Below are positions 1-64,000 of a stretch of 64,000 bases of DNA, piece by piece. How positions within the stretch are numbered: the first letter of the stretch is position 1; every line of letters starts with the position of its first letter. A program made the position numbers and the translations under genes. The notes beneath the pieces were generated by a model, which did no database searches, was not told the DNA's origin, and was given only the letters and a program-made list of their open reading frames with translations. The stretch comes from Candidatus Poribacteria bacterium (GTDB taxonomy: Bacteria > Poribacteria > WGA-4E > WGA-3G), in NCBI GenBank assembly GCA_028820845.1, contig JAPPII010000114.1:1-64000 (forward strand), in the 5' to 3' direction.

Positions 1-308
1 TTTATTTCGCAGCTATATTGATCACTGCTAACAAAATGTAAACACTACGTAGTATAACTTATAACCAATGACTGTGATTTTTCAACTTTTATCAACCAAA
101 TTAAAATTTTTGCGTCTAACAGATATAAACAGGGTTGCTATACAATGGATTGCCATATCCGCTGTCACCCCAAGAACGTAAAGATAAATAGTGGGAAGCA
201 ATAAAGAAATACCGGGATGTTTTTATGGTTGTCAGTTAATCAACGGTATGAATGCAAATCAACGGTATGAAGCCCGTGTGGGCTTCCCCGTATGGCATTC
301 CCCGGGTT
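1..308. other. Gene-free upstream region with short repeats
   Basis: No convincing gene is seen here. A 15-bp word, AATCAACGGTATGAA, occurs twice (238-252 and 257-271). It is followed by a 7-bp hairpin (GAAGCCC 269-275, GGGCTTC 280-286). A degenerate inverted copy of the same word plus the TATGGCATT segment recurs at about 23483-23520, so this is a dispersed element rather than a local operator. The first 230 bases are AT-rich without a clear -35/-10 pair. Confidence 0.5.
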
Positions 309-432
309 GTTAGTTTTTAGTTATTAGAGAATCCCTAACTGGGAACCGTGTCTTAGAGCGTTCAAGGTCAAGGAAATTGTTGCAGAGACTCTCTTTAACC
401 GATAACTGATAACCGATAGCCGATAACTACTA
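309..432. repeat. Degenerate palindromic intergenic element (TCAG/GATAAC family), copy A
   Basis: The left arm is built of TTAGTTATTAG-type words and the right arm of three GATAAC/CGATAG words. The centre contains GAAATTGTTGCAGAGACTCT, which resembles the centre-right part of the copy at 53397-53488. It lies just before the ribosome binding site of the giant Ig-repeat gene. Boundaries are approximate. Confidence 0.5.
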
Positions 433-445
433 AAGGGAGAAACGA

Positions 446-3400
446 GTGCCAAAAATTAAAAATATATGCGGCGTTGCTTGCAAGCCGAAACTTGCTATCA
501 TAAGTCAGGTTTTTGTCGTCTGTCTTGCAGTTCTGTTGGTGCCTGCTGATGTCTGGGCAGGTCTCACGAGTTTATCACTTGATGCAAAGGGTGATTCGAT
601 TTTCAGGGGAGAGAAAGAGCATTTAAATATTGTTTTTTCGGTTGATAATGAAACCGCTGTAGATGGTGATTCCTATACTGTTCGGGCAAATCAACATCTG
701 ATTCGGCGAGGGACTATCTTCCGAAACCTATCAGTCCGTATTAGTTGGAACGGACGTGTTAACGATGTACAGTTAGCCGACGGGACTTATACAATTAGCG
801 TTGTTCTTGACAAGGAAGCCGCACCGGGCGAAGTATTGGAGAGAACTGCTGAGGCTATTTTAGACACCAGACCGCCCCGCATCTCCAGCATATTTGCCAA
901 TGACGATCCTAATTTGTTGCTTACTAATGGCATTCTTATCAATGTCCCCCTACGGAACATAACTGTAATACCGGACGTGGATGAGGGGAGCGCGATTGAT
1001 TTCGCTGCGAGACGGACGAATGTCGTCTTAAGGAATGCACGCGGTGTTGTCCGTCCTGGATCCCTCAATTACACAACGCAGCTGAGTTTTAGTTTAGGAA
1101 ACCCCTTAGATGTACGTGCCGAAAATGGAAGTTATACCCTAACAATTACACTTGTCGATAAAGCCGGTAATCTTGTTCAAGAGACAACAGAATTTACCTT
1201 TGATAATGTGCCTCCCAATTTGGTGAGCGTTGCTGGTAATACCGGAGCTATCGCTCCAGGGAGTGGCGTTAGCCGTCAGTTAGATTTTGTTGAAGCGACG
1301 CTCGCAGACAATTTTGAGAACGGTGTGAATCTCTCAGGTTCAACGATTCGCCTCACGGGACCCGAAGGTGAGATTTTAGGGCGGCAGACATTTCCGGGGA
1401 AAAATAAAATTCGGTGGGTATTTTTATCGCCTTTATTACCCAAAGACGGTCTTCGCGATGGCGAATATACCGTTGAAGTTGTTGGAACGGATAACGCTGG
1501 TAATCAAAGTGGTGCTATTCGTGTCCCGTTTGTTTATGATAACCTCGCACCGCAACTCGTCTCTTTGAGCCCTACACAGGATGGCGGTGCCTTCAACCAA
1601 ATTGGCGATACCATTTACCAGAATCAGCCGCTTACCCAGATAGTTGCCGTCTTTAACGATGGCGATGCTGGGGTTGGTGTCGATTTTGAGCAGGGAACGC
1701 GGATTCAATTTAGTGCTATCGGTGCTGGAAATACTGCTGAGTTACTCACCGGTCGTACTTTTGTAGATAGAACAAACTCCCAAATTACCTACGTTTTAGA
1801 CGAGCCTCTCGTGAGTCAGGATGGCAGCTATAGGCTTGACATACAATTCGCCGATACACTCGGTAGTAGGGATAGCGAGACTTTCCTGTTTCTCTATGAT
1901 ACTCAACTGCCAACCCTTGTATCTACCTTCCCCGCACCTAACGAAACCGTTGATAATTTATCACAAATCCGCATCGTTCTGAATGAAACAGCGAGTGGTA
2001 TTGATTTCATTCAAAGTAGTTTCCGGTTAACACGGGAAGTGGGGGGCGCGCAAATAGATATCCCTGTTAATATCGCAAATAATGGAAGAGATACCGCAAC
2101 TTTGACCGTGTTGGAGCCCATTGCCTTGGATGGCTCTGACGATGGCACCTATGTGATAGAGGTTACACCCACTGACCGGGCCGGCAACCTCGGCGCGCCG
2201 GCGCGCCGTGAATTCTATCTCGTCAGCCAAACCCGAGCAGAAGTAAGACTGACAATGCCTGAAGAAACGATAGTCACTGATTTGGAGACGGTTGTCGCAG
2301 CACTTACTAATTATATTGGGACGGGTATTAATTTCAACGAATCGACGCTTACTGTCACAAATCCTCAAGGTGTTGTTGTTCCAGAGCGAAGGATTGAGAC
2401 GGATACGACAAATAACCTCCTAACTTGGAGCACTGATGCGGTAATTCCCCGTGACGGCACCGCAGATGGCGAATATACCATAACTGCGACCTTCGTTGAT
2501 TTTAGTGGAAAACGCTTTACACAGGAATTTCCAGTCTTTTTGGATACGCAATTTCCAGCGATTGAGAGTGTCCGTGTTGAAACACGCACCCAACCCCTAC
2601 TTTCTGTGAACCGTACAACGGACTTGACTGCAGGTTTCTCACAAATCGTCGTAAATTTTGGGGAACGTTCTGGAAGCGCGGCACGGAATTTACAAATCCC
2701 GGATAATGATGTCGATTTTGTGAATACGGGTGTTACCCTTGTCGGTCCAACTGGCGAAAATATACCCGTTAATCGTTTTGATAATGGTCGAACGACTTTA
2801 ACATTGAATTTCCAAGCCTTGACGCAGTCGGGGAACTATACGCTTTCAATTACACCGCAAGACACGATAGGCAATCGGAGCACAGCTGCCTTTGTCTATA
2901 GATTTCAAATTGATGTCTCTCCGCCCGTCGTCAGTTCTGTTCTCATTGATGGAGAGATTGGCGGGATTGTTTACGTCAATGGTGCTGCGACTGCGATAGA
3001 GGTTACGTTTACGGATCCATCTGGTGTTGGGGTAGACTTAGGCGATGGCGGTTCAACTATTACCGTCACAGGTCCCACCGGTATTCCTGCCCCTGGTATC
3101 ACTACACGGAGTGGAACGAATCAATTGAGATGGGTTCCCGTAGTCCTGCCAACCGATGGGACTGCAGATGGGAGTTACACGGTTGCTGTCACACCCGTTG
3201 ATAGGACAGGTAGACAAGGTCAAGTTGTTTATCGACAGTTGATTTACGATACGCAGGAACCTCGTATTACCGCCTCGACACCAGTGGCGTTGCTCCAACC
3301 CGTCACATATATCGGCGGGACGCTAACGCAACTCCAATTTACCATTGAAGATGTAGGACCTGCCGGTTTGGATTTAGAAGAACAAACGGTATCAATACTG

Positions 3401-6400
3401 GATGCGAGAAGCACACCTATTGCCGCTGCTCGCATTGCTGATGAGATAAATGGTAACCTCTATCTCACGCTTGACGCGCCATTTGCTCGGGATGGAAGTA
3501 TGGATGGTGAGTATCGGGTAAGAATATCACTTGTTGACAGAGCCGGGAATCGATTTAATGCTGAGCGTCGCCTGATTTATGATTCGCAAGTGCCGCGAGT
3601 ATCTGCTGTCACGATCAATACGGCTTCTCCCATGGAGCTCCTACCGCAGCGGCTTAACGAGATTGTAGAACCTATAAGTCATATTACCGTTCAATTTGAG
3701 GAGGCAACGCGCGTTGATTTTGACAATACAGTGATTACGTTGGTAGCTCCGAATAACGTGTCGATTCCACTCACGTTGCGAGATGATGGTAAGTCTCGAC
3801 TCACGGCGAGTTTCCTTGATTTGCATCAAGTCGGTGTCTATACGTTATCTGTCACATCGAGAGATATAGCTGGGAATGTTGCTCCCGGTTCTATTGATTA
3901 CCGGATTGCTCTGGGTTTAACGTTGCCGAGTGTCAGTTCGGTTGTTATAGGTGAACAGGTTGGTGATGTCGCTTACCTCAACTCAGATAATGTAGTGATA
4001 GATGCTACTTTCCTTGATCCAACTGATATAGGATTAGCGTTGGATAGTGAAGGGTCAAGCATCGTGGTAAGGAATGCTTCGGGAATGGTTGTGCCGGGGC
4101 AGACGGAGATAAATGGTGTTGACCAATTGGTATGGAGACCTATATCTCTTCCGGCAGACGGTAGTGTTGATGGACGATACACAGTAGAAGTTACACCTGT
4201 GGATAAGCTTGGCAGGCGCGGTGATATTGTTTCTCGTCAGTTTATCTATGACACGGAGATGCCTCGGATAACCAGCGGGTCTCCGTTGATATTAAGTGAA
4301 CCGGTTTCTTATATCCCTGGTGATTTCAGACAGTTTGTGTTTACGATTGAAGATGTAGGGCCTGCGGGTCTATTTTTTGGGGATCAAGAGATTACGTTGA
4401 TGGATGCTGCAGGTAATGTTGTCCCAACAACGATGACGTTTGATGAATTAACGAATCAGCTCTATCTAACGCCTGCAGCTTCGTTCCCGCGGGATGGGAG
4501 CGCGGATGGTCAGTATACCGTACAAGTGTCGCTTGTTGACAAGGCACAGAATCGTTTAGATTCGGCGTACGTATTTGTTTATGATTCCAAGGCCCCTCGT
4601 TTAACCTCGGTTCTGGTAAATACCGATCCGCCGGTGGCACTTGTGCCAGATCGAACGACTGAGTTTTTGGCGTCTATTAGTAGTATCACGCTTGCGTTTG
4701 AAGAGTTGACGGAAGTTGATTTCTCGAATACGGTGATTGAGTTGGTCGGTCCTGATGAAGCAGCAATTCTACTCACGTTAGAAGATGATGGTATTTCTAA
4801 GGTTGTTGTGGATTTCTTAGAATTGACGCAAATTGGTTCATACACCTTGTCTGTGACCCCTCAGGATATAGCCGGTAATGCGGCATCGGGTGCGGCAAGT
4901 TATGAGTTTGTTCTGGATATACCGCCGCCGAGCGTTGATAGGGTGGTTATCGCTGAACAAGAGGATGGCATTGCGTACGTCAATGCCGGCAAGGCGGTAA
5001 TAAGTGTTAGGTTCCTTGACCCGACTGAAACTGGATTGGTTTTGGGGAGCGAAGGCTCAAATATCCTTGTGACGAGTGCTTCAGGTGCGGTTGTGCCGGG
5101 TCGGATGTCGTCCAATGGCGTTGACCAGTTGACATGGCAACCGTTATCTCTCCCGACAGACGGTAGTGCTGATGGGCAGTATACAGTAGAAATTACATCC
5201 GTTGATAAGGCAGGAAGACGGGGGGATGTGGTCTATCGTCAATTTATCTATGACACGGAGAAGCCTCGGATAACGGCAGCCTCTCCGCTAATATTGAGTG
5301 ACCCTGTCTCTTATATCCCTGGTGATTTCAGACAGTTTGTGTTTACGATTGAAGATGTAGGGCCTGCGGGTCTATTTTTTGGGGATCAAGAGATTACGTT
5401 GATGGATGCTGCAGGTAATGTTGTCCCAACAACGATGACGTTTGATGAATTAACGAATCAGCTCTATCTAACGCCTGCAGCTTCGTTCCCGCGGGATGGG
5501 AGCGCGGATGGTCAGTATACCGTACAAGTGTCGCTTGTTGACAAGGCACAGAATCGTTTAGATTCGGCGTACGTATTTGTTTATGATTCCAAGGCCCCTC
5601 GTTTAACCTCGGTTCTGGTAAATACCGATCCGCCGGTGGCACTTGTGCCAGATCGAACGACTGAGTTTTTGGCGTCTATTAGTAGTATCACGCTTGCGTT
5701 TGAAGAGTTGACGGAAGTTGATTTCTCGAATACGGTGATTGAGTTGGTCGGTCCTGATGAAGCAGCAATTCTACTCACGTTAGAAGATGATGGGGTGTCT
5801 GAGGTTGTTGCGAACTTCTTAGGATTGACGGAGATTGGTTCGTATACGTTGTCTGTGACCCCTCAAGATATAGCCGGTAATGCGGCATCGGGTGCAGCGA
5901 GTTATGAGTTCATCCTTGATATACCGTTGCCGAGTGTTGATAGAGTTATTATAGGTGAGCAGGAGGAAGGGGTCGCTTATGTCAATGCCGGCAATATGGT
6001 TATAATTGCTGCGCTCCTTGATCCAACGGAGACGGGATTAGCGTTCGGTACTCAGGGTTCAATAATCCAAGTGCAAACGCCTGATGGAATAGTCGTTCCG
6101 GGAATTACCGGTTCTAATGGTGTGGATTTGATTGGTTGGGAACCCGCAGCCTTTACCTCTGACGGCAGCACGGATGGAAGATACAGCGTATATGTCGTAC
6201 CTATTGACAAGGCTGGAAGGCAGGGCAACACCGTCTATCGTGAGTTTGTCTACGATACCCAAAAGCCCCAGATAACTTTTGCTGATCCTGTTGATCTCAG
6301 TCAACCTGTTTCATATATCAGCGACAATTTGACACAGTTTCATTTCAGCGTCGAAGATGTTGGTCCTGCAGACCTCGAATTGTCGGCGCAGAAAGTTAGC

Positions 6401-8611
6401 CTGCTTGATGTGAGTGGAAACCCTGTACCAGTGCAACTCACGAATGATACGAGCAGCGAAATCTTTCTCACACTGGATGAACCGTTATCCCGTGACGGTA
6501 GTATGGATGGAAACTATACTGTCCGTATTGAGTTAGCTGACAAGTCTGGGAATGCTTTCGGTGTTGAACACCGTATTGTCTATGATACGCAAGCCCCGAC
6601 GCTGGTGAGTACTGTCCCTGCTGATGGTGCCCTTGTTACCGAGGATCGTACACAGGTCCTGGTAACCCTCAACGATGACGGAGGAAGTGGTATGGACTGG
6701 GAAGCTACTACGTTGACGCTAATTGACCCAAATGGAACCCAAATATCGGGTGAACTGGTGAGTGACGCGGCGACACAGTTAACACTGAATACGAACCAAC
6801 TTATTGAGGATGGACGCTATATCATTCGCGTGCGAGCTATCGACCGAGCAGGGAACGGGAGGGCGACTGTCTTTGAACGCGGTTTTCAAATTTCAAGACG
6901 TTTGCCAATCCTTGTTTCGACCTTGCCAACAACGATGCCAGTAGATGAAGCGTTTAGTAACGAAGAAATTGATCAGATAGAGGTGACAATTGAAAATGAT
7001 GATGAAAACCATCTCTCGACCCTACGGCTCCTGAATGCTTCAAATCAAGTCGTTGCTGGACAACAACTCCGTGAGACTGACCGGTTGATTTATAACCTCG
7101 CCCGTCCACTCGCTGTAGACGGGTCTGACGACGGAATATATACCATTGAGTTTACACCCATCAGTGGATCTGGACGAATTGGGGATATTCAGTTCCTCAC
7201 CTTCACTCATGATACAGAAGTCCCCGAAGTTGAGCCTGAAGCGATTAGCCTCATTGTTACATCTCCTGATGTTAATAATTCCTTGACGGAAATTCATGTT
7301 AACCCGACCGATGAGCAATCGGGAATTGATTGGGAAAACGTTGATGAAGAATGGCTCGTCCTTGAACGCGTTTCACCCAACCCAACCAAAATTGACGGAC
7401 GCGTTGAGGATGACAACCAAACCACGCTCCGTTTTGTACTTGCTGTGCCCCTTGCGGACAACGGGTCAGCTGATGGTGAATATCGAGTGACGGTTACCCC
7501 CAAAGATCAAGCAGGCAACGGGGATGTGTCTTATGAAAAGGTCTTTACCTACGACACCAGCCCACCGATGATTGATGCAGGTGCCTTGCTTCTCAATGAT
7601 GCGCCACTTCTCGTTGACATTAATGCAATAGATTATCCGACAGCAGTTTCTACGACGGGTGGGGTCGTTATACAAGCGAACATGTTTGACACGGGCTTAG
7701 GTGTTAACCTCGCTCAGTCAAGAATTGTCGTCAGGGGACCTGATGGTGCCGAACTTTCTGGAAACACGCAACAAAACGGTATTGATACGCTTCTCTTCAA
7801 ATCCGATGGTTTAACAGCCCAAGGGCTTTATCAAATTACGGTTATTAGTGTCGGAAACGACTCTGAACTCCTCGGCTTCGCACCCACCGATTCTATTACA
7901 ACGGAATTTCTTTATGAAACGACGGTGCCTACTGGTGCTGTAACGAGTGATGGGGGTGAGACTGAACTCACCGATGCAGCACTTCCTTTAGAAGGGACAG
8001 CCTCTGACCCAACCGGCACGCAACGCGTCGGGGAGGGCGAAATCTCTGTCCCAGCATCTGGGGTCTGGCTTGTTGAAATCGTCGGGATTGGTCCCGATAA
8101 TCAACCCATTGATCCGGTCCCTGCTGTTGATGATAGCAACGCTGAACAGGAGCCGTGGAGCATCTGGTCTATTGATTTCCTACCAACGCGCTCTGGTGAA
8201 TATGACTTGGATGTTCGCGTTACCGACAATGCGGGCAATTACGCGGTTTACGACATCGGAGAATATACCATGTCGGTATCTCTGACATTCCGAGAACCGA
8301 CGTTTGGATGGCCAAATCCACTCAGGATCTCCAGAGGTGATGTCGCATTCTTTTCCTTTGATGTTAACGTACCACTCGGGGAGACTGTTGAACTTACCTT
8401 GAGCATCTATGATTGGAGTGGCGATATGATCCTCTCACAGACCTATCCGGATGTTGTATCGGGGCAGCGGAACGACCAGTTAGTGAAATGGAATTTGGAG
8501 AACCAGGCGGGGAACCAAGTCGCACGAGGGCTCTATATCTTCCGGTTAGAAGCGATCAACGCAGCTGGAAATAGCGCAAACGCTGTCGGCAAAGTGCTTG
8601 TTGTGGAATAG
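446..8611 (+). CDS. Giant secreted Ig-like repeat protein (2,721 aa)
   Basis: GTG start with a purine-rich site (AAGGGAG, 433-439) in front. Residues 1 to about 38 form a signal peptide ending near VWAG. The rest is roughly twenty beta-sandwich repeats of about 110-130 residues, each marked by DGS-x-DG-x-YTV, V-D-K-A-G and a closing YDT-x-x-P. Such repeats are typical of Big/cadherin-like surface or adhesion proteins. The last 110 residues (from about FREPTFGWPNP) resemble FlgD-type Ig domains and the sorting domains of neighbouring proteins (W-N-L-E-N-Q-A-G-N-Q-V-A-R-G-L-Y), but lack the NYPNPFNPETW opening. Nucleotides 4307-4791 and 5309-5793 are identical, so two adjacent repeat blocks were recently duplicated or converted. 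A PorV-like gene follows 77 bp downstream. Role in surface attachment is inferred. Confidence 0.9.
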   Translation: MPKIKNICGVACKPKLAIISQVFVVCLAVLLVPADVWAGLTSLSLDAKGDSIFRGEKEHLNIVFSVDNETAVDGDSYTVRANQHLIRRGTIFRNLSVRISWNGRVNDVQLADGTYTISVVLDKEAAPGEVLERTAEAILDTRPPRISSIFANDDPNLLLTNGILINVPLRNITVIPDVDEGSAIDFAARRTNVVLRNARGVVRPGSLNYTTQLSFSLGNPLDVRAENGSYTLTITLVDKAGNLVQETTEFTFDNVPPNLVSVAGNTGAIAPGSGVSRQLDFVEATLADNFENGVNLSGSTIRLTGPEGEILGRQTFPGKNKIRWVFLSPLLPKDGLRDGEYTVEVVGTDNAGNQSGAIRVPFVYDNLAPQLVSLSPTQDGGAFNQIGDTIYQNQPLTQIVAVFNDGDAGVGVDFEQGTRIQFSAIGAGNTAELLTGRTFVDRTNSQITYVLDEPLVSQDGSYRLDIQFADTLGSRDSETFLFLYDTQLPTLVSTFPAPNETVDNLSQIRIVLNETASGIDFIQSSFRLTREVGGAQIDIPVNIANNGRDTATLTVLEPIALDGSDDGTYVIEVTPTDRAGNLGAPARREFYLVSQTRAEVRLTMPEETIVTDLETVVAALTNYIGTGINFNESTLTVTNPQGVVVPERRIETDTTNNLLTWSTDAVIPRDGTADGEYTITATFVDFSGKRFTQEFPVFLDTQFPAIESVRVETRTQPLLSVNRTTDLTAGFSQIVVNFGERSGSAARNLQIPDNDVDFVNTGVTLVGPTGENIPVNRFDNGRTTLTLNFQALTQSGNYTLSITPQDTIGNRSTAAFVYRFQIDVSPPVVSSVLIDGEIGGIVYVNGAATAIEVTFTDPSGVGVDLGDGGSTITVTGPTGIPAPGITTRSGTNQLRWVPVVLPTDGTADGSYTVAVTPVDRTGRQGQVVYRQLIYDTQEPRITASTPVALLQPVTYIGGTLTQLQFTIEDVGPAGLDLEEQTVSILDARSTPIAAARIADEINGNLYLTLDAPFARDGSMDGEYRVRISLVDRAGNRFNAERRLIYDSQVPRVSAVTINTASPMELLPQRLNEIVEPISHITVQFEEATRVDFDNTVITLVAPNNVSIPLTLRDDGKSRLTASFLDLHQVGVYTLSVTSRDIAGNVAPGSIDYRIALGLTLPSVSSVVIGEQVGDVAYLNSDNVVIDATFLDPTDIGLALDSEGSSIVVRNASGMVVPGQTEINGVDQLVWRPISLPADGSVDGRYTVEVTPVDKLGRRGDIVSRQFIYDTEMPRITSGSPLILSEPVSYIPGDFRQFVFTIEDVGPAGLFFGDQEITLMDAAGNVVPTTMTFDELTNQLYLTPAASFPRDGSADGQYTVQVSLVDKAQNRLDSAYVFVYDSKAPRLTSVLVNTDPPVALVPDRTTEFLASISSITLAFEELTEVDFSNTVIELVGPDEAAILLTLEDDGISKVVVDFLELTQIGSYTLSVTPQDIAGNAASGAASYEFVLDIPPPSVDRVVIAEQEDGIAYVNAGKAVISVRFLDPTETGLVLGSEGSNILVTSASGAVVPGRMSSNGVDQLTWQPLSLPTDGSADGQYTVEITSVDKAGRRGDVVYRQFIYDTEKPRITAASPLILSDPVSYIPGDFRQFVFTIEDVGPAGLFFGDQEITLMDAAGNVVPTTMTFDELTNQLYLTPAASFPRDGSADGQYTVQVSLVDKAQNRLDSAYVFVYDSKAPRLTSVLVNTDPPVALVPDRTTEFLASISSITLAFEELTEVDFSNTVIELVGPDEAAILLTLEDDGVSEVVANFLGLTEIGSYTLSVTPQDIAGNAASGAASYEFILDIPLPSVDRVIIGEQEEGVAYVNAGNMVIIAALLDPTETGLAFGTQGSIIQVQTPDGIVVPGITGSNGVDLIGWEPAAFTSDGSTDGRYSVYVVPIDKAGRQGNTVYREFVYDTQKPQITFADPVDLSQPVSYISDNLTQFHFSVEDVGPADLELSAQKVSLLDVSGNPVPVQLTNDTSSEIFLTLDEPLSRDGSMDGNYTVRIELADKSGNAFGVEHRIVYDTQAPTLVSTVPADGALVTEDRTQVLVTLNDDGGSGMDWEATTLTLIDPNGTQISGELVSDAATQLTLNTNQLIEDGRYIIRVRAIDRAGNGRATVFERGFQISRRLPILVSTLPTTMPVDEAFSNEEIDQIEVTIENDDENHLSTLRLLNASNQVVAGQQLRETDRLIYNLARPLAVDGSDDGIYTIEFTPISGSGRIGDIQFLTFTHDTEVPEVEPEAISLIVTSPDVNNSLTEIHVNPTDEQSGIDWENVDEEWLVLERVSPNPTKIDGRVEDDNQTTLRFVLAVPLADNGSADGEYRVTVTPKDQAGNGDVSYEKVFTYDTSPPMIDAGALLLNDAPLLVDINAIDYPTAVSTTGGVVIQANMFDTGLGVNLAQSRIVVRGPDGAELSGNTQQNGIDTLLFKSDGLTAQGLYQITVISVGNDSELLGFAPTDSITTEFLYETTVPTGAVTSDGGETELTDAALPLEGTASDPTGTQRVGEGEISVPASGVWLVEIVGIGPDNQPIDPVPAVDDSNAEQEPWSIWSIDFLPTRSGEYDLDVRVTDNAGNYAVYDIGEYTMSVSLTFREPTFGWPNPLRISRGDVAFFSFDVNVPLGETVELTLSIYDWSGDMILSQTYPDVVSGQRNDQLVKWNLENQAGNQVARGLYIFRLEAINAAGNSANAVGKVLVVE
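4307..4791 (+). repeat. Perfect 485-bp internal direct repeat, copy 1
   Basis: Identical base for base to 5309-5793 (offset 1,002 bp, 334 codons). It covers about 161 residues from SYIPGDFRQF to TLEDDG. Flanking repeats are much more diverged, so identity ends abruptly on both sides. Confidence 0.95.
5309..5793 (+). repeat. Perfect 485-bp internal direct repeat, copy 2
   Basis: Second copy of the 4307-4791 block, also identical at synonymous positions. Its left flank already differs at 5308 and its right flank from 5794. Confidence 0.95.
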
Positions 8612-8680
8612 TTGTCAGGGAGAACCGCAGACCGCTCTTCGCGAACCGCGAACCGCGAATAGCCAATAGCGAAAAAGGAG
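8611..8680. repeat. Low-complexity intergenic tract (CGAACCGCGAA words)
   Basis: Between the giant protein and the PorV-like gene the DNA consists of reiterated GAACCGC, CGCGAAC and AATAGC words, resembling in style the arms of the degenerate palindromic elements elsewhere in the window. Confidence 0.4.
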
Positions 8681-8688
8681 AATTTATA

Positions 8689-9681
8689 ATGGAGAAAAGG
8701 GGAGCCGTTTTCGCAAGCCGCGTGTGGGCTTGGCGGTACAATGTAATGGTGCTTCTCATAATAACCGCAGGTGTCCCAACTGCCAACGCAGTTAATATCC
8801 ACGACGGAGCCGGGACTGTAGGTGCCGCTTTCCTCAAGATTGAAGGCGGGAGTCGTCCTGTCGGGATGGGTGGGGCATTTGCAGGACTTGCGAACGATGT
8901 CAACACCATCTTTTGGAATCCTGCAGGCTTAACTGCCGTTCATGACCAGGAATTGACGGCAATGCAGCACTTTTCGTTCGCCGATATTAACAATCAGTCT
9001 ATCGGGTACGCACAACGGGTCAATGGGTTCGTCTGGGGGGCAAGTTTCCTCGGCAGTTTCACAGAAATTGAGCGTCGGCAAGGCCCAACGGAAGACCCGG
9101 ATAGCACGGTAACTGTTGGGGGATTCGCTACGGGTTTATCTGTCGCTTATCCGCTTGGTACTGCCATATCTATCGGTGGTACGGCGAAGATAATTTCAGA
9201 GCAACTCGATATTCAAAACGCCTACGGTGCTGCCGCGGATGTCGGTTTAATCCTGCGGCTCCTTGACAATCATCTCGGTATCGGGGTCGCTGTCCAAAAT
9301 GCTGGAGTCTTAGATGGAGCGGAGAACTTGCCGATGGCACTCCGTGCAGGTCTGGCTTATAGGGCTTGGCAGGAGTCGACGGAATCGATGCCTGAACGTG
9401 AAATGTGGGCTCTCGTTGCCGATGCACACCTTCCACTCATTGATGCAAACCCAAGTTTTCACGTTGGGGCAGAACGCTGGTTCTATGGCAGTGTGGCGGC
9501 GCGTATCGGCTACCGTATCGGCTTAAACGAGAATCCGAGTGACGGGTTGTCACTCGGCGTTGGTGTCCGACGCAGCGGCGAGGATGCCTTAGCGAATATT
9601 GATTTTCAATTCGACTACGCTTTCGTACCGGACGCTTACGTCGGTAATGCGCATCGCGTCTCTTTTATTACAAGGTTTTAG
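8689..9681 (+). CDS. PorV/PorQ-like outer membrane beta-barrel protein
   Basis: A 330-residue protein with a GGAG site 8-11 bp before ATG. The N-terminus is a long signal peptide ending near PTANA. It is followed by the characteristic GTVGAAFLKIEGGSRPVGMGG/AFAGLANDVNTIFWNPAGL region of the PorV/PorQ (UPF0164) family, whose members are 14-strand FadL-like barrels. In type IX secretion PorV shuttles cargo proteins to the surface by binding their C-terminal domains. The C-terminus ends in alternating aromatic strands (HRVSFITRF), as expected of an outer membrane barrel. Position directly after a huge secreted protein and the presence of several sorting-domain proteins make a secretion-related role plausible. 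The family also has members of unknown function, so this is inference. Confidence 0.8.
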   Translation: MEKRGAVFASRVWAWRYNVMVLLIITAGVPTANAVNIHDGAGTVGAAFLKIEGGSRPVGMGGAFAGLANDVNTIFWNPAGLTAVHDQELTAMQHFSFADINNQSIGYAQRVNGFVWGASFLGSFTEIERRQGPTEDPDSTVTVGGFATGLSVAYPLGTAISIGGTAKIISEQLDIQNAYGAAADVGLILRLLDNHLGIGVAVQNAGVLDGAENLPMALRAGLAYRAWQESTESMPEREMWALVADAHLPLIDANPSFHVGAERWFYGSVAARIGYRIGLNENPSDGLSLGVGVRRSGEDALANIDFQFDYAFVPDAYVGNAHRVSFITRF

Positions 9682-9822
9682 TAGCGGTCAGCGGTCAGCA
9701 CGCTCACTACGTTCGCTTTCAGTTGTCAGTAACTCGCTTGTGGCGAGCGAAAACGTCCGCAACTGCCACACGACTTACCTGACGGCTGAAAGCGTAGCGA
9801 CCTGATGGCTGACGGCTATTAA
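9682..9822. repeat. Degenerate palindromic intergenic element, copy C
   Basis: The arms read AGCGGTCAGCGGTCAGC on the left and CTGATGGCTGACGGC on the right. Inside are GCTTTCAG/CTGAAAGC and a core of TTGTGGCGAG...GCAACTGCCACACG. It separates convergent genes (PorV-like and nadA). Confidence 0.6.
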
Positions 9823-10946
9823 ACACTCGCTTCAAGCATTCGCTCGATTGGTGCGCGGGCTTTGTCGATAACTTCAGGGTTGAGTGTAACCTCATATTCG
9901 CTGAGGTCATCGTTCTGATCAATTGCTTCCAGAATATTCGCAATCTTGCCCAAACTCACCTTTGCCATGTGTGAACATCGGACGGAACAGGCTGTCCAGA
10001 ATTGGACCGCCGGGAACTCTTGTGCCAGATTCGAGGTTAATTCACACTCCGAGGCGACAAAAGCACGTTCCAGCTGATTCGCTGCCACACGCGCCGCAAT
10101 GTCCTTCATAATCTGACTCGTACTGCCGTAAAAATCTGCTTCTTGTAAAACATTCGGACGGCATTCCCAGTGTGCATAGAGTTTGCGGCTGGGGTGTCCT
10201 TTCGGAATTTCAAAGGATTCGCGGATACTTAGAAGGTCGGCAAGTGTGAATCTTTCATGAACTTCACAGACTGCGCCGCGCGCAGTATTATCTTTACCGG
10301 GATAGACAACCTTTTTCTCGTCCTTCAACTCTTCCTCTAAATTCTGGGCGAAAAAGATGTCCGGCACAAAAATTACTGTGTCCCCGGGTAACGTTTTTGC
10401 GATGTGTGCTGCGTTTGCCGATGTACAACAGATATCCGATTCCGCTTTCGCATCGGCGTAACTGTTCACATAGATCATCACTGGTGCACCGGGATAGAGG
10501 TTTTTCAACTCCCTGACATCTTCCGCACCGAAGTTATCGGCGAGTGAGCATCCTGCTGTTTTATCTGCAACTAACACCGTCTTGTCGGGGCTTAAGATTT
10601 TCGCTGTTTCTGCCATAAACGGTACACCGTTGAAGACTAAATAAGGTGCTTCCGTTTTTGCTGCGTACATACTCAAGCCGAGTGAATCGCCCTGTTCCTC
10701 TTTTTCGGACAATCCGAAGACGAGCGGTTCCATATAGTTGTGACCGAGCATCACAACGTCGTGCTTCTGCTTTAATGTGCGTATTCTGTGGATGGTCTTG
10801 GCATGCGCCTCTATATCGAGAAACGTTAAACTCGGATGGTGTCGCTTGTATAACTCTTGCTTAACGTCCTCAACACTGAGGTCGGTTGTACAATCAGGTG
10901 TATCTGTTGCTTGAGGGGTTTCTCCGTTAGAACGCATAACAGTCAT
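9819..10946 (-). CDS. nadA: Quinolinate synthase NadA
   Basis: Condenses iminoaspartate with dihydroxyacetone phosphate to quinolinate in de novo NAD synthesis, using a [4Fe-4S] cluster. Family landmarks are clear: GHNYMEP near the start, FMAETAKILSPDK, AGCSLAD (first cluster Cys), YVNSYADAKAESDICCTSANA split over the substrate pocket, HWECRPNV (second cluster Cys), ASECELT and the C-terminal CSVRCSHM region (third Cys). The reading frame extends to a TTG at 10964. I prefer ATG 10946, preceded by GGAG 12 bases upstream. A second ATG is at 10937. No nadB or nadC is nearby. A promoter-like pair lies upstream at 10988-11017. It converges on the PorV-like gene. Confidence 0.93.
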   Translation of the reverse strand: MTVMRSNGETPQATDTPDCTTDLSVEDVKQELYKRHHPSLTFLDIEAHAKTIHRIRTLKQKHDVVMLGHNYMEPLVFGLSEKEEQGDSLGLSMYAAKTEAPYLVFNGVPFMAETAKILSPDKTVLVADKTAGCSLADNFGAEDVRELKNLYPGAPVMIYVNSYADAKAESDICCTSANAAHIAKTLPGDTVIFVPDIFFAQNLEEELKDEKKVVYPGKDNTARGAVCEVHERFTLADLLSIRESFEIPKGHPSRKLYAHWECRPNVLQEADFYGSTSQIMKDIAARVAANQLERAFVASECELTSNLAQEFPAVQFWTACSVRCSHMAKVSLGKIANILEAIDQNDDLSEYEVTLNPEVIDKARAPIERMLEASV

Positions 10947-10987
10947 CTTTTTATCACGCTCCAAGTCAATTTTTAATCGTTCCTATT

Positions 10988-11017
10988 AAGATACCCCAAA
11001 ACTATTCTTTTTGTCAA
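10988..11017 (-). promoter_or_regulatory. Sigma-70-like promoter for nadA
   Basis: On the minus strand TTGACA (11017-11012) and TATCTT (10993-10988) are separated by 18 bases. It lies about 40 bp upstream of the preferred nadA start. The upstream gene is divergent, so this is the natural place for a promoter. Confidence 0.55.
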
Positions 11018-11072
11018 GGTTAAGACAAAAATGCGAAGTTTATGTCAAATTTTCTCTGAGAAAAAAAAAGAG

Positions 11073-11588
11073 ATGTGCGCTTTCGCCCTTATTTTCTCTC
11101 TAATGTGGGGGTTGACACCGGCTGCGGAGAGTATTTCGGTTAAATTAAGAGGGAAAATTGCGTTGGCTGGGATTCTGTCGGGACTTGCGTATGCAACGCA
11201 TACCCTTATTAAGCGAGACAGGCGGGCAGTGGAGAAACTACGACTCCATCTTGGCCCACCTGAGCGTGTTGTTCAGTTTGAACGCGGATTCGATTTATGG
11301 CGTATTGATTATTACCGGGAACAGTGTTATCTGTTTCAAAACAACCGGTTCATCAAATCTATGCCTTACGCTGACCTGCAATCCGGACATCGAGCGAATA
11401 TTCGTAGTAAGACCTGCACATGCAAGTTCATGCCACCATTTCTTATTGATACGCCCGTTTTAGGGTCCCCCAGGTGGTCGCGGCTTTGCCTTTTGCACTT
11501 ACAGCAAGCCCCTCAACTTGTATCTTCCGGTCTCTATCGTTTGGGAGCCGAACGTTCGCTTGATCTGGGGCTGTCGCTTTCACGTTAG
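11073..11588 (+). CDS. Hypothetical small secreted or anchored protein with BamE-like segment
   Basis: I do not recognise the family. The frame opens at ATG 11031, but ATG 11073 follows an AAAGAG purine run and gives a better signal segment (CAFALIFSLMWGLTPAAES). Residues about 60-105 carry LGPPERVVQFERG...WRIDYY...CYLFQNNRF, a G-x-P-x-x-V...W-x-Y...F-x-x-x-x-F pattern reminiscent of small BamE/SmpA-type domains. The last 48 codons overlap the 3' end of the convergent gene by 146 bp and look like antisense of it. The natural stop was therefore probably lost, or the true C-terminus is shorter. Divergent from nadA. Confidence 0.45.
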   Translation: MCAFALIFSLMWGLTPAAESISVKLRGKIALAGILSGLAYATHTLIKRDRRAVEKLRLHLGPPERVVQFERGFDLWRIDYYREQCYLFQNNRFIKSMPYADLQSGHRANIRSKTCTCKFMPPFLIDTPVLGSPRWSRLCLLHLQQAPQLVSSGLYRLGAERSLDLGLSLSR

Positions 11589-12117
11589 TTGTCACGAAGA
11601 TTGCATCGATCATCGTAGCGTCTTCCCGGACAGCGATCCGTAAAAGCGTCTCACCCTTTTTGTCGAATTCCCACTCTCGATCAAATGTTCCGCCATCTAA
11701 CCAGTGGTTGATACGGTCCCAGTGCCACGCGGCACCTTGACCAACGCCCCACCGAAACTCTGTATTCTGTGTCTGTTGGGCATCTTCGTCTGGATCGGCG
11801 GGTTGCCATGTTACCCAAAAGGAATCACTGTTGCCATCCCATGCGATGACATGCCCCCAGAGAGCATAGTCCCCCGGTTCCGGAATATTAATGATAAAAT
11901 CAGCATGACCTGTGCCACCGCCACCGGCGACCGGTGCGCCTTCCATCCAGATAAATTTCCCATCAGAGGCAAGTTTATCCTCTGCAATAATCATAGGTTC
12001 TACCATCTCATTTGCGAGTTCCGCTTCGAGAGCAATCTCAACCTCTGCGCCAAGTCTTGCTGTTCCATATAAGAATGTTGTTAATATAACCAGCATGAAA
12101 ATTATACTGTGTCTCAT
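11443..12117 (-). CDS. Secreted CBM6-like protein with TTWG-type C-terminal tail
   Basis: 224 residues, ATG with GGAGG 6 bases upstream, signal peptide to about LGAEV. The body (EAELANEMVEPM..., FIWMEGAPVAGGGG, Y-A-L-W-G-H-V-I-A-W-D-G-N-S-D-S-F-W-V) has the layout of a galactose-binding/CBM6-like jelly roll: acidic start, glycine-rich loop, then W-G-x-V-x-A and S-F-W-V strands. The tail KAATTWGTLKRAYQ matches the tails of the next genes upstream. It is a clear paralogue of 12293-12943 (NTEFRWGVGQG and WHWDRINHWLDGGTF are shared). Ligand is unknown; sugar binding at the surface is inferred. Confidence 0.75.
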   Translation of the reverse strand: MRHSIIFMLVILTTFLYGTARLGAEVEIALEAELANEMVEPMIIAEDKLASDGKFIWMEGAPVAGGGGTGHADFIINIPEPGDYALWGHVIAWDGNSDSFWVTWQPADPDEDAQQTQNTEFRWGVGQGAAWHWDRINHWLDGGTFDREWEFDKKGETLLRIAVREDATMIDAIFVTTNVKATAPDQANVRLPNDRDRKIQVEGLAVSAKGKAATTWGTLKRAYQ

Positions 12118-12137
12118 CGCAAACCTCCTTTCTTTGT

Positions 12138-12292
12138 ATAGTAGTCAGCGGTCAGGGCGCGTTGCTACACAACTCTCTCAGCAGTCAGCAGGATGTTGTG
12201 GGTATGACAAACGTTCAATTATTGCCACAAACGAGTTACTGACCGCTGATCGCTGAGAGTGAAGTGGAACGGAACGCCCTGACTGCTATTAC
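12138..12292. repeat. Degenerate palindromic intergenic element, copy D
   Basis: The left arm AGTCAGCGGTCAGGGCG pairs with right-arm words GACCGCTGATCGCTGA and CGCCCTGACTGC. The centre reads TTGTGGGTATGAC...ATTGCCACAAACG, giving the TTGTGG/CCACAA core of the family. Confidence 0.6.
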
Positions 12293-12943
12293 CTATCTTG
12301 CTGCTTTGAGTTTACCCCAGGTTGTAGTGAGTTTATCTTGCGGTTCAACCGGGACTAAGGAATCTGATGGAATCGGGTCGCGGGGACCTGCTTCCGCTTC
12401 ATCTTCAGAAAGATTGTCGGTGATGAAAATTACATCCAACATTGTCGCATCTTCCCGAACTGCGATACGGAGTGTTGTTTCGCCTGCCTCCAATTCCCAT
12501 TCCCGTTCAAATGTTCCGCCGTCTAACCAGTGGTTAATACGGTCCCAGTGCCATTCTTCACCTTGGCCAACACCCCAGCGGAACTCAGTGTTTTGAGTCT
12601 CTTGAGCGTTTTCGTCTGGATCGGCGGGTTGCCACGTGACCCAGAAGGAATCACTGTTACCGTCCCATGCGATGACCTTGCCCCAGAGTGCGTAAGTGCC
12701 GGCTTCTGGGATAGGCAGGATGTATTCTGCCCAACCTTCACCACCGCCACCAGCCAATGGAGGTCCTTCCATCCATATAAACTGGCCCCCTGAAGCATCG
12801 GCATCGTCGTCGATTATCATTGGTGCTTCGATGGCATCCGCCATTTCTGCCTCAATTGCCCGCTCATAGCCGTAACTGATACCGCTTGTTAGCAGTAATC
12901 CGAATATGAAGAGCATACCTAATACTAAAGTTGTGAAACGCAT
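12293..12943 (-). CDS. Secreted CBM6-like protein, paralogue of the downstream gene
   Basis: 216 residues, ATG preceded by AAAGGAG, signal peptide to about ISYGYE. Same domain as 11443-12117: E-A-E-M-A-D-A-I-E-A-P-M start, GGGGEGWAEYILPIP, then A-L-W-G-K-V-I-A-W-D-G-N-S-D-S-F-W-V and LRIAVREDATMLDVIF. It ends VEPQDKLTTTWGKLKAAR, the best example of the shared tail. The two genes form a tandem paralogous pair separated by a palindromic element, which suggests separate promoters rather than one operon. Carbohydrate binding is an inference from the fold. Confidence 0.75.
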   Translation of the reverse strand: MRFTTLVLGMLFIFGLLLTSGISYGYERAIEAEMADAIEAPMIIDDDADASGGQFIWMEGPPLAGGGGEGWAEYILPIPEAGTYALWGKVIAWDGNSDSFWVTWQPADPDENAQETQNTEFRWGVGQGEEWHWDRINHWLDGGTFEREWELEAGETTLRIAVREDATMLDVIFITDNLSEDEAEAGPRDPIPSDSLVPVEPQDKLTTTWGKLKAAR

Positions 12944-12962
12944 AAAACGTATCTCCTTTTAT

Positions 12963-13115
12963 TGTAGCACTCAGCCATCAGAGCGCTGCGCTTTCAGCAA
13001 TCAGTAAGGCGTTGTGGTGTTTACAGAAATTTCTACTAATACCGATAACGATCTCTAACTGACTACTGACCACTGACAGTGAGCGTAGCGAACGCCCTGA
13101 TGACTGACAGCCATT
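12963..13115. repeat. Degenerate palindromic intergenic element, copy E
   Basis: Left arm ACTCAGCCATCAG and CTTTCAGCAATCAG; right arm CTGACTACTGACCACTGACAG and CCCTGATGACTGACAGC. The centre contains TTGTGGTGTTTACAGAAATT, which matches TTGTAGTGTTTACAGAATT in copy J. Confidence 0.6.
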
Positions 13116-13118
13116 TTG

Positions 13119-14078
13119 TTATGGGGTTCGGATTTTGCCCCATTGTTGAATTTGTAATCCTGAAGGTTCTATTGATAGTGCATCTGGACCGCTATACCAT
13201 TTCGGTTGTGTTGCCCATGCACCGTTGTTAATTAATTCACGGCGTTCGCTACCATCAGCACGTATGAGATGGATAACCCACCTGCCGTCTTTTTCAAATT
13301 GAAAAGCGATAGTATCTCCATCAGGTGCATAAGCAGGAACGGCTTCATCTGTGGGTGTATCGGTCAAAGCTTCCTTATTTTCACCGTTCACTGCGTCCAT
13401 AATATACAAGTCAAAATCGGCGAGTTCTGCCTCTTGGTGCATGGCGGCGTATACAATCCGTGTGCCGTCAGGTGCCCAAGCCGGATAAGTGTCCATCAAC
13501 GGTTGATCCGTCAACCGCCGTTCAACTCCGGTATGGACATCAACGACGTATATATCCCAATTGAATTCCCGCTTTGAGTGGAAAGCGAGACTGTTTCCAT
13601 CGGGTGCCCACGCTGGAATCTCATCTTCAAAGGCATTTTGCGTAAGTTGGATGACCTCATCGTTATGAAGATCAAGCAAGTAGATGTCGAAATGCCCGCC
13701 GCGATTTGATGTGAAAGCGAGGCGTTTACCGTCGGGTGCCCACGCTGGTGCTTTATCCGTCCCGGGGTGATGTGTTAATCGGTGCTGGTCGTTGCCATCA
13801 GCCTGCATCACGTAAATCTCATGATTTCCGTCTCGCCGTGAAAAAAATGCGATCTGCGTGCCGTCAGGTGCCCACGTTGGATAGTAGTCCGCCGCAGGGT
13901 TGCGTGTAAGATTCACAGGCTGCTTCCCGGCGGTGTCTGTCAGATAGATTTCCCAGTCACCGCTCACATCCGAGGCGAAAGCGATCGTTAGGGGCGGTTG
14001 TGGTTGGCACAAAGCACTATCGATTAAAAGTACAAACGTGAAAAAAAGACTACTCTGACATACTAACAAAATTCGCAT
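13119..14078 (-). CDS. Secreted TolB-like PD40 beta-propeller protein
   Basis: 319 residues with a signal peptide ending near SALCQ. Six repeats of the form W-A-P-D-G-x-x-[IL]-A-F-x-S-x-R-x-x-x-x-x-I-Y are visible (WAPDGTQIAFFSRRDG, WAPDGKRLAFTSNRGG and so on). This is the PD40/TolB propeller signature. Compared with TolB (about 430 aa) the N-terminal alpha/beta domain is missing, and no tol-pal genes are near, so it is not TolB itself. The C-terminus IEPSGLQIQQWGKIRTP fits the tail found in four neighbours. No clear ribosome binding site precedes ATG. A binding or scaffold function is inferred. Confidence 0.8.
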   Translation of the reverse strand: MRILLVCQSSLFFTFVLLIDSALCQPQPPLTIAFASDVSGDWEIYLTDTAGKQPVNLTRNPAADYYPTWAPDGTQIAFFSRRDGNHEIYVMQADGNDQHRLTHHPGTDKAPAWAPDGKRLAFTSNRGGHFDIYLLDLHNDEVIQLTQNAFEDEIPAWAPDGNSLAFHSKREFNWDIYVVDVHTGVERRLTDQPLMDTYPAWAPDGTRIVYAAMHQEAELADFDLYIMDAVNGENKEALTDTPTDEAVPAYAPDGDTIAFQFEKDGRWVIHLIRADGSERRELINNGAWATQPKWYSGPDALSIEPSGLQIQQWGKIRTP

Positions 14079-14089
14079 TTTTTGTCTAT

Positions 14090-14175
14090 GTTTTTTATGA
14101 GGGTTCTGGGTTTTGGGTTTTGGGTTAAAGAGACCTCTCTTGACTCACTACCCACTACCCACGACTCACCACCCA
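14090..14175. repeat. Low-complexity tract (GGGTTTTGGGT and CTACCCAC words)
   Basis: A G/T-rich run of GGGTT words (14100-14127) is followed by a C/A-rich run of CACTACCCAC words (14146-14173). The two halves are roughly complementary and could fold back. It lies between divergent-looking gene ends without coding potential. Confidence 0.4.
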
Positions 14176-14177
14176 CT

Positions 14178-15197
14178 TCAGAATTTCCCGTCGCGTACCT
14201 CAAAATGGGTCGGTTTGTGAAGCGTTGTGCCGCCTATCCTGACCCATTCTGCTACCCATTCAACCATCTGCCCTAAGGAGACACAAGGGTATCCAAACAG
14301 TTGATGACACCGAGAGGCGTTGCTCAACAGGGCAGTTTCTGCCTCTTCACCGTCAAAACGCAGCGATTTGCTAAAGAGTGTTCCGAAACATGACGCAAGG
14401 TATCGGACAGAAACAGTCTCTGGACCCGTCACATTGAGAATCAACGGTGGGCTTTGACAGTGCGCAAAAGCCCGTAAGGCGACCGCATTCGCATCGCCTT
14501 GCCAGATTACGTTCACATTTCCCATTTCCAAGGAGATTGGCTCTTCAGCATAAACTTTTTCAGCGATATCCAACAGTATACCATAGCGGAGGTCTATGGC
14601 GTAGTTCAGTCGCAAAATTGCCATCGGCGTACCGAATTGCGATGAGAAGTAGGTGCATATCCGCTCACGGCTCAGGCACGATTGCGCGTATTCACCAATC
14701 GGAGCAATAGGTGAATTCTCAGTGGCACCGCCGTAAGAGACCGGGGTCAGCGGATAGACGTTCCCTGTTGAGAAAATGACCAACCGGGAGTTGCGAAACT
14801 TATCCGCTACACGTCCCGGCATATAGCCGTTCATCGCCCACGTCAGACTTTCATTGCCTATAGAGCCGAATTTCCTACCTGCCATTAGAATCACATTTTC
14901 GATGTTAGGTAGGTTTTGCAGACTGTTTTCTGAGAGTAAATCGGCGGCAATCGTTTCAATACCCGCTGCTTGTAAGTTTTCTTGTACGCCGGATGTCGAA
15001 AAACGGGAGACCCCAATCACTCTTTTGGTGATACCTGCAGCGTCGATGGCGCGTTTCGCCTGTTTCGCGAGTGTCGGTCCCATCTTGCCCCCGACACCGA
15101 GGATGAGGATATCCCCTTCCAGCGCAGCGAGTGCCGCGATTACTTCATCTGTCGGCTTGGATAAATATGATTCTAATTGGGATTCTGTTTTTATCAA
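14178..15197 (-). CDS. NAD(P)-binding epimerase/dehydratase-like protein (atypical SDR)
   Basis: 339 residues. A Rossmann glycine motif GVGGKMG sits at residues 34-40 after a 30-residue N-terminal helix region. The rest follows the extended SDR layout: a VSRF strand, D/E-rich loop, NVILMAG, FSTGNVY (Ser/Thr of the active site region) and a nucleotide-sugar-type C-terminal half. The catalytic YxxxK motif appears as Y170-A-Q-S-C174, so the usual Lys is replaced by Cys and normal dehydrogenase chemistry is doubtful. The only possible start is TTG at 15197, because an in-frame TAA lies just upstream; no ribosome binding site is seen on this strand. Substrate unknown. Confidence 0.75.
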   Translation of the reverse strand: MIKTESQLESYLSKPTDEVIAALAALEGDILILGVGGKMGPTLAKQAKRAIDAAGITKRVIGVSRFSTSGVQENLQAAGIETIAADLLSENSLQNLPNIENVILMAGRKFGSIGNESLTWAMNGYMPGRVADKFRNSRLVIFSTGNVYPLTPVSYGGATENSPIAPIGEYAQSCLSRERICTYFSSQFGTPMAILRLNYAIDLRYGILLDIAEKVYAEEPISLEMGNVNVIWQGDANAVALRAFAHCQSPPLILNVTGPETVSVRYLASCFGTLFSKSLRFDGEEAETALLSNASRCHQLFGYPCVSLGQMVEWVAEWVRIGGTTLHKPTHFEVRDGKF

Positions 15198-15263
15198 AGG
15201 AGGTTAAAAAGTTAGCGACGATTAGGAATCCTATATCGCCTTTCTCTTAAGTCGATATGTTTA

Positions 15264-15289
15264 AGGGACAGGCACTGAGACCTGTCCCT
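15264..15289. terminator. Strong hairpin between minus-strand genes
   Basis: AGGGACAGG (15264-15272) and CCTGTCCCT (15281-15289) form a perfect 9-bp stem with an 8-base loop. It lies just past the stop of the LamG gene at 15302. No U-run follows on either strand, so it may be a repeat-type hairpin or mRNA stabiliser rather than an intrinsic terminator. Confidence 0.4.
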
Positions 15290-15301
15290 ACCGTCTTTTG
15301 A

Positions 15302-16081
15302 TTAATACTCAGACTTGATGTTTGCCCATGTGGTGCTCAATTTGTCCTTAGGATCAACGGAAAATAAAACACCTTTGTTCATATCAGCGTTAATTTCGTC
15401 CTCGCTCAAGGCACGTGTATAAAAAGCAAACTCATCAATAAATCCGTTGAGGTATTGAATATCTGCCTCATTGTCCTTGCAGAGAACAATAGCACCCGTC
15501 GGTGCGGCAAAGATTGTGAACTTACCACTCCAATCATCTTCACCCACCACTTTGCCGTTGAGATAAGACTTCTGAACTTTGCCGTCATACGTGCCAGCAA
15601 TATGCACCCACTTCTTAGTTGGTAGAACCGGAATCGGTGTCCGGTGTTCTGTGTTTTTAGTGTCGTAGATGTAGAACACCATATCCGCGGCCCCTTCGAT
15701 GAAGGTTTCCGCGGGCCACGCTCCTGCAGCATTCAGTGATTCCCAGATTTGCTGTGTGTCACCGGTAGGTGCCTTAATCATTACCCAATGCTCCACGGTC
15801 ATCTCTGTGAGTTCAACGTCGGTGAGGCCGGGTACCTCTGGTGGTGATTTAATAGCGCTTTGCTCACACTCCATCGCACCGCCAATTTTGCCCTCCTTGC
15901 TCCAGTCTGCGCCATCGACTTCGGCATCAAACCCGTTCCCGGTGTCGTCTACAACCTCTTTGTCATCATCTTCGTCGAAGGAGTAGTAGATTAGTAGGTC
16001 AGGATCGTTCCGAATCGCTTCAACGTTCGCTGAAAACGCGAGGACAGCACAGAAAGCCAGCCAGAATAGTAACCTTTTCAT
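15302..16081 (-). CDS. Secreted LamG/concanavalin-like protein with TTWA-type tail
   Basis: 259 residues, ATG with GGAG 8-11 bases upstream, signal peptide to about SANVEA. The opening LLIYYSFDEDD...DDTGNGFDAEV is the standard start of a LamG_3/ConA-like lectin domain. It is followed by E-H-W-V, K-W-V-H-I-A-G-T-Y-D-G and G-F-I-D-E-F-A-F-Y-T-R-A-L-S-E-D-E-I, the usual last strand of that domain. The tail reads VDPKDKLSTTWANIKSEY. Such domains bind glycans or act as spacers on extracellular proteins; no catalytic domain is attached. It forms a tandem pair with the LamG gene at 16157. Confidence 0.85.
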   Translation of the reverse strand: MKRLLFWLAFCAVLAFSANVEAIRNDPDLLIYYSFDEDDDKEVVDDTGNGFDAEVDGADWSKEGKIGGAMECEQSAIKSPPEVPGLTDVELTEMTVEHWVMIKAPTGDTQQIWESLNAAGAWPAETFIEGAADMVFYIYDTKNTEHRTPIPVLPTKKWVHIAGTYDGKVQKSYLNGKVVGEDDWSGKFTIFAAPTGAIVLCKDNEADIQYLNGFIDEFAFYTRALSEDEINADMNKGVLFSVDPKDKLSTTWANIKSEY

Positions 16082-16156
16082 CGTGATTCTCCTTTTTTAA
16101 TGGTTGTTGGTTATCAGTTGTCAGTTGACGGTTACCAGTAGTAAGTCGAAGCCGAG

Positions 16157-16936
16157 CTATCTGTTCGACTTAATGTTCGCCCAAGACGTAGTGAGTTTCC
16201 CTTTCGGTTCTATAGGTGTTAGGAACGACGTAGCATCTTGGTCCATGCTCGCTTGGATCTCGTCAGCCGAGAGGGCACGCTCCCAAAGTCTAACCTCGTC
16301 AACGCTCCCTGTCCATGCTTCACCGCCCCAGGTGCCGATAGTCACCGCACTCGTGTTTTGAGCAGGCGCGACCGGGTTGCCGGATTCTTCGGAATACGTC
16401 ACCTCGCCGTCCACATAGATCTCCACTAAGCCGTTGTTGTCGTCTGTATGAGTATAAGCGAGATAGTACCATCTGCCTAACTCTAATTCTGTTTCGTTAT
16501 CGTTAATATCTTTGAATCCACCATTTGCACCGTTTGTCCAAACTTTGATACCGTTTCCTGGATTCATACCGAACCCGAAACCGATATGCCGAGTTGCCCC
16601 GCTCTGCCGGGTACCGAAGATAATAGCGTGTGCGTTTGGCAGTCTGTCGAGTTGCACCCATGCTGCCTGTGTCATCGCGCCTTCGAGATGGAAAGCAGCG
16701 TCGTCTTCAATAAGGACGTGATCTGCAGCCGCCCCAAATTGAAGGGCTTTGCCGAATTGTCTGTCAATCCATGTTGCGCCGCCCATCACTTCGCCTTCAA
16801 ATCCGTTTGGTGAGAAGTCTTGTGTCACGGACCCCGAGCCTTCATCAAGCGACAGAACAAGCCCGTCCATTAAATCAGCGTGCGCGAATGCCGTCGTTAT
16901 GAGTAGACAGAATGTGATTACTGAAAAAATTTTCAT
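16157..16936 (-). CDS. Secreted LamG/concanavalin-like protein, second copy
   Basis: 259 residues, ATG with GGAG 6-9 bases upstream, signal peptide to about AFAHA. The LamG landmarks are LSLDEGSGSVTQDFSPNGFEG, M-T-Q-A-A-W-V-Q-L, W-Y-Y-L-A-Y-T-H-T-D-D and G-S-V-D-E-V-R-L-W-E-R-A-L-S-A-D-E-I. It ends IEPKGKLTTSWANIKSNR, the same tail as the neighbouring secreted proteins. Sequence identity to the 15302 protein is modest, so the pair is an older duplication or independent recruitment. Extracellular binding role inferred. Confidence 0.85.
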   Translation of the reverse strand: MKIFSVITFCLLITTAFAHADLMDGLVLSLDEGSGSVTQDFSPNGFEGEVMGGATWIDRQFGKALQFGAAADHVLIEDDAAFHLEGAMTQAAWVQLDRLPNAHAIIFGTRQSGATRHIGFGFGMNPGNGIKVWTNGANGGFKDINDNETELELGRWYYLAYTHTDDNNGLVEIYVDGEVTYSEESGNPVAPAQNTSAVTIGTWGGEAWTGSVDEVRLWERALSADEIQASMDQDATSFLTPIEPKGKLTTSWANIKSNR

Positions 16937-16978
16937 GGAGTCTCCTTAGTTACCTTAAATACCTTTAAAATAGGACTT

Positions 16979-17100
16979 ACGCAAAGCGCAATTATGAAGA
17001 TTAATTTATTAATTCAGTAATTTTCAACGTGCGATAAATCGCACTACTACGAACCGGTCCGTTTGTAGTAGGGCAATTTATTGCCCGTCAATTACCGAAT
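16979..17100 (-). repeat. MITE-like element, GTAGTA family, copy R1
   Basis: Read on the minus strand this matches copy R5 (35375-35490) closely over about 100 bp. It contains ATTGACGGGCAATAAATTGC (17086-17071 is the palindrome GGGCAATTTATTGCCC), then inverted TACTAC...GTAGTA arms, a second palindrome GTGCGATAAATCGCAC (17029-17044), and ends near ATTACTGAATTAATAAATTA. The ends ATTCGGTAATT/AATTACTGAAT are inverted repeats. Confidence 0.75.
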
Positions 17101-17353
17101 CATTTTCTGAAACTTCATCATTGCGCTACTATGAACCGCGCGTGTTCCAAAAAACACGGATATTTTCAAGAAGTCGTGTTTGTGGTAAGATTTTAACAAA
17201 TTTTGGTTTTTGTATCAACGCTAAAATGAGATTTTGAATTGTAGCATGGTTTCCTGTTAGGCTGTGCCCCGCGTCGGCGAAAAAAACTTGTCACCCATCG
17301 AAACAAATTGACGTTACTTATGGTAAGGTTTAGAATTAATTGGATACTTTGCA

Positions 17354-17376
17354 TTGGCGAGGTTAGGAAACCTCGC
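17354..17376. repeat. Hairpin GGCGAGGTT/AACCTCGCC
   Basis: A perfect 9-bp inverted repeat with a very short loop in gene-free DNA. No U-run follows, so it looks like a small dispersed palindrome rather than a terminator. Confidence 0.45.
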
Positions 17377-17442
17377 CAGCAATGGTAAAGCACTTTGTGT
17401 CTATCTATTTTTGTTTCCACCATAAACCATATCAAAAAAATC

Positions 17443-17522
17443 TTGACAATTTTATGCTAAATGATGTATAATACACTTAATTTCAAGATTTTCTTGCATT
17501 TAATAGCTGTATCGTGTATAAT
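17443..17522 (+). promoter_or_regulatory. Promoter pair P1/P2
   Basis: P1: TTGACA 17443-17448, 18-base spacer, TATAAT 17467-17472. P2: TTGCAT 17494-17499, 17-base spacer, TATAAT 17517-17522, followed by GTAACCG. P1 resembles P3 and P2 resembles P4 in their flanks, so the two pairs are copies of one module. Confidence 0.65.
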
Positions 17523-17599
17523 TTTAACGTAACCGCAGCGGTTTTCGGTTTTGTGATAGCAGAGCAGTTGACTGGAATTGCGGTGCATTCAAAGAAAAC

Positions 17600-17733
17600 T
17601 TGACAATTTTAGTTACATCCTGCATAATGTGCATGAGAACCTAAGAAGATACTTGGCAAGTTAATCGTAAATGGTCCATCATGTTCATGAGTGCTGAAAA
17701 TTACTTGCATTTAAAATGTGTATTATGTATAAT
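17600..17733 (+). promoter_or_regulatory. Promoter pair P3/P4
   Basis: P3: TTGACA 17600-17605, 17-base spacer, CATAAT 17623-17628. P4: TTGCAT 17705-17710, 17-base spacer, TATAAT 17728-17733. P4 is followed by a small hairpin, GGTAAC...GTTACC (17738-17757). P4 is the promoter nearest to the gene at 18028 and would give a leader of nearly 290 nt. Confidence 0.65.
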
Positions 17734-17739
17734 TTAGGG

Positions 17740-18000
17740 TAACCGAAAAAAGTTACCTTGACACAAAGGTTTCAATCGTTATTACGATTGAATGGAGAAC
17801 AGGCAGAAATGTCTGCAAAGGAATGCGGGGCCTGCCCCGCGAACAGGCTTCGCACCTGTTGCCTCCAAAACGCGAGGCACGAACGACGCGAATGTAGTGC
17901 GGTAACCCACACACAGGCGCGTAGCGTCCCTGCTGTTAGCGCGGTGGGGGTTGATGAATGTGCTCGAGCACATCAACATAGTTTGTTTTAAAGTTTTTCA
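17740..18000 (+). ncRNA. Candidate structured RNA or long structured 5' leader
   Basis: A run of hairpins follows promoter P4: TTCAATCG/CGATTGAA (17771-17792), GCAGA/TCTGC (17803-17816), GCGGGG/CCCCGC (17825-17840), AACAGG/CCTGTT (17842-17860) and GCCTC/GAGGC (17861-17878). Next comes a larger nested stem with CCCAC/GTGGG outer arms (17906-17948) and an ACAG/CTGT inner pair. The last is TGTGCTCGAGCACA (17959-17972) inside TTGATG...CATCAA. Local GC content rises sharply. I recognise no known riboswitch or housekeeping RNA. It could be a cis-acting leader of the 18028 gene or a separate small RNA. Confidence 0.4.
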
Positions 18001-18027
18001 AACTTAACTTTAAGGAGAATTGAATAG

Positions 18028-19629
18028 ATGAAAACGTTTTCACGTTTAAGTTCATTTGCTTACTTTGTCCTCGTTTTCTCGGGTATTGCGTTCATGCTTG
18101 TTGGTAATCTGGCTGATGCGCAACAGGATGGGCTGCTGGTCGAAACAAATAAGCAAGCAGGTGATTATGCTATAGGGGATACAGCAGAAGTGAGATTTAC
18201 TGTGACACCTGAAGCTGAAATTACCCTCAATGTTTCATGGGTAGGTATCAATGTCACGTCTGTGGTTGGTCAAGGTGGAATTATTGCCGGCCCTCATACT
18301 TCGCCAGCAAGGTACACTACTGATGGTGATACAGGTCGTTTGGTTGTTACGGGTACTGTGATATCATCCGGTGCTCACGTTACAGCAGTTTGGCCTGAAG
18401 GGGGTAACAATGGTCTGGAGGCTCGGGCGCTTCTCGGTGGAAGCCCGGATGCTCCGAGGATTGTTGTGGGACCGCCTAATGTAAACGGCACGGGAACACG
18501 CTCGCCACTGCAGGTCGGCGATACCCTCACGCAACAGATTTGGGCTAGGGATTTTCTGCCACCAATCATTACCAGTGATTTATCGGCATGGCAAATGGAG
18601 ATTACATACAATCCCCAGATACTTAGCCTCGTTTCAGTCACTGAAGGTGATTTTCTTGAAGAGGGCGGCATAGATGCCCTTTTTATGGCAGATACGAGAA
18701 CTCGCGGTAAAATCAAGGCATATCAGGCTCGTATTGGACGACAAACTACTGATGGTGTTGAGACGCTTACGCCAGCCGTGCCGGGTGTCACTGGAAGCGG
18801 CTTGCTGCTAACAGTGGAATTTAAACTGTTGGAATTTGCAGAGGAAGCCTTGGGCTTGAGCAATATTCAACTCAGTGATTCACAACTGACCGCAATCACT
18901 GATAATGCCTCACAAGCAAGTCGAGAATCTTACCATGTTGTCGTCAATCCGATTGTTGCGACGAACAGGTTCCCGGCAGTGGATGTCAATCGTGATGGCA
19001 TGGTTGATGTGATGGATCTGGTCGCCATAGCTGGTAGCCTTGGAAATGTCGCAAGTAATCCGAGGACAGATGTGAACAACGACGGTTTTGTCAATGCCCT
19101 TGATCTTATGGCAGTCGCTTCAAGTGCGTCATGGGGACAGGCAGTGGCAACTATTAACATCCGAAGCGCAAATAATCCGGATGCTGATGGTAGTGCCCCT
19201 GTTGCCAGCGTGGCGAACGTCACACCTGAAACGATTCAAGCGTGGATTGGACTCATACAGGTTGAGGACGATGGTTCCGCTATCTTTAATCTCGGTATCG
19301 CGAATCTTGAGGCACTTCTGGCTTCCAGAATTCCGAGTGAGACGAAGCTCCTGCTGAACTACCCGAATCCGTTCAACCCTGAAACGTGGATTCCGTATCA
19401 GTTGGCGAAAGCCACGGAAGTCACTGTGATGATCCATTCCATGAACGGTTCCCTGATTCGGACCATTGAATTAGGACATCAGGCAGCTGGCACTTATAAG
19501 AGCAAGAGCCAGGCGGCATATTGGGATGGTCGTAACGAACTCGGCGAGCAGGTGGCGAGTGGACTCTATTTCTATACGCTGACTGCTGGCGATTTCACAG
19601 CCACGCATAAAATGCTGGTTCGGAAGTAA
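18028..19629 (+). CDS. Secreted cohesin/dockerin-type protein with C-terminal sorting domain
   Basis: 533 residues, ATG after AAGGAG. The signal peptide ends near NLADAQQ. Residues about 35-125 are an all-beta region; about 150-310 form a cohesin-like domain (DTLTQQIWARDF, WQMEITYNPQILSLVSVTEGDF, SGLLLTVEFKLLE). Next is a type I dockerin with two calcium loops, DVNRDGMVDVMDL and DVNNDGFVNALDL (about 312-365). The last 90 residues are the sorting domain: NYPNPFNPETWIPYQL, WDGRNELGEQVASGLYFYTL and a closing RK. Cohesin-dockerin pairs hold extracellular complexes together. A promoter array and a hairpin-rich leader precede it and a strong terminator follows, so it is a single-gene unit. Confidence 0.88.
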   Translation: MKTFSRLSSFAYFVLVFSGIAFMLVGNLADAQQDGLLVETNKQAGDYAIGDTAEVRFTVTPEAEITLNVSWVGINVTSVVGQGGIIAGPHTSPARYTTDGDTGRLVVTGTVISSGAHVTAVWPEGGNNGLEARALLGGSPDAPRIVVGPPNVNGTGTRSPLQVGDTLTQQIWARDFLPPIITSDLSAWQMEITYNPQILSLVSVTEGDFLEEGGIDALFMADTRTRGKIKAYQARIGRQTTDGVETLTPAVPGVTGSGLLLTVEFKLLEFAEEALGLSNIQLSDSQLTAITDNASQASRESYHVVVNPIVATNRFPAVDVNRDGMVDVMDLVAIAGSLGNVASNPRTDVNNDGFVNALDLMAVASSASWGQAVATINIRSANNPDADGSAPVASVANVTPETIQAWIGLIQVEDDGSAIFNLGIANLEALLASRIPSETKLLLNYPNPFNPETWIPYQLAKATEVTVMIHSMNGSLIRTIELGHQAAGTYKSKSQAAYWDGRNELGEQVASGLYFYTLTAGDFTATHKMLVRK

Positions 19630-19678
19630 ATCTTGTTTCTATAGGTGCGTTTGAAAAATCGTATCTATGAACCCAATT

Positions 19679-19735
19679 AAAATCAGGCGATTGATGTGCA
19701 TCTTTTGGATGTGTGTTGATCGCCTGATTTTTTTC
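19679..19735 (+). terminator. Rho-independent terminator
   Basis: AAATCAGGCGAT (from 19680) pairs with ATCGCCTGATTT (19719-19730), with a long loop of about 27 bases, and the T-run continues to 19734. It ends the 18028 transcript. Confidence 0.85.
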
Positions 19736-19764
19736 TATAGGTATGTTGTTCTGCTGTGATTATC

Positions 19765-19897
19765 GGTATTCGGTAATTTGTCACCTCTGGCGGATGCCCA
19801 AACTTGTTTGGGCCCGTGTGTATGCTCCCGAACAAGTTCGGGCTTCCAAGAATAGCAATATTACCGAATTAAAAAATTAATTCTTCATTCAGTTTGC
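19765..19897 (+). repeat. MITE-like element, copy R2 with exchanged internal palindromes
   Basis: The ends are TATTCGGTAAT at the left and ATTACCGAATTAAAAAATTA at the right, as in the GTAGTA family, and the right end runs on into TTCATTCAGTTTGC as in R5. The interior differs: two other palindromes, GCCCAAACTTGTTTGGGC and CCCGAACAAGTTCGGGC. No gene lies between 19630 and 19964. Confidence 0.6.
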
Positions 19898-19964
19898 CAA
19901 AACTCCACACTCCAGCGGAGTGCTATGTCTTAGATCCCCCAAGAGGCTAATAAATCATCTTCCT

Positions 19965-21578
19965 TTAATTAGAAATGGTGTTAGCATTCACCGTAGCATT
20001 TGAAGGGGCTGCTTGTATGATGGGAATGACGTAGCTCCGAATGCTCACACCAGCCACGGTTTCCGTCTCTACGCGAGTTTCCGGTTTTTGACGGTGATCA
20101 AAGACGACGTAATAGCCTTCCTTTACACCTTCCAATTTGAGATACGCCGCCAGTTGCTGTTTGCCTGCCTGATAAGACCTATTGCCTTCCCAAATCTTTG
20201 TTTCAACGATATATTTTCGCTGATTGTGTAGGAGCACGAGGTCCATCCTGCCACGGCCTGTTTGGACTTCGAGAAACATATCGCCGCGTACGATCCGGAC
20301 AAAGGTGTCCAGATAGGCATAAAGCAAGTACTGTCCAACGTATTCTTGCGGCGTGTCTGGGACTTGGAGGATCCTGAACCCTGCGCGTGCGATGAAGTCC
20401 TGGAAGTTATCCAAGAGCTGCGCTATCTCCAACGCTCCTGTAGGAGAGAGGTAATCCGTAAAATCTATGTCTTCGGGGAGATATGTCAATTCAAGTCCGT
20501 TAATTGTAGGCTTGAATGTCTGGAGGATCCGGTGTTGATAGATCGGATTAACGATCTCACACATTCGATCGTCTCCGTTCTTAATGACGCCATAGGTGAC
20601 GAGTGCGTTTATAAGTGGATCGTCCGGGTTGAAAGTTAAACCTCTGTCATAAGAGGCAATTCTCATGAGAATTCTTTCAAAGTGCCGATCCCTGCGAACA
20701 TTGGTTAGGAGATGATCGATGTTAGTGTTGCCTTCCTCAAGAAGCTGCGTATGGGCTTTTGAGAAGTGATCCATCGTAATTGTCTCAGTTTTGGGAATGT
20801 TGAGTTCCGCTGTCAGAATTTGTGCGGCGCGGTTGACGAGGAACGGCTGACCAGCCGTCTGTTTGTGGAGGGTCTGAATGACTTCAGGTGCGAAAGGTTG
20901 TCCGACCGCATCTGTATACTGTGCGAGGAGTTCACCGACCTGTTCGAGGGTAAAGTTCGGCACGACGAACTCATCTTGGATATTAAAAGGTGAAATAGAG
21001 TCGTCATAGTTGAGTTGCCTGATGTTTTTAACGCCGACGATGCCAACGCTGTGAGGACAGTGAAATTCCTCGGAGAGATAGATATAGCGGAGGGCGTAGA
21101 GAAAATCGCTCACAATCTCCTCGGGAATGCCGTCAAACTCGTCAATAAAGAGAACAACTCGGTGATGTTTGAGTAGACTCCCTAATTGTTCAAAGAACGC
21201 CATCATCGAAAAGTGGTCGGTGAGGGATGTGTTTTCCAAGAATTGTGTGAGTGCGTCAGGCAGTAACTCGCCGCGTTTTTGGAAAACGAATTGGATTTGC
21301 CTACGAATCATGTAGAGGAGCTGGGCATAAAAAGCGGGGAGTGCGGCGTTACGCTGGATTTGGAAGTCCAGTTGAATAGGGAAGTAGGAGGGGTCTTCCG
21401 TTGTAAGTGTAGCGAGTGCAGCGCGAAAGAAAGTCGTTTTTCCGGTCTGTCGGGGTGCAAAGATGACGATGTATTTTCCATTTTTGATACGCACAATGAA
21501 ATCAGCGATTTCCTGAGAACGTGTAACGATATAGTTATCATGAGGATTGACAGGACCCTGCGTTCCAAAAGTTCTCAC
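19965..21578 (-). CDS. AAA-ATPase with C-terminal PD-(D/E)XK nuclease-like domain, copy 1
   Basis: 537 residues, GTG start. Walker A PRQTGKT at residues 42-48 and Walker B VVLFIDEFDGIP mark an AAA-like/STAND-type ATPase (AAA_35 style). A winged-helix middle follows, and then a PD-(D/E)XK fold: GRGRMD446LVLL...IVE459TK461IW. Such fusions are common in Poribacteria, Cyanobacteria and Bacteroidetes; their function is not established, and defence or regulation has been suggested from domain logic. No transposase or restriction methylase is adjacent. A paralogue with about the same length lies at 26890-28482. The two 3' ends are still similar in DNA. The ribosome binding site is weak. Confidence 0.85.
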   Translation of the reverse strand: MRTFGTQGPVNPHDNYIVTRSQEIADFIVRIKNGKYIVIFAPRQTGKTTFFRAALATLTTEDPSYFPIQLDFQIQRNAALPAFYAQLLYMIRRQIQFVFQKRGELLPDALTQFLENTSLTDHFSMMAFFEQLGSLLKHHRVVLFIDEFDGIPEEIVSDFLYALRYIYLSEEFHCPHSVGIVGVKNIRQLNYDDSISPFNIQDEFVVPNFTLEQVGELLAQYTDAVGQPFAPEVIQTLHKQTAGQPFLVNRAAQILTAELNIPKTETITMDHFSKAHTQLLEEGNTNIDHLLTNVRRDRHFERILMRIASYDRGLTFNPDDPLINALVTYGVIKNGDDRMCEIVNPIYQHRILQTFKPTINGLELTYLPEDIDFTDYLSPTGALEIAQLLDNFQDFIARAGFRILQVPDTPQEYVGQYLLYAYLDTFVRIVRGDMFLEVQTGRGRMDLVLLHNQRKYIVETKIWEGNRSYQAGKQQLAAYLKLEGVKEGYYVVFDHRQKPETRVETETVAGVSIRSYVIPIIQAAPSNATVNANTISN

Positions 21579-21731
21579 GGTTTTTTTCTTTAGCCAGGGG
21601 CATTAATTTAAAAAAAATTGCTTTATATGTGTGTACGTTTTCCTCTGTAGGAGCGAGCTGTGCTCGCGATAGTTGAGAAAAAACGTCAACTTATACCATT
21701 TCTAAATAAACGCTTCTCATTAAGGAAAACC

Positions 21732-21758
21732 CGTTCGTAGTAGCGCAATTCATTGCGC
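21732..21758 (+). repeat. Half copy of the GTAGTA palindromic repeat
   Basis: CGTTCGTAGTAGCGCAATTC followed by ATTGCGC: one arm and one palindrome of the family without the opposite arm. Confidence 0.55.
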
Positions 21759-21962
21759 TCTTACATGCGGATACCTCATAGAGTTCCACAATCTCTATAA
21801 GGCGACTTTATTTTTCAGATTTGGTATTATGTAAACGAAAATCGAAATCAAAACCGAAAACTAAATAGTCCTGTCCTTTAGCGGTTAGGGGTTGACAATT
21901 AATCCATGATCTCCCGACTGTTCTAAGACTCTCTTTGCTCCAGATGGAGTTCATTAAATATT

Positions 21963-22033
21963 TGGGTAATTGACGGGCAATGAATTGCCCTACTACGAAC
22001 GGTGTGGCTTGTAGTAGTGCGATTTATCGCACG
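21963..22033 (+). repeat. MITE-like element, GTAGTA family, copy R3
   Basis: TGGGTAATTGACGGGCAATG starts it, followed by TACTACGAAC, GGTGTGGC, GTAGTA and the GTGCGATTTATCGCAC palindrome. The order and orientation match R5, but the right-hand end with ATTACCGAATT is missing. Confidence 0.7.
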
Positions 22034-22050
22034 TCTGGCTGTGGAGAAAT

Positions 22051-22308
22051 CTAAAACTCTCGATCCCATGATTGTCTTTCTGACTTGAGATAAGCGTCAA
22101 TTTCTTCGACGGTGCTGCCCCATGCCCCTTTCATTGAACCACTTAGTTTCTGGATCAATGCTTTTTTTTCTTCACGGGAGAGTTCGTGAGGCGTTTTTTG
22201 GAGAACGCTGAATTCAATCTCAAGTTTTTGTCCTTCGGGAAGGTTGAGTTTATCCAACGGTTCAATAATGCCGTTTTTGTATGTTGCTTTTATCTTTTTC
22301 CTTTTCAT
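22051..22308 (-). CDS. DUF104 (AF2212-like) antitoxin-type protein
   Basis: 85 residues. The first 33 (KIKATYKNGIIEPLDKLNLP, then EGQKLEIEF) match the DUF104 family, small proteins usually encoded as antitoxins beside PIN-domain VapC toxins. The rest is a helical tail (SREEKKALIQKLSGSMKG...VEEIDAYLKSERQSWDREF), similar in style to toxin-binding tails. No PIN-domain gene follows. Instead the gene starts only 6 bp after the stop of the Rpn-like nuclease gene, so they are probably one transcript read from the promoter at 23356-23385. It may be an orphan regulator or partner of that nuclease. Confidence 0.75.
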   Translation of the reverse strand: MKRKKIKATYKNGIIEPLDKLNLPEGQKLEIEFSVLQKTPHELSREEKKALIQKLSGSMKGAWGSTVEEIDAYLKSERQSWDREF

Positions 22309-22314
22309 TCTTTC

Positions 22315-23292
22315 TCATTTCCCATCCCCATACCTCTGCAGTGCCTGCATGAAATTCTCCAGATGCTCTACGTCGAGAGCCGTGTGAAAGAGTGCCTTGA
22401 GTTGTCGTAAATCATCAATGGTTTCGAGTTGATGACGCAACTGGTGTGTATGGCTGACATCGAAGCGTCGCTGGAGTAGGTCCAATACATTTTCGATAGT
22501 ACTTTTTTTCTCACCTTGTTCGATGCCTTGTTCGATGCCTCGTTCAATACCTTGTTCAATCCCTCGCTCAATAATCATTTGGTAAACAGATGACTGTTCC
22601 ATGATATCCTCCGAAAGTAGTGTGGATATGTGTTGGCGTTCATGTGCCAAACCACTCATGACCCATAACTCTACCAGTAGGTTGCTCCGTGCTTTTGTAT
22701 CTAAGGGTAGTGATCGTGTTACCTCCGCACAATGCTCCGTCCACGCAAGTCCTGACATACCCGCGGGAGGGTTCATCAGTGGCGTAAACGGCATTAATCC
22801 CGGATGCCGTGCTTCCAGGATTGATTGTCCATCAATCTCACTCAGCCGGATGACCTGATATTCAACGATAAAACGATGTCCCGGTACATTTTGGAAATAC
22901 CCACCTGGATCCCCGCGCCCGGCTGTTGAACGCAGATAAAGCACGAAGGAGTAGACAGGTAGCCCATATTTTTCATAGCATCTACCAATATAGCCTACAT
23001 TCCGCCGCACCATATCTGGATTCCGGCTGTCGTCTGTTTGAATTTCGCAGTGTATGAGAACGAGTTGTCCATCAAGTGCTACCTTTATCAAAACGTCCAT
23101 GTGGCGGACTTCGACGTTGGTTAGATTGCTATCAACGTGTTCGATAAACTCAAAGTCTTGTCTGTTCATTAGAAACTGTAGCATATCTTCAGGGAAGACG
23201 TAAAACGGGTCTTTGGCTACAATATCGAATTGTTGGCGCGGTAAAATAGACGCATCAGATGCAGGTTGTTCTTTATCTATGTTATTTTTCAT
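22315..23292 (-). CDS. Rpn-family PD-(D/E)XK nuclease-like protein
   Basis: 325 residues. The Rpn/transposase_31-like core has the nuclease residues D66 (in MDVLIKV) and E83-I-Q85 (in HCEIQTDD), where Gln replaces the usual Lys as in many Rpn proteins. A repeated G-I-E-Q/R segment at about residues 241-259 is encoded by 12-bp tandem repeats (22520-22570), followed by a C-terminal helical region ending in LENFMQALQRYGDGK. E. coli Rpn proteins are DNA endonucleases that stimulate recombination. The family is often annotated as transposase, but no insertion-sequence ends are seen here. It is the first gene of a two-gene unit with the DUF104 gene. Confidence 0.8.
   Translation of the reverse strand: MKNNIDKEQPASDASILPRQQFDIVAKDPFYVFPEDMLQFLMNRQDFEFIEHVDSNLTNVEVRHMDVLIKVALDGQLVLIHCEIQTDDSRNPDMVRRNVGYIGRCYEKYGLPVYSFVLYLRSTAGRGDPGGYFQNVPGHRFIVEYQVIRLSEIDGQSILEARHPGLMPFTPLMNPPAGMSGLAWTEHCAEVTRSLPLDTKARSNLLVELWVMSGLAHERQHISTLLSEDIMEQSSVYQMIIERGIEQGIERGIEQGIEQGEKKSTIENVLDLLQRRFDVSHTHQLRHQLETIDDLRQLKALFHTALDVEHLENFMQALQRYGDGK
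22516..22570 (-). repeat. 12-bp tandem repeats coding GIEQGIERGIEQ
   Basis: About four and a half imperfect units of a 12-base word (minus strand GGTATTGAACGA-like) inside the Rpn-like gene. Copy number could vary without changing frame, since each unit is four codons. Confidence 0.65.
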
Positions 23293-23355
23293 TTCAACTT
23301 TCTCCTCCCTGTGCCCCAGCGCATATCTTCAACCCTGACACGCCACCACACCCGT

Positions 23356-23385
23356 ATTATATATCAATTGACTGCCAGATGTCAA
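23356..23385 (-). promoter_or_regulatory. Sigma-70 promoter for the Rpn-like/DUF104 pair
   Basis: Minus strand TTGACA (23385-23380), 18-base spacer, TATAAT (23361-23356): both hexamers match consensus exactly. It is 64 bp upstream of the start codon. Confidence 0.7.
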
Positions 23386-23738
23386 AGTAAAAATACAGCC
23401 TCTTTACCAATAGCCAACAGCCATTAAAAAATCCGCGTCATCCGATAAATCCGCGATAATCCGTGATTTGCGGTGTCCCCGCCTCGGGAAATGCCATACG
23501 GCATTCATATCGTTGATTCATGCGACGTGCATTCAGACAGAATTATGAAACTTATTTCGTCTCCATAGCGTATAAAAGCGTGAGGTTAATCGTTTGATAC
23601 GTTACCTTGCGAAACCCAAAAAATATTAGCCGTTTCGCTGGAAGTTCTTGTAACAAATAACATGCGTGAATTGCGTAAAATTTCAAAAAATCAGTCCAAC
23701 GCCGCACCAGCGTGTAGTTTTAAAGGAAAGAAAAGGAA
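23386..23738. other. Gene-free spacer with dispersed palindromic words
   Basis: Holds a tract of ATCCGCG/GATAA words (23428-23470) and, at about 23483-23520, an inverted partial copy of the element at 238-305 (TGCCATACGGCATTC and ATCGTTGATT). No gene or clear promoter for 23739 could be fixed. Confidence 0.4.
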
Positions 23739-25709
23739 ATGAAAAAGCAAATATTTGTCTGTGTTCTTATTTTCACAACCTGTCTATTTTACCTTTTAAT
23801 GCCAAGCGTTGTTTTCGGACGATCCGCTGTAGTGGTATTTTCAAAGTACAAAGATACTGTGTTTCAATATCCGGATGTTCAAAGGTATTTTCCGGATGTC
23901 CTGCGCGCTTTTCAAGATCCGCACAAGCAATTATTTCTTGATTCAAGTGCTATGAACCGTTTTGTTGTGGAACCTGACTATCTACGAAGAGCTTACGCTC
24001 CTGCAGCAGATGATAGCATCCTAATCCTTCTGCTTCTGGATGCAGACTTCCAAGCGTTATTCAGAGATGGAGATTTTCATGCTATTATTAAAAGTACCGG
24101 CGAACTTAATACGCTTATACGGTTGATTCCGCAACCAACAACACAACTACCCGAGGACTGTGAAATCCCTGAACCTGAACCGCCAAAGGCGACGACGTTG
24201 GAGATAGTCTTAGGAAATGACCAGAGCGGTGAGTTTGGCGAATTGTTGGCACAAGAATTAGTAGTCGGTGTAAAAGATCAAAATGGCAGCCCACTACCTA
24301 ACATTGGAGTGACTTTCCGTGCTCGTACCTCTACCTCCGGAGTTAAGTTCTCAAATCAATCGACATCTACGGAATCGACATCTACGGATAGTTTCGGTTT
24401 AGCCAAAACGACTCTCACGCTTGGTAGCCAGGAGGGCGAGAATCAAATAGAGGCAAGTGCTGCTGGTATTTCATCACCACAGATTTTTACAGTGACTGCT
24501 ATCGCGCCTCCACCTCCAGAACCGGAGCCAGAGCCGGAACCAGTTATGCCTGATCCACCTTTGACACCGGAGCCCCCTCAGTTTCCACCGGTGTATTGGA
24601 TAGAAGGCGGTACCCTTTATCGTGAATCTCCGATTCAAGGAGTTGAAAAATTAGAAGTGCATAAGCCAACGAATGGGACGCTAACCGGGGGGCTTGCCAT
24701 GGATATGGAGGGCGGAAGGATTTATTGGACGGAGGAAACCGCAGACGGGATGGGAAGAGTTCTCAGTGCTAATTTTGCTGGGGGAGATCTCCAAATAGCT
24801 AAGGAAATAGAAGCAGTGCCTTATGGTATTGCTGTTGGGAGTGACAAGGGTAACAATCGTTGGATTTATTGGACGACCTCTACCGGAAAGATCCAACGTA
24901 TCAAGGTTAATGGTTCAGGTTTTAATGGGAACCTTGTCTCAAATGTGGATTCTCCAATGCATATCGCCTTTGATGAGGTGAATCATCAACTTTATTGGAC
25001 GGAAGCGAGTCGTATCCGGTCTGTATCTGCCAACGGTAAAGGAAAAAAGGAAAATGTAGTTGAGAACTTATTGGGTCATTTAGGTGGTATTGCTGTTGCT
25101 GAGGGTGTCGTGTATTGGACGGAGTCAATAGGTTCTGAACAAGGAGTCGTCAAGTCCCAGAAGGGCAACGGATCCGGTCAGAAGCTGCTCGCTGTGTTAG
25201 CGGGTGTCCCTGCAGGAGTTGCGGTGGACGCTGCGGGTGGTAGGGTGTATTGGACGACATCTCTGGGTGGCGTCGAGAGTGCCCCGATCATTGAAGTTAT
25301 CGAAACTGTGGTTAAACGTGCGAATATCCCCACTACAGGTATTGCCTTGGGGAATGGGTCATTGATACCATTGAGTTCTGTTGCTGCTGCACCTTCAATA
25401 AGTTCGGTGGGGCCCCAGGAGAGTACTTTACTTGCGAACTATCCGAATCCGTTTAACCCCGAGACATGGATACCGTATCAGTTGTCGGAATCCGCGGATG
25501 TGCGTGTGTCCATCTATGCTGTAAACGGTAGTTTGGTACGTCAGTTGGATTTAGGACATCAGTCTGCGGGGGTGTATCGTAATCGGAGTCGTGCGGCGTA
25601 TTGGGATGGACGTAATGAGTTCGGCGAGCGCGTTGCGAGTGGTTTGTATTTCTATACGCTGACGGCGGGCGATTTCAGTGCGACGCGCAAGATGCTAATA
25701 CGGAAGTAA
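23739..25709 (+). CDS. Secreted YWTD beta-propeller protein with Ig-like domain and sorting domain
   Basis: 656 residues. The signal peptide ends near VVFGRS. A short helical region follows (about 30-135), then an Ig-like Big_1-type domain (VVGVKDQNGSPLPNIGVTFRA, FSNQSTSTESTSTD, L-A-K-T-T-L-T-L-G). A proline/glutamate linker (PPPPEPEPEPEP) comes next. A propeller carries YWTD-like strands: IYWTEE, IYWTTS, LYWTEAS, VYWTES and VYWTTS. The C-terminal sorting domain has NYPNPFNPETWIPYQL, WDGRNEFGERVASGLYFYTL and RKMLIRK. It probably ends up on the cell surface through the same route as the other sorting-domain proteins. Binding partner unknown. Confidence 0.88.
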   Translation: MKKQIFVCVLIFTTCLFYLLMPSVVFGRSAVVVFSKYKDTVFQYPDVQRYFPDVLRAFQDPHKQLFLDSSAMNRFVVEPDYLRRAYAPAADDSILILLLLDADFQALFRDGDFHAIIKSTGELNTLIRLIPQPTTQLPEDCEIPEPEPPKATTLEIVLGNDQSGEFGELLAQELVVGVKDQNGSPLPNIGVTFRARTSTSGVKFSNQSTSTESTSTDSFGLAKTTLTLGSQEGENQIEASAAGISSPQIFTVTAIAPPPPEPEPEPEPVMPDPPLTPEPPQFPPVYWIEGGTLYRESPIQGVEKLEVHKPTNGTLTGGLAMDMEGGRIYWTEETADGMGRVLSANFAGGDLQIAKEIEAVPYGIAVGSDKGNNRWIYWTTSTGKIQRIKVNGSGFNGNLVSNVDSPMHIAFDEVNHQLYWTEASRIRSVSANGKGKKENVVENLLGHLGGIAVAEGVVYWTESIGSEQGVVKSQKGNGSGQKLLAVLAGVPAGVAVDAAGGRVYWTTSLGGVESAPIIEVIETVVKRANIPTTGIALGNGSLIPLSSVAAAPSISSVGPQESTLLANYPNPFNPETWIPYQLSESADVRVSIYAVNGSLVRQLDLGHQSAGVYRNRSRAAYWDGRNEFGERVASGLYFYTLTAGDFSATRKMLIRK

Positions 25710-25715
25710 GTTTTA

Positions 25716-25785
25716 GGTTCGTAGTAGGGCGATTCATCGCCCGTTGCGAGTCACAGAGGCGCAATAAATTGCGCTACTACGAACC
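25716..25785. repeat. GTAGTA palindromic repeat, copy R4
   Basis: The outer arms GGTTCGTAGTA and TACTACGAACC are a perfect 11-bp inverted repeat. Inside are two palindromes, GGGCGATTCATCGCCC and GCGCAATAAATTGCGC. The whole could fold into a cruciform. It lies between a sorting-domain gene and the FGE-like gene. Confidence 0.75.
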
Positions 25786-25839
25786 GGTTCTTCAGAAATG
25801 TTACCTGCCTACACGGTTGGAGAAGGAGGAATCCGAAAA

Positions 25840-26685
25840 GTGAAGATTTTTGTTGTGTTGGTTTTATTGATGGGTCTCGTAATGCTTGCAGGCTGCGGTG
25901 AAGAAGTAGAAATCATAGACACCGTGGATACGATTATGGATACTCCAACAACCGTGCCACCCGAGCCGCAGCTGCCTGTTACCACACAGCCCAATCCTGT
26001 CGTCGTATCTGGAAATATGGTGCGGATTCCGGCAGGCACGTTTCGGATGGGGAGCAACGATCCGGAGGCATTTATAGATGAGCAGCCGGTGCGTTCCGTC
26101 TATGTCAACGCCTTTTCTATGGACAGGTACGAGGTAACGAATGCGGAATATAAACGGTTTTTAGATGCTAACTTACAGTGGCAAAAGGGTCGTGTTCAGG
26201 CGAGATACCATGATGGGGATTACCTTAAGAACTGGGTTGGAAATAGTTATCCGTCGGGGGAAGGAAATCATCCGGTCGTCTACGTAAGTTGGTATGCGGC
26301 ACGGGCGTACGCATCGTGGGCAGGGAAACGGCTGCCGACCGAAGCGGAATGGGAAAAGGCTGCGCGCGGTGGACTGGTTGATCGGAAATATCCACGCCGC
26401 AATTCTACAGATGCGGATTCTATAGATGCGAGTAGTGCCAACTATGGCAACGGTATTGGTGGAACAACCGCTGTTGGACGGTATCCTACGAACGGTTACG
26501 GGTTGTCGGATATGGCAGGGAATGTGTGGGAGTGGTGTTCAGATGTGTATGATAATATTGAAAACTCCCGGGTATTGCGGGGTGGGTCTTGGAGTTCGCA
26601 CGCGCTGGATGCGCGGGTCTCGTTCCGGGGTGCGGACATTCCGATTTTCACGAGTGACGATGTCGGTTTTCGGTGTGTGAGGTAG
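25840..26685 (+). CDS. FGE-like (SUMF1-domain) lipoprotein lacking the catalytic cysteines
   Basis: The frame is open from ATG 25798, but GTG 25840 follows AAGGAGGA at the right distance and yields a lipoprotein signal (VLLMGLVMLAGC). The domain runs from IPAGTFRMGSNDPEA to GFRCVR with PVVYVSWYAARAYASWAGKRLPTEAEWEKAARGG and VWEWC, the standard FGE/SUMF1 fold. In true formylglycine-generating enzymes the RVLRGGSW stretch is followed by two copper-binding cysteines. Here it reads RVLRGGSWSSHALDAR, so that activity is unlikely. Related domains serve in EgtB-like enzymes or as binding modules. It follows a repeat and ends before a terminator. Confidence 0.85.
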   Translation: MKIFVVLVLLMGLVMLAGCGEEVEIIDTVDTIMDTPTTVPPEPQLPVTTQPNPVVVSGNMVRIPAGTFRMGSNDPEAFIDEQPVRSVYVNAFSMDRYEVTNAEYKRFLDANLQWQKGRVQARYHDGDYLKNWVGNSYPSGEGNHPVVYVSWYAARAYASWAGKRLPTEAEWEKAARGGLVDRKYPRRNSTDADSIDASSANYGNGIGGTTAVGRYPTNGYGLSDMAGNVWEWCSDVYDNIENSRVLRGGSWSSHALDARVSFRGADIPIFTSDDVGFRCVR

Positions 26686-26756
26686 GGGGAGTAGCGGTTG
26701 GCGATTAGCAATGAGCAGTTCGTAATTAGTGATTAGTAGTCAGTTTCACTTCTCGG

Positions 26757-26789
26757 TAGGCGCGGTTTCCGAATCGCGCCTATTTTTTT
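26757..26789 (+). terminator. Rho-independent terminator after the FGE-like gene
   Basis: TAGGCGCG (26757-26764) pairs with CGCGCCTA (26775-26782), loop about 10 bases, followed by seven T. Convincing intrinsic terminator. Confidence 0.85.
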
Positions 26790-26797
26790 ATTCTCAG

Positions 26798-26836
26798 AAT
26801 CAGGATTTTCAGGATTCAAGGATTTTCAGGATTATA
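26798..26836 (+). repeat. GGATTTTCAGGATT tandem repeat
   Basis: Three near copies of CAGGATTTTCAGGATT words in a row (26798-26835). Simple repeat in the spacer between the FGE-like gene and the second AAA gene. Confidence 0.55.
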
Positions 26837-26849
26837 GTTCTGTAATAGG

Positions 26850-26879
26850 GCGACGCGGAAGATGTTGATACGAAAGTAG
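26850..26879 (+). pseudogene. Relic of a sorting-domain gene 3' end
   Basis: Thirty bases read A-T-R-K-M-L-I-R-K-stop and differ from 41104-41133 at one position. Nothing upstream in this frame continues the sorting domain; the preceding bases are terminator and simple repeats. It is therefore a stranded gene end. Confidence 0.7.
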
Positions 26880-26889
26880 ACCGCCACCC

Positions 26890-28482
26890 CTATCTGTTTG
26901 AAGGGGCTTTTTGTATAACAGGAATAACATAGCTCCGAATTTTCACGCCATCGATCATCTCTGTTTCTATGCACGGTTCGGGTTTTTGACGGTGATCGAA
27001 GACGACGTAATAGCCTTCCGTTGCGTTTTCCAATGTAAGGTACGCTGCGAGTTGCTGCTTCCCTGCTTGATAAGACCTATCGCCTTCCCAAATCTTTGTT
27101 TCAACGATATATTTTTGCTGCTTGTGTAAGATGATGAGGTCCATCCTGCCCCGACCGGTTTGTACTTCAAGAAACATGTTGGCACCCACGACCCGGACGA
27201 AGTGATCCAAGTAGGCGTAAAGCAGGTGTTGTCCAACGTATTCTTGGGGTGTCTCTGGGACTTGCAAAATACGGAATCCTGCGCGTGCAATGAACGCCTG
27301 AAAGTTATTGAGGAGTGCCTCTATCTCAAGTTGACCTGTAGATGAGAGATAATCGCTGAAGTCTGCCCTTGTGTCTTCAGAGAAGTATTCCGCTTCAAGT
27401 CCGTTCACTGTCGGCTTGAATATCTGAAGAATGCGGTGTTGATAAATCGGGTTAACGATCTCACACATTCCATCAGTACCTGCTGCGATAACGCCGTAAG
27501 TGACGAGTTCCTCTATGAGGGTGTCGTCGGGATTGAATGGCACGCCTCTATCGTAAGAAGCGATTTTCAGGAGGAGGGTTTCAAAGTGCCGGTCCCTGCG
27601 GACATTGGTTCGCAGATGATCGATGTTGGTGTTCCCTTCCCTTAGCAGGCGTGTATGTGCTTTTGCGAAGTGCGTCATTGTCAGCATTTCCGTTTTGGGG
27701 ACGCCCAGTTCTTCGGTCAGAATTTGGGTCAGGCGATTGACGAGGAACGGCTGTCCTGCCGTCTGTTTGTGTAGGGTTTCAACGACTTCAGGGGCGAAAG
27801 TTTGGCCCACCTCATCGATATACTGCATGAGAAGTTCGCGCACCTGTGCCAGCGTGAAATTGGGCAGTACGAATTCGTCTTGTATGTTGAAAGGCGAGAT
27901 AGAGGCATCATAGTTGAGCTGTCTGATGTTCTTAACCCCCGCGATACCGACGCTGTGCGGACATCGGGGCTTCCCAGCAATGTAGATATGGCGGAGGGCG
28001 TGCAGAAAGCCTTGGACTGCATCCTGCGGAATCCCATCAAACTCGTCGATGATAAGAACGACGCGATGCGGTGCTAACACCTTTCCGAGTTGTGTAAAAA
28101 ACCTTCGGGTTGTGACGGGGTTGGTGAGTTTCGCATTTTCTAAAAATTGCATGAGGGCTGCAGGGGACGTGCTCCCGCGCTGCTCAAAGACGTTATTGAT
28201 TGCCTCGTGAACATCTTCGGAGAATCCCGAATAAAAATCGGAGCCGGTGAGTGTCGCGTATGTTTCAACATTCAGTTGGATAGGGAAATAGAGGTCTTCT
28301 TTTTTGGTGAGTCTGTCCACTGCTTGTTGAAAGAAGGTTGTTTTTCCTGTCTGTCGAGGTGCGAAGATGACGATGTATTTTCCGTTTTTAATGCGTTGAA
28401 TAAAATCCTCGGTTTCCTTGGAGCGTGTGACGATATAGTTCTCTTTAGGATTGACGGGTCCGTGTGTGCCGAAGGTTCGCAT
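26890..28482 (-). CDS. AAA-ATPase with C-terminal PD-(D/E)XK nuclease-like domain, copy 2
   Basis: 530 residues, ATG with a GAGGGGC purine site. Walker A PRQTGKT (about residues 42-48), Walker B VVLIIDEFDGIP, and the nuclease-like residues D448 in GRMDLIIL and E461-T-K463 in VETKIW. It is strongly similar to the protein at 19965-21578 over its whole length. The middle of the ATPase region is less conserved between them (ETYATLTGSDFYSGF differs). Function is not established for this fusion. It has its own near-consensus promoter, so it is not part of an operon. Confidence 0.85.
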   Translation of the reverse strand: MRTFGTHGPVNPKENYIVTRSKETEDFIQRIKNGKYIVIFAPRQTGKTTFFQQAVDRLTKKEDLYFPIQLNVETYATLTGSDFYSGFSEDVHEAINNVFEQRGSTSPAALMQFLENAKLTNPVTTRRFFTQLGKVLAPHRVVLIIDEFDGIPQDAVQGFLHALRHIYIAGKPRCPHSVGIAGVKNIRQLNYDASISPFNIQDEFVLPNFTLAQVRELLMQYIDEVGQTFAPEVVETLHKQTAGQPFLVNRLTQILTEELGVPKTEMLTMTHFAKAHTRLLREGNTNIDHLRTNVRRDRHFETLLLKIASYDRGVPFNPDDTLIEELVTYGVIAAGTDGMCEIVNPIYQHRILQIFKPTVNGLEAEYFSEDTRADFSDYLSSTGQLEIEALLNNFQAFIARAGFRILQVPETPQEYVGQHLLYAYLDHFVRVVGANMFLEVQTGRGRMDLIILHKQQKYIVETKIWEGDRSYQAGKQQLAAYLTLENATEGYYVVFDHRQKPEPCIETEMIDGVKIRSYVIPVIQKAPSNR

Positions 28483-28518
28483 AGTATGCCCCTCGCTGTT
28501 AGGTTTTTTTATGCGTTT

Positions 28519-28547
28519 ATTGTATCACGCGGAGTGCTGTGTGTCAA
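28519..28547 (-). promoter_or_regulatory. Sigma-70 promoter for AAA/PD-(D/E)XK copy 2
   Basis: Minus strand TTGACA (28547-28542), 17-base spacer, TACAAT (28524-28519), ending 37 bp before the start codon. Confidence 0.7.
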
Positions 28548-28766
28548 GGTGCGCGTGAACGAAATGCCCCTTTACGTTTTCCCAGAAAATATCGTATGAT
28601 TTTATGGTTTGTATAGGATAATTGTATTTAATTTGAAAAAAAAAGAAAAATAGACCTATTATAACCTCAATGGCTGAGGGTGGGCATAATCCGAGATCCT
28701 TCTACAGTCGTAAATCATTGCCTGACAAAATATTTTTTTTCACCTGATGTAAGGTTTTGGCAAAAA

Positions 28767-28808
28767 AATGTGTCTTTAACAATTAGGGCAGAATGTGTCT
28801 TTACAATT
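28767..28808 (+). promoter_or_regulatory. Direct repeat upstream of the ECF sigma gene, candidate operator
   Basis: AATGTGTCTTTAACAATT (28767-28784) and AATGTGTCTTTACAATT (28792-28808) are spaced 25 bases apart, about two and a half helical turns. They lie 114-155 bp before the GTG start, in otherwise gene-free DNA (28483-28921). They could be an activator site or self-recognised promoters of the sigma factor; not decidable here. Confidence 0.4.
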
Positions 28809-28921
28809 CTATAATAACATAATTGTGTAGATTGCATTGCACAAAGCCCGAGACGCAGTGCTTAATTAGATGTTTCTGTGGATGTCAATGCAGCCGAATC
28901 TGTGCCTAAGGAGGGAACTCA

Positions 28922-30280
28922 GTGGCGAGAGAAGACGATGCGCAATTGGTTCATGCCGTTTTATCAGGCGACGACTCAGCATTCAGCATTTTAGTTAAAA
29001 AATACCAAAAAGGTGTTCACGCCCTCGTGTGGCAGAAAATCGATGATTTCCACTATGCAGAAGATCTTACGCAAGAGACCTTCCTCCGCGCCTATCAAAA
29101 CCTTTCAACGTTGAAAAATCCGAGCCAGTTTTCTGGATGGTTGTATGTCATTGCGAATCGGGTTTGTCTGAATTGGCTGCGCGAACAAAAACCTGCGCAG
29201 CAGTTGCAGTCATTGGAGGACACACCTATGGAAGAAGTGGTGAAATCTGATTATGAGCGTTATGTATGGGAACAACGCGAAGCAGAAGCAACTGAACACC
29301 GTTTTCAAATCGTCAAAAAACTTTTGGACAAGTTGCCGGAGGGTGAGCGTACAGCGGTGGTGCTTCATTATCTCGGCGAAATGACAGCGAAGGAGATTGG
29401 CGAATTCTTGGGGGTGTCGCCGCAGACAATATGGACTCGACTGAGTCGCGCCCGAAAACGGTTACAAGAAGAAGAGGAGCTCTTGATCCAAGAAGTTCTC
29501 GGTGGTGTGCAGATATCAGCAAGTATAAAGCAGAACATCATGCGAAAAATTGTTGACATGACACCGACACCTTCTCCGAAAATGGAACCGTTCTTGCCGC
29601 GGGTCGCTATTGGAACTGCTTTGGTTGTAGCAACCCTATTGATTTTCAGTAGCAGCAGCCAATACCTTCCATATTTCAAAAACTTTATAGGATTTATTTT
29701 GCGCGATGAAAAGAGTTTCACTGCTGATTTTACCATAACACTCGGAACCCATAGGAGTGGTAGGGATCTTTTAAATACACTGCTCGAAGCAAAATGCCAG
29801 ATCAGCGCATGGTCGGCGCAAGCCCTTGAAAATCCGGATTTTCCGGTGGTGGCAGTGGAAACAACGGTTGATATCGTTGTTGTTTCTATGCTGGAGATGG
29901 GATTTGCTGCGGGCGAGTTCGCCACCCTTGATACCATTTATGATCGCGCAAAACAGATGGGACTCGAAACGTGCCCGGTTGAGACTGCCGCGCAGCTGCG
30001 TCTGTCATTTCTCGACCAGCCACACTGGGCAACCGAAGGGAGGCTGGGGAAGTTTTTCGTCGCGAGTGAACCGTTTGTTCTGACTCGCGATGGCTTTCCG
30101 AAGATTTTCAGTGTCGTGCGGGGTGATCAATTCCCACACCCTGAAATCGGTATCGGTCTATGGCTGATTGCAAATGGTACCGTTGAAGTCGAAAATGCGA
30201 AACGCCCTGACAGACTGTTTAATGCATCCGATGAGGATCGTGACCACAGAGGTCGTTTTGCATTCGTTATTCCGAAATAA
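28922..30280 (+). CDS. ECF-type sigma factor fused to a membrane segment and extra C-terminal domain
   Basis: 452 residues, GTG start after AAGGAGGG. Sigma region 2 is at about 10-85 (AEDLTQETFLRAYQNL, SGWLYVIANRVCLNWLRE) and region 4 at about 130-182 (LPEGERTAVVLHYLGEMTAKEIG, VSPQTIWTRLSRARKRL). A transmembrane helix follows at about 227-245 (VAIGTALVVATLLIF). The remaining 190 residues would lie outside the cytoplasm. They contain LGTHRSGRDLLNTLLEAKC, MGLETCPVETAAQLRLSFLDQP and a closing F-A-F-V-I-P-K. I recall this last domain as a widespread uncharacterised bacterial module (LGTHKS... LGLELCP... DQP). No anti-sigma gene is adjacent, so the extension may replace it as sensor and anchor. 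A lipoprotein and a barrel gene follow. Confidence 0.85.
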   Translation: MAREDDAQLVHAVLSGDDSAFSILVKKYQKGVHALVWQKIDDFHYAEDLTQETFLRAYQNLSTLKNPSQFSGWLYVIANRVCLNWLREQKPAQQLQSLEDTPMEEVVKSDYERYVWEQREAEATEHRFQIVKKLLDKLPEGERTAVVLHYLGEMTAKEIGEFLGVSPQTIWTRLSRARKRLQEEEELLIQEVLGGVQISASIKQNIMRKIVDMTPTPSPKMEPFLPRVAIGTALVVATLLIFSSSSQYLPYFKNFIGFILRDEKSFTADFTITLGTHRSGRDLLNTLLEAKCQISAWSAQALENPDFPVVAVETTVDIVVVSMLEMGFAAGEFATLDTIYDRAKQMGLETCPVETAAQLRLSFLDQPHWATEGRLGKFFVASEPFVLTRDGFPKIFSVVRGDQFPHPEIGIGLWLIANGTVEVENAKRPDRLFNASDEDRDHRGRFAFVIPK

Positions 30281-30282
30281 AC

Positions 30283-30302
30283 AGGACACAGTCCTTGTGT
30301 CC
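30283..30302 (+). terminator. Weak hairpin after the sigma gene
   Basis: GGACAC...GTGTCC forms a 6-bp stem with a 7-base loop just after the sigma-factor stop codon. There is no T-run, so attenuation is possible but full termination is unlikely. Confidence 0.3.
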
Positions 30303-30339
30303 AATAATACTTAACACTCTTTAAAAATAGGAGGATATT

Positions 30340-30657
30340 GTGAAAATCACAAGAACGTTTTCCCTAATTATACGCCTCGTGCCAGTTAACATTTTAATAA
30401 TGTTGGTCGGTTGCGGTGTAGCTCAAGTAGCACTTGAACAGCATAGAGAAGCTGATCCTGGAAATATCAGTGTTGCGAAAACACCTTCGTATAGTTCTGA
30501 TCAAGTTGCTAAGTATAACAAGATAATTGTCGCATCCCGTGAATCAGGCGGGAATCAGTTAGGTGGCGTGATGTATGGCGGTGCTACTGAAGTAATTGGT
30601 GGTTTGTTGCCAGCAATCACTTCAGGTGCTTTGAAAAAGAAATTAGAAAGGAACTAA
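30340..30657 (+). CDS. Small lipoprotein of unknown function
   Basis: 105 residues, GTG start after AGGAGG. The signal peptide has a lipobox-like end (ILIMLVGC), giving a lipid-anchored mature protein of about 80 residues. It is polar at first (EQHREADPGNISVAK) and then has a glycine-rich hydrophobic segment (GGVMYGGATEVIGGLLPAITSG), perhaps amphipathic or membrane-inserting. I do not recognise a family. It starts 10 bp before the barrel gene at 30668 and lies after the sigma gene, so co-transcription is likely. Confidence 0.7.
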   Translation: MKITRTFSLIIRLVPVNILIMLVGCGVAQVALEQHREADPGNISVAKTPSYSSDQVAKYNKIIVASRESGGNQLGGVMYGGATEVIGGLLPAITSGALKKKLERN

Positions 30658-30667
30658 CAATTCAATT

Positions 30668-31981
30668 ATGAAATTACTTAAATACGGGTTTTTGTGTATC
30701 GTTTTATTGGTCTTTATTAGCAGTGGAATGGCGCAAGATGATTTTGGAATACAAAGTGGTTTTGGAATACTAGCACCGAATGCCGAAATCATTGAAACAG
30801 TGTATGACAATCGCAGCATCGCCATGGGTAAAACAGCAATCACTACCGCAAGAGAAAGTGGTGCTATCTTTTCTAATTCATCGATCCTCGCGACGTTCTC
30901 CGAGCCACAGATACAAGTGGGTGGAAAACTTCTGTACGGGACAATCACGGCTGAAGCACTAAGCGAATTGGACCGCTATGATTCTTATGAGGCAAAGTAT
31001 CCAACCTTCCCCAGTCGCTCCTATCTTGCATTGGCAGTACCCTATCGGTTACCTGATACACAACTGAAACTTGTGTTTGGTGTTGGATATCAGCGGAATG
31101 AAGGAGTGAAAGTGGAAGAGGAGGCGGCCTGGTCAGTGGAAGATTGGTCAGAATCAAAGGGTAGGTTCGTGGACGTTCGCGTTACATCAAATAGCACCGG
31201 CAGAAGTCGCGGGAGTTTGAGCACACTCACCCCAGGGGTTGCCCTTAATTTCCAAGACAAATATTTCTTTGGTGCAACGTTCAACCGGACCCTGGGGGCA
31301 ATTATCGGTACAAGTGAAGGTAGAAGTTCAGATAGACACTGGAAAATAGATGTGGAGAGAGAACAGTCAGCACTGTTCCTAAGGCTTGGAGCTCTTGCTG
31401 AACTAACCCCTGAACTCTCTGTGGGTCTGATGTACCGCCCAGAATTTGAATGGGAATTGGGAGAAACGATCGTGAAAATTACCGAGGATGGCGACCTTGA
31501 CACAGAGAGAAATCAAGATTATCTTGAGTTAACGATGCCCGCTATGTGGGGAATCGGGGTAGAATACGAGGTGAATCCTGAATTCATTGTCGCTGCAGAA
31601 ATACAATCCCGTCCATTTTCTGACCTTGAGTGGAGAGGGGATGATGTTAGTGAACGTCCCATTATTGACGACGGTTTTAACGTTGCTATTGGTGCAGAGT
31701 ATTTAGGACTCGACTTTCCGGTTCGTATTGGTGCCTTTCGCGACCTGATTCCGTTTGTGGATGAAAACAACACGGATCCTGTGGGTGTTACCGGAATCAC
31801 TGCTGGTATTGGTTCTCTTGGCGAGGACGAAGACTTCTCTTGGAACCTTTCAGGAGTCTTCGGTAGGTGGGAACGTATCGTCAATGACGATGGACAGAAG
31901 TACGCAGAAGACCTCTTTCGTGTGGGAATTTCGGCGACTTATCGTTTCGATACGAATCTTGTTTCGTCCCTCATAAGATAA
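30668..31981 (+). CDS. FadL/OmpP1-like outer membrane beta-barrel protein
   Basis: 437 residues, signal peptide ending at GMAQ. After an N-terminal stretch with RSIAMGKTAITTA and a predicted hatch-like segment (GAIFSNSSIL), the sequence alternates strands and turns to the end (FRVGISATYRFDTNL). Features such as L-A-L-A-V-P-Y-R, L-T-P-G-V-A-L-N-F-Q-D, P-E-L-S-V-G-L-M-Y-R-P-E-F and MPAMWGIGVEYEV fit the FadL/TodX family of hydrophobic-substrate channels and PorV-like proteins. The substrate cannot be told. A degenerate copy of its 3' end recurs at about 33190-33235. Confidence 0.75.
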   Translation: MKLLKYGFLCIVLLVFISSGMAQDDFGIQSGFGILAPNAEIIETVYDNRSIAMGKTAITTARESGAIFSNSSILATFSEPQIQVGGKLLYGTITAEALSELDRYDSYEAKYPTFPSRSYLALAVPYRLPDTQLKLVFGVGYQRNEGVKVEEEAAWSVEDWSESKGRFVDVRVTSNSTGRSRGSLSTLTPGVALNFQDKYFFGATFNRTLGAIIGTSEGRSSDRHWKIDVEREQSALFLRLGALAELTPELSVGLMYRPEFEWELGETIVKITEDGDLDTERNQDYLELTMPAMWGIGVEYEVNPEFIVAAEIQSRPFSDLEWRGDDVSERPIIDDGFNVAIGAEYLGLDFPVRIGAFRDLIPFVDENNTDPVGVTGITAGIGSLGEDEDFSWNLSGVFGRWERIVNDDGQKYAEDLFRVGISATYRFDTNLVSSLIR

Positions 31982-31994
31982 GGTAATTTCCATA

Positions 31995-33167
31995 ATGAAA
32001 AAAACGCTACTTTCCGTTTCTTTAACGCTGTTTCTGACCTTAGCACCCTATTTACCGAACACGCTTGTGGCGCAAGAAAACATCCACACCCGCTACGTTG
32101 AGCATAGATATGCCGTCTACAGCGTAGCGTTCAGTCCGGATGGGCAAATTCTCGCAAGTGGAAGTGCGGACAAGACAATCGGTCTGTGGAGTGCTACAGC
32201 GGAAAAGCAAACGGGATTAAAAATTTCTAACAGTGTCAGTGTGGACAAAACAATCAATCCGTGGAAAGCTGCGAGGGTTACTTCCCAATTGATGTCGTCG
32301 GATGGTAACGTATCGAATACAAAACATCTGAAGACGCTTGTCGGGCATAGGTATACTGTCCATAGTGTAGCGTTCAGTCCCGATGGAAAAACCCTTGCCA
32401 GTGGCAGCGAAGACAACACAATTATCCTATGGGACACAACCACCGGAGAACACACGAGAACTCTCGCCAGCCCCACGGGTCCCTTCGTCGAACCCACAGG
32501 TACCCTCGTCGGACATACGGATACCGTCTATAGCGTGGCTTTCAGTCCCGATGGACGAACCCTTGCAAGCAGCAGTGAAGACAGCACGGTTCTCCTATGG
32601 GACACAACCACCGGAGAACACATAAAAACTCTCGCCAGACCTACGGGACCTTTCGTAGGACCCACAGACCCCCTTGCTGGTCATACGGATACCGTCTATA
32701 GTGTGGCTTTCAGTCCCGATGGTCAAATCCTCGCCAGTGGCAGCGCAGACAACACAATCATCCTCTGGGATGCAACAACAGGGCAATACAAGCAGACGCT
32801 CACTGGACACAAGAGAGCCGTCTATAGCATAGCGTTCAGTCCCGATGGTCAAATCCTCGCCAGTGGCAGTTGGGATAAGACAATTATCCTATGGGACACT
32901 ACCACATGGAAATATATACACATACTCACCGGACACGAGAAGGTTGTCTATAGCGTGGCGTTCAGTCCAGATGGACAAGTCCTCGCCAGTGGAAGTGCTG
33001 ACAAGGCAATTATCCTATGGGATACTACCATTGGGAGACACATAGAGACACTCACAAGGCATCGGAAGGCAATTTATGGTGTTGCCTTTAGTCCGGATGG
33101 ACAAACCCTTGTCAGTGGTAGTGCTGACAAACGTATTCGCTTTCAGACGCGCTCTATTATCAAGTGA
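31995..33167 (+). CDS. Secreted seven-bladed WD40 protein
   Basis: 390 residues, signal peptide ending at LVAQ. Seven copies of AFSPDG...L-A-S-G-S-x-D-x-x-I-x-L-W are present, which suits a complete propeller. Blades 1-2 and 2-4 are separated by longer inserts, of which two share PTGPFV-E/G-PTG. The last blade is cut short (KRIRFQTRSIIK) and there is no sorting domain. The neighbouring WD40 gene, by contrast, carries cohesin, dockerin and sorting domains. The 14-bp gap after the FadL-like gene suggests a shared transcript. Acts presumably as a protein- or glycan-binding platform outside the cytoplasm. Confidence 0.85.
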   Translation: MKKTLLSVSLTLFLTLAPYLPNTLVAQENIHTRYVEHRYAVYSVAFSPDGQILASGSADKTIGLWSATAEKQTGLKISNSVSVDKTINPWKAARVTSQLMSSDGNVSNTKHLKTLVGHRYTVHSVAFSPDGKTLASGSEDNTIILWDTTTGEHTRTLASPTGPFVEPTGTLVGHTDTVYSVAFSPDGRTLASSSEDSTVLLWDTTTGEHIKTLARPTGPFVGPTDPLAGHTDTVYSVAFSPDGQILASGSADNTIILWDATTGQYKQTLTGHKRAVYSIAFSPDGQILASGSWDKTIILWDTTTWKYIHILTGHEKVVYSVAFSPDGQVLASGSADKAIILWDTTIGRHIETLTRHRKAIYGVAFSPDGQTLVSGSADKRIRFQTRSIIK

Positions 33168-33189
33168 GAAAACCATGTGGGTCTCTTTA

Positions 33190-33235
33190 CAACTTATCGT
33201 TTCAATACGAATTTCAGGATATCGTTCAAAAGATA
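33190..33235 (+). pseudogene. Degenerate copy of the FadL-like gene 3' end
   Basis: ACTTATCGTTTCAATACGAA here corresponds to ACTTATCGTTTCGATACGAA at 31938-31957, and the match resumes in AAAGATAGG versus TAAGATAAGG. The remnant lies between two WD40 genes, where a second barrel gene end would be if barrel tail plus WD40 had been duplicated. Confidence 0.5.
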
Positions 33236-33301
33236 GGTGCGTTTTTTTTATGCCTGCCAAGATTCATTCAAACCGTAGTCCTAAAAAAGGAGATTTTTAC
33301 C

Positions 33302-34993
33302 ATGAAAACAATTACAACGTTATTTGTTCTTCTGATCATATTTTCATTAAACACCTTTGCCCAACATGTTCCCTATACGAGTCTTGAAGGGCATAGGGAT
33401 GCTGTTTTCAGCGTAGCGTTTAGTCCTGATGGAAAGATGCTCGCAAGTGGCGGAGATAGAACTATCAAATTATGGAATGCCGTCACAGGCAGCCTCATAC
33501 GCAGACTTATAGGGCATAAGTATCAGGTCTATAGCGTAGCGTTTAGTCCTGATGGGAAGATACTCGCAAGTGGAAGTCAGGATGATACAATCAAACTATG
33601 GGATATCGCCACAGGCAAACCCATAAACACACTCAGAGAGTATAGTTCGCTCTATAGTGTAGCGTTTAGTCCTGATGGAAAGATACTCGCAAGTGGGCGC
33701 GGAAGTCGGAGCGGCGATGGAATTGGAATTATCAGATTATGGGATGTCGTCACAGGCGAACTCATACACACACTCACCGAACATACGGACTGGGTCTCGA
33801 GCGTAGCGTTTAGTCCTGATGGAAAGATGCTCGCAAGTGGGAGCGGAGATGAAACTATCAGATTATGGAGAATGCCTTCTACCCATGTCAACATTGCGCC
33901 TGATCCGGTGGTGTCTCCGGCTATTGGTGGACAATTTACTATTAGGGTCAGTATCCTTGCGGGGGAAAATGTAGGTGGATATCAGATGAGTTTGGAATTT
34001 GATGCGACCGCCCTCCGCTATATTGAGAGCAGCAACGGCGATTACCTGCCGCTTGGAGCGTTTTTCGTGCCACCCGTTATAGGCGAGAACAGAGTAACGC
34101 TTGGATCAACCTCGCTCACCGGGGTCAGCAACGGAGATGGTACGCTTGCGACGGTAACGTTTGAGGTGGTTGATGTCAAACACTCCGTCATTAATTTATC
34201 TAATGTAATTATCACCGACAGCACGGGTGAGCACTTGCCCCACTTCGTTTATGGGGTGAAGGTTGAAGAACCTTCCCTATTGCCTTCCTCCGCGGTCGTA
34301 AACCTTACACCTTCCTCAATACTGTCTCCAGCTATCGGTGAACGACTGGCCTTTGACATTGAAATTACCGGGGGACAAAATGTAAAAGACTTTGAGTTCA
34401 CGATTGACTTTGATCCGTCAGCACTTGGATATATTTCAAGATTGCGGGGTAACTATTTTGCAAACGGTGTGGGGAACGGCGATGGTATACTCGGAACTCT
34501 CATATTTGAGGTGGTGGCTGTAAAAGCATCAACTGTCAGTCTCTCGGGCTACCTTGTTGCGACAAATGGACTTAATTATGTCCCTACTTTTGAAAGTGCA
34601 AAGGTAATTGTCCCCATTTTTGGAGATGTGAATAGAGATGGCGTTGTGAACATCTTGGATTTAGTGCTGGTTGCCTCAAAGTTCGGACAACAGGTCAGTA
34701 GTGATGCCGCAGATATCAATGAGGATGGTGTTGTCAATGTTGTAGACTTGGTTAAAGTTGCTGGCGCGCTCGGAGGTGAAACAGCTGCACCATCAGCATG
34801 GAGTCTTGACTTGGAGGGTGCTCTGACAAGAGAGCAAGTACAACAGTGGCTGTCTGAAGCACGACATTTAAACTTGACAGATGCAATCTCTCAACGCGGT
34901 ATTCTCTACTTAGAGCAACTCTTAGCAGCATTGACTCCGAAAGAGACAACACTCTTGCCGAACTACCCGAATCCCTTCAACCCAGAAACGTGA
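33302..34993 (+). CDS. WD40-cohesin-dockerin protein, sorting domain cut by an in-frame TGA
   Basis: The frame is open from 33164 but ATG 33302 follows AAAAAGGAG and starts a signal peptide ending at TFAQ. The product is 563 residues: four WD40 blades (about 25-195), two cohesin-like domains (about 200-330 and 335-440) and a dockerin with DVNRDGVVNILDL and DINEDGVVNVVDL. A linker leads to LLPNYPNPFNPET, then TGA at 34991-34993. All other copies have TGG (Trp) there. The same frame continues without error to 35233, so one G-to-A change (or read error) removes about 80 residues of the sorting domain. Without it the protein would probably not be anchored. Confidence 0.8.
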   Translation: MKTITTLFVLLIIFSLNTFAQHVPYTSLEGHRDAVFSVAFSPDGKMLASGGDRTIKLWNAVTGSLIRRLIGHKYQVYSVAFSPDGKILASGSQDDTIKLWDIATGKPINTLREYSSLYSVAFSPDGKILASGRGSRSGDGIGIIRLWDVVTGELIHTLTEHTDWVSSVAFSPDGKMLASGSGDETIRLWRMPSTHVNIAPDPVVSPAIGGQFTIRVSILAGENVGGYQMSLEFDATALRYIESSNGDYLPLGAFFVPPVIGENRVTLGSTSLTGVSNGDGTLATVTFEVVDVKHSVINLSNVIITDSTGEHLPHFVYGVKVEEPSLLPSSAVVNLTPSSILSPAIGERLAFDIEITGGQNVKDFEFTIDFDPSALGYISRLRGNYFANGVGNGDGILGTLIFEVVAVKASTVSLSGYLVATNGLNYVPTFESAKVIVPIFGDVNRDGVVNILDLVLVASKFGQQVSSDAADINEDGVVNVVDLVKVAGALGGETAAPSAWSLDLEGALTREQVQQWLSEARHLNLTDAISQRGILYLEQLLAALTPKETTLLPNYPNPFNPET

Positions 34994-35005
34994 ATACCGT
35001 ATCAG

Positions 35006-35233
35006 TTGGCAGCACCCGCAGACGTGACGGTAACTATCTATGCGGTAGATGGCACAGTGGTACGCACGTTGGCATTAGGGCATCAACCTGTAGGTATGTA
35101 TCAGAGCAAAAGCCGTGCGGCGTATTGGGATGGTAGAAATGCATTCGGTGAACCCGTGGCAAGTGGTGTCTATTTTTATACGCTTAAAGCCAGGGATTTT
35201 ACTGCCACGCGAAAACTCCTGATTCGGAAGTAG
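35006..35233 (+). pseudogene. Orphaned remainder of the sorting domain
   Basis: In the same frame as 33302-34993 and directly continuing it: DVTVTIYAVDGTVVRTLALG, WDGRNAFGEPVASGVYFYTL and RKLLIRK. It is intact except for the preceding TGA. An ATG-like start inside it has no ribosome binding site, so independent translation is unlikely. Confidence 0.8.
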
Positions 35234-35374
35234 GGTCCATAAAAACGTAATTGCACTACGTAAATCCAAGTTGCTACTTACACGGTTTTAGACATGCATA
35301 CGTCGTTTTTTACTCAAAACTGTCGATAATCCAAGTATTTTGTAGCGCAACTGTATGAAGTTTAAGAAAATATT

Positions 35375-35490
35375 TCGTTAATTAACGGGCAATGAATTGC
35401 CCTACTACAAACGGACCGGTTCGTAGTAGTGCGATTTATCGCACGTTTGAAAATTACCGAATTAATAAATTAATCTTCATTCAGTTTGCG
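35375..35490 (+). repeat. MITE-like element, GTAGTA family, copy R5 (best-preserved)
   Basis: Order: TTAATTAACGGGCAATGAATTGCCC split as end plus palindrome, inverted CTACTACAAACGG/CCGGTTCGTAGTAG arms, palindrome GTGCGATTTATCGCAC, and the tail TGAAAATTACCGAATTAATA and on to TTCAGTTTGCG. Copy R1 matches it over almost its full length in opposite orientation. The spacer 35234-35578 has no gene. Confidence 0.75.
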
Positions 35491-35578
35491 TCCTCAAATG
35501 CACAACCTAACAGGTTATGCTACAAACTGGCAACTTGGGTTACATAATTTGGTTGTAGCCTAAATTGGAGAGAAAAAG

Positions 35579-36643
35579 ATGAAAAAGTGGTTATATTGGA
35601 AAACTTTGGCACTCATGTTAATTCTGGGCTGTTTTTTGGGATGCGGCGGTGATGATTTTAGAGGTAATGATGGTAGTGTCACCGATTCTGAACTGGATAA
35701 TGAGGACCAAATTCCAACCATCACGATCGAGAAGATCAAAACCGAAAAATTGGAAGAAGGAGAAAAGGTCTGGTGGCGGCTTAAGGCGGACCCTTCCCCT
35801 AAAACTGATTTAGCGGTGTGGATAAATGGTAGGGATTGGGTAATCATCCCTAAGTCTAAGAACAACTCCGAAACGCTTAACAATACGTTTCATTTTAGCC
35901 GAGAGATCAGGATTGAGTCGTTACCCGTAGTTTCTGTTGTCGGCAAAGGTCTTGTGGTTGATCTTGAGTTACTTCAAAGAGATTTACCTGATGAGTCGCT
36001 CGGTGGTCACAGAATTCCGAAAGATTTTGACTTTCCAATCTATAATGTAGGAGATCCTTCACATATTCTGGTGGAAGTAAAAGAATTGTTACCTACTGCA
36101 TGGTTCATATCAGCGCGCCCCCCATCGGGGAGTGGAATCGCTCCCAATGCAACTATTGTTACTATTTTTGACAGTAGCCCCCGTGATGTAACGGTGAGCG
36201 CGGGGACCGCCACTGTTGCTGGTAGAACGGTTACGATCAGAGGACCCTTCGCGCCCGGTCCTCTGAATCTCACGATTACGTGGGCTGATGGCACGCAGAC
36301 GTTATCTTATATTGTCATTGCTCCGGATATCTTAGCTCCGTTCGTCATTGATGGAACCGTCAAAAATGGTGACAAAGATGTCGATCCCCAGAAGATCAAT
36401 AATGATGCTGTGATTGAAGTTACCTTCAGTGAAGATGTCACTGGTAACATCGCGCTGCAGACTGAAGCCGGCCATGATGTCGGTTGGTTGGGCAGCGTTA
36501 AAGGCAACCGAGGGAGACTTGAACTTGTCAGAGGCAGAGAGATTGGCAACGAGACTACTTATGTTATCAGAGGCAAAGTTCGGGACGCTGCCGGTAATGA
36601 AACCGAAATCAGCATCACTTTTATCACTGCCATTAAATTGTAG
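35579..36643 (+). CDS. Lipoprotein with C-terminal bacterial Ig-like (Big_5) domain
   Basis: 354 residues, ATG after GGAGAG. The signal peptide is followed by a lipobox (LGCFLGCGG), so the protein is lipid-anchored. The first half is an unrecognised beta-rich region (W-W-R-L-K-A-D-P, D-L-A-V-W-I-N-G-R-D-W-V). At about 175-245 there is a short Ig-like stretch (ATIVTIFDSSPRDVTVSAGT). The last 105 residues (APFVIDGTVKNGDKDVDP...VIEVTFSEDV...YVIRGKVRDAAGN) form a Big_5/SbsA-type Ig domain. Extracellular or periplasmic structural role inferred. Confidence 0.8.
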   Translation: MKKWLYWKTLALMLILGCFLGCGGDDFRGNDGSVTDSELDNEDQIPTITIEKIKTEKLEEGEKVWWRLKADPSPKTDLAVWINGRDWVIIPKSKNNSETLNNTFHFSREIRIESLPVVSVVGKGLVVDLELLQRDLPDESLGGHRIPKDFDFPIYNVGDPSHILVEVKELLPTAWFISARPPSGSGIAPNATIVTIFDSSPRDVTVSAGTATVAGRTVTIRGPFAPGPLNLTITWADGTQTLSYIVIAPDILAPFVIDGTVKNGDKDVDPQKINNDAVIEVTFSEDVTGNIALQTEAGHDVGWLGSVKGNRGRLELVRGREIGNETTYVIRGKVRDAAGNETEISITFITAIKL

Positions 36644-36650
36644 ACTTGAT

Positions 36651-36756
36651 AGTTCGTAGTGAGGCGATTCATCGCCTGTTGCAACCAACGCACAAGAGCG
36701 TAATAATGCACGTCGCATTTGGACGAGTACGCCGCAAAATTGCGCTACTACGAATG
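36651..36756. repeat. GTAGTA palindromic repeat, copy R6 (diverged)
   Basis: AGTTCGTAGTG opens and CTACTACGAAT closes it; inside are GAGGCGATTCATCGCCTG and a disrupted second palindrome ending GCAAAATTGCG. An insertion of about 40 bases separates the halves. Confidence 0.65.
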
Positions 36757-36808
36757 AGATTATGTACTGCTCTCAGTTAAATACAATGTTTGAAAGGGAT
36801 AGAGTGTT

Positions 36809-37903
36809 ATGGTTCGCTATTTTGTTTTGTTAAGAGATTGGAAGGTTAACATCAAAAAGATTATTGGGATTCTATGTGTTCTTTTTGTTTTTTGTCTTTT
36901 GTCGGATTTAATTATTGCTGTTTCAGATGCCCAATGGGGACCAACGATACATAAAGAACCTAATTCTTCTGATGTTTATTTGAGACCTGGTGAAAGTCAG
37001 AAATTTAAGATTCGCGCACAAACTAACCTCGGGAATTTTATTAAATCCATTGAATTTTCTGCAGATGGACAGACCAAAAGGGACAAAGATTCATGTAATT
37101 GGCCTATATGTGGTAAACTTGAGCACTCAATCACTTACAAATGGAATGAATTAAATTTTTCTCCTTATCAAGTGGTTGCAACCGTCAGTACTATTGACCG
37201 TGAATATACAGAGGTATGGAATGTATATGTTCGATCAGATCAACCAGAGATAAAAAAGTTTGTTCCACTTCGTAGGCAGCTCCAAATTGATGTAGGGGAC
37301 CCTCTGGTATTTAAGATTGAAGCGAGCAGCGATTCTGATATTGAATATATTGAATTTTCGTCTATCGATCAACCTACAAAATACAAAGACTATTTCGTTC
37401 CATTTGTTACTCCCTCTGCTTCGGTAAGATATGTCTGGAACATTTCTGGGCTTTATACAGTAACTGCCGCGGTTGGGTCTAAGGCGGGAGGTGTGGAAAC
37501 GGTTACATGGTCAATACAAGTTGGCCCTCCCAACCAAGCTCCGGAGATAAAACTGCTTTCTCCATCTACACAGTCAGTTACTGTTCAAAAAGGGGCAAAA
37601 AAGAAATTTCGAGTTCAGGCAACAGATCCAGATGGAAGCATTAATTATAAGATTAGCAGTATTGTATTTAGCGAGGATAATAATTCTCAGCTTTATGGAC
37701 AACGCATCAGAAACTTTGGACCTAATTGGCCCTACCAATACAAACATGAAGTGAGTTACTCTTGGTTCTTTCCCGGCACGTATGAAGTGAGAGCAGTTGT
37801 CATAGACGGGACTGGCGAAATTGACTCGGTGACGTGGGATGTGACTGTACCAGAGCCTAATAGGGCTCCTGTGGAAGTGGGCGCAATTCCGGGCAAACCC
37901 TAA
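36809..37903 (+). CDS. N-terminal part of a frameshifted CARDB/Ig surface protein
   Basis: 364 residues as read. Signal peptide from about residue 15 (KKIIGILCVLFVFCLLSDLI) to VSDAQ, then three PKD/Ig-like domains, each ending in a T-W/V-W-x-V-x-V strand (TEVWNVYVRS, VETVTWSIQVG, DSVTWDVTVPEP). It stops at GAIPGKP-TAA. The expected continuation (K-x-L-T-S-G-G-S-A-V-R-L-D-L-S-N-Y-F) is present in the -1 frame immediately downstream. One base is missing in AAACCC at 37895-37900. With it restored, a single protein of about 1,441 residues ending at 41133 results. As it stands the sorting domain is separated from the signal peptide. Confidence 0.8.
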   Translation: MVRYFVLLRDWKVNIKKIIGILCVLFVFCLLSDLIIAVSDAQWGPTIHKEPNSSDVYLRPGESQKFKIRAQTNLGNFIKSIEFSADGQTKRDKDSCNWPICGKLEHSITYKWNELNFSPYQVVATVSTIDREYTEVWNVYVRSDQPEIKKFVPLRRQLQIDVGDPLVFKIEASSDSDIEYIEFSSIDQPTKYKDYFVPFVTPSASVRYVWNISGLYTVTAAVGSKAGGVETVTWSIQVGPPNQAPEIKLLSPSTQSVTVQKGAKKKFRVQATDPDGSINYKISSIVFSEDNNSQLYGQRIRNFGPNWPYQYKHEVSYSWFFPGTYEVRAVVIDGTGEIDSVTWDVTVPEPNRAPVEVGAIPGKP

Positions 37904-37920
37904 CATCGGGTGGTTCTGCC

Positions 37921-40900
37921 GTGCGCTTAGACTTATCAAACTACTTTCAGGATCCAGACAAGGACGAACTTACTTACACTGCGCGTTCTGATAATACAAA
38001 TATAGTGTTACCACAGGTGGTTGACACGAGTCTTATTATTCATTCTCAGGATGCTGTAGGCAGCACGACGGTAAAGGTAACAGCGAGCGATGGAAAGAAG
38101 TATGTTACACGTCTAATCTTTGTCACTGTGACTGGTAGATCTCCGGAACCAGACTTAGTTGTTCAATCGATTTCTGTCAGTAAACTCATCTTAACCCCCG
38201 GTGAAGGTTTTACGCTTTCTACTACAATCAGAAACGCAGGAACAGGGCGGTCCGCTGCCACAAAGGTACGTTGCTACCAATCTGCTGATGCTAATATTTC
38301 GACAGACGACACACAAATAGAGATAGCCGACATGGGGGCTATCAGTTCCGGTGGAACCAGGAACAAGAACTTCAGAATCATAGCACCAGATGTGCCGGGT
38401 ACCTACTACTACGGCGTATGTGTTGACGGTGTTCAGAACGAAAGCGAGACAGCCAATAACTGTTCCCAAGCCATTGCTATCACTGTGCAAGCACCGGCTT
38501 TACCGGATTTAGTGGTTGAATCCATTTTAGCAAGCAGTAATGTCGTGGGGCCAGGGGAAAACTTTACACTGTTTGTCACCGTCCGTAACCAAGGGACAGC
38601 AACCTCTCTGCCTACAGCGTTGAATTACCACGATCCCAATGGCGGGAAAATAGGGACAGATCGCATAGGACGTTTGTCACCGTCTGAGGTGAGTGAGCAG
38701 AGCATCAGCCTGCGGGCACCGGATAGGGTAGGGACGTACTATTACGATGCGTGTGTCGAAAGTCCGCTTCGTAGTGATGAAAGCAATCTGGACAATAATT
38801 GTTCTGTAGAGCTCGCTATCACCGTTGGCACTCCGACGAATCGGGTACCTGTGGCAGTCGGTAGAATTCCAACGCAGAGCCTCGTGGCAGGTGCCTCTCG
38901 ACAGGTCGATGTTTCTATCTATTTCCGAGACCCGGACGGTGATAGGTTGACTTATAGGGCATCTTCTAATAACACGAATATTGCAACAGCGAATGCATCA
39001 GGGGGCATAGTAACGATTACCCCGTTGCGTGTCGGGAATACGACGGTGTCCGTAACGGCGAGTGATGGACGTTTGACGGCGACCCAACGTTTTACGGTGG
39101 AAGTACAATCCGGACAAACGACGCAGCCCACACAACCCACACAGCCTACGAACCAATCCCCGGCGGCAATTGGAACACTTACGCCGCTAACGTTGATAGC
39201 GAATAGTAATGCTCGGCGGGTGGACGTGTCCAGTTATTTCCGTGACTCAGATGGCGATAGACTGACCTACACTGCCCGCTCGGATAACACGAATGTGGCA
39301 ACTGTGCGCGTGTCGGGAGCTGATGTAACAATTACCCCTCAGCGTGCTGGGAACACAATGATTCACATAGCAGCGAGCGATGGGGTATCAACTGCCTCAC
39401 AAAGTATTTCTGTGACTGTCACTTCTACGCCTCCTGTGCAGGATCCAACGTCTTTTGACCTTGCCATCCAATCTGTTACAGTGAGTAAAAGCACCCTGAC
39501 ACCAAGTGAATCCTTTACATTATCTATCACTATCCATAACAACGGTCCTGCTGCTTCTGGAGTTTTCGCTCTTTCCTATTATTATTCGCTCATTCAAGGG
39601 CGAACTTCGGAAGATAAGATACATAGGGAAGGAACGGTACAGCTGGATCCGCTTGCGTCAGGGACAAGCACTACAAAGTCATTCAGATTAAACGCTCCAT
39701 CAACGCCGCGACCCTATTATTACGGTGCGTGGCTATCTGGCATCGCCGACGATACGAATATTTTTAATAATGTCGCTACTGAAGTCGGAGTTCCTGTTAT
39801 CAATCGCGATATTCAGCCTTCTAATTTGCCGGACTTAGTGATTCAATCCGTTCGGGTGAGTGAGAGCAGATTAGCCCCCGGTGAACGTTTCAGGCTCTAT
39901 GCTACTGTCCGTAATCAAGGTGCGGCTGAAGCAAATCGCGCGACGTTACGTTACTATCGCTCAACTGATTCATCTATCTCAAGGAGCGATACCCAAGTGG
40001 ATACCGACTCTGTCATATCCTTAGATCCAAATGAGAGCGACGAGGAATGGGAAAACCTCAGCGTACCCAATTCAGCCGGTACTTACTATTATGGCGTTTG
40101 TATAGACAGTGTCAATGATGAGAGCAATACAAGCAACAATTGCTCTAATGCTATCAGAATTACCGTTGAAGTATTGACACCTGATTTAGTGGTTGAATCG
40201 ATTTCAGCGAGTGAAAGTACAGTTGAGCCGGGCGAGCGTTTTCGATTATCTGCGACTGTCCGAAACCGAGGGAGTGGGGAATCGCGTTCAACGAGGTTAC
40301 GTTACTACCGTTCCTCGGACGCGAGCATTTCAACTTCAGATACAGAAGTTGATACGGATTCTGTGAGTTCATTGGATGCCGATGAGACGAGTAACGAATG
40401 GGATAATATCACGGCACCGAATACGCCGGGGACCTACTATTTCGGCGCGTGTGTGGACAGTGTGCGAGATGAGAGCAATACGAATAATAACTGCTCAACT
40501 GCTGTCAGGGTTACGGTTGAAACCCCGGGGTTGCGTATCAGGGATTCCGTTTTCGCCCAAAATACCGTTGGTGGTGGTTTTAACGGTCTTCGGGTAAGAA
40601 GCGGTGCTGGCACAGCTTTTGACCAAATAGGAGGTGTCTGGGACGGTGCCACAGGCAGGATAACCGATGGGCCAAGGACAGCGAATGGCTATACTTGGTG
40701 GAAGATCCGTTGGAATGCCTCCAATAAAGTTGCGTGTGACGAAAACCCGTGTGAAGGGTGGAGTGTGGAGTTTTTTAATGGAACTCGGCTGATTGGTAAG
40801 CAGGGGTTGGCAGCACCAACCCTCAATGTTGTGATTCCAACGGGGATGACTCTGCTGCCGAACTATCCGAATCCATTTAACCCCGAGACGTGGATTCCCT

Positions 40901-41133
40901 ATCAGTTGTCAAGAACATCGGATGTGACAGTGTCCATCTATTCTGTAAATGGCATGTTGGTTCGGAGGCTTGATTTAGGGTATCAACCTGCGGGTATCTA
41001 TCAAAGCAGAAGCCGTGCGGTGTATTGGAACGGTCGCAACGAATTCGGTGAACCTGTGGCGAGTGGTTTGTATTTCTATACGTTGACTGCAGGCGATTTC
41101 AGTGCGACGCGGAAGATGTTGATACGGAAGTAG
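37921..41133 (+). CDS. C-terminal part of the frameshifted CARDB surface protein with sorting domain
   Basis: 1,070 residues from the GTG at 37921, which is unlikely to be a real start: no signal peptide and no ribosome binding site. It starts inside a cadherin-like domain (YFQDPDKDELTYTARSDNTN), repeated twice more at about 305-400 and 410-500. Five CARDB domains (PDLVVQSISVS, L-x-P-G-E-x-F, T-Y-Y-Y-G-V-C-V-D-S-V, N-N-C-S) fill most of the rest. An SH3-like region follows at about 845-940 (GLRVRSGAGTAFDQIG, WWKIRW). The sorting domain at about 979-1070 is intact (NYPNPFNPETWIPYQL, WNGRNEFGE, RKMLIRK). CARDB domains are adhesion-type modules. See the upstream fragment for the lesion. Confidence 0.8.
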   Translation: MRLDLSNYFQDPDKDELTYTARSDNTNIVLPQVVDTSLIIHSQDAVGSTTVKVTASDGKKYVTRLIFVTVTGRSPEPDLVVQSISVSKLILTPGEGFTLSTTIRNAGTGRSAATKVRCYQSADANISTDDTQIEIADMGAISSGGTRNKNFRIIAPDVPGTYYYGVCVDGVQNESETANNCSQAIAITVQAPALPDLVVESILASSNVVGPGENFTLFVTVRNQGTATSLPTALNYHDPNGGKIGTDRIGRLSPSEVSEQSISLRAPDRVGTYYYDACVESPLRSDESNLDNNCSVELAITVGTPTNRVPVAVGRIPTQSLVAGASRQVDVSIYFRDPDGDRLTYRASSNNTNIATANASGGIVTITPLRVGNTTVSVTASDGRLTATQRFTVEVQSGQTTQPTQPTQPTNQSPAAIGTLTPLTLIANSNARRVDVSSYFRDSDGDRLTYTARSDNTNVATVRVSGADVTITPQRAGNTMIHIAASDGVSTASQSISVTVTSTPPVQDPTSFDLAIQSVTVSKSTLTPSESFTLSITIHNNGPAASGVFALSYYYSLIQGRTSEDKIHREGTVQLDPLASGTSTTKSFRLNAPSTPRPYYYGAWLSGIADDTNIFNNVATEVGVPVINRDIQPSNLPDLVIQSVRVSESRLAPGERFRLYATVRNQGAAEANRATLRYYRSTDSSISRSDTQVDTDSVISLDPNESDEEWENLSVPNSAGTYYYGVCIDSVNDESNTSNNCSNAIRITVEVLTPDLVVESISASESTVEPGERFRLSATVRNRGSGESRSTRLRYYRSSDASISTSDTEVDTDSVSSLDADETSNEWDNITAPNTPGTYYFGACVDSVRDESNTNNNCSTAVRVTVETPGLRIRDSVFAQNTVGGGFNGLRVRSGAGTAFDQIGGVWDGATGRITDGPRTANGYTWWKIRWNASNKVACDENPCEGWSVEFFNGTRLIGKQGLAAPTLNVVIPTGMTLLPNYPNPFNPETWIPYQLSRTSDVTVSIYSVNGMLVRRLDLGYQPAGIYQSRSRAVYWNGRNEFGEPVASGLYFYTLTAGDFSATRKMLIRK

Positions 41134-41178
41134 GGCTCTATGAGGATTGGGAAGATAGAAGGAAATGAGAGAGAGGGC

Positions 41179-41199
41179 GCAAACTAAAAGTTTGCGCTA
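41179..41199. repeat. Hairpin GCGCAAACT/AGTTTGCGC between convergent genes
   Basis: A perfect 9-bp inverted repeat with a three-base loop, located between the stops of 41133 (plus) and 41218 (minus). It has no long T-run but could act as a shared 3'-end hairpin. Confidence 0.45.
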
Positions 41200-41217
41200 C
41201 ACTCCATGGGTTGCGTC

Positions 41218-42165
41218 TTAAGGCGATATGGACTTTGCACAACGGAATCCCAACGCACCGATACCGGCATACGTTGGACTCGTGCCGTGACGGTTTGAGG
41301 CACGCAACCATTCAGGTTCGCTGTTCCATCCACCACCCCGTAGAACCCTAAAATCTATAATGTTCTCGAAATCGTTAACAATCTCCTCAACGTTATTCGC
41401 CCCTGCGGTCGGATTCCGACGTGGGGAATTAGCATAGAAATCGACCTCATAGCCGTCGAGACACCATTCCCAGACGTTTCCAGCGATGTCGAATACACCG
41501 TAGTCATTGGACGGATACTCACCAATAGGGGTTGTCTGACCGAGATTTTTGCCGTAGTTTGCCCTGTTGAAATTAATGCCATTCCCCCACGGATACTGCT
41601 TCCTTTTTAATCCCCCACGCGATGCTTTTTCCCATTCCGCTTCAGTCGGTAAACGTTTGTCTACCCAAACTGCGTAAGCCACCGCAGCGTACCAACTCAC
41701 ATAACGCACAGGATGATCGCTTTCTCCAAGCGGATGGTTGTTTCCATTCCAGTCGTTCAGATAATTACCATCGGCGAATCTGCCGTCAATAAGATCTTTT
41801 TGCCACGCCGGGTTCGCAAGCACGAAATCCTTGAACTCAGCATTCGTTACCTCGTTTGCGTCTATGTAAAACGCGTTGAGATGAACCGTATGCACCGGTT
41901 GTTCGTCGTTATCGCCGTCGTTGCTCCCCATCTGAAACTCGCCTTCTGGAATGAGCACCATTCCATCTGGAATGATCGGTTCAGGAATAATTGCAGGTTC
42001 GGGTTCAGCGGATGGTTCAGATGGTTCAGTTGATACAGATGATTCTGTAATGATGGGTTCTATTGGTGTCGTTTCCGCGTCGTCTTCACGCGGACCGCAA
42101 CTCAGTATATAAACAGAGAACAGGCAGGCAAATATTAATCCTAAAGGTATAAATAAATTTTTCAT
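41218..42165 (-). CDS. FGE-like (SUMF1-domain) lipoprotein, second copy
   Basis: The frame extends to 42225, but ATG 42165 gives a proper lipoprotein signal (LIFACLFSVYILSCG). A Pro/Glu/Ser-rich linker (EPSEPSAEPEPAIIPEP) follows, then the FGE/SUMF1 domain: DGMVLIPEGEFQMGSNDGDND, RYVSWYAAVAYAVWVDKRLP, VWEWC and the GFRC end. The RVLRGGGWNSEPEWLRAS stretch lacks both catalytic cysteines, as in the paralogue at 25840. It starts 17 bp after the glutamine synthetase stop on the same strand, so they may be co-transcribed. Activity unknown. Confidence 0.83.
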   Translation of the reverse strand: MKNLFIPLGLIFACLFSVYILSCGPREDDAETTPIEPIITESSVSTEPSEPSAEPEPAIIPEPIIPDGMVLIPEGEFQMGSNDGDNDEQPVHTVHLNAFYIDANEVTNAEFKDFVLANPAWQKDLIDGRFADGNYLNDWNGNNHPLGESDHPVRYVSWYAAVAYAVWVDKRLPTEAEWEKASRGGLKRKQYPWGNGINFNRANYGKNLGQTTPIGEYPSNDYGVFDIAGNVWEWCLDGYEVDFYANSPRRNPTAGANNVEEIVNDFENIIDFRVLRGGGWNSEPEWLRASNRHGTSPTYAGIGALGFRCAKSISP

Positions 42166-42181
42166 AGATGTAAAAAGCTCG

Positions 42182-43516
42182 CTAATAAACCTCCAAATAG
42201 TTATCGGTTTCCCACTGACTAACACTCAAGTGATAATTCCGCCATTCCTCACGTTTGACTTGGATATAGTAGTCAGCGTACTCATTTCCGAGTGCGTTTT
42301 TAATAATTTCGTCTTCTTCAAGAGCGTCTACAGCATGACTGAGAGTTGCTGGTAGAGAGCCGATGCCTCGATTTTCCAGTTCATCTTCTGGCACCTCATA
42401 AAGATTGTCCTCGTTTTGTACACCCGGATCAACCTGGTTTTCGATGCCGTCGAGACCCGCGGCGAGCATCACCGTCGCTGCGAGGTAAGGATTCGCTGCC
42501 CCATCACTTAATCGGTTTTCAATACGTCCCGGTGTTGGGATCCGAATCATTTGCGTCCGATTGTTTGCACCGTAGGTAACATAAACCGGTGCCCATGATG
42601 AACCCGAACGCGGGGGTCTCCGAACCAAGCGTTTATAGCTATTCACAAGTGGATTCGTGACCGCTGTTATCGCCTTCGCGTGTTTGAGGATACCCCCCGT
42701 GAAATAGTAAGCGATCTCGGACAAGCCGTTTTTATCGTTCTCGTCAAGAAACAGATTCGTCTGATTATCAGTATCCCAAAGACTCATGTGAAAGTGTGCG
42801 CCATTACCCGTCAGATTCGTGAACGGTTTCGGCATAAACGTTGCCAATAACCCGCGTTCTTCAGCGATTGTTTTGACCATCCACTTAAAGAAAGTATGTC
42901 GATCTGCTGTCGTGAGTGCGTCCGCATACGTCCAGTTCGTCTCGAACTGACACGTCCCGTCTTCATGGTCGTTCGCGTAGGGTTCCCACTCCAATTCTTG
43001 CATATATTTGATGAGGGTGGTCATCATGTCAAGATTGCGATGCAACGCCCTTAGATCGTAACACGGTTTGTCCAGCGTATCGAGTTTATCCCATGGGGCA
43101 TAGTGCCCTGCTTCGTCCTGCTTCAAAAGCATGAATTCCGCCTCGATACCGACATTGAAGGTGTAACCCATTTCTCGTGTCTTTTCTAATTGCTGTCCCA
43201 GAATAGTCCTTGGACAGTAGTGCCACGATTGTCCTTCGACATACATATCCCCCGCGACCCATGCTAAATTTTTCCGCCACGGCACGATTGTGAACGAATT
43301 AAAATCGGGGATGCTTGCCATTTCTGGATCGTGCGGGTATTGCCCTATCTCACCTGCAGCAAAGCCGCCGAAACCCGCACCCTCTGCCGCCATATCCTCA
43401 AGATGTGTTGCTGGGATGACCTTCGCCTTGGGGGCACCGCTCATCTCTACGAAAGAGCAGATGAAAAACTCAATACCTTTCTCTTCGACTAAACGTTTAA
43501 CTTGGTCTATAGTCAT
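42182..43516 (-). CDS. glnT: Type III glutamine synthetase (GlnT-like)
   Basis: 444 residues from ATG 43516, preceded by GGAGAA; an in-frame TTG at 43531 has no advantage. Glutamine-synthetase landmarks are in order: N-terminal beta-grasp region (FICSFVEMSGAPKAKVIP), GIEAEFML with the metal-binding Glu, NGAHFHMS, and a C-terminal RIPTPGRIENRLSDGAANPY. Length (usual GSI about 470) and sequence fit the GlnT/type III group found in rhizobia. Some members act as gamma-glutamylmethylamide or N-methylglutamate synthetases rather than for ammonia assimilation, so the exact substrate is open. No glnB or amt gene is nearby. Confidence 0.88.
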   Translation of the reverse strand: MTIDQVKRLVEEKGIEFFICSFVEMSGAPKAKVIPATHLEDMAAEGAGFGGFAAGEIGQYPHDPEMASIPDFNSFTIVPWRKNLAWVAGDMYVEGQSWHYCPRTILGQQLEKTREMGYTFNVGIEAEFMLLKQDEAGHYAPWDKLDTLDKPCYDLRALHRNLDMMTTLIKYMQELEWEPYANDHEDGTCQFETNWTYADALTTADRHTFFKWMVKTIAEERGLLATFMPKPFTNLTGNGAHFHMSLWDTDNQTNLFLDENDKNGLSEIAYYFTGGILKHAKAITAVTNPLVNSYKRLVRRPPRSGSSWAPVYVTYGANNRTQMIRIPTPGRIENRLSDGAANPYLAATVMLAAGLDGIENQVDPGVQNEDNLYEVPEDELENRGIGSLPATLSHAVDALEEDEIIKNALGNEYADYYIQVKREEWRNYHLSVSQWETDNYLEVY

Positions 43517-43645
43517 AAAATTCTTCTCCAACGATTCGTGTTGCTGATCGCTGACTGTGATAAAAATGATAACTACAAAATGCGAAAATATGATACCATT
43601 ATAACTGAAGTCCTGAAAATTTCAAGGAGTTTGTGGAAAAGCAAA

Positions 43646-45178
43646 ATGATGACATTCTTCTCTCGCTTCTACACAAAATGGTCAATTTTGATGGGTGCTT
43701 TGATTCTTATTTACTTGCTACCGATCTGGCTGTTCCCCTATTTTCCGACACAAGATGGCGTAAGTCACGTCTATAATTCCCAAATCTTGACCGAATACAA
43801 CAACCCTGAATATCAATTCCGAGATTATTACGAGATTAACTGGTATCCTTTTCCGAATTGGCTCTCACACTTTTCATTGGCGGTGTTAATGTTCGTGTTT
43901 CCACCGCTCATCGCCGAGAAAATCTTTCTGAGTCTCTATGTTATCCTCTTTCCGCTTGCTGTCTCTTATTTCCTCAATGCTGTCCAGCGCGGGCGGCACA
44001 CCCTCGTCATCCTAAGTTTTACCTTTATCTACAATTACCTTTTTCTCATGGGCTTCTACAACTTTGCCGTCAGTGTGCCGCTCTTTCTGCTTGCACTCGG
44101 TTATTGGTGGAAACACAAGGCGCAGATGAACAGAACGCGTATCGTTTTACTCAATCTGCTCATCGTTGTTACCTATTTCGCACACCTCATCTCTTACGCC
44201 TTCATCTTATTCTCTATCGCTTTACTGGCACTATTTCATTTCAGGCACGACTTCAAACGGATTCTCATTACAGGTTGCTATCTCCTCCCTGCTGCCGCGC
44301 TACTTCTCGTCTACCTCCCTACTTCTGATCTGTTGGCAGGGGCACCACTTGAGTTTGGACTCAGCCGGTTCGGAGAACTGTTCGCTAACCTAATCGGTAT
44401 GTATATGCTTGTCGCTTACGCTGAACCTCCAAGTTGGCTCTCCGCGCTTGTATCCGCCTTCTTACTGTTCCTCGTTGTTGTGACAATCTGGCAAAATAGG
44501 AGAGGAAAAGCAGCAGCATCTGCTGGACAGACAGCGTTTCTCTGCCTCACTGTTGTGCTTCTCGGACTCTATTTTATCCTACCAAATTCTATTGGTCCCG
44601 GCGGTTGGGTCAATGACAGGCTCGCTATTTTAGCCGCGCTTACCATATTCGCATGGTTTCGTGAATTTGATAAGATTCAGTGGAGACGTGTGTTCACGGC
44701 GGCTGTCGGACTTTTGGTGTTGGTTAACATTGTTTATGTTGGCATTGTCTTCAAAAATCTCAACGCCGAGATACATCAGTTTAACGCTTTTGTGCAACGG
44801 GTTGGAAAGAACAAGATCATCCTTCCGCTCCACTTTGATCCGAGAGGCAGCTCCGAACGCGTAGGCATCTTTGTCAACGCCGCCAACTACTACTGTCTTG
44901 ACAACGGGTGTATCAATCTCGGCAACTATGAGATACAGTTTGACTATTTCCCTGTGCGTTTCAACGCCGAGTTTGAGAGACCGTTAGACGAGAAAGAGTG
45001 GGTCCAAACCGTCCACTGGGAACCAGAAAGGATAGATCTCTGCGCTTATGCTGACAACGTGGATTATCTCTTGCTGTGGGATACTCCCGACACACCTATC
45101 GTTGCTGAGGCGATTGAGACGTGTTATACATTGATTGCATCGGAAGGCAGGTTGCGGCTTTATAGCGGGAAGCGATAA
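43646..45178 (+). CDS. Multi-pass membrane protein resembling GT-C glycosyltransferases
   Basis: 510 residues from ATG 43646. The frame is open further upstream from 43502, but that part overlaps the divergent gene and has no ribosome binding site; AAGGAG lies 17 bases before the chosen ATG. About eleven hydrophobic helices can be counted (for example ALILIYLLPIWLF, LSLYVILFPLAV, LFLLALGYWW, AFLLFLVVVTIW). The first extracytoplasmic loop starts with a conserved acidic motif (P-T-Q-D-G-V-S-H), where GT-C enzymes carry the catalytic Asp. The C-terminal 150 residues form a soluble domain. Polyprenyl-phosphate-sugar transfer to surface proteins or glycans is inferred only. Confidence 0.65.
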   Translation: MMTFFSRFYTKWSILMGALILIYLLPIWLFPYFPTQDGVSHVYNSQILTEYNNPEYQFRDYYEINWYPFPNWLSHFSLAVLMFVFPPLIAEKIFLSLYVILFPLAVSYFLNAVQRGRHTLVILSFTFIYNYLFLMGFYNFAVSVPLFLLALGYWWKHKAQMNRTRIVLLNLLIVVTYFAHLISYAFILFSIALLALFHFRHDFKRILITGCYLLPAAALLLVYLPTSDLLAGAPLEFGLSRFGELFANLIGMYMLVAYAEPPSWLSALVSAFLLFLVVVTIWQNRRGKAAASAGQTAFLCLTVVLLGLYFILPNSIGPGGWVNDRLAILAALTIFAWFREFDKIQWRRVFTAAVGLLVLVNIVYVGIVFKNLNAEIHQFNAFVQRVGKNKIILPLHFDPRGSSERVGIFVNAANYYCLDNGCINLGNYEIQFDYFPVRFNAEFERPLDEKEWVQTVHWEPERIDLCAYADNVDYLLLWDTPDTPIVAEAIETCYTLIASEGRLRLYSGKR

Positions 45179-45219
45179 TAGGGCGCGAAATCGGAGATAG
45201 CGGATACCCACAGACCACT

Positions 45220-46449
45220 TCAATACTCTCCCTTAAGCGTCAAGGTCGCAATGGTGTGTGTATAATTCAAAAAATCGAGCAGCGGATCCGCTTCGTTCGT
45301 GCGGTTTTGGGTAACCTGATAATCGGCGTTGAGTGTTAGATATGGCTTGAGCTGCCAGTTCAGCTGGACATTTGCCGCTATCTGTGTATCTCGACGATCT
45401 TCGGGGATTTCTGGAATACCGCCAGTTTCATCCAGAATCTGTCTACCTTCAAACTGCACCCAGAGTCTGGAGAGTCGAAGCCGGACCCACCGTCCGGTAT
45501 CCAGTCGATAAAATGAACTCGCCGCAACTTCTGTACTGGCGAAGCTAAAAAAGTCAACGCTGGAACGATTCAGAAATAGATTCACCTCTTCCTGAAACAT
45601 AAGCCCTTCAGTTGCTACCTGTATCAGTTTCGCGGCACCGATGTGCCGCCAATCGTTTCGGCGTTCATTATCTTCAAGTCCTGTGATGCCTAAGATGAGG
45701 TTGTTTAGGTTGGTTTCGTAACTGCTGTTCTCTATCGTGTATTCAATTTTACCGAGCAGCTGTTCGAGAAACCCGAATTGCAAACGTCCCGTTATGTTTT
45801 GGCTGTTGGAGCCGATGAGTAGGAAATCCTCTCTGAGCGACTCGTCATCGTCAAATCGGTGTAATCTTAAGTTATATTCTAAGACGCGTCCGAAGCGTAG
45901 ACCGAGTTGTCGTTCGGTATTGTTATAGACATTGGAGGTCCGCACGAAACGTTGCAGACGATGTGAAGCCACAAGTGGCGGTAGGCTTTCAAGCGGTCGG
46001 AAACTCAGTTCAGTTAAAAGAACATCGCTGAACGCGTCGAATTCGTCGAGTTTTCCCTCTGCACCGGTATAATTTTCAACTTGGGGGATATATTGCAGTC
46101 TGAGTCTGAGTTTATCAGCGACCGGTAAATCTCCGTTCAAGTCAACGCCGAAACGATTGATTATGCCCACAAGCTGCGGGTCATCTTCTCCTGCCAAGCT
46201 GCTGGTGTATGGATCTACGCTTAAACCCAATTCGATGTGATTGTTGAATGTATTAGAGAAGTGGGAGCTGATTGTTAGTTCTGCGGGGTGAGTCTCAGAC
46301 CTTTCGGGTTCTTCTAATAAACTCTGTCCGAATTCAGTCTGAAGTTGCGCGAAGGCACTTTGTGTATTGAATAAGAATACGATGCCTGTGAGTTGTGTAA
46401 GAATGAGCAGGCATGCCCAACTATTGTCTTTCATTTTTATAATGTTCAT
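45220..46449 (-). CDS. Outer membrane beta-barrel protein of unknown function
   Basis: 409 residues, signal peptide ending at SAFAQ; a second possible start is ATG 46434. The rest alternates amphipathic strands of about 10-12 residues and polar turns: LTISSHFSNTFNNHIELGLS, LRLRLQYIPQVENY, LGLRFGRVLEYNLRLHRF, TGRLQFGFLEQLLGKIEY. It ends in a typical barrel signature (H-T-I-A-T-L-T-L-K-G-E-Y). I cannot assign a family. It lies downstream of thiG by 94 bp on the same strand, but nothing about it suggests a role in thiamine synthesis. Confidence 0.7.
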   Translation of the reverse strand: MNIIKMKDNSWACLLILTQLTGIVFLFNTQSAFAQLQTEFGQSLLEEPERSETHPAELTISSHFSNTFNNHIELGLSVDPYTSSLAGEDDPQLVGIINRFGVDLNGDLPVADKLRLRLQYIPQVENYTGAEGKLDEFDAFSDVLLTELSFRPLESLPPLVASHRLQRFVRTSNVYNNTERQLGLRFGRVLEYNLRLHRFDDDESLREDFLLIGSNSQNITGRLQFGFLEQLLGKIEYTIENSSYETNLNNLILGITGLEDNERRNDWRHIGAAKLIQVATEGLMFQEEVNLFLNRSSVDFFSFASTEVAASSFYRLDTGRWVRLRLSRLWVQFEGRQILDETGGIPEIPEDRRDTQIAANVQLNWQLKPYLTLNADYQVTQNRTNEADPLLDFLNYTHTIATLTLKGEY

Positions 46450-46543
46450 TTGAGATTGACCATTGAGTAATCCCTCCTATATTAAGTTTGGAGAGTTTAT
46501 GAGATTCAAGGGTATAGAGGTCTATTTTCTCTGGGCGAGTCGA

Positions 46544-47314
46544 TTATTCAATCATCCCGTCTTGTGGACTTGAGGCAGTGGCGTAGAGTTTCCGAGGGAT
46601 ACGCCCTGCCAGAAACGCCGCTCTCCCGGCTTCAACCGCTTTTTTCATCGCCTCCGCCATCAGTACAGGACGGTGTGCTTTTGCTACCGCTGTATTGAGC
46701 AGAACGCCGTCGCACCCTAACTCCATTGCTATTGCTGCATCTGATGCCGTCCCAACCCCCGCGTCCACAATCAGTGGCACCTGCACAAGATCGCGGATAA
46801 TCTGGATATTATACGGGTTACGTATCCCCATCCCTGAGCCGATCGGTGCCCCTAACGGCATCACTGCAGCACATCCAAGATCTTCTAATTTCTTACAGGT
46901 AATCGGATCGTCGTTACAATACGGTAGCACAGTGAAACCGTCTTTGACAAGCGTTTCCGCTGCGTTGAGGAGCTGCTCTACATCAGGAAAGAGTGTCTCC
47001 TCATCCCCGATAACTTCGAGTTTGATGAGCGATGTCTCAAGTGCCTCTCTCGCGAGGTTTGCTGTCAAAATTGCGTCTTTCGCTGTGAAACAGCCAGCGG
47101 TGTTTGGCAGAATCGTCATGTCCCGTTCACGTAGAAGAGCGAACAGATTTTCACCCGATGTCTCCGTAAATTTCACACGCCGCATTGACACCGTCGCAAT
47201 TTCGGCACCACTCGCCGCAATGGACTCCGTCATTATATGAAAGTTCGGATACCCTGCCGTTCCGATAAGGAGTCTTGATGCATAAGTCTGATCTGCGATT
47301 TTGAATTCTTGCAT
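46544..47314 (-). CDS. thiG: Thiazole synthase ThiG
   Basis: 256 residues from ATG 47314 (the frame continues to ATG 47365). [20 protein letters not shown] is the usual ThiG beginning, and a GAGA precedes it. Makes the thiazole phosphate of thiamine from 1-deoxyxylulose 5-phosphate, ThiS-thiocarboxylate and dehydroglycine in a TIM barrel. The Schiff-base Lys lies in [10 protein letters not shown]. Other landmarks are the [16 protein letters not shown] phosphate loop, [13 protein letters not shown], and [11 protein letters not shown]. The neighbours thiS and thiO deliver the sulphur and the glycine imine. thiF, thiH and thiE are not in the window. Confidence 0.93.
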
Positions 47315-47479
47315 GTTTTCTCTATTATTTGCGCGTTGAATCCAACGTACCTCTTGGCTGTTCATAGTGTTTTGCCTATAGTTGTCGCCGATCTGTTTTC
47401 AATTAGTATAGCAGCCTCAAGGTGTCTTTATCAAATATTTTGGCATCAATTCTCCTATCAGTGTGCTTTGTAGCCGTGT

Positions 47480-47686
47480 TTATCCGCCTTGGACAGCACG
47501 GATAATCTCCACATCGCTATCCTCGCGGAGCTCTGTCGCCTGCCATTTTGTTTTTGGAATAACCTCCCGATTCACAGCGACAGCGATACCCGCCTGTGTT
47601 GGATTCAGTTCTAAGGCGATGAGTAGGTCGTGAATATTTAAATTCGGATTAACCGTTTTTTCTTCGCCATTAACAAGTATCTTCAT
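47480..47686 (-). CDS. thiS: Sulphur carrier protein ThiS
   Basis: 68 residues, a ubiquitin-like fold protein starting MKILVNGEEKTV and ending in the obligatory Gly-Gly (RAVQGG). The C-terminal Gly becomes a thiocarboxylate that donates sulphur to ThiG. The middle part (GIAVAVNREVIPKTKW) is the conserved ThiS strand region. It lies between thiO and thiG on the same strand, 166 bp before thiG and 38 bp after thiO, as part of the riboswitch-controlled operon. Confidence 0.92.
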   Translation of the reverse strand: MKILVNGEEKTVNPNLNIHDLLIALELNPTQAGIAVAVNREVIPKTKWQATELREDSDVEIIRAVQGG

Positions 47687-47724
47687 TTTTTTTAAGTGTG
47701 TTTACGACACACAGCGTGTGCCTA

Positions 47725-48861
47725 CTACTTTAAAAACCGGTTTAACTGAAACGGGGCGATTGTCTCTGAAGTCTCACCCGTCAGAATCAGTTTGGCAATC
47801 TCGTAAGCCGTAATGGGTGTGAGTAAAATACCGTTTCGGTAGTGTCCAGTTGCGTATATCAGATTCTCAATAGGCGTTTTACCGAGTATAGGGGCATTGT
47901 CTCTACTGCCGGGACGTAGGCCGCTCCATGTTTCGAGGAGTGGGAGTTCATAAATCCCCGGTACCGCTTCCCATGCCCCGCGGAGAAGTTCAAACACACC
48001 ACCAGCCGTTAAACGCGTATCAAACCCCATCTCCTCACTCGTCGCACCGACAATAAGCCTGCCATCGCTTCTCGGCACCAGATATACGGATGTCGGATAC
48101 CTCGCCCTGACAATGCGGATGACGTTTTTGACCGTGATGCCTTCTTCCATTTGTAGTGCTAACATCTGCCCTTTCACAGGACGCACCGGCGGGATGACCC
48201 TATCCGGTAATCCTTCAATCTGGGCAGACCAACATCCCGCTGCGAGAATAAGCACCTCCGCTTCATGAAAACCGTTTTGTGTTTGCACACCCGTTGCAGC
48301 TCCATTTTCTATGACAATTCTTTCGATGGTGCTGTTTTCGTACAACACGCCATCGTGGGTCTGGTAGGCGCGCTGGAGTGCTTGGACCATCAATCTGTTA
48401 TCGACTTGATGGTCGGTTGCGCAGCGAATGGCTGCGGTCACGCGGGGTGAAAGCGCAGATTCAATTTCACGTGCTGCTCGACCATTCAACCACTCAACAT
48501 CCAGTCCTAATTCCTGTTGTGAAGTGTAAAGATGCCGAAGTTGGTGCGTATCGTCGGATTCCAATCCGACAATAAGGGTGCCTTCCACTCGATAGCCGAT
48601 GGGCATCTTCGCATCTGCCTCTAACTCATCAACCCATTGTGCATAGCATGCTAAACTTTGGGAACCGAGTTTGAGCAGTTCTGGTTCTTCGCTATGTGCC
48701 TCAGCGAGTGGCGCAAGCATACCGGCAGCTGCCCAAGAGGCGGCACGCCCGGCTTGCGCACGCTCGTAGATAGTGACGGCTGCACCCGCTTTCGCAAGCT
48801 GCCATCCAATGCTGAGTCCAATCACACCGCCACCAATGATGATAATTTTCTTATTTGCCAT
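47725..48861 (-). CDS. thiO: Glycine oxidase ThiO, operon copy
   Basis: 378 residues from ATG 48861; the frame reaches 48909 inside the preceding gene. The FAD site is IIIIGGGVIGLSIGWQLAKA followed by an acidic E at the strand end (TIYER). GMLAPLAEAH, the DHQVDNRLM region and GHYRNGILLTPITA at the C-terminus are standard ThiO/DAO features. It oxidises glycine to the imine needed by ThiG in aerobic thiamine synthesis. A second copy at 51072-52211 is similar over its whole length; the DNA near the two 3' ends is nearly identical. This one belongs to the riboswitch operon. Confidence 0.9.
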   Translation of the reverse strand: MANKKIIIIGGGVIGLSIGWQLAKAGAAVTIYERAQAGRAASWAAAGMLAPLAEAHSEEPELLKLGSQSLACYAQWVDELEADAKMPIGYRVEGTLIVGLESDDTHQLRHLYTSQQELGLDVEWLNGRAAREIESALSPRVTAAIRCATDHQVDNRLMVQALQRAYQTHDGVLYENSTIERIVIENGAATGVQTQNGFHEAEVLILAAGCWSAQIEGLPDRVIPPVRPVKGQMLALQMEEGITVKNVIRIVRARYPTSVYLVPRSDGRLIVGATSEEMGFDTRLTAGGVFELLRGAWEAVPGIYELPLLETWSGLRPGSRDNAPILGKTPIENLIYATGHYRNGILLTPITAYEIAKLILTGETSETIAPFQLNRFLK

Positions 48862-48881
48862 TAATTCAGCACGAAAAACCT

Positions 48882-49868
48882 TTATTCTTCCAATACGTTG
48901 ATGAAGCAATCTTTCGCTTCAACGGTTTTGGAGATTAACCCTTTTTCATAAGCGAATTTCGCGAACGCATCCCACTTTTCCGCAGATTGCACCTGCGTCG
49001 TTGCGAATACGTCCAGTGTATCTCGAAATGCCAGTTCTTCTAACGCTTTCGTGGCATCAGGGTTTGCCTGAAAAAAGAGTTGAAGTGCATCATCGGGGTT
49101 TTCCTTTGTAAATCCGATTGCTTCCTCAATCGCCATCATTAGCTTTTTAGCCGTTTCTGGATGGTTTTCCAAATAAGTGTCGTTAGTAATAATTACTAAT
49201 TCATAATAGTCGGGAATACCGTGTTTCTCAAGTGCGAAATAATCGGCTTCTGCCCCCTCAAGTTTCAATAGGTTAATCTCGTAATTCCGAAAGGGTCCAA
49301 TCACAGCATCTATTTGACCGCTGAGGAGAGGTGCCAAAATATTCGTGCCTACGTTTATCAATTCATAATCATCTTCTGCTAATCCAGCATTCGCAGCGAT
49401 GGCGTTAAACAGAAGCACGTCCAAGGGTGCGACGGTATATCCGATTTTTTTTCCTTTGAAGTCTGCAGGCGTTTTAATGCCGGTCTTTTTCAGGAAACTA
49501 ATCGTGTTGAGCGGATGTTCCACAAGGAGACCGATGGATTTAACTGGCAAAACTTCTTCACTGGCTCGCGCAATTGTGACGCTCTGTTGGTAACTCACAG
49601 CAAACGGATATTCCCCGGCTGCCACCAGTTTGAGCGGTGCGTCTGGGTCCCCACCCCAAAGAAGTTCAACTTCCAACCCGTGTTTGGCGAAGATTTTGTT
49701 CTCTTGTGCAACATAAAGCGGGGCGTGATCTACGTTAGGGAACCAGTCGAGAAGCAGTGTCACCTTCGCTATTTCGCCTTTTTCGTGGCTGTCTGCGTAG
49801 TTATCCATTTGTCCTGTTAGAAGTATAGCACAACCGATAAGAAAGATTAAGCAAATTGCTGTCTTCAT
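48882..49868 (-). CDS. thiY: Pyrimidine-precursor ABC transporter substrate-binding protein (ThiY-like)
   Basis: 328 residues, signal peptide at the start (AICLIFLIGCAILLTG). It is an NMT1/THI5-like binding protein: VTLLLDWFPNVDHAPLYVAQ, FAVSYQQSVTIARA, GKKIGYTVAPLDV and the YYELVIITND strand. Family members bind HMP or formyl-aminopyrimidine and feed the salvage route to thiamine. Its place, directly before thiO and after a permease in a TPP-riboswitch operon, supports that. No cysteine lipobox is clear at the signal end (CAILLTGQ), so it may be free in the periplasm. Confidence 0.88.
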   Translation of the reverse strand: MKTAICLIFLIGCAILLTGQMDNYADSHEKGEIAKVTLLLDWFPNVDHAPLYVAQENKIFAKHGLEVELLWGGDPDAPLKLVAAGEYPFAVSYQQSVTIARASEEVLPVKSIGLLVEHPLNTISFLKKTGIKTPADFKGKKIGYTVAPLDVLLFNAIAANAGLAEDDYELINVGTNILAPLLSGQIDAVIGPFRNYEINLLKLEGAEADYFALEKHGIPDYYELVIITNDTYLENHPETAKKLMMAIEEAIGFTKENPDDALQLFFQANPDATKALEELAFRDTLDVFATTQVQSAEKWDAFAKFAYEKGLISKTVEAKDCFINVLEE

Positions 49869-49903
49869 GAGAATTTTCCTCTCTTGTTGATTGTCCGATG
49901 TAC

Positions 49904-50665
49904 CTATCGGACGTTTGCTTTGTTATGCTGCCGCCACGGCATTGCGTACCGCTCCAGCAGCGTCATTAATCCAAAAAGACTTAAACCTAAAAGCGTTAAA
50001 CAGAAAATAGCAGCGAATACGAGTGAAACTTGGAGTCTTCCATTGGCGTATAACATCAGATATCCAAGCCCTGCCTTTGCTCCGACCCATTCACCGATAA
50101 CCGCGCCGATTGTCGAGATGGAGATACCTATCTTCGCACCTGAGAAAATGAACGGCAGTGCCGACGGGATGCGCACCTTCCAGAGTATCTGCCACCGCGT
50201 CGCTCGTAGAATCCTAAACAGGTTTACCGTATCGGGATCGGTGGACTTCAAGCCGTCTAAAGTATTCAAAACGATTGCGAAAAACACAATTAGTGCTGCC
50301 ATGGCTACTTTTGAAGCAATCCCGAAACCGAACCACAGCACTAACAGCGGGGCGATAGCAAACACTGGGACGGTTTGTGAACCGATGACATAGGGATAGA
50401 AGGCTTTCTCCAGCATTGGAAACTCAAACATCAAGATGGCTAACGGAATGCCAATGCTGACAGCGAGAACAAAACCGAGCAGCATCTCTTGGAGCGTCAC
50501 GAACGTATGTTTCAGCAATTGTGCGTGCTCCACAAAGAGCGTCACCACAATTTTCGAGGGTGCTGGTAGGATATAACGCGGTATAGCGAAAAGATGCACG
50601 GCAGCTTCCCATATTCCTAATACTGCGAGTAGGATAGCCACGGGAATTACAAATCTGCCGAACAT
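49904..50665 (-). CDS. thiX: ABC transporter permease for thiamine precursor (ThiX-like)
   Basis: 253 residues with six hydrophobic helices and the ABC permease EAA loop (G-A-V-I-G-E-W-V-G-A-K-A-G-L-G), as in the SsuC/TauC/ThiX group. ATG is preceded by AAGGAG. It is the first gene behind the TPP riboswitch and its terminator, and the binding protein ThiY follows 35 bp downstream. The ATPase (ThiZ) that should complete the transporter is not in the window, so it must be encoded elsewhere or be shared. Confidence 0.85.
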   Translation of the reverse strand: MFGRFVIPVAILLAVLGIWEAAVHLFAIPRYILPAPSKIVVTLFVEHAQLLKHTFVTLQEMLLGFVLAVSIGIPLAILMFEFPMLEKAFYPYVIGSQTVPVFAIAPLLVLWFGFGIASKVAMAALIVFFAIVLNTLDGLKSTDPDTVNLFRILRATRWQILWKVRIPSALPFIFSGAKIGISISTIGAVIGEWVGAKAGLGYLMLYANGRLQVSLVFAAIFCLTLLGLSLFGLMTLLERYAMPWRQHNKANVR

Positions 50666-50684
50666 ACGTATCTGCTCCTTAACA

Positions 50685-50746
50685 TAAAAAAACCGTCTTC
50701 TATTTTCGGTGTAGGGAACATACCCCTGCGAAAAAGGAAGCGGTTC
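50685..50746 (-). terminator. Intrinsic terminator of the TPP riboswitch leader
   Basis: On the minus strand CCGCTTC (50743-50737) pairs with GAAG-A-CGG (one bulge), followed by seven T (50692-50686) and then the permease ribosome binding site. A smaller GGG...CCC pair lies inside. This suggests transcriptional control by thiamine pyrophosphate. Confidence 0.65.
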
Positions 50747-50872
50747 TATGTTTTGATGGCTTTCGGCTTTCAGTCTTCGGTTTTCAGGGCCCCGTTTGTG
50801 GCAATAAAGGCGTTTGAAATTGCCACACGTTCTACTGGCGGTTTCCGATGGCTGATGGCTGACAGCCTAACA
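50744..50872. repeat. Degenerate palindromic intergenic element, copy I
   Basis: The left arm GATGGCTTTCGGCTTTCAG and right arm TTTCCGATGGCTGATGGCTG carry the family words. The core TTGTGGCAATAAAGGCG...GAAATTGCCACACG is the cleanest in the window. The element sits between the riboswitch aptamer and its terminator, so it is part of the transcribed leader. Confidence 0.6.
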
Positions 50873-50873
50873 T

Positions 50874-50950
50874 ATTTCCCTACGCTGGTATGATCCAGAT
50901 CAGGTTCAAAGGGTGTTTTCTCAGCTCTTAAGCACATAAGAGCACCCCAT
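50874..50950 (-). promoter_or_regulatory. TPP riboswitch (THI element)
   Basis: On the minus strand it begins GGGGTGCTCTTA, contains CTGAGA, then ACCCTTTGAACCTGATC, and ends TACCAGCGTAGGGAAA. These are the conserved parts of the TPP aptamer (helix P1 closing GGGGTGC-type 5' strand, the TGAGA loop, and the ACCTGATC/ACCAGCGTAGGGA 3' half). It lies about 210 bp upstream of the thiX start and controls thiX-thiY-thiO-thiS-thiG. Confidence 0.95.
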
Positions 50951-50965
50951 AATGTTGTTAATAAT

Positions 50966-50995
50966 TATAGCATATTCTCCATTTTTAAAGCAAAT
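50966..50995 (-). promoter_or_regulatory. Promoter of the thiamine operon
   Basis: Minus strand TTGCTT (50995-50990), 18-base spacer, TATAAT (50971-50966). It is 16 bp before the riboswitch, as expected for the operon start. Confidence 0.65.
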
Positions 50996-51071
50996 TTTGA
51001 AGCAGGAACAGTTTTTTCTTAATCTGTGGGCATCGCAGGCACCGGAATTTCCACAATTTGCTCGTTAGACC

Positions 51072-52211
51072 CTATTCCTTTGAAAATCTGTCCAGGTGAA
51101 ACGGGGCGATTGTCTCTGAAGTCTCACCCGTCAGAATCAGTTTGGAAATCTCATAAGCTGTGATGGGTGTGAGTAAGATGCCGTTGCGATAGTGTCCTGT
51201 TGCGTATATTAGATTCTCGACAGGTGTTTTACCGAGTATGGGAGCGTTGTCGCTGCTACCGGGACGTAACCCTGTCCACGTTTCGATAAGTGGCAGTTCA
51301 TAAATATCCGGCACAGCCTCACACGCCCCGTGGAGGAGTTCATATATACCGCCAACGGTCAGATCCGTGTCAAACCCCATCTCCTCGGTTGTTGCACCGA
51401 CGATAAGTCTACCATCAGTTCTCGGCACTAAATATACCGGCATCGGATACCTCGCCTTGACGGTACGGATGACGTTTTTGATCATAATGTCCTCCCGCAT
51501 TTGCAACGCCAACATCTGTCCCTTCACGGGACGCACGGGAGGGATACTCGTATCTGGTAACCCGCTGATCTGCCCAGACCAACATCCTGCGGCGAGAATA
51601 CACACATCTGCGCCTTGAAAACCGTCTTGTGTTTGAATACCCGTTGCAGTTCCGTTTTCTATGACAATTCTTTCAACAGGACTATTTTGATGCAACACGC
51701 CGCCGCGCCCCTGATAGGCACGCTGGAGTGCCTGAGCCATCAGTCGGTTATCAACTTGATGATCAGTTTCACAACGAATAGCTGCAGTCACATAAGGTGA
51801 GAGTGCCCCTTCAATTTCACGTGCTTCTTGTCCACTCAACCACTCGACATTCAACCCTAAATCTTGTTGTAAGTCATAAGCATGCCGGAGTTGATAGGCA
51901 TCATCAGGTTCAATTCCTATAATGAGCGTACCTTCTGCGCGGTAACCGATTGACATTTCTGTTTCTGTCTCTAACTCATCGACCCATTCCGGGTAGCGTG
52001 CTAAACTTTGATTGCTAAGTTTGAGGAGGTCGAGTTCGTCGATATGTGCTTCAGCAATTGGGCCGAGCATACCGGCGGCTGCCCAAGAGGCACCGCGCCC
52101 GGCTTGTCCGCGCTCATGAATGGTGACAGCGGCACCCGCTTTCGCCAGCTGCCACCCGATACCAAGTCCAATCACACCGCCACCAATGATAAGAATCTTC
52201 TTATTTTTCAT
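51072..52211 (-). CDS. thiO: Glycine oxidase ThiO, second copy upstream of the riboswitch
   Basis: 379 residues starting MKNKKILIIGGGVIGLGIGW, with the same FAD motif, GMLGPIAEAH, TDHQVDNRLM and GHYRNGILLTPITAYEISKL as the operon copy. All residues one would expect for FAD binding are kept, so it may be active. It lies upstream of the TPP riboswitch on the same strand, so it is not riboswitch-controlled. It may be expressed with the TAXI gene 100 bp before it. It may be a constitutive copy or act on another amine. Which of the two is ancestral cannot be told here. Confidence 0.87.
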   Translation of the reverse strand: MKNKKILIIGGGVIGLGIGWQLAKAGAAVTIHERGQAGRGASWAAAGMLGPIAEAHIDELDLLKLSNQSLARYPEWVDELETETEMSIGYRAEGTLIIGIEPDDAYQLRHAYDLQQDLGLNVEWLSGQEAREIEGALSPYVTAAIRCETDHQVDNRLMAQALQRAYQGRGGVLHQNSPVERIVIENGTATGIQTQDGFQGADVCILAAGCWSGQISGLPDTSIPPVRPVKGQMLALQMREDIMIKNVIRTVKARYPMPVYLVPRTDGRLIVGATTEEMGFDTDLTVGGIYELLHGACEAVPDIYELPLIETWTGLRPGSSDNAPILGKTPVENLIYATGHYRNGILLTPITAYEISKLILTGETSETIAPFHLDRFSKE

Positions 52212-52311
52212 TATTCGTCTCTTCTGATAGATTGATGAATCAATTTTTTCCTTTGACTGTTTTGAAAATCAATTTTTGATGCGCGAATTTTGGAGACACA
52301 ACAATTTTTTG

Positions 52312-53370
52312 TTAATCCACCGGCATCGCGTGTGCCGTGATTTCCACGCCCTGTTCGCTCCAGAATTTATAGGCACCGTGGTGAAGCGGAATGACAAACG
52401 CCTTCGGTGCATTCTCGATCGTCATGTCAGCAGCAGCTTGGTTTGTTTGGAGCATCGCCTGATGACCCTCTGATGAGTAAATATGCTTCAGAAGTGCGTA
52501 GATTGTCTCCTCGCTTACTGCTTTGTTTGAGATGAGGACTGTCGGCATCAGAATCGTCTTCACCGATTCAACCTTACCTTCATAAGCACCCTCCGGCAGA
52601 GAACCAGAGAGATAAAACGGGTACTTTTCGTAGAAACCGTGCTTTTTCGCAGGTGTGTCGAGATCTATCATACGGATGGATTTAATCGTCGTCAGTTGGA
52701 TAACAGCACTGTTCGGGACGCTGACAAGCCACTGGAATCCATCTACCTGTCCATCTTGGAGTGCCTCCGCAGCGGCGGTGCCACCTTTGTAAATCGGCGT
52801 GAACTCGCCCCAGATACCTGCCAGTTTCGACAACCGTTCTAACGTCTGAGCTGTCCCGGACCCACTCGCTCCAGATGCGATTTTTTTACCAACAATGTCC
52901 TCAAATTCATGTACATCGCTGTTTGCCAGTGTTGAAAATTGATCATAGGCGATAAAGAGCAGCGTCACCATCCGGATATTGGTTTTCGGTCCTTCTTCTG
53001 CGAAAATTTCTTCTCCATGATAACCGAGATACGCTTCAGAGGCAAAAACGACACCGAGTCCTTCTGCATCTTCGTTTACGCGCCGCGTATTTTCAATGGA
53101 TCCCGCTGAGGCTTCAACAGATATTTTTATGTGTGGCTCTTTGTGGCTCAGAACGTGACTAACACCGCCCGCAAATTGTGAAAAACTACCACCAATGACA
53201 CCCCCCATAATCGAGATCCATTCCCTCTTTTGCGAAGATGCATCCCTTGTTGCGGCTTTTTCACTCGATTGCTTGTCGCTGCACCCGTAAAAAACGACCA
53301 ACACAGCCAACGCGACAGATATGAATAGATGAAGTTCGTTATGATATGCAAATCTACCTTTTGTAAACAT
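52312..53370 (-). CDS. TAXI-family TRAP transporter solute-binding lipoprotein
   Basis: 352 residues. The signal region AVLVVFYGCSDK has a lipobox Cys. The mature part shows the TAXI pattern: ISIMGGVIGGSFSQFAGGVSHVL, VEASAGSIENTRRV, GKKIASGASGSGTAQTLERL, QVDGFQWLVSVPNSAV and AHAMPVD at the end. TAXI proteins bind small organic acids such as glutamate and pass them to TRAP permeases. No TRAP membrane subunit is in the window, so its partner is elsewhere. ATG is preceded by GGAA. Confidence 0.87.
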   Translation of the reverse strand: MFTKGRFAYHNELHLFISVALAVLVVFYGCSDKQSSEKAATRDASSQKREWISIMGGVIGGSFSQFAGGVSHVLSHKEPHIKISVEASAGSIENTRRVNEDAEGLGVVFASEAYLGYHGEEIFAEEGPKTNIRMVTLLFIAYDQFSTLANSDVHEFEDIVGKKIASGASGSGTAQTLERLSKLAGIWGEFTPIYKGGTAAAEALQDGQVDGFQWLVSVPNSAVIQLTTIKSIRMIDLDTPAKKHGFYEKYPFYLSGSLPEGAYEGKVESVKTILMPTVLISNKAVSEETIYALLKHIYSSEGHQAMLQTNQAAADMTIENAPKAFVIPLHHGAYKFWSEQGVEITAHAMPVD

Positions 53371-53396
53371 AAGATTTCCTTTTGCGTTTGTATATT

Positions 53397-53488
53397 ACAT
53401 AGTTATCAGTTGTCAGTCCAGAGATATTTGTAGTGTTTACAGAATTCGCAACTGCCGCAAGAGACTCTTAACCGATAACTGATGACTA
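53397..53488. repeat. Degenerate palindromic intergenic element, copy J
   Basis: Left arm AGTTATCAGTTGTCAGTC, core TTGTAGTGTTTACAG...GCAACTGCCGCAAGAG, right arm TTAACCGATAACTGATGAC. The core links copies E and A. Confidence 0.6.
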
Positions 53489-53625
53489 TAAGAATACCAG
53501 ATATTTTCTCATCTTTCAAGAGTTTTCTGATGTGATTACGAGAAGCATAAATTTGCTTGATAAATGTCTACGAAACTGTTAAACTTTAAGAGTTGGACAA
53601 AGAAAAAAGGAGGCGACAAAGAACA

Positions 53626-54912
53626 ATGAGACGTTTCTGTGCGCATCTGTTACTGGTCGGATTCAGTCTGTGCTTCATTATCGGTCCTATTGCTGTTAGT
53701 GACGCGACGACGAAAAAACGTATTGCTGTAATCTATTTTGAGGACCACAGTCGGTTTGATTCACCTACTGGATGTGGTTGTGTGCCGGGCTTCATTGGGA
53801 GTATGTTTGGCACGAAGAAACGGTGGGATTTGGGGGCGGGGTTCCCCAAAATGCTTAATCGGAAGTTAGTTGAAACGACCGTATATGAACCGGTGAGTGA
53901 GGATGAACTCTTAGATGCCATGGGATTTATGGAACTCTCGCGGCCGATCTTAAGGAAGTTGGATCAGGCGCAACGTGCTGAACTGGCGAAGCGTTTAAAG
54001 GCAGATGTGCTTGTAATGGGAGATATCCGAAGGTTTAACCAAGAGCGTTTAAGGGCTAACGCTTCTCGGACCCTACGGGAGGGTGGACGTGAAGCACAGC
54101 GAGGCAGTGCCAGTGCCAGTTATATGGCGCCTGTCATTTTACGCGGTTCTTTCCATCGTGTCACGGTTGAACTGAATATGAAATTTTATAATGCTTCCGG
54201 CAGTGTAGTCGCTGAACCTCGCATTTCTACCAGTGGCGACCATTCGTATGCTGGTACAAAGATCGCTTCCCTTGAAGCGAGTGTGACGGAAGAAGGCACG
54301 AACCTCACATTTGGTCAGACACCAGACACGCAACGGGCAAATCCGCGGCCGATTGTCAAACCAACGGAGTTGAATCAAATCCAATTTGCGAGTGCCGAAT
54401 ACGACAGGACGCTTTTCGGTATGGTAACGAATCAAGCGCTCATCAAAGTCGTGTTAGCACTTCGTGATAACGTCGGACCCAATTTCATTACGCCTTGGGA
54501 GTCGAAAACTGAAACCCCGAAAAAAGCACAGGAAACTGCTGAGAAAGCAGCAGGAAAAATAGTCGATGGACCTATCAAAGGGAAAATCCAATATGTAGAT
54601 AACGAGAACCTTGATAAAATTTATATCAGTATTGGGTCTAACAGAGATATCGCTATTAACCAAGAATTTGCTGTCTATACCAGAGGCAAACCCGTGCGCG
54701 ACCTTGATACTGGTGAAATCCTCACCTACCTCGAAAAACAGGTAGCAGTTGTGGCGGTTTCTGAAATCCTGAATGATAAGATTTCCATATTCCGTGTCGT
54801 TGAAATGACGGAAGATCTCAAAATCGGCGACGTTGTTCGCGAAATTACCGCTGATGCTGACGCGTCTGCACAATCCGATCCTGAAGCAGATGCGGCTGAA
54901 GAAGAGAAATAG
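53626..54912 (+). CDS. CsgG-like secreted protein with FlgT-like C-terminal domain
   Basis: 428 residues from ATG 53626, which follows GGAGG (a TTG at 53593 is possible but has no site). The signal peptide ends near VSDA. The part from KRIAVIYFEDHSRFD to about residue 280 has CsgG/TolB-N-like features: GAGFPKMLNRKLVETTVYEPV, LAKRLKADVLVMGDIRRF, V-T-V-E-L-N-M-K-F-Y-N and LIKVVLALRD. The C-terminal 110 residues (GKIQYVDNENLDKIYISIGS, FAVYTRGKPVRDLDTGEIL) resemble the FlgT C domain. No lipobox Cys at the signal cleavage site, unlike CsgG. Outer-membrane or periplasmic assembly role is inferred. The XylF-like gene starts 20 bp later. Confidence 0.7.
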   Translation: MRRFCAHLLLVGFSLCFIIGPIAVSDATTKKRIAVIYFEDHSRFDSPTGCGCVPGFIGSMFGTKKRWDLGAGFPKMLNRKLVETTVYEPVSEDELLDAMGFMELSRPILRKLDQAQRAELAKRLKADVLVMGDIRRFNQERLRANASRTLREGGREAQRGSASASYMAPVILRGSFHRVTVELNMKFYNASGSVVAEPRISTSGDHSYAGTKIASLEASVTEEGTNLTFGQTPDTQRANPRPIVKPTELNQIQFASAEYDRTLFGMVTNQALIKVVLALRDNVGPNFITPWESKTETPKKAQETAEKAAGKIVDGPIKGKIQYVDNENLDKIYISIGSNRDIAINQEFAVYTRGKPVRDLDTGEILTYLEKQVAVVAVSEILNDKISIFRVVEMTEDLKIGDVVREITADADASAQSDPEADAAEEEK

Positions 54913-54932
54913 ATTCTCTAAAGGAGTGCTAT

Positions 54933-56042
54933 ATGATACAGCTCTCAACTTTTTACAGCAAGATTTGTGTAAAAGCCACATTGCTCTTCTGCTTTTTGGC
55001 AGTGGGTCTCGTAGTACTATTCGGATGCGATACTCCGAATACGCAAAGGAAAAGCGACACAGCGGATTCTACCGGCACGCCTTCTTCAGATGCGGTGGAC
55101 AAAAAGATTAAAATCGGTTTATCCATGGATTCCTTACGGGTAGAGCGATGGCAAAAGGATAGGGATATCTTCATAGCCGAAGCAGAAAAACTCGGTGCTG
55201 AAGTTATTGTTCAATCTGCTGATGGCGATGAACGGCGACAAAATGAACAGGCAGAGAACATGATTACACAAGGTGTGGATGTCCTCGTCGTCATTCCCAA
55301 GGACAGTGTTGCTGCCGCCCAAATTGTCCAAGCCGCACATGCAGAAGGGATCAAGGTGATTGCCTACGACCGCTTGATTCGTGAGAGTTCACCCGATCTT
55401 TATATTTCTTTTGACAACGAGAAAGTCGGGTATTTGCAAGCCGAATATCTGCTGCGTCAGAAACCGGAGGGTGACTATTTCCTACTCGGTGGGGCACCGA
55501 CGGACAATAATGCCCAACTCCTGCGGAAAGGTCAGATGCGTGCTTTGCAAGCTGCAATTGATAGTGGCGACATCCGATTAGTGGCAGATGGTCAACATTG
55601 GGCAGTCAATTGGGATCCACGCGACGCACTCAAGAAGGCGGAACAGGTCTTAACGCAGACAAACAATCAGATAGACGCTGTTGTCGCTTCTAATGATGGG
55701 ACTGCGGGTGGTGTCATCCAAGCACTTGAAGGACAAAACTTGGCGGGGAGTGTCCTCGTTTCTGGACAGGATGCGGAACTCGCTGCGTGTCAGCGGATTG
55801 TCAAAGGCACACAAACAATGACGGTTTATAAACCGATTCATCTCATCGCAACCAAAGCGGCGCAGGCTGCCGTTGCACTCGCAAAGGGTGAAACAATCGC
55901 TGAAGCCACGCAGACCGTTAATAACGGCAAAATTGACGTGCCATCAATCCTACTTACGCCTATCCAAGTTGACAAAATGAACCTTGATGAAGTCGTCATT
56001 AAAGACGGATTTCACACACGCCAAGCCGTTTATCAGGAATAG
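54933..56042 (+). CDS. xylF: XylF-like sugar ABC transporter substrate-binding lipoprotein
   Basis: 369 residues, ATG after AAAGGAG. The signal ends in a lipobox (LVVLFGCDT). The periplasmic-binding fold is typical of XylF/RbsB: KIKIGLSMDSLRVERWQKDRD, VIVQSADGDERRQNEQAENMI, GVDVLVVIPKDS, KVIAYDRLI, DLYISFDNEKVGYLQAEYL, AVVASNDGTAGGVIQAL and G-Q-D-A-E-L-A-A-C-Q. D-xylose is the best guess. The usual xylG and xylH do not follow; instead a dipeptide-type permease starts right after, which is an unusual pairing. Confidence 0.87.
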   Translation: MIQLSTFYSKICVKATLLFCFLAVGLVVLFGCDTPNTQRKSDTADSTGTPSSDAVDKKIKIGLSMDSLRVERWQKDRDIFIAEAEKLGAEVIVQSADGDERRQNEQAENMITQGVDVLVVIPKDSVAAAQIVQAAHAEGIKVIAYDRLIRESSPDLYISFDNEKVGYLQAEYLLRQKPEGDYFLLGGAPTDNNAQLLRKGQMRALQAAIDSGDIRLVADGQHWAVNWDPRDALKKAEQVLTQTNNQIDAVVASNDGTAGGVIQALEGQNLAGSVLVSGQDAELAACQRIVKGTQTMTVYKPIHLIATKAAQAAVALAKGETIAEATQTVNNGKIDVPSILLTPIQVDKMNLDEVVIKDGFHTRQAVYQE

Positions 56043-56054
56043 TTGTCAGTCGAA

Positions 56055-57227
56055 ATGCCTATTTTTTTATTTGGAATAGATACTGGAGACATCGGCATTG
56101 GGGACCGACTCGGGTGGGTGTGGCACTCTGATGCGTATCAGAACATCGTCATTATTATCTTGGGGGTCATTATAGGATGGCTCCTTCGCTACGCCTCTCG
56201 ACAGGAGTATTGGCGGAATGCTGTTCGGCAAATTCGCGGAAATCGGATTGCCATTGTCTGCTTCTTTATTCTTTTGGGATATCTTCTCATCGGGGGCTTG
56301 GATAGTATCTCCTGGCGGGATCCTCTGTTTAACCAAGAAGGTGTTCTGACACGCAGCGAAAGCAGGCGGGTTGTTTACAGACCGAGGTCTCTCAGTCTCC
56401 TTGATAGACTTTGCACGCCGCTTCGAGAGCGGACCGAGAAAACCTATTCCGCACCCTTAGCAACGCACCTATATGCCAAAAGTACCGTTCAGACCCCTGA
56501 TGGACAAACAGCTCGCGAGTATCCGCCGCTCGCGTATCCACGCACACACCTTTTGGGCACCGACAAAGTCGGTAGCGATGTCTTCTATCGTGCCTTAAAA
56601 GGCATCCGAACCGGACTCATCATCGGCGGATTTACCACCTTGCTTCTTGTGCCTTTCGCCATATTTTTTGGTGTTATTGCTGGCTACTTTGGTGGCTGGA
56701 TAGATGATGCCGTTCAGTATATCTACGCCACACTTGATTCGATCCCCTCTATCCTTCTTATTGTTGCCTTCATGCTCCTTTTCGGACAAGGGTTGTTCAA
56801 TCTCTGCCTCATCATGGGAATCAGCGGTTGGACGGGGTTGTGTCGTATCTTGCGCGGCGAGACTTTGAAACTCCGAGAATTAGAATACGTGCAAGCCGCT
56901 GAAGCCTTCGGTGTGCACCGTGGATTCATTATTCTCAAACATCTCGTTCCGAACCTTATGCATATCGTGCTAATCACCTCTATCTTAGGGTTTAGCAGAT
57001 TCGTGCTGGCGGAAGCGGTGCTGAGTTATCTCCAAATCGGTGTTGATCCGACAATGGGAAGTTGGGGGAATATGATTAACACGGCGCGTTTGGAACTCGC
57101 CCGTGATCCGATTGTCTGGTGGAATCTTGCTGCAGCGTTTGTCTTCATGTTTGGGTTGGTGTTACCGGTGAATCTATTCGGCGATGCTGTGCGTGATGCC
57201 TTGGATCCGAGACTGCGAACGGAGTAG
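56055..57227 (+). CDS. DppC/OppC-type ABC transporter permease
   Basis: 390 residues from ATG 56055 (a TTG at 56043 overlaps nothing and is possible). The N-terminal helix region (AIVCFFILLGYLLIGG) is followed by the long DppC-type loop with LLGTDKVGSDVFYRALKG. The transmembrane part carries the EAA loop (EYVQAAEAFGVHRGFIILKHLVPN) and the end PVNLFGDAVRDALDPRL. All fit OppC/DppC, whose usual length is about 300; this one has an extra N-terminal helix (at about residues 25-45) and a longer loop. No OppB partner or ATPase is adjacent. A strong terminator follows. Confidence 0.87.
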   Translation: MPIFLFGIDTGDIGIGDRLGWVWHSDAYQNIVIIILGVIIGWLLRYASRQEYWRNAVRQIRGNRIAIVCFFILLGYLLIGGLDSISWRDPLFNQEGVLTRSESRRVVYRPRSLSLLDRLCTPLRERTEKTYSAPLATHLYAKSTVQTPDGQTAREYPPLAYPRTHLLGTDKVGSDVFYRALKGIRTGLIIGGFTTLLLVPFAIFFGVIAGYFGGWIDDAVQYIYATLDSIPSILLIVAFMLLFGQGLFNLCLIMGISGWTGLCRILRGETLKLRELEYVQAAEAFGVHRGFIILKHLVPNLMHIVLITSILGFSRFVLAEAVLSYLQIGVDPTMGSWGNMINTARLELARDPIVWWNLAAAFVFMFGLVLPVNLFGDAVRDALDPRLRTE

Positions 57228-57257
57228 ACAACCAATTTTTTCCGTCCGCTTAAAAAC

Positions 57258-57295
57258 AAACAACGGGCATTTCTACCCGTTGTTTATCGTTTTCA
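57258..57295. terminator. Bidirectional-type terminator between convergent genes
   Basis: AAACAACGGG (57258-57267) and CCCGTTGTTT (57276-57285) form a perfect 10-bp stem with an 8-base loop. On the minus strand the stem is followed by TTTTTAAG. It separates the DppC-like gene and the ferritin-like gene. Confidence 0.8.
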
Positions 57296-57312
57296 GACTG
57301 TTTTTGGTAAGA

Positions 57313-57774
57313 TTACTCTTTCTCATATTCCTTGAGGAATCCTCTGAACTCCCGACGGTGCTTTTCTTCATCGGCGAGGAGTTTGATGCAGAGGTCTTGC
57401 GTGACGTAATCTATCCCATCACAGAGGCGAATAATCTTATTGTATTGTTCGATTGCAGCGTCTTCCGCTTCAATGACCCCGTGAATTGTTGCGACGACAT
57501 CGGTTGAATCTTCCGGCGGTTGGAGTGATGCCTGTTCCGGTTTAAAGGCGAATGAGCCGGGAACCCGTCCGTCAATCTCCTTAATGCGGGCGGCAAGTTC
57601 CTGCGCGTGTGTAATTTCCGTCTGGATGTCCTCTGCCAAGGATGTCTTAATCTCTTCGGCACGGATACCGTCCAGATCAACAGAAATCGCCAGATAATTA
57701 AGCGTTGTTTCTAACTCCATCCAATAAGCGCGAGTCAGTTCTTTGATGATTGCGTCTCTTCTTCCGTTTTCCAT
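57313..57774 (-). CDS. Ferritin-like diiron-domain protein
   Basis: 153 residues, ATG after AAGGAG. It is a four-helix bundle with the ligand spacing of the ferritin/bacterioferritin superfamily: an E in helix 1 (WMELETTLNY), an ExxH pair (E-I-T-H, helix 2), an E in helix 3 (GVIEAEDAAIEQYNKI) and a final ExxH (DEEKHRREF). Family length is about 150. Whether it stores iron or acts as an oxidase is not decidable. The neighbouring cluster (porin, imelysin, di-haem oxidoreductase) also concerns iron, but this gene is separated from it by 144 bp and a likely own promoter. Confidence 0.82.
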   Translation of the reverse strand: MENGRRDAIIKELTRAYWMELETTLNYLAISVDLDGIRAEEIKTSLAEDIQTEITHAQELAARIKEIDGRVPGSFAFKPEQASLQPPEDSTDVVATIHGVIEAEDAAIEQYNKIIRLCDGIDYVTQDLCIKLLADEEKHRREFRGFLKEYEKE

Positions 57775-57918
57775 TGTTTTCTCCTTTTATAGATGATTGC
57801 ATTATTTGGTATGTTCTATTAGTGTACCGTACCTTAGAATGGGATTTCAACCTTTTTCCTGCTGTCGCAGAAATATATGTATTAGTGGATTTTAAACGGA
57901 GCACCGCGTGATTCCTCT

Positions 57919-59319
57919 TTATAAAGACTCCAAAAAGGCAATAAGCGCGTTGCGCTCTGATTTTGTCATCTGCTCAACGATTTGCCGAGATCTTTTCGCT
58001 TCGCCCCCGTGCCAAAGAATGGCTTCCATTAGATCCCGCGCCCTGCCGTCGTGGAGCAAGTTGGTATGCCCGTTGACTCTTTTCATCAAGCCAATTCCCC
58101 ACAAGGGCGGCGTGCGCCATTCCCTACCGCTGGCGTGAAAATCTGGGCGGTTGTCCGCCAACTCAGGTCCCATGTCATGTAACAGCATATCTGTATATGG
58201 GTGGATTGTCTGATTGCTGACCGAGGGAACACCCACTAAAACACCGGTTCTTAACGTAGGCACATGACAACTCGCGCATTGTGCTTTGGCAAAAAGTTCT
58301 TCGCCCTGTTTAACTTGTGGGTTATCCACGTTGCGTCGCGCTGGCACTGCCAATGTCTGAACGTAGAATGTTACGACCTCTAAGATATCGTCGCTGACCT
58401 CTGGTGTTGCGCTGTGTTTAGTGAGCTGGGGTTGTCCTGCGGAGTTCTCAATTGAAAATAGAGACGTTGTTAGTCCCATATCATCGTGGTACGCCGCTGC
58501 AACCTGCTGAATAAGCGTCGGTTGATTTGCTTTCCACCCGAAACGTCCCAGGGCGTAACGCTGCTTAACGACATCCCAGACATAATTAGGTTTACCAGAA
58601 ATACCGTCCCCGTCTACATCGGCTTCGTCTGCGTAAGCGAGGATAGTTTCTTCAGGAATCGCTTCCAGCAAACCGAGTCCAAAGACAACCGGTGCGACGC
58701 GTGGCGATACTTCGATGTTTTCTGGCAGGGGTTGGTAAGTATCCGTAAAAGTATAGTTCGGATAGCGTAGATGCACGCGCGTGCCATCTACCGTTGTCAA
58801 CGTCTGTTCGGTATAGTCAATCTTGACCTTTCCTTCCGGGTTTGCATTGACAATTGAGCGGTTGTTAAGTTGTGTACCGAAGCCAGGCACCGGTGTTGGC
58901 GGCATTCCGGCTGCCGAATCCTCTGCTTTTGGAAGGCTGAGTCTGAAGAGCATTGACACCAGTTTCTCGTTGGGACCCGGGGGGTGTCCACGCCCATCAC
59001 GTGCGTGACAATTGATGCACGATATGTTGTTGTAGATAGGTCCGAGACCGGGGTTAACCTCTGCAGGTGCTGTCACAAACGCTGCTTCAAATTCACGGTC
59101 ACCGTCCAGGTGTTTCTCAAATGCTGTTGGGGAAAGATTAGGAGCCGGGATTGAAAAGGCGTGGCTTGAGGCATCAAAGATCGTTGTCTCACCACCCGAA
59201 AACTCGCTCGTCGAAGATATGGGTATCGACTCTACAGCCACAGGAGACTCGGTGTCACACGCGCTCAGCAGAACCGCTAAGAAAAAGATGAGGAATGTTA
59301 AGCTCTGAAAATGTTTCAT
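57919..59319 (-). CDS. Di-haem oxidoreductase lipoprotein (DHOR family)
   Basis: 466 residues with lipobox LLSAC at residue 21. Two c-type haem sites: C101-I-N-C-H105 (CINCHARDGRGHPPGPNE) and CASCH near residue 350 (followed by VPTLRTG). MLLHDMGPELADNRPDF and LWGIGLMKRVNGHTNLLHDG, RARDLMEAILWHGGEA at the C-terminal end are standard for the DUF1111/DHOR family, formerly called thiol oxidoreductase. In several bacteria it is encoded beside imelysin-like proteins. Here the imelysin gene is immediately upstream (38 bp), so it is probably part of the same iron-related operon. Confidence 0.88.
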   Translation of the reverse strand: MKHFQSLTFLIFFLAVLLSACDTESPVAVESIPISSTSEFSGGETTIFDASSHAFSIPAPNLSPTAFEKHLDGDREFEAAFVTAPAEVNPGLGPIYNNISCINCHARDGRGHPPGPNEKLVSMLFRLSLPKAEDSAAGMPPTPVPGFGTQLNNRSIVNANPEGKVKIDYTEQTLTTVDGTRVHLRYPNYTFTDTYQPLPENIEVSPRVAPVVFGLGLLEAIPEETILAYADEADVDGDGISGKPNYVWDVVKQRYALGRFGWKANQPTLIQQVAAAYHDDMGLTTSLFSIENSAGQPQLTKHSATPEVSDDILEVVTFYVQTLAVPARRNVDNPQVKQGEELFAKAQCASCHVPTLRTGVLVGVPSVSNQTIHPYTDMLLHDMGPELADNRPDFHASGREWRTPPLWGIGLMKRVNGHTNLLHDGRARDLMEAILWHGGEAKRSRQIVEQMTKSERNALIAFLESL

Positions 59320-59357
59320 TTTAGTTGTTAGTCGTCAGTTATCAGTATTCAGTTAAT

Positions 59358-60485
59358 TTAATTAAACTCGCTTGATTGAACGAGCGGGAGTATATCTTGT
59401 TCAAGTGTTAGTTGTACCGTGCTAACAGCATCGATTGCAGCTTGGACAGCACTGCGATTTGCGGTAATCGAATCGCGGAACGGATCTGGAATTGCCCCAA
59501 TAGCGTCGATGGCTGCTTGTACTTCTTGCTGGAAACGGGCATCTAAATCAGAATCCTGACTGTTCACGAATTCGTTCAACCCCTGTCCATCCGTTACGAA
59601 ATTACCCATGTAAACGTTCTGAATCCCACGGATATTGTCTTGGAAATCCGAGATGGAGTTGAAACTGAACTGGGATTCAACAAGGGTTGTGTCCGATTCG
59701 TTGTAAGGGTCAGATATTTTACCGTTCGCAACCTCATCAGCGATGGTTATCATGCCGTTTACCATCTCTTGCACCACGGCACTTTGGGATGGATAGATAA
59801 CACTCCCTGTACCAGCTTGTGCCACTGCACTGCTGAAGTTTTCACCTTCTGGTGCCCACGCTAAGCGTAGTTGAGAGGTACTCGTCTTAAGGTTCTCTGT
59901 GGTTGAAACGAGGTATTCCAATTCACGTCTGGTTATATCCGATGCTTTACGTTGGTTGCCATCGCGGAACAGTAGGAATTCGATGGTGTGAAATCCTTTT
60001 TGTGTATCTTCTAATCCACTGACAAAATCCACCGTTAGTGCATCATTGCTGTCCAGAACAGACTGTAAGTTAACGTGATCGACGGGCCAACTATCTAACG
60101 CTGGATCGAGCCCTTGTGTGTCAACGGGACCGAACAGAAACGCTTCGCTCTGTTCCCAAGGTGTTCGGGTTGCTATCCACGCTTGTTGTGCTTTTTCAAG
60201 ATTCCCTTGTGAGGTATCCGCCTCCAGCGTCTTGACGGCTGCCAACAGTTCACCGGCTTTGTTATCGAGGTCGGTGTATGTGGCTAACACAACAGTGTTG
60301 GCGAAATCATTGAGCATCGTGCTTGCATCAAAAGCAGCATCTTGCGAACCGTTAAGTTCATCCGCCTCATCATCACTGCCACATCCTACAACAAAGGCGG
60401 ATGCAAGGAGCAAACAACACATTCCTATAGCAAGTTTTGACTTGCAAGCTGCGTCAAAAAGTGTCCAAACTTTATAGAGTTTCAT
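59358..60485 (-). CDS. Imelysin-family lipoprotein (insulin-cleaving membrane protease/EfeO-like)
   Basis: 375 residues, ATG after GGAGG, lipobox ending VVGC at residue 35. The two-bundle imelysin fold is marked by QAWIATRTPWEQSEAFLFGP (first bundle) and G164-F-H-T-I-E169-F-L-L-F, the GxHxxE motif of the family. A paired repeat lies in the second half (ATITADEV-like stretch, VQAAIDAVS). Imelysins bind metal through GxHxxE and are tied to iron uptake, often Fur-regulated. The porin upstream and DHOR downstream are its usual partners in such clusters, and Fur-box-like sites are at the promoter. Confidence 0.9.
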   Translation of the reverse strand: MKLYKVWTLFDAACKSKLAIGMCCLLLASAFVVGCGSDDEADELNGSQDAAFDASTMLNDFANTVVLATYTDLDNKAGELLAAVKTLEADTSQGNLEKAQQAWIATRTPWEQSEAFLFGPVDTQGLDPALDSWPVDHVNLQSVLDSNDALTVDFVSGLEDTQKGFHTIEFLLFRDGNQRKASDITRRELEYLVSTTENLKTSTSQLRLAWAPEGENFSSAVAQAGTGSVIYPSQSAVVQEMVNGMITIADEVANGKISDPYNESDTTLVESQFSFNSISDFQDNIRGIQNVYMGNFVTDGQGLNEFVNSQDSDLDARFQQEVQAAIDAIGAIPDPFRDSITANRSAVQAAIDAVSTVQLTLEQDILPLVQSSEFN

Positions 60486-60521
60486 ACAAAACCTCCGTAT
60501 TTGTAGATGATTAACTTTTCC

Positions 60522-61784
60522 TTAATATTGAAAGCCAAAGCCGAGCGAGAAAGTATTTTCTCTGTTTTTGTCTTTCGTTGCTAACCGTCGGAGAGAATAG
60601 TGGCTCTTAAAAACCATTTTTGGATGGACATGGTAGTTAATCCCAAAAGTCCATGTGTTTCTTTCCCACCGCGGATTGTCGAAGATAATACCTTCAACGC
60701 TCGCCATGGTATCATAAAAATCATAACGCGCGAAGACATCCAAAGTCTTATCTGAAGGCTTGTCCTCCAGATCATGATGTTTCGTGCTGTTATTTGGTTT
60801 CGTGAAAAATGATAGAATATCGTAGCCTGCCTCAATGTACCAACCGAGGGCTGAACTCCCTATGGGTGTACGCTTTACATTGAGATTGTTGGAAAGCGTC
60901 CGATTGACTTTAGACAACCGATCGGCATTCTCAAGCCTGCCCCAGAGAAACAATCCGCGTACCTTCACGGCATTTACTTCATAAAATCCGTGAAGACTCA
61001 CAATTCCCACGTGGGCATCAAAATCCACATCAGGTTTTGGTCGGTTCGCGGCGGTGTCTCCGTAGTAGCCAGAGATACCGACGGTCGCGTTTTCATGAAA
61101 CGCGTAATCGAGCCGTCCGACGAATGTAGGTGCCTCGGCGTTGGCTGTTTCAAATCGAAGTTGGTGTCCGCGAACTATCCAGTGCCGGGAACTGAAACCG
61201 GTCGAATCCAATCCGTTGACAATTTGTGCCTGATAGTTCAGTGAGCCGAGCGATCCGAAAATTTCGACACCGGTTTCATGCCAAATCGTTGGAATGATAT
61301 GTGCTTCCGATTCGGGACGTGTTGTCGTAAAGTAGTGTTGGGGTCGATGCCGCTTTGCAACAAGCCCTACTGGGACTATAATATGTCCGACACGGAAGTT
61401 GAGGGAAGATTGAAAAGAAAAAACGGCAGCGAGTTTTTCAACAATGATTTCACCGCCTTTTTCGATTTCTGTCTCGAATTCTCCAAACTCTTCAAATTTG
61501 TCAAATTCCATTGTGCTACCGGTACCGCCGTGTTCAAACTCCAATTCCGATTCAAGTTGGATGGTATCGTTGATGCGGTATTTTGGCGCGATGACGAAAC
61601 GTTCCACATCAATAGCAGCTCGCCTGCCCGGGTCAAGTTCCCAATCAAAGTGAGAATAGTGGATGATTCCGTATCCAGAGACCGAGAACGAATTTGATTC
61701 AGCAAAAGCAGCATCGCGATTAAAAATCGCTCCTACGAAAATAAACATTCCCCAAACAGTGAGGAACACGGGTTGTTTTCTCAT
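60522..61784 (-). CDS. Outer membrane porin-like protein heading the iron operon
   Basis: 420 residues, signal peptide ending at AAFAES. The N-terminal strand FSVSGYGIIHYSHFDWE, D-V-E-R-F-V-I-A-P-K-Y-R-I, an acidic loop (EEFGEFETEIEKGGE), NFRVGHIIVPVGLVAKRH and the closing strand F-S-L-G-F-G-F-Q-Y are typical of OprP/phosphate-selective-porin-like barrels. An acidic loop rich in Glu (about residues 95-110) could bind cations. It is the first gene after the twin promoters. The genes after it (imelysin, di-haem oxidoreductase) are co-directional with gaps of 37-38 bp, so one transcript is likely. Confidence 0.8.
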   Translation of the reverse strand: MRKQPVFLTVWGMFIFVGAIFNRDAAFAESNSFSVSGYGIIHYSHFDWELDPGRRAAIDVERFVIAPKYRINDTIQLESELEFEHGGTGSTMEFDKFEEFGEFETEIEKGGEIIVEKLAAVFSFQSSLNFRVGHIIVPVGLVAKRHRPQHYFTTTRPESEAHIIPTIWHETGVEIFGSLGSLNYQAQIVNGLDSTGFSSRHWIVRGHQLRFETANAEAPTFVGRLDYAFHENATVGISGYYGDTAANRPKPDVDFDAHVGIVSLHGFYEVNAVKVRGLFLWGRLENADRLSKVNRTLSNNLNVKRTPIGSSALGWYIEAGYDILSFFTKPNNSTKHHDLEDKPSDKTLDVFARYDFYDTMASVEGIIFDNPRWERNTWTFGINYHVHPKMVFKSHYSLRRLATKDKNRENTFSLGFGFQY

Positions 61785-61807
61785 AAATACAGATCTCTAA
61801 CAAATAT

Positions 61808-61826
61808 GATATTGAGATTCATTATC
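61808..61826. promoter_or_regulatory. Fur-box-like site 1
   Basis: GATATTGAGATTCATTATC matches the classical Fur consensus GATAATGATAATCATTATC at 16 of 19 positions. It lies 24 bp upstream of the porin start codon. Confidence 0.7.
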
Positions 61827-61888
61827 ATATTTAGTGGCGTTTGCCCGAAATTTTTGATTTTATATTGGAGATTGCGTTTTTTAAAATT

Positions 61889-61907
61889 GATAACGAATCT
61901 CAGTATC
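61889..61907. promoter_or_regulatory. Fur-box-like site 2 overlapping the start of transcription
   Basis: GATAACGAATCTCAGTATC matches the Fur consensus at 14 of 19 positions. It lies directly downstream of the -10 of the proximal promoter, so a bound repressor would block it. Confidence 0.6.
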
Positions 61908-61911
61908 TTTA

Positions 61912-61940
61912 ATTATACCTACAATTCTCGCGAATGTCAA
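61912..61940 (-). promoter_or_regulatory. Proximal sigma-70 promoter of the iron operon
   Basis: On the minus strand TTGACA (61940-61935), 17-base spacer, TATAAT (61917-61912): perfect consensus. An 8-bp inverted repeat TCGCGAAT/ATTCGCGA surrounds the -35 box. Confidence 0.85.
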
Positions 61941-61984
61941 AGAAATTCGCGATAAATTGGCAGGTAACCGCGTGAATTGTGTTA

Positions 61985-62013
61985 ATTATACCTACAATTT
62001 CTGTAAATGTCAA
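61985..62013 (-). promoter_or_regulatory. Distal sigma-70 promoter of the iron operon
   Basis: On the minus strand TTGACA (62013-62008), 17-base spacer, TATAAT (61990-61985): again perfect. Here the -35 is surrounded by TTTCTGTA/TACAGAAA. It is a copy of the proximal promoter unit shifted by 73 bp. Confidence 0.85.
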
Positions 62014-62075
62014 AAAAATCTACAGAAAATGTGAAAATTTCTAAAAATCCGATAAATGGATGAACCACGCGTTGA

Positions 62076-63194
62076 CTAAAATCGGTCGGGCCACCAAACG
62101 TGCGGATGACCGAGTGGAAAGAGGATTTCCAGCACGGGAATAATTCCTTCGCTTACCGAAACATCGGGTTCAATGACGAGATCTTCAATGCTTCGTCTCC
62201 CCATCATCAATTGGATGAGTTTATCCTGTGGCATCTCAAGATTGAAGGTGTTCGCTCGACTGTTGGTATGTGCAACGCTGCCCTTATCAATTTCTAAGCA
62301 ATCCTGTCCGATATCTGTTGAGATGAGGATCTTCCCGCTCCACTCTGAGAGATCGGCAGAACGTCGTAGACGTTTTCCCAATTCACTACTAATCCCTTTT
62401 AAGGTGCTTGATTGGTTGATAATCCGCATCATACCCGCGCTGTTCTTTGGGTTATTGGTATGTGTTCGGCAGCCATAACGTCGACAAAAGATAGTGAATG
62501 GATGGTCTGCGGGGATATGGCACTGGACCTGTGCTGCCCCAGTGTGTTTGGCACGGTCCGCAAGAAAGCAGACGATTGTCTCAAAAATCGTTCTGTCTTG
62601 GAATCCGATGTCACAGAGGATACAGTTCTCCTCCGTATCGTCACAGACGAAATAGCCGACTACCATATCACCTTCGTCCAGGACGACATACGGGTCAGCG
62701 TCAACCCTAAAGTTGCTCCCCATCTTGAATTTTTTCCAACGGGTCTCGTCTCGCAGAGGCGTACCCGTTCGTTCGGCGTTGTTTGCTGCGTAGAGCGACA
62801 ATATCTCTGGTGCGTCGTTCTTCTCAAATTTACGGATCTGATATGTAGGTACAGCTGCCTGTGCCTCCTCCGTTTCAAGATAGATCCATGTTTCGGGTAT
62901 CACTGTTGCGTAGCCAAACTTAGGATAGAAGTTCGGGATACCAAATAGCATCGCGACATCGAATCCATTCTCGGTCATGAACGCTGTAGAGTCCTCCATG
63001 ACGCGCCGAGAATATCCTTTATTACGATGCGCTTCATTCGTGCCGACACCGGCGATGCCACCCATCTTGAGTTTTGCAGACCCGAATCGCATCTGATATT
63101 CAATGAGCCATAGACGACTCACATCTTCTTTATCTTCAGTCGAGAGCGATATCCGCCAAGTATTATCAGGTTGTGAGAACCGATCAATTTTCAT
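62076..63194 (-). CDS. Eis-like GNAT N-acetyltransferase
   Basis: 372 residues, ATG after GAGGGG. The N-terminal GNAT domain (about 1-150) has the acetyl-CoA loop G-V-G-T-N-E-A-H-R-N-K-G-Y-S-R-R-V, which fits the Q/R-x-x-G-x-G/A pattern in the relaxed form of the Eis group, and a FYPKFGYA motif typical of it. A second GNAT-like domain (about 120-260) and an SCP2-like C-terminal domain follow (RMIRIINQSSTL...VSEGIIPVLEILFPLGHPHVW). Members are often called multidrug or aminoglycoside acetyltransferases, but the native substrate is usually unknown. It is followed on the same strand by no related gene. Confidence 0.83.
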   Translation of the reverse strand: MKIDRFSQPDNTWRISLSTEDKEDVSRLWLIEYQMRFGSAKLKMGGIAGVGTNEAHRNKGYSRRVMEDSTAFMTENGFDVAMLFGIPNFYPKFGYATVIPETWIYLETEEAQAAVPTYQIRKFEKNDAPEILSLYAANNAERTGTPLRDETRWKKFKMGSNFRVDADPYVVLDEGDMVVGYFVCDDTEENCILCDIGFQDRTIFETIVCFLADRAKHTGAAQVQCHIPADHPFTIFCRRYGCRTHTNNPKNSAGMMRIINQSSTLKGISSELGKRLRRSADLSEWSGKILISTDIGQDCLEIDKGSVAHTNSRANTFNLEMPQDKLIQLMMGRRSIEDLVIEPDVSVSEGIIPVLEILFPLGHPHVWWPDRF

Positions 63195-63225
63195 CGCACC
63201 CCTCTATTGTTTCAATTGTTATGTC

Positions 63226-63699
63226 TTAATCTCTTGGTTTTGATAGTTTATGCATTACAGCGGCATATAATGCCTTGGACTCATTCTCGAATGGTCCGGG
63301 TTTACCAAAATTTTCTGGAAAGTATGAGAACAGACGCGCTTCGCTGACTTCATTAAGGTCTGTTGGGTTCCCTAACGCTTCGATTTCTCCCCAGTAAGCG
63401 ATTCCCCAGTATTCGAGGTTGTACATGAAGCAGTGTACGTAACACAAAACTTCAAGGTTTCTCAGTGTTGCCCCCGTTTCCTCCAGGAGTTCACGGTGTG
63501 CTGCTTCTTCAGCCGTTTCTCTGGATTCGACGCGTCCGCTGGGTAGTACCCAGATGCCCTTATCGCGCCATTTGCAGAAGAGAATTTGGTTTTGTTGATG
63601 CGCGACGCAATTGATAAACTCAATTTTCCCTACATTTGCTGGGGGTTCCCCGAAATAGAGAAACATGTGTCCGTCTTGTTCTTCAATCTTTTGACTCAC
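63226..63699 (-). CDS. Nudix hydrolase
   Basis: 157 residues, GTG start after AAAGGAAAG, overlapping the carbonic anhydrase end by 17 bp. The Nudix box is perfect: G55-(5)-E61-(7)-R69-E-L-L-E-E-T-G76. It binds magnesium and hydrolyses a nucleoside diphosphate linked to another group. A short N-terminal zinc-ribbon-like stretch seen in NudC-type enzymes is absent. Substrate cannot be told. Overlap suggests translation coupled to the preceding gene. Confidence 0.9.
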   Translation of the reverse strand: MSQKIEEQDGHMFLYFGEPPANVGKIEFINCVAHQQNQILFCKWRDKGIWVLPSGRVESRETAEEAAHRELLEETGATLRNLEVLCYVHCFMYNLEYWGIAYWGEIEALGNPTDLNEVSEARLFSYFPENFGKPGPFENESKALYAAVMHKLSKPRD

Positions 63700-64000
63700 A
63701 ATCTTTCCTTTCAGTAGAATCTACGATCAGTTTTCGTCCATTCAAAGGTTGTACGGGTCGGTTGTTACCGGACATGATTGATTTAAATGCTGCGACTTGC
63801 GAGTGGGACATCTCGATGGGAGTTGTCAGAACGAACCACTTAACACCTTCTGAACAGGGAGGTGTTGTCAACGAACCGGTATAGCGATAGGTGTGTTTTC
63901 TGCTCGGCAACAGATCGTAAGCATTTAAAATAACATCTTTGTTCTGTTTAGATTCACCTATGGTTGATGGCAGATACTCCCAAAAGGGATTAAATGCTGT
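63683..64000 (-). CDS. Alpha-carbonic anhydrase, C-terminal part (cut by window edge)
   Basis: Reading from the window end to the stop at 63683 gives 105 residues of an open frame that continues past 64000. It contains TAFNPFWEYLP, LLPSRKHTYRYTGSLTTPPC, S-E-G-V-K-W-F-V-L, S-H-S-Q-V-A-A-F and NNRPVQPLNGR. These are the C-terminal landmarks of alpha-type carbonic anhydrases; the TTPPC-S/T-E-G-V-x-W stretch lines the active site. The zinc-binding His residues lie upstream of the window. The enzyme hydrates CO2 and is usually periplasmic. It overlaps the Nudix gene. Confidence 0.88.
   Translation of the reverse strand, partial: TAFNPFWEYLPSTIGESKQNKDVILNAYDLLPSRKHTYRYTGSLTTPPCSEGVKWFVLTTPIEMSHSQVAAFKSIMSGNNRPVQPLNGRKLIVDSTERKDCESKD

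Follow-up and report, generated by a model that had tools for sequence, protein, structure and literature searches.

Which element occupies the long intergenic stretch in front of a secreted-protein gene of a sponge symbiont, and what could it do for that gene? Poribacteria live in sponges as symbionts and have not been cultured; the locus lies in a Poribacteria genome of 5.7 Mb (GCA_028820845.1). The window, that is, the whole stretch of DNA analysed in the present study, covers 64,000 nucleotides of contig JAPPII010000114.1. Here, two minus-strand genes for LamG-domain secreted proteins (15302-16081 and 16157-16936) are separated from a plus-strand gene for a 533-residue secreted protein (18028-19629) by a long intergenic stretch, in which tandem promoter-like sites are followed by a chain of hairpins. 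The original prediction, made by reading the letters of this region, had claimed at least seven stems in a GC-rich patch and had regarded them as an undescribed structured RNA or leader of a surface protein.

Results

The claimed stems were found in 17738-18022, among them the nested one and the palindrome CTCGAG (17958-17973), and the GC-rich patch within AT-rich DNA is evident from the sequence. The RNA of 17740-18000 folds with -99.5 kcal/mol (z -5.27), and none of 200 dinucleotide shuffles was as good. The opposite strand folds similarly (z -5.08), and an RNA that begins at the presumed start and ends at codon 11 of the led gene gives a z of -5.25. Eighty stretches of 260 nt drawn at random from the window had a mean z of -0.38 (sd 1.13, minimum -3.10); the hairpin chain, at -5.21 in the same test, is the strongest fold outlier against these sampled stretches. 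The chain extends past the borders first proposed for it (17740-18000), to about 18022, where the Shine-Dalgarno itself lies within a predicted hairpin, and at its other end those borders had split the 5' hairpin.

All elements of the chain are on the plus strand. It begins with the 5' hairpin GGUAAC-CGAAAAAA-GUUACC (17738-17757), located 5 nt past a -10 box at the presumed RNA start, followed by the hairpin UUCAAUCG-UUAUUA-CGAUUGAA (17771-17792), which belongs to the window fold and is not kept in the relatives. Hairpin 2, GCAG...CUGC (17803-17816), corresponds to helix 1 of the covariance model described below and is its weakest helix (81% paired). Hairpin 3 (17825-17840) is present in all seven genomes that carry the leader, with GCGGG/CCCGC in six of them and GUAGG/CCUAC in genome G026, where two pairs have changed on both sides; conservation favours this simple hairpin over the minimum-energy pairing of 17824-17834 with 17844-17854. 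Hairpin 5, GCCUC...GAGGC (17861-17878), is kept in G009 and G026, shifted in G060 and missing in G072 and G076. A long-range stem, CGACGCG/CGCGUAG (17884-17924), encloses an inner hairpin; in the seven genomes, three of its pairs carry changes on both sides, for example GACGCG/CGCGUC in G009 and GACACG/CGUGUC in G060. Three pairs with both-side changes were also found in hairpin 7, CCUGCUG...CGGUGGG (17928-17949). Hairpin 8 is the palindrome AUGUGCUCGAGCACAU (17958-17973), which reads AUGUGUUUAAACACAU in G026 and AUGUGUACAAACACAU in G076, a change from C-G to U-A on both sides. In the last hairpin (17979-18022), the Shine-Dalgarno AAGGAG (18012-18017) is predicted to be paired.

For comparison with relatives, a DNA search yielded one clear homologue (G009) and a fragment (G026), and a search with the G009 leader gave G060, G072 and G076. 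Five sequences were aligned and folded jointly (alignment A1), and a covariance model (R1) was built from A1. Against 83 genomes of the class, R1 regained its five members and detected two held-out members, one copy each, in G072 contig 45 (E 1.5e-29) and G061 (E 1.0e-18), both at the same gene. When 85 genomes of the phylum were scanned with the rebuilt model R2, these seven members were recovered and no others; both scans ran with stricter filters, and weak members may be missed. BLAST matches to signal-peptide DNA in G007, G023 and G037 were judged to be chance, and the locus was not recovered in G081, a genome of the same species as that of the window. The distribution is thus seven species of one Poribacteria family, and BLAST and the model agree on one leader copy per carrier genome, which is not the multi-copy pattern of REP- or MITE-type repeats.

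In seven of seven cases the leader stands immediately upstream, on the same strand, of a secreted-protein gene whose product starts with MKTFS or a close variant. For G009 this junction was inferred, because leader and gene lie on two contigs. The facing contig ends (L069 1838-1902 and L070 1-64) share the inverted repeat ATTTAAATGAGGGTGTTTCATAAAT, which suggests that a mobile element may have been inserted between the Shine-Dalgarno and the start codon of the led gene. In the window, the 533-residue product contains a cohesin-like stretch, a dockerin, FlgD_ig and a T9SS tail; since the T9SS type A sorting domain (TIGR04183) scores above its cut-off, its description as a surface or secreted protein fits. 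Codons 1-5 of this gene (18028-18045, ATGAAAACGTTTTCA) hold the palindrome GAAAACGTTTTC, which is kept in five of the seven species and could form a start-codon hairpin.

The compensatory changes by which the original prediction had proposed to be judged were found: nine of 34 pairs were changed on both sides (0 of 500 shuffles). In A1, 93.5% of the cells pair and the nine pairs lie in four helices; when the 3' partner was slid by 1-3 columns, pairing fell to 32-50%, and no slid register reached the both-side count. The seven-sequence alignment, which was fitted to the model and therefore leans towards it, is 91.8% paired, with nine such pairs and 14 cells (again 0 of 500 shuffles). Four homologues each fold better than chance (z -4.2, -2.9, -8.9 and -4.2). 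Among the modelled pairs there are 23 G-U against 5 A-C, an excess that assigns the RNA to the gene's strand (plus). Since only seven sequences are available and four of these are short of at least one helix, the covariation is convincing but not deep. By these alignments, the hairpin chain is neither coding nor a chance pattern but an RNA structure of the gene's strand that has been conserved. Together with the recovery of two more members at the same gene by the five-member model, the compensatory changes bear out the idea of a structured RNA or leader at a surface-protein gene.

A frame of 77 codons, also pointed out originally, does run through the chain (17758-17991, plus strand, TTG start), and a Pfam search with it gave no match. 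Codon-wise evolution of this frame would have spoken for a protein; the mismatches between the window and G009 are spread as 17/19/21 over the codon positions, without bias, one single-base gap in each sequence breaks the frame, and G009 has an in-frame TGA at the homologous place. Between G076 and G072, a small upstream frame (13/10/15) and a 95-codon frame (8/8/10) show no clear third-position excess. The led genes of the window and G009 do have such an excess, with 181/149/271, and the G060 and G061 leaders are less clear (6/4/11). On balance, these counts indicate that the leader evolves as RNA and not as protein.

The leader is also under tighter constraint than the gene that it leads. 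Nucleotide identity is 69% for the leader against 60% for the gene between the window and G009, 86% against 78% between G060 and G061, and about 86% against 54% between G076 and G072. In the last pair, conservation begins about 0.9 kb upstream and stops at the gene, with an identity of 76-95% for each 100 nt between about -774 and the start codon, and identity beyond about 1 kb is 0.2-0.5. The G076/G072 leader is an island of constraint between promoter and start codon. Recombination of the gene behind a common leader could partly explain the high identity of these two leaders.

The tandem promoters proposed upstream are real as consensus matches, all on the plus strand: TTGACA-18-TATAAT (17443-17472) matches 12 of 12 positions, TTGACA-17-CATAAT (17600-17628) matches 11 of 12, and two TATAAT boxes lie in a 35-nt direct repeat, the second copy of which holds promoter P4, TTGCAT-17-TATAAT (17705-17733), the other copy being at 17490-17524. 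Promoters matching 10-12 of 12 positions also precede the leaders of G009, G026, G060 and G061, with shuffle means of 0.1-0.4, and a weaker one, TTGCAA-17-TATAAT, precedes those of G072 and G076. By direct reading, a hairpin with an A-rich loop just past a -10 box recurs in G009 (GGUAAC/GUUACC), G076 (GGCAAC/GUUGCC) and G072 (GGCAAC/GUUGUC); it is absent in the G026 and G060 leaders. The transcript probably starts at the hairpin 17738-17757. It is strongly suggested by these matches that tandem sigma-70-type promoters start the transcript and that the last of them places the hairpin at the very 5' end.

Measured from the last promoter-like site, the window has a shortened form of the leader, of about 290 nt; the leader of G061 measures about 550 nt, those of G072 and G076 690, those of G009 and G026 850 and that of G060 930. 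The five relatives of about 690-930 nt have a small frame and a poly-C module, in which the palindrome TTAACTNNNAGTTAA (unclear in G026 and G060) is followed by a C-run of about 8-12, and a 41-nt hairpin motif occurs in the long leaders of G009, G026 and G060. G061 and the window have neither the C-run nor the 41-nt motif. The 3' hairpin chain is the part kept by all seven, and as the window and G061 have kept it without the middle part, it looks like the indispensable part of the leader.

Several observations were made around the poly-C module. The 41-nt motif, GCACCTTGG..TCC..GGAA..AAGGTGCTA, occurs with zero mismatches in four genomes (L069 1498-1538, L071 1835-1875, L079 1502-1542 and L080 1502-1542), with zero hits of the reversed pattern; at L080, in G072, it stands in front of a different secreted-protein gene. 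The idea that this motif is a coding segment like that of a DUF1156 methyltransferase (L087) was dropped, as protein comparison was not supportive. L087 itself (G060 contig 195, 390-735, minus strand) encodes a DUF1156 methyltransferase; its frame breaks in the N-terminal part, at a C9 run, for which phase variation, pseudogene formation and an assembly slip are all conceivable. In a sister Poribacteria genus, a multi-copy element consisting of TTAACTATMRGTTWA followed by 6-16 C gave 19 matches in seven genomes (up to seven per genome; reversed pattern zero), for example at L124, L126, L127, L132, L136 and L143, around locus position 1500. This element precedes genes for secreted or membrane proteins, and 100-150 nt downstream of it there is usually a GC hairpin and a T tract; no Rfam match was obtained for the three tested. 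In a subgroup of six, 6 of 32 pairs were changed on both sides and the codon counts (151/211/154) look non-coding; with these counts and no third-position excess, a small frame of the poly-C leaders that ends in Pro-Pro-Pro is not supported as a conserved, stalling leader peptide.

Pairing of the Shine-Dalgarno was inconsistent among the genomes. It is predicted to be paired in the window (mean unpaired probability 0.26 in the local fold, with AAG at 0.1 or less in the full leader), in G060 (0.18) and in G061 (0.24), but largely unpaired in G026, G072 and G076 (0.57-0.71), and the hairpin that holds it is not conserved.

The leaders of the window and of its relatives were compared with 4227 families of Rfam 15, including riboswitches, T-box, ribosomal leaders and introns, and none matched at gathering score; at a permissive E<10 there were only chance-level matches, none of them credible. 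Elsewhere in the window, a TPP riboswitch is located at 50859-50959 on the minus strand (71 bits). In a full-text literature search, with subscription papers and preprints outside its scope, no leader or structured RNA was found to be reported in Poribacteria.

Discussion

We favour, with somewhat better than even confidence, the reading that the chain is a cis-acting mRNA 5' leader of a secreted surface protein, made from strong promoters, which would protect the transcript and limit its translation. According to this proposal, the strong tandem promoters would drive an abundant transcript for the surface protein, the stems of the chain, together with the 5' hairpin, would shield this transcript from degradation, and the last stem would hold the Shine-Dalgarno and limit translation until it is opened by a protein, a stress or the load of ribosomes. 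Control of translation is the weakest of these steps, because pairing of the Shine-Dalgarno is inconsistent and its hairpin is not conserved. With this site mostly closed in three genomes (window, G060, G061) and mostly open in three others (G026, G072, G076), the folding predictions make a role as stabiliser or insulator likelier than a true switch.

The region might instead be a decayed coding frame in which the stems are incidental. The 95-codon frame is open through the region in G072 and G076, G009 has a long open stretch, and there is a weak collinear similarity to the DUF1156 methyltransferase gene L087. We find this reading hardly credible, since the pairs co-vary, the substitutions between G072 and G076 are nearly even over the codon positions, the frame is interrupted in both the window and G026, and a tblastn search with 13 frames from DUF1156 loci gave no convincing match to the leader (best E 0.06). 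Function at the level of DNA, as palindromic protein-binding sites or the remnant of a mobile element, would agree with hairpin 8 being a perfect DNA palindrome and with the inverted repeats nearby. Its presence as a single copy, at the same gene in every carrier genome, argues against it, and the preponderance of G-U over A-C pairs fits an RNA of this strand and not a DNA site, which renders this explanation very improbable.

Two further explanations accept the RNA and assign it another role. In a sensing leader, either riboswitch-like or protein-binding, the chain would serve as an aptamer, and a ligand or protein would alter the pairing of the last stem and hence the access of ribosomes. 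The covarying structure kept at one gene only and the Shine-Dalgarno pairing predicted in three of seven members speak for such a leader. Aptamers, however, typically have highly conserved single-stranded residues, and in the present leader it is mainly the stems that hold the most conserved letters; the leader is tied to one surface-protein gene and not to a pathway, and Rfam gave no match, so that we hold sensing to be unlikely. If the leader was cut or terminated early, it could give a stable trans-acting small RNA, with the mRNA being secondary, as the strong promoters and the free-standing fold would allow; moreover, the related poly-C elements of the other genus terminate in the manner of independent small RNAs, with a GC hairpin and a T tract. 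Nevertheless, no consensus plus-strand terminator (GC stem directly followed by a U run), the mark of a transcription attenuator, lies between 17740 and 18028, and the structure reaches the Shine-Dalgarno of the led gene and is found only there, which makes a small RNA quite improbable. A broader proposal is that the window's chain and the relatives' poly-C leaders form one modular, Poribacteria-specific leader class, in which the exposed C-run flanked by hairpins would act as a switchable or phase-variable element, base-pairing to Shine-Dalgarno sequences in cis or in trans and coordinating many secreted proteins; we regard this as decidedly doubtful.

Whichever role the leader may have, the analysis has yielded a well-defined RNA family that can be searched for by its model and that goes with one secreted surface protein. 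Its spread over seven species of one family limits its reach. Should the leader control a surface protein in contact with the sponge host, the way in which the symbiont regulates its surface display would become testable.

The leader is an undescribed RNA family within a known kind, the structured mRNA leaders. It resembles the riboswitches of Rfam and the protein-autoregulated leaders in being a conserved structured leader before one gene, but differs in having no Rfam family match and no known ligand. Bacterial surface-layer (S-layer) genes have long, stable 5' leaders with several promoters. The leader can be likened to these in its tandem strong promoters, its long untranslated part and its secreted product; it differs by a chain of some nine hairpins that shows covariation and by the optional poly-C module. 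The leader of E. coli ompA is a 5' stem-loop that stabilises the mRNA. Common to both are a hairpin situated at the presumed 5' end, or no more than a few bases from it, and structure that reaches the ribosome binding site, although the Poribacteria leader is longer, its 5' hairpin is absent in two relatives and its stabilising effect is putative. Finally, the poly-C element of the sister genus has the palindrome TTAACTNNNAGTTAA and the C-run in common with the long forms of the present family, but it is multi-copy and without the 3' hairpin chain, whereas the leader of the window has this chain without the poly-C module.
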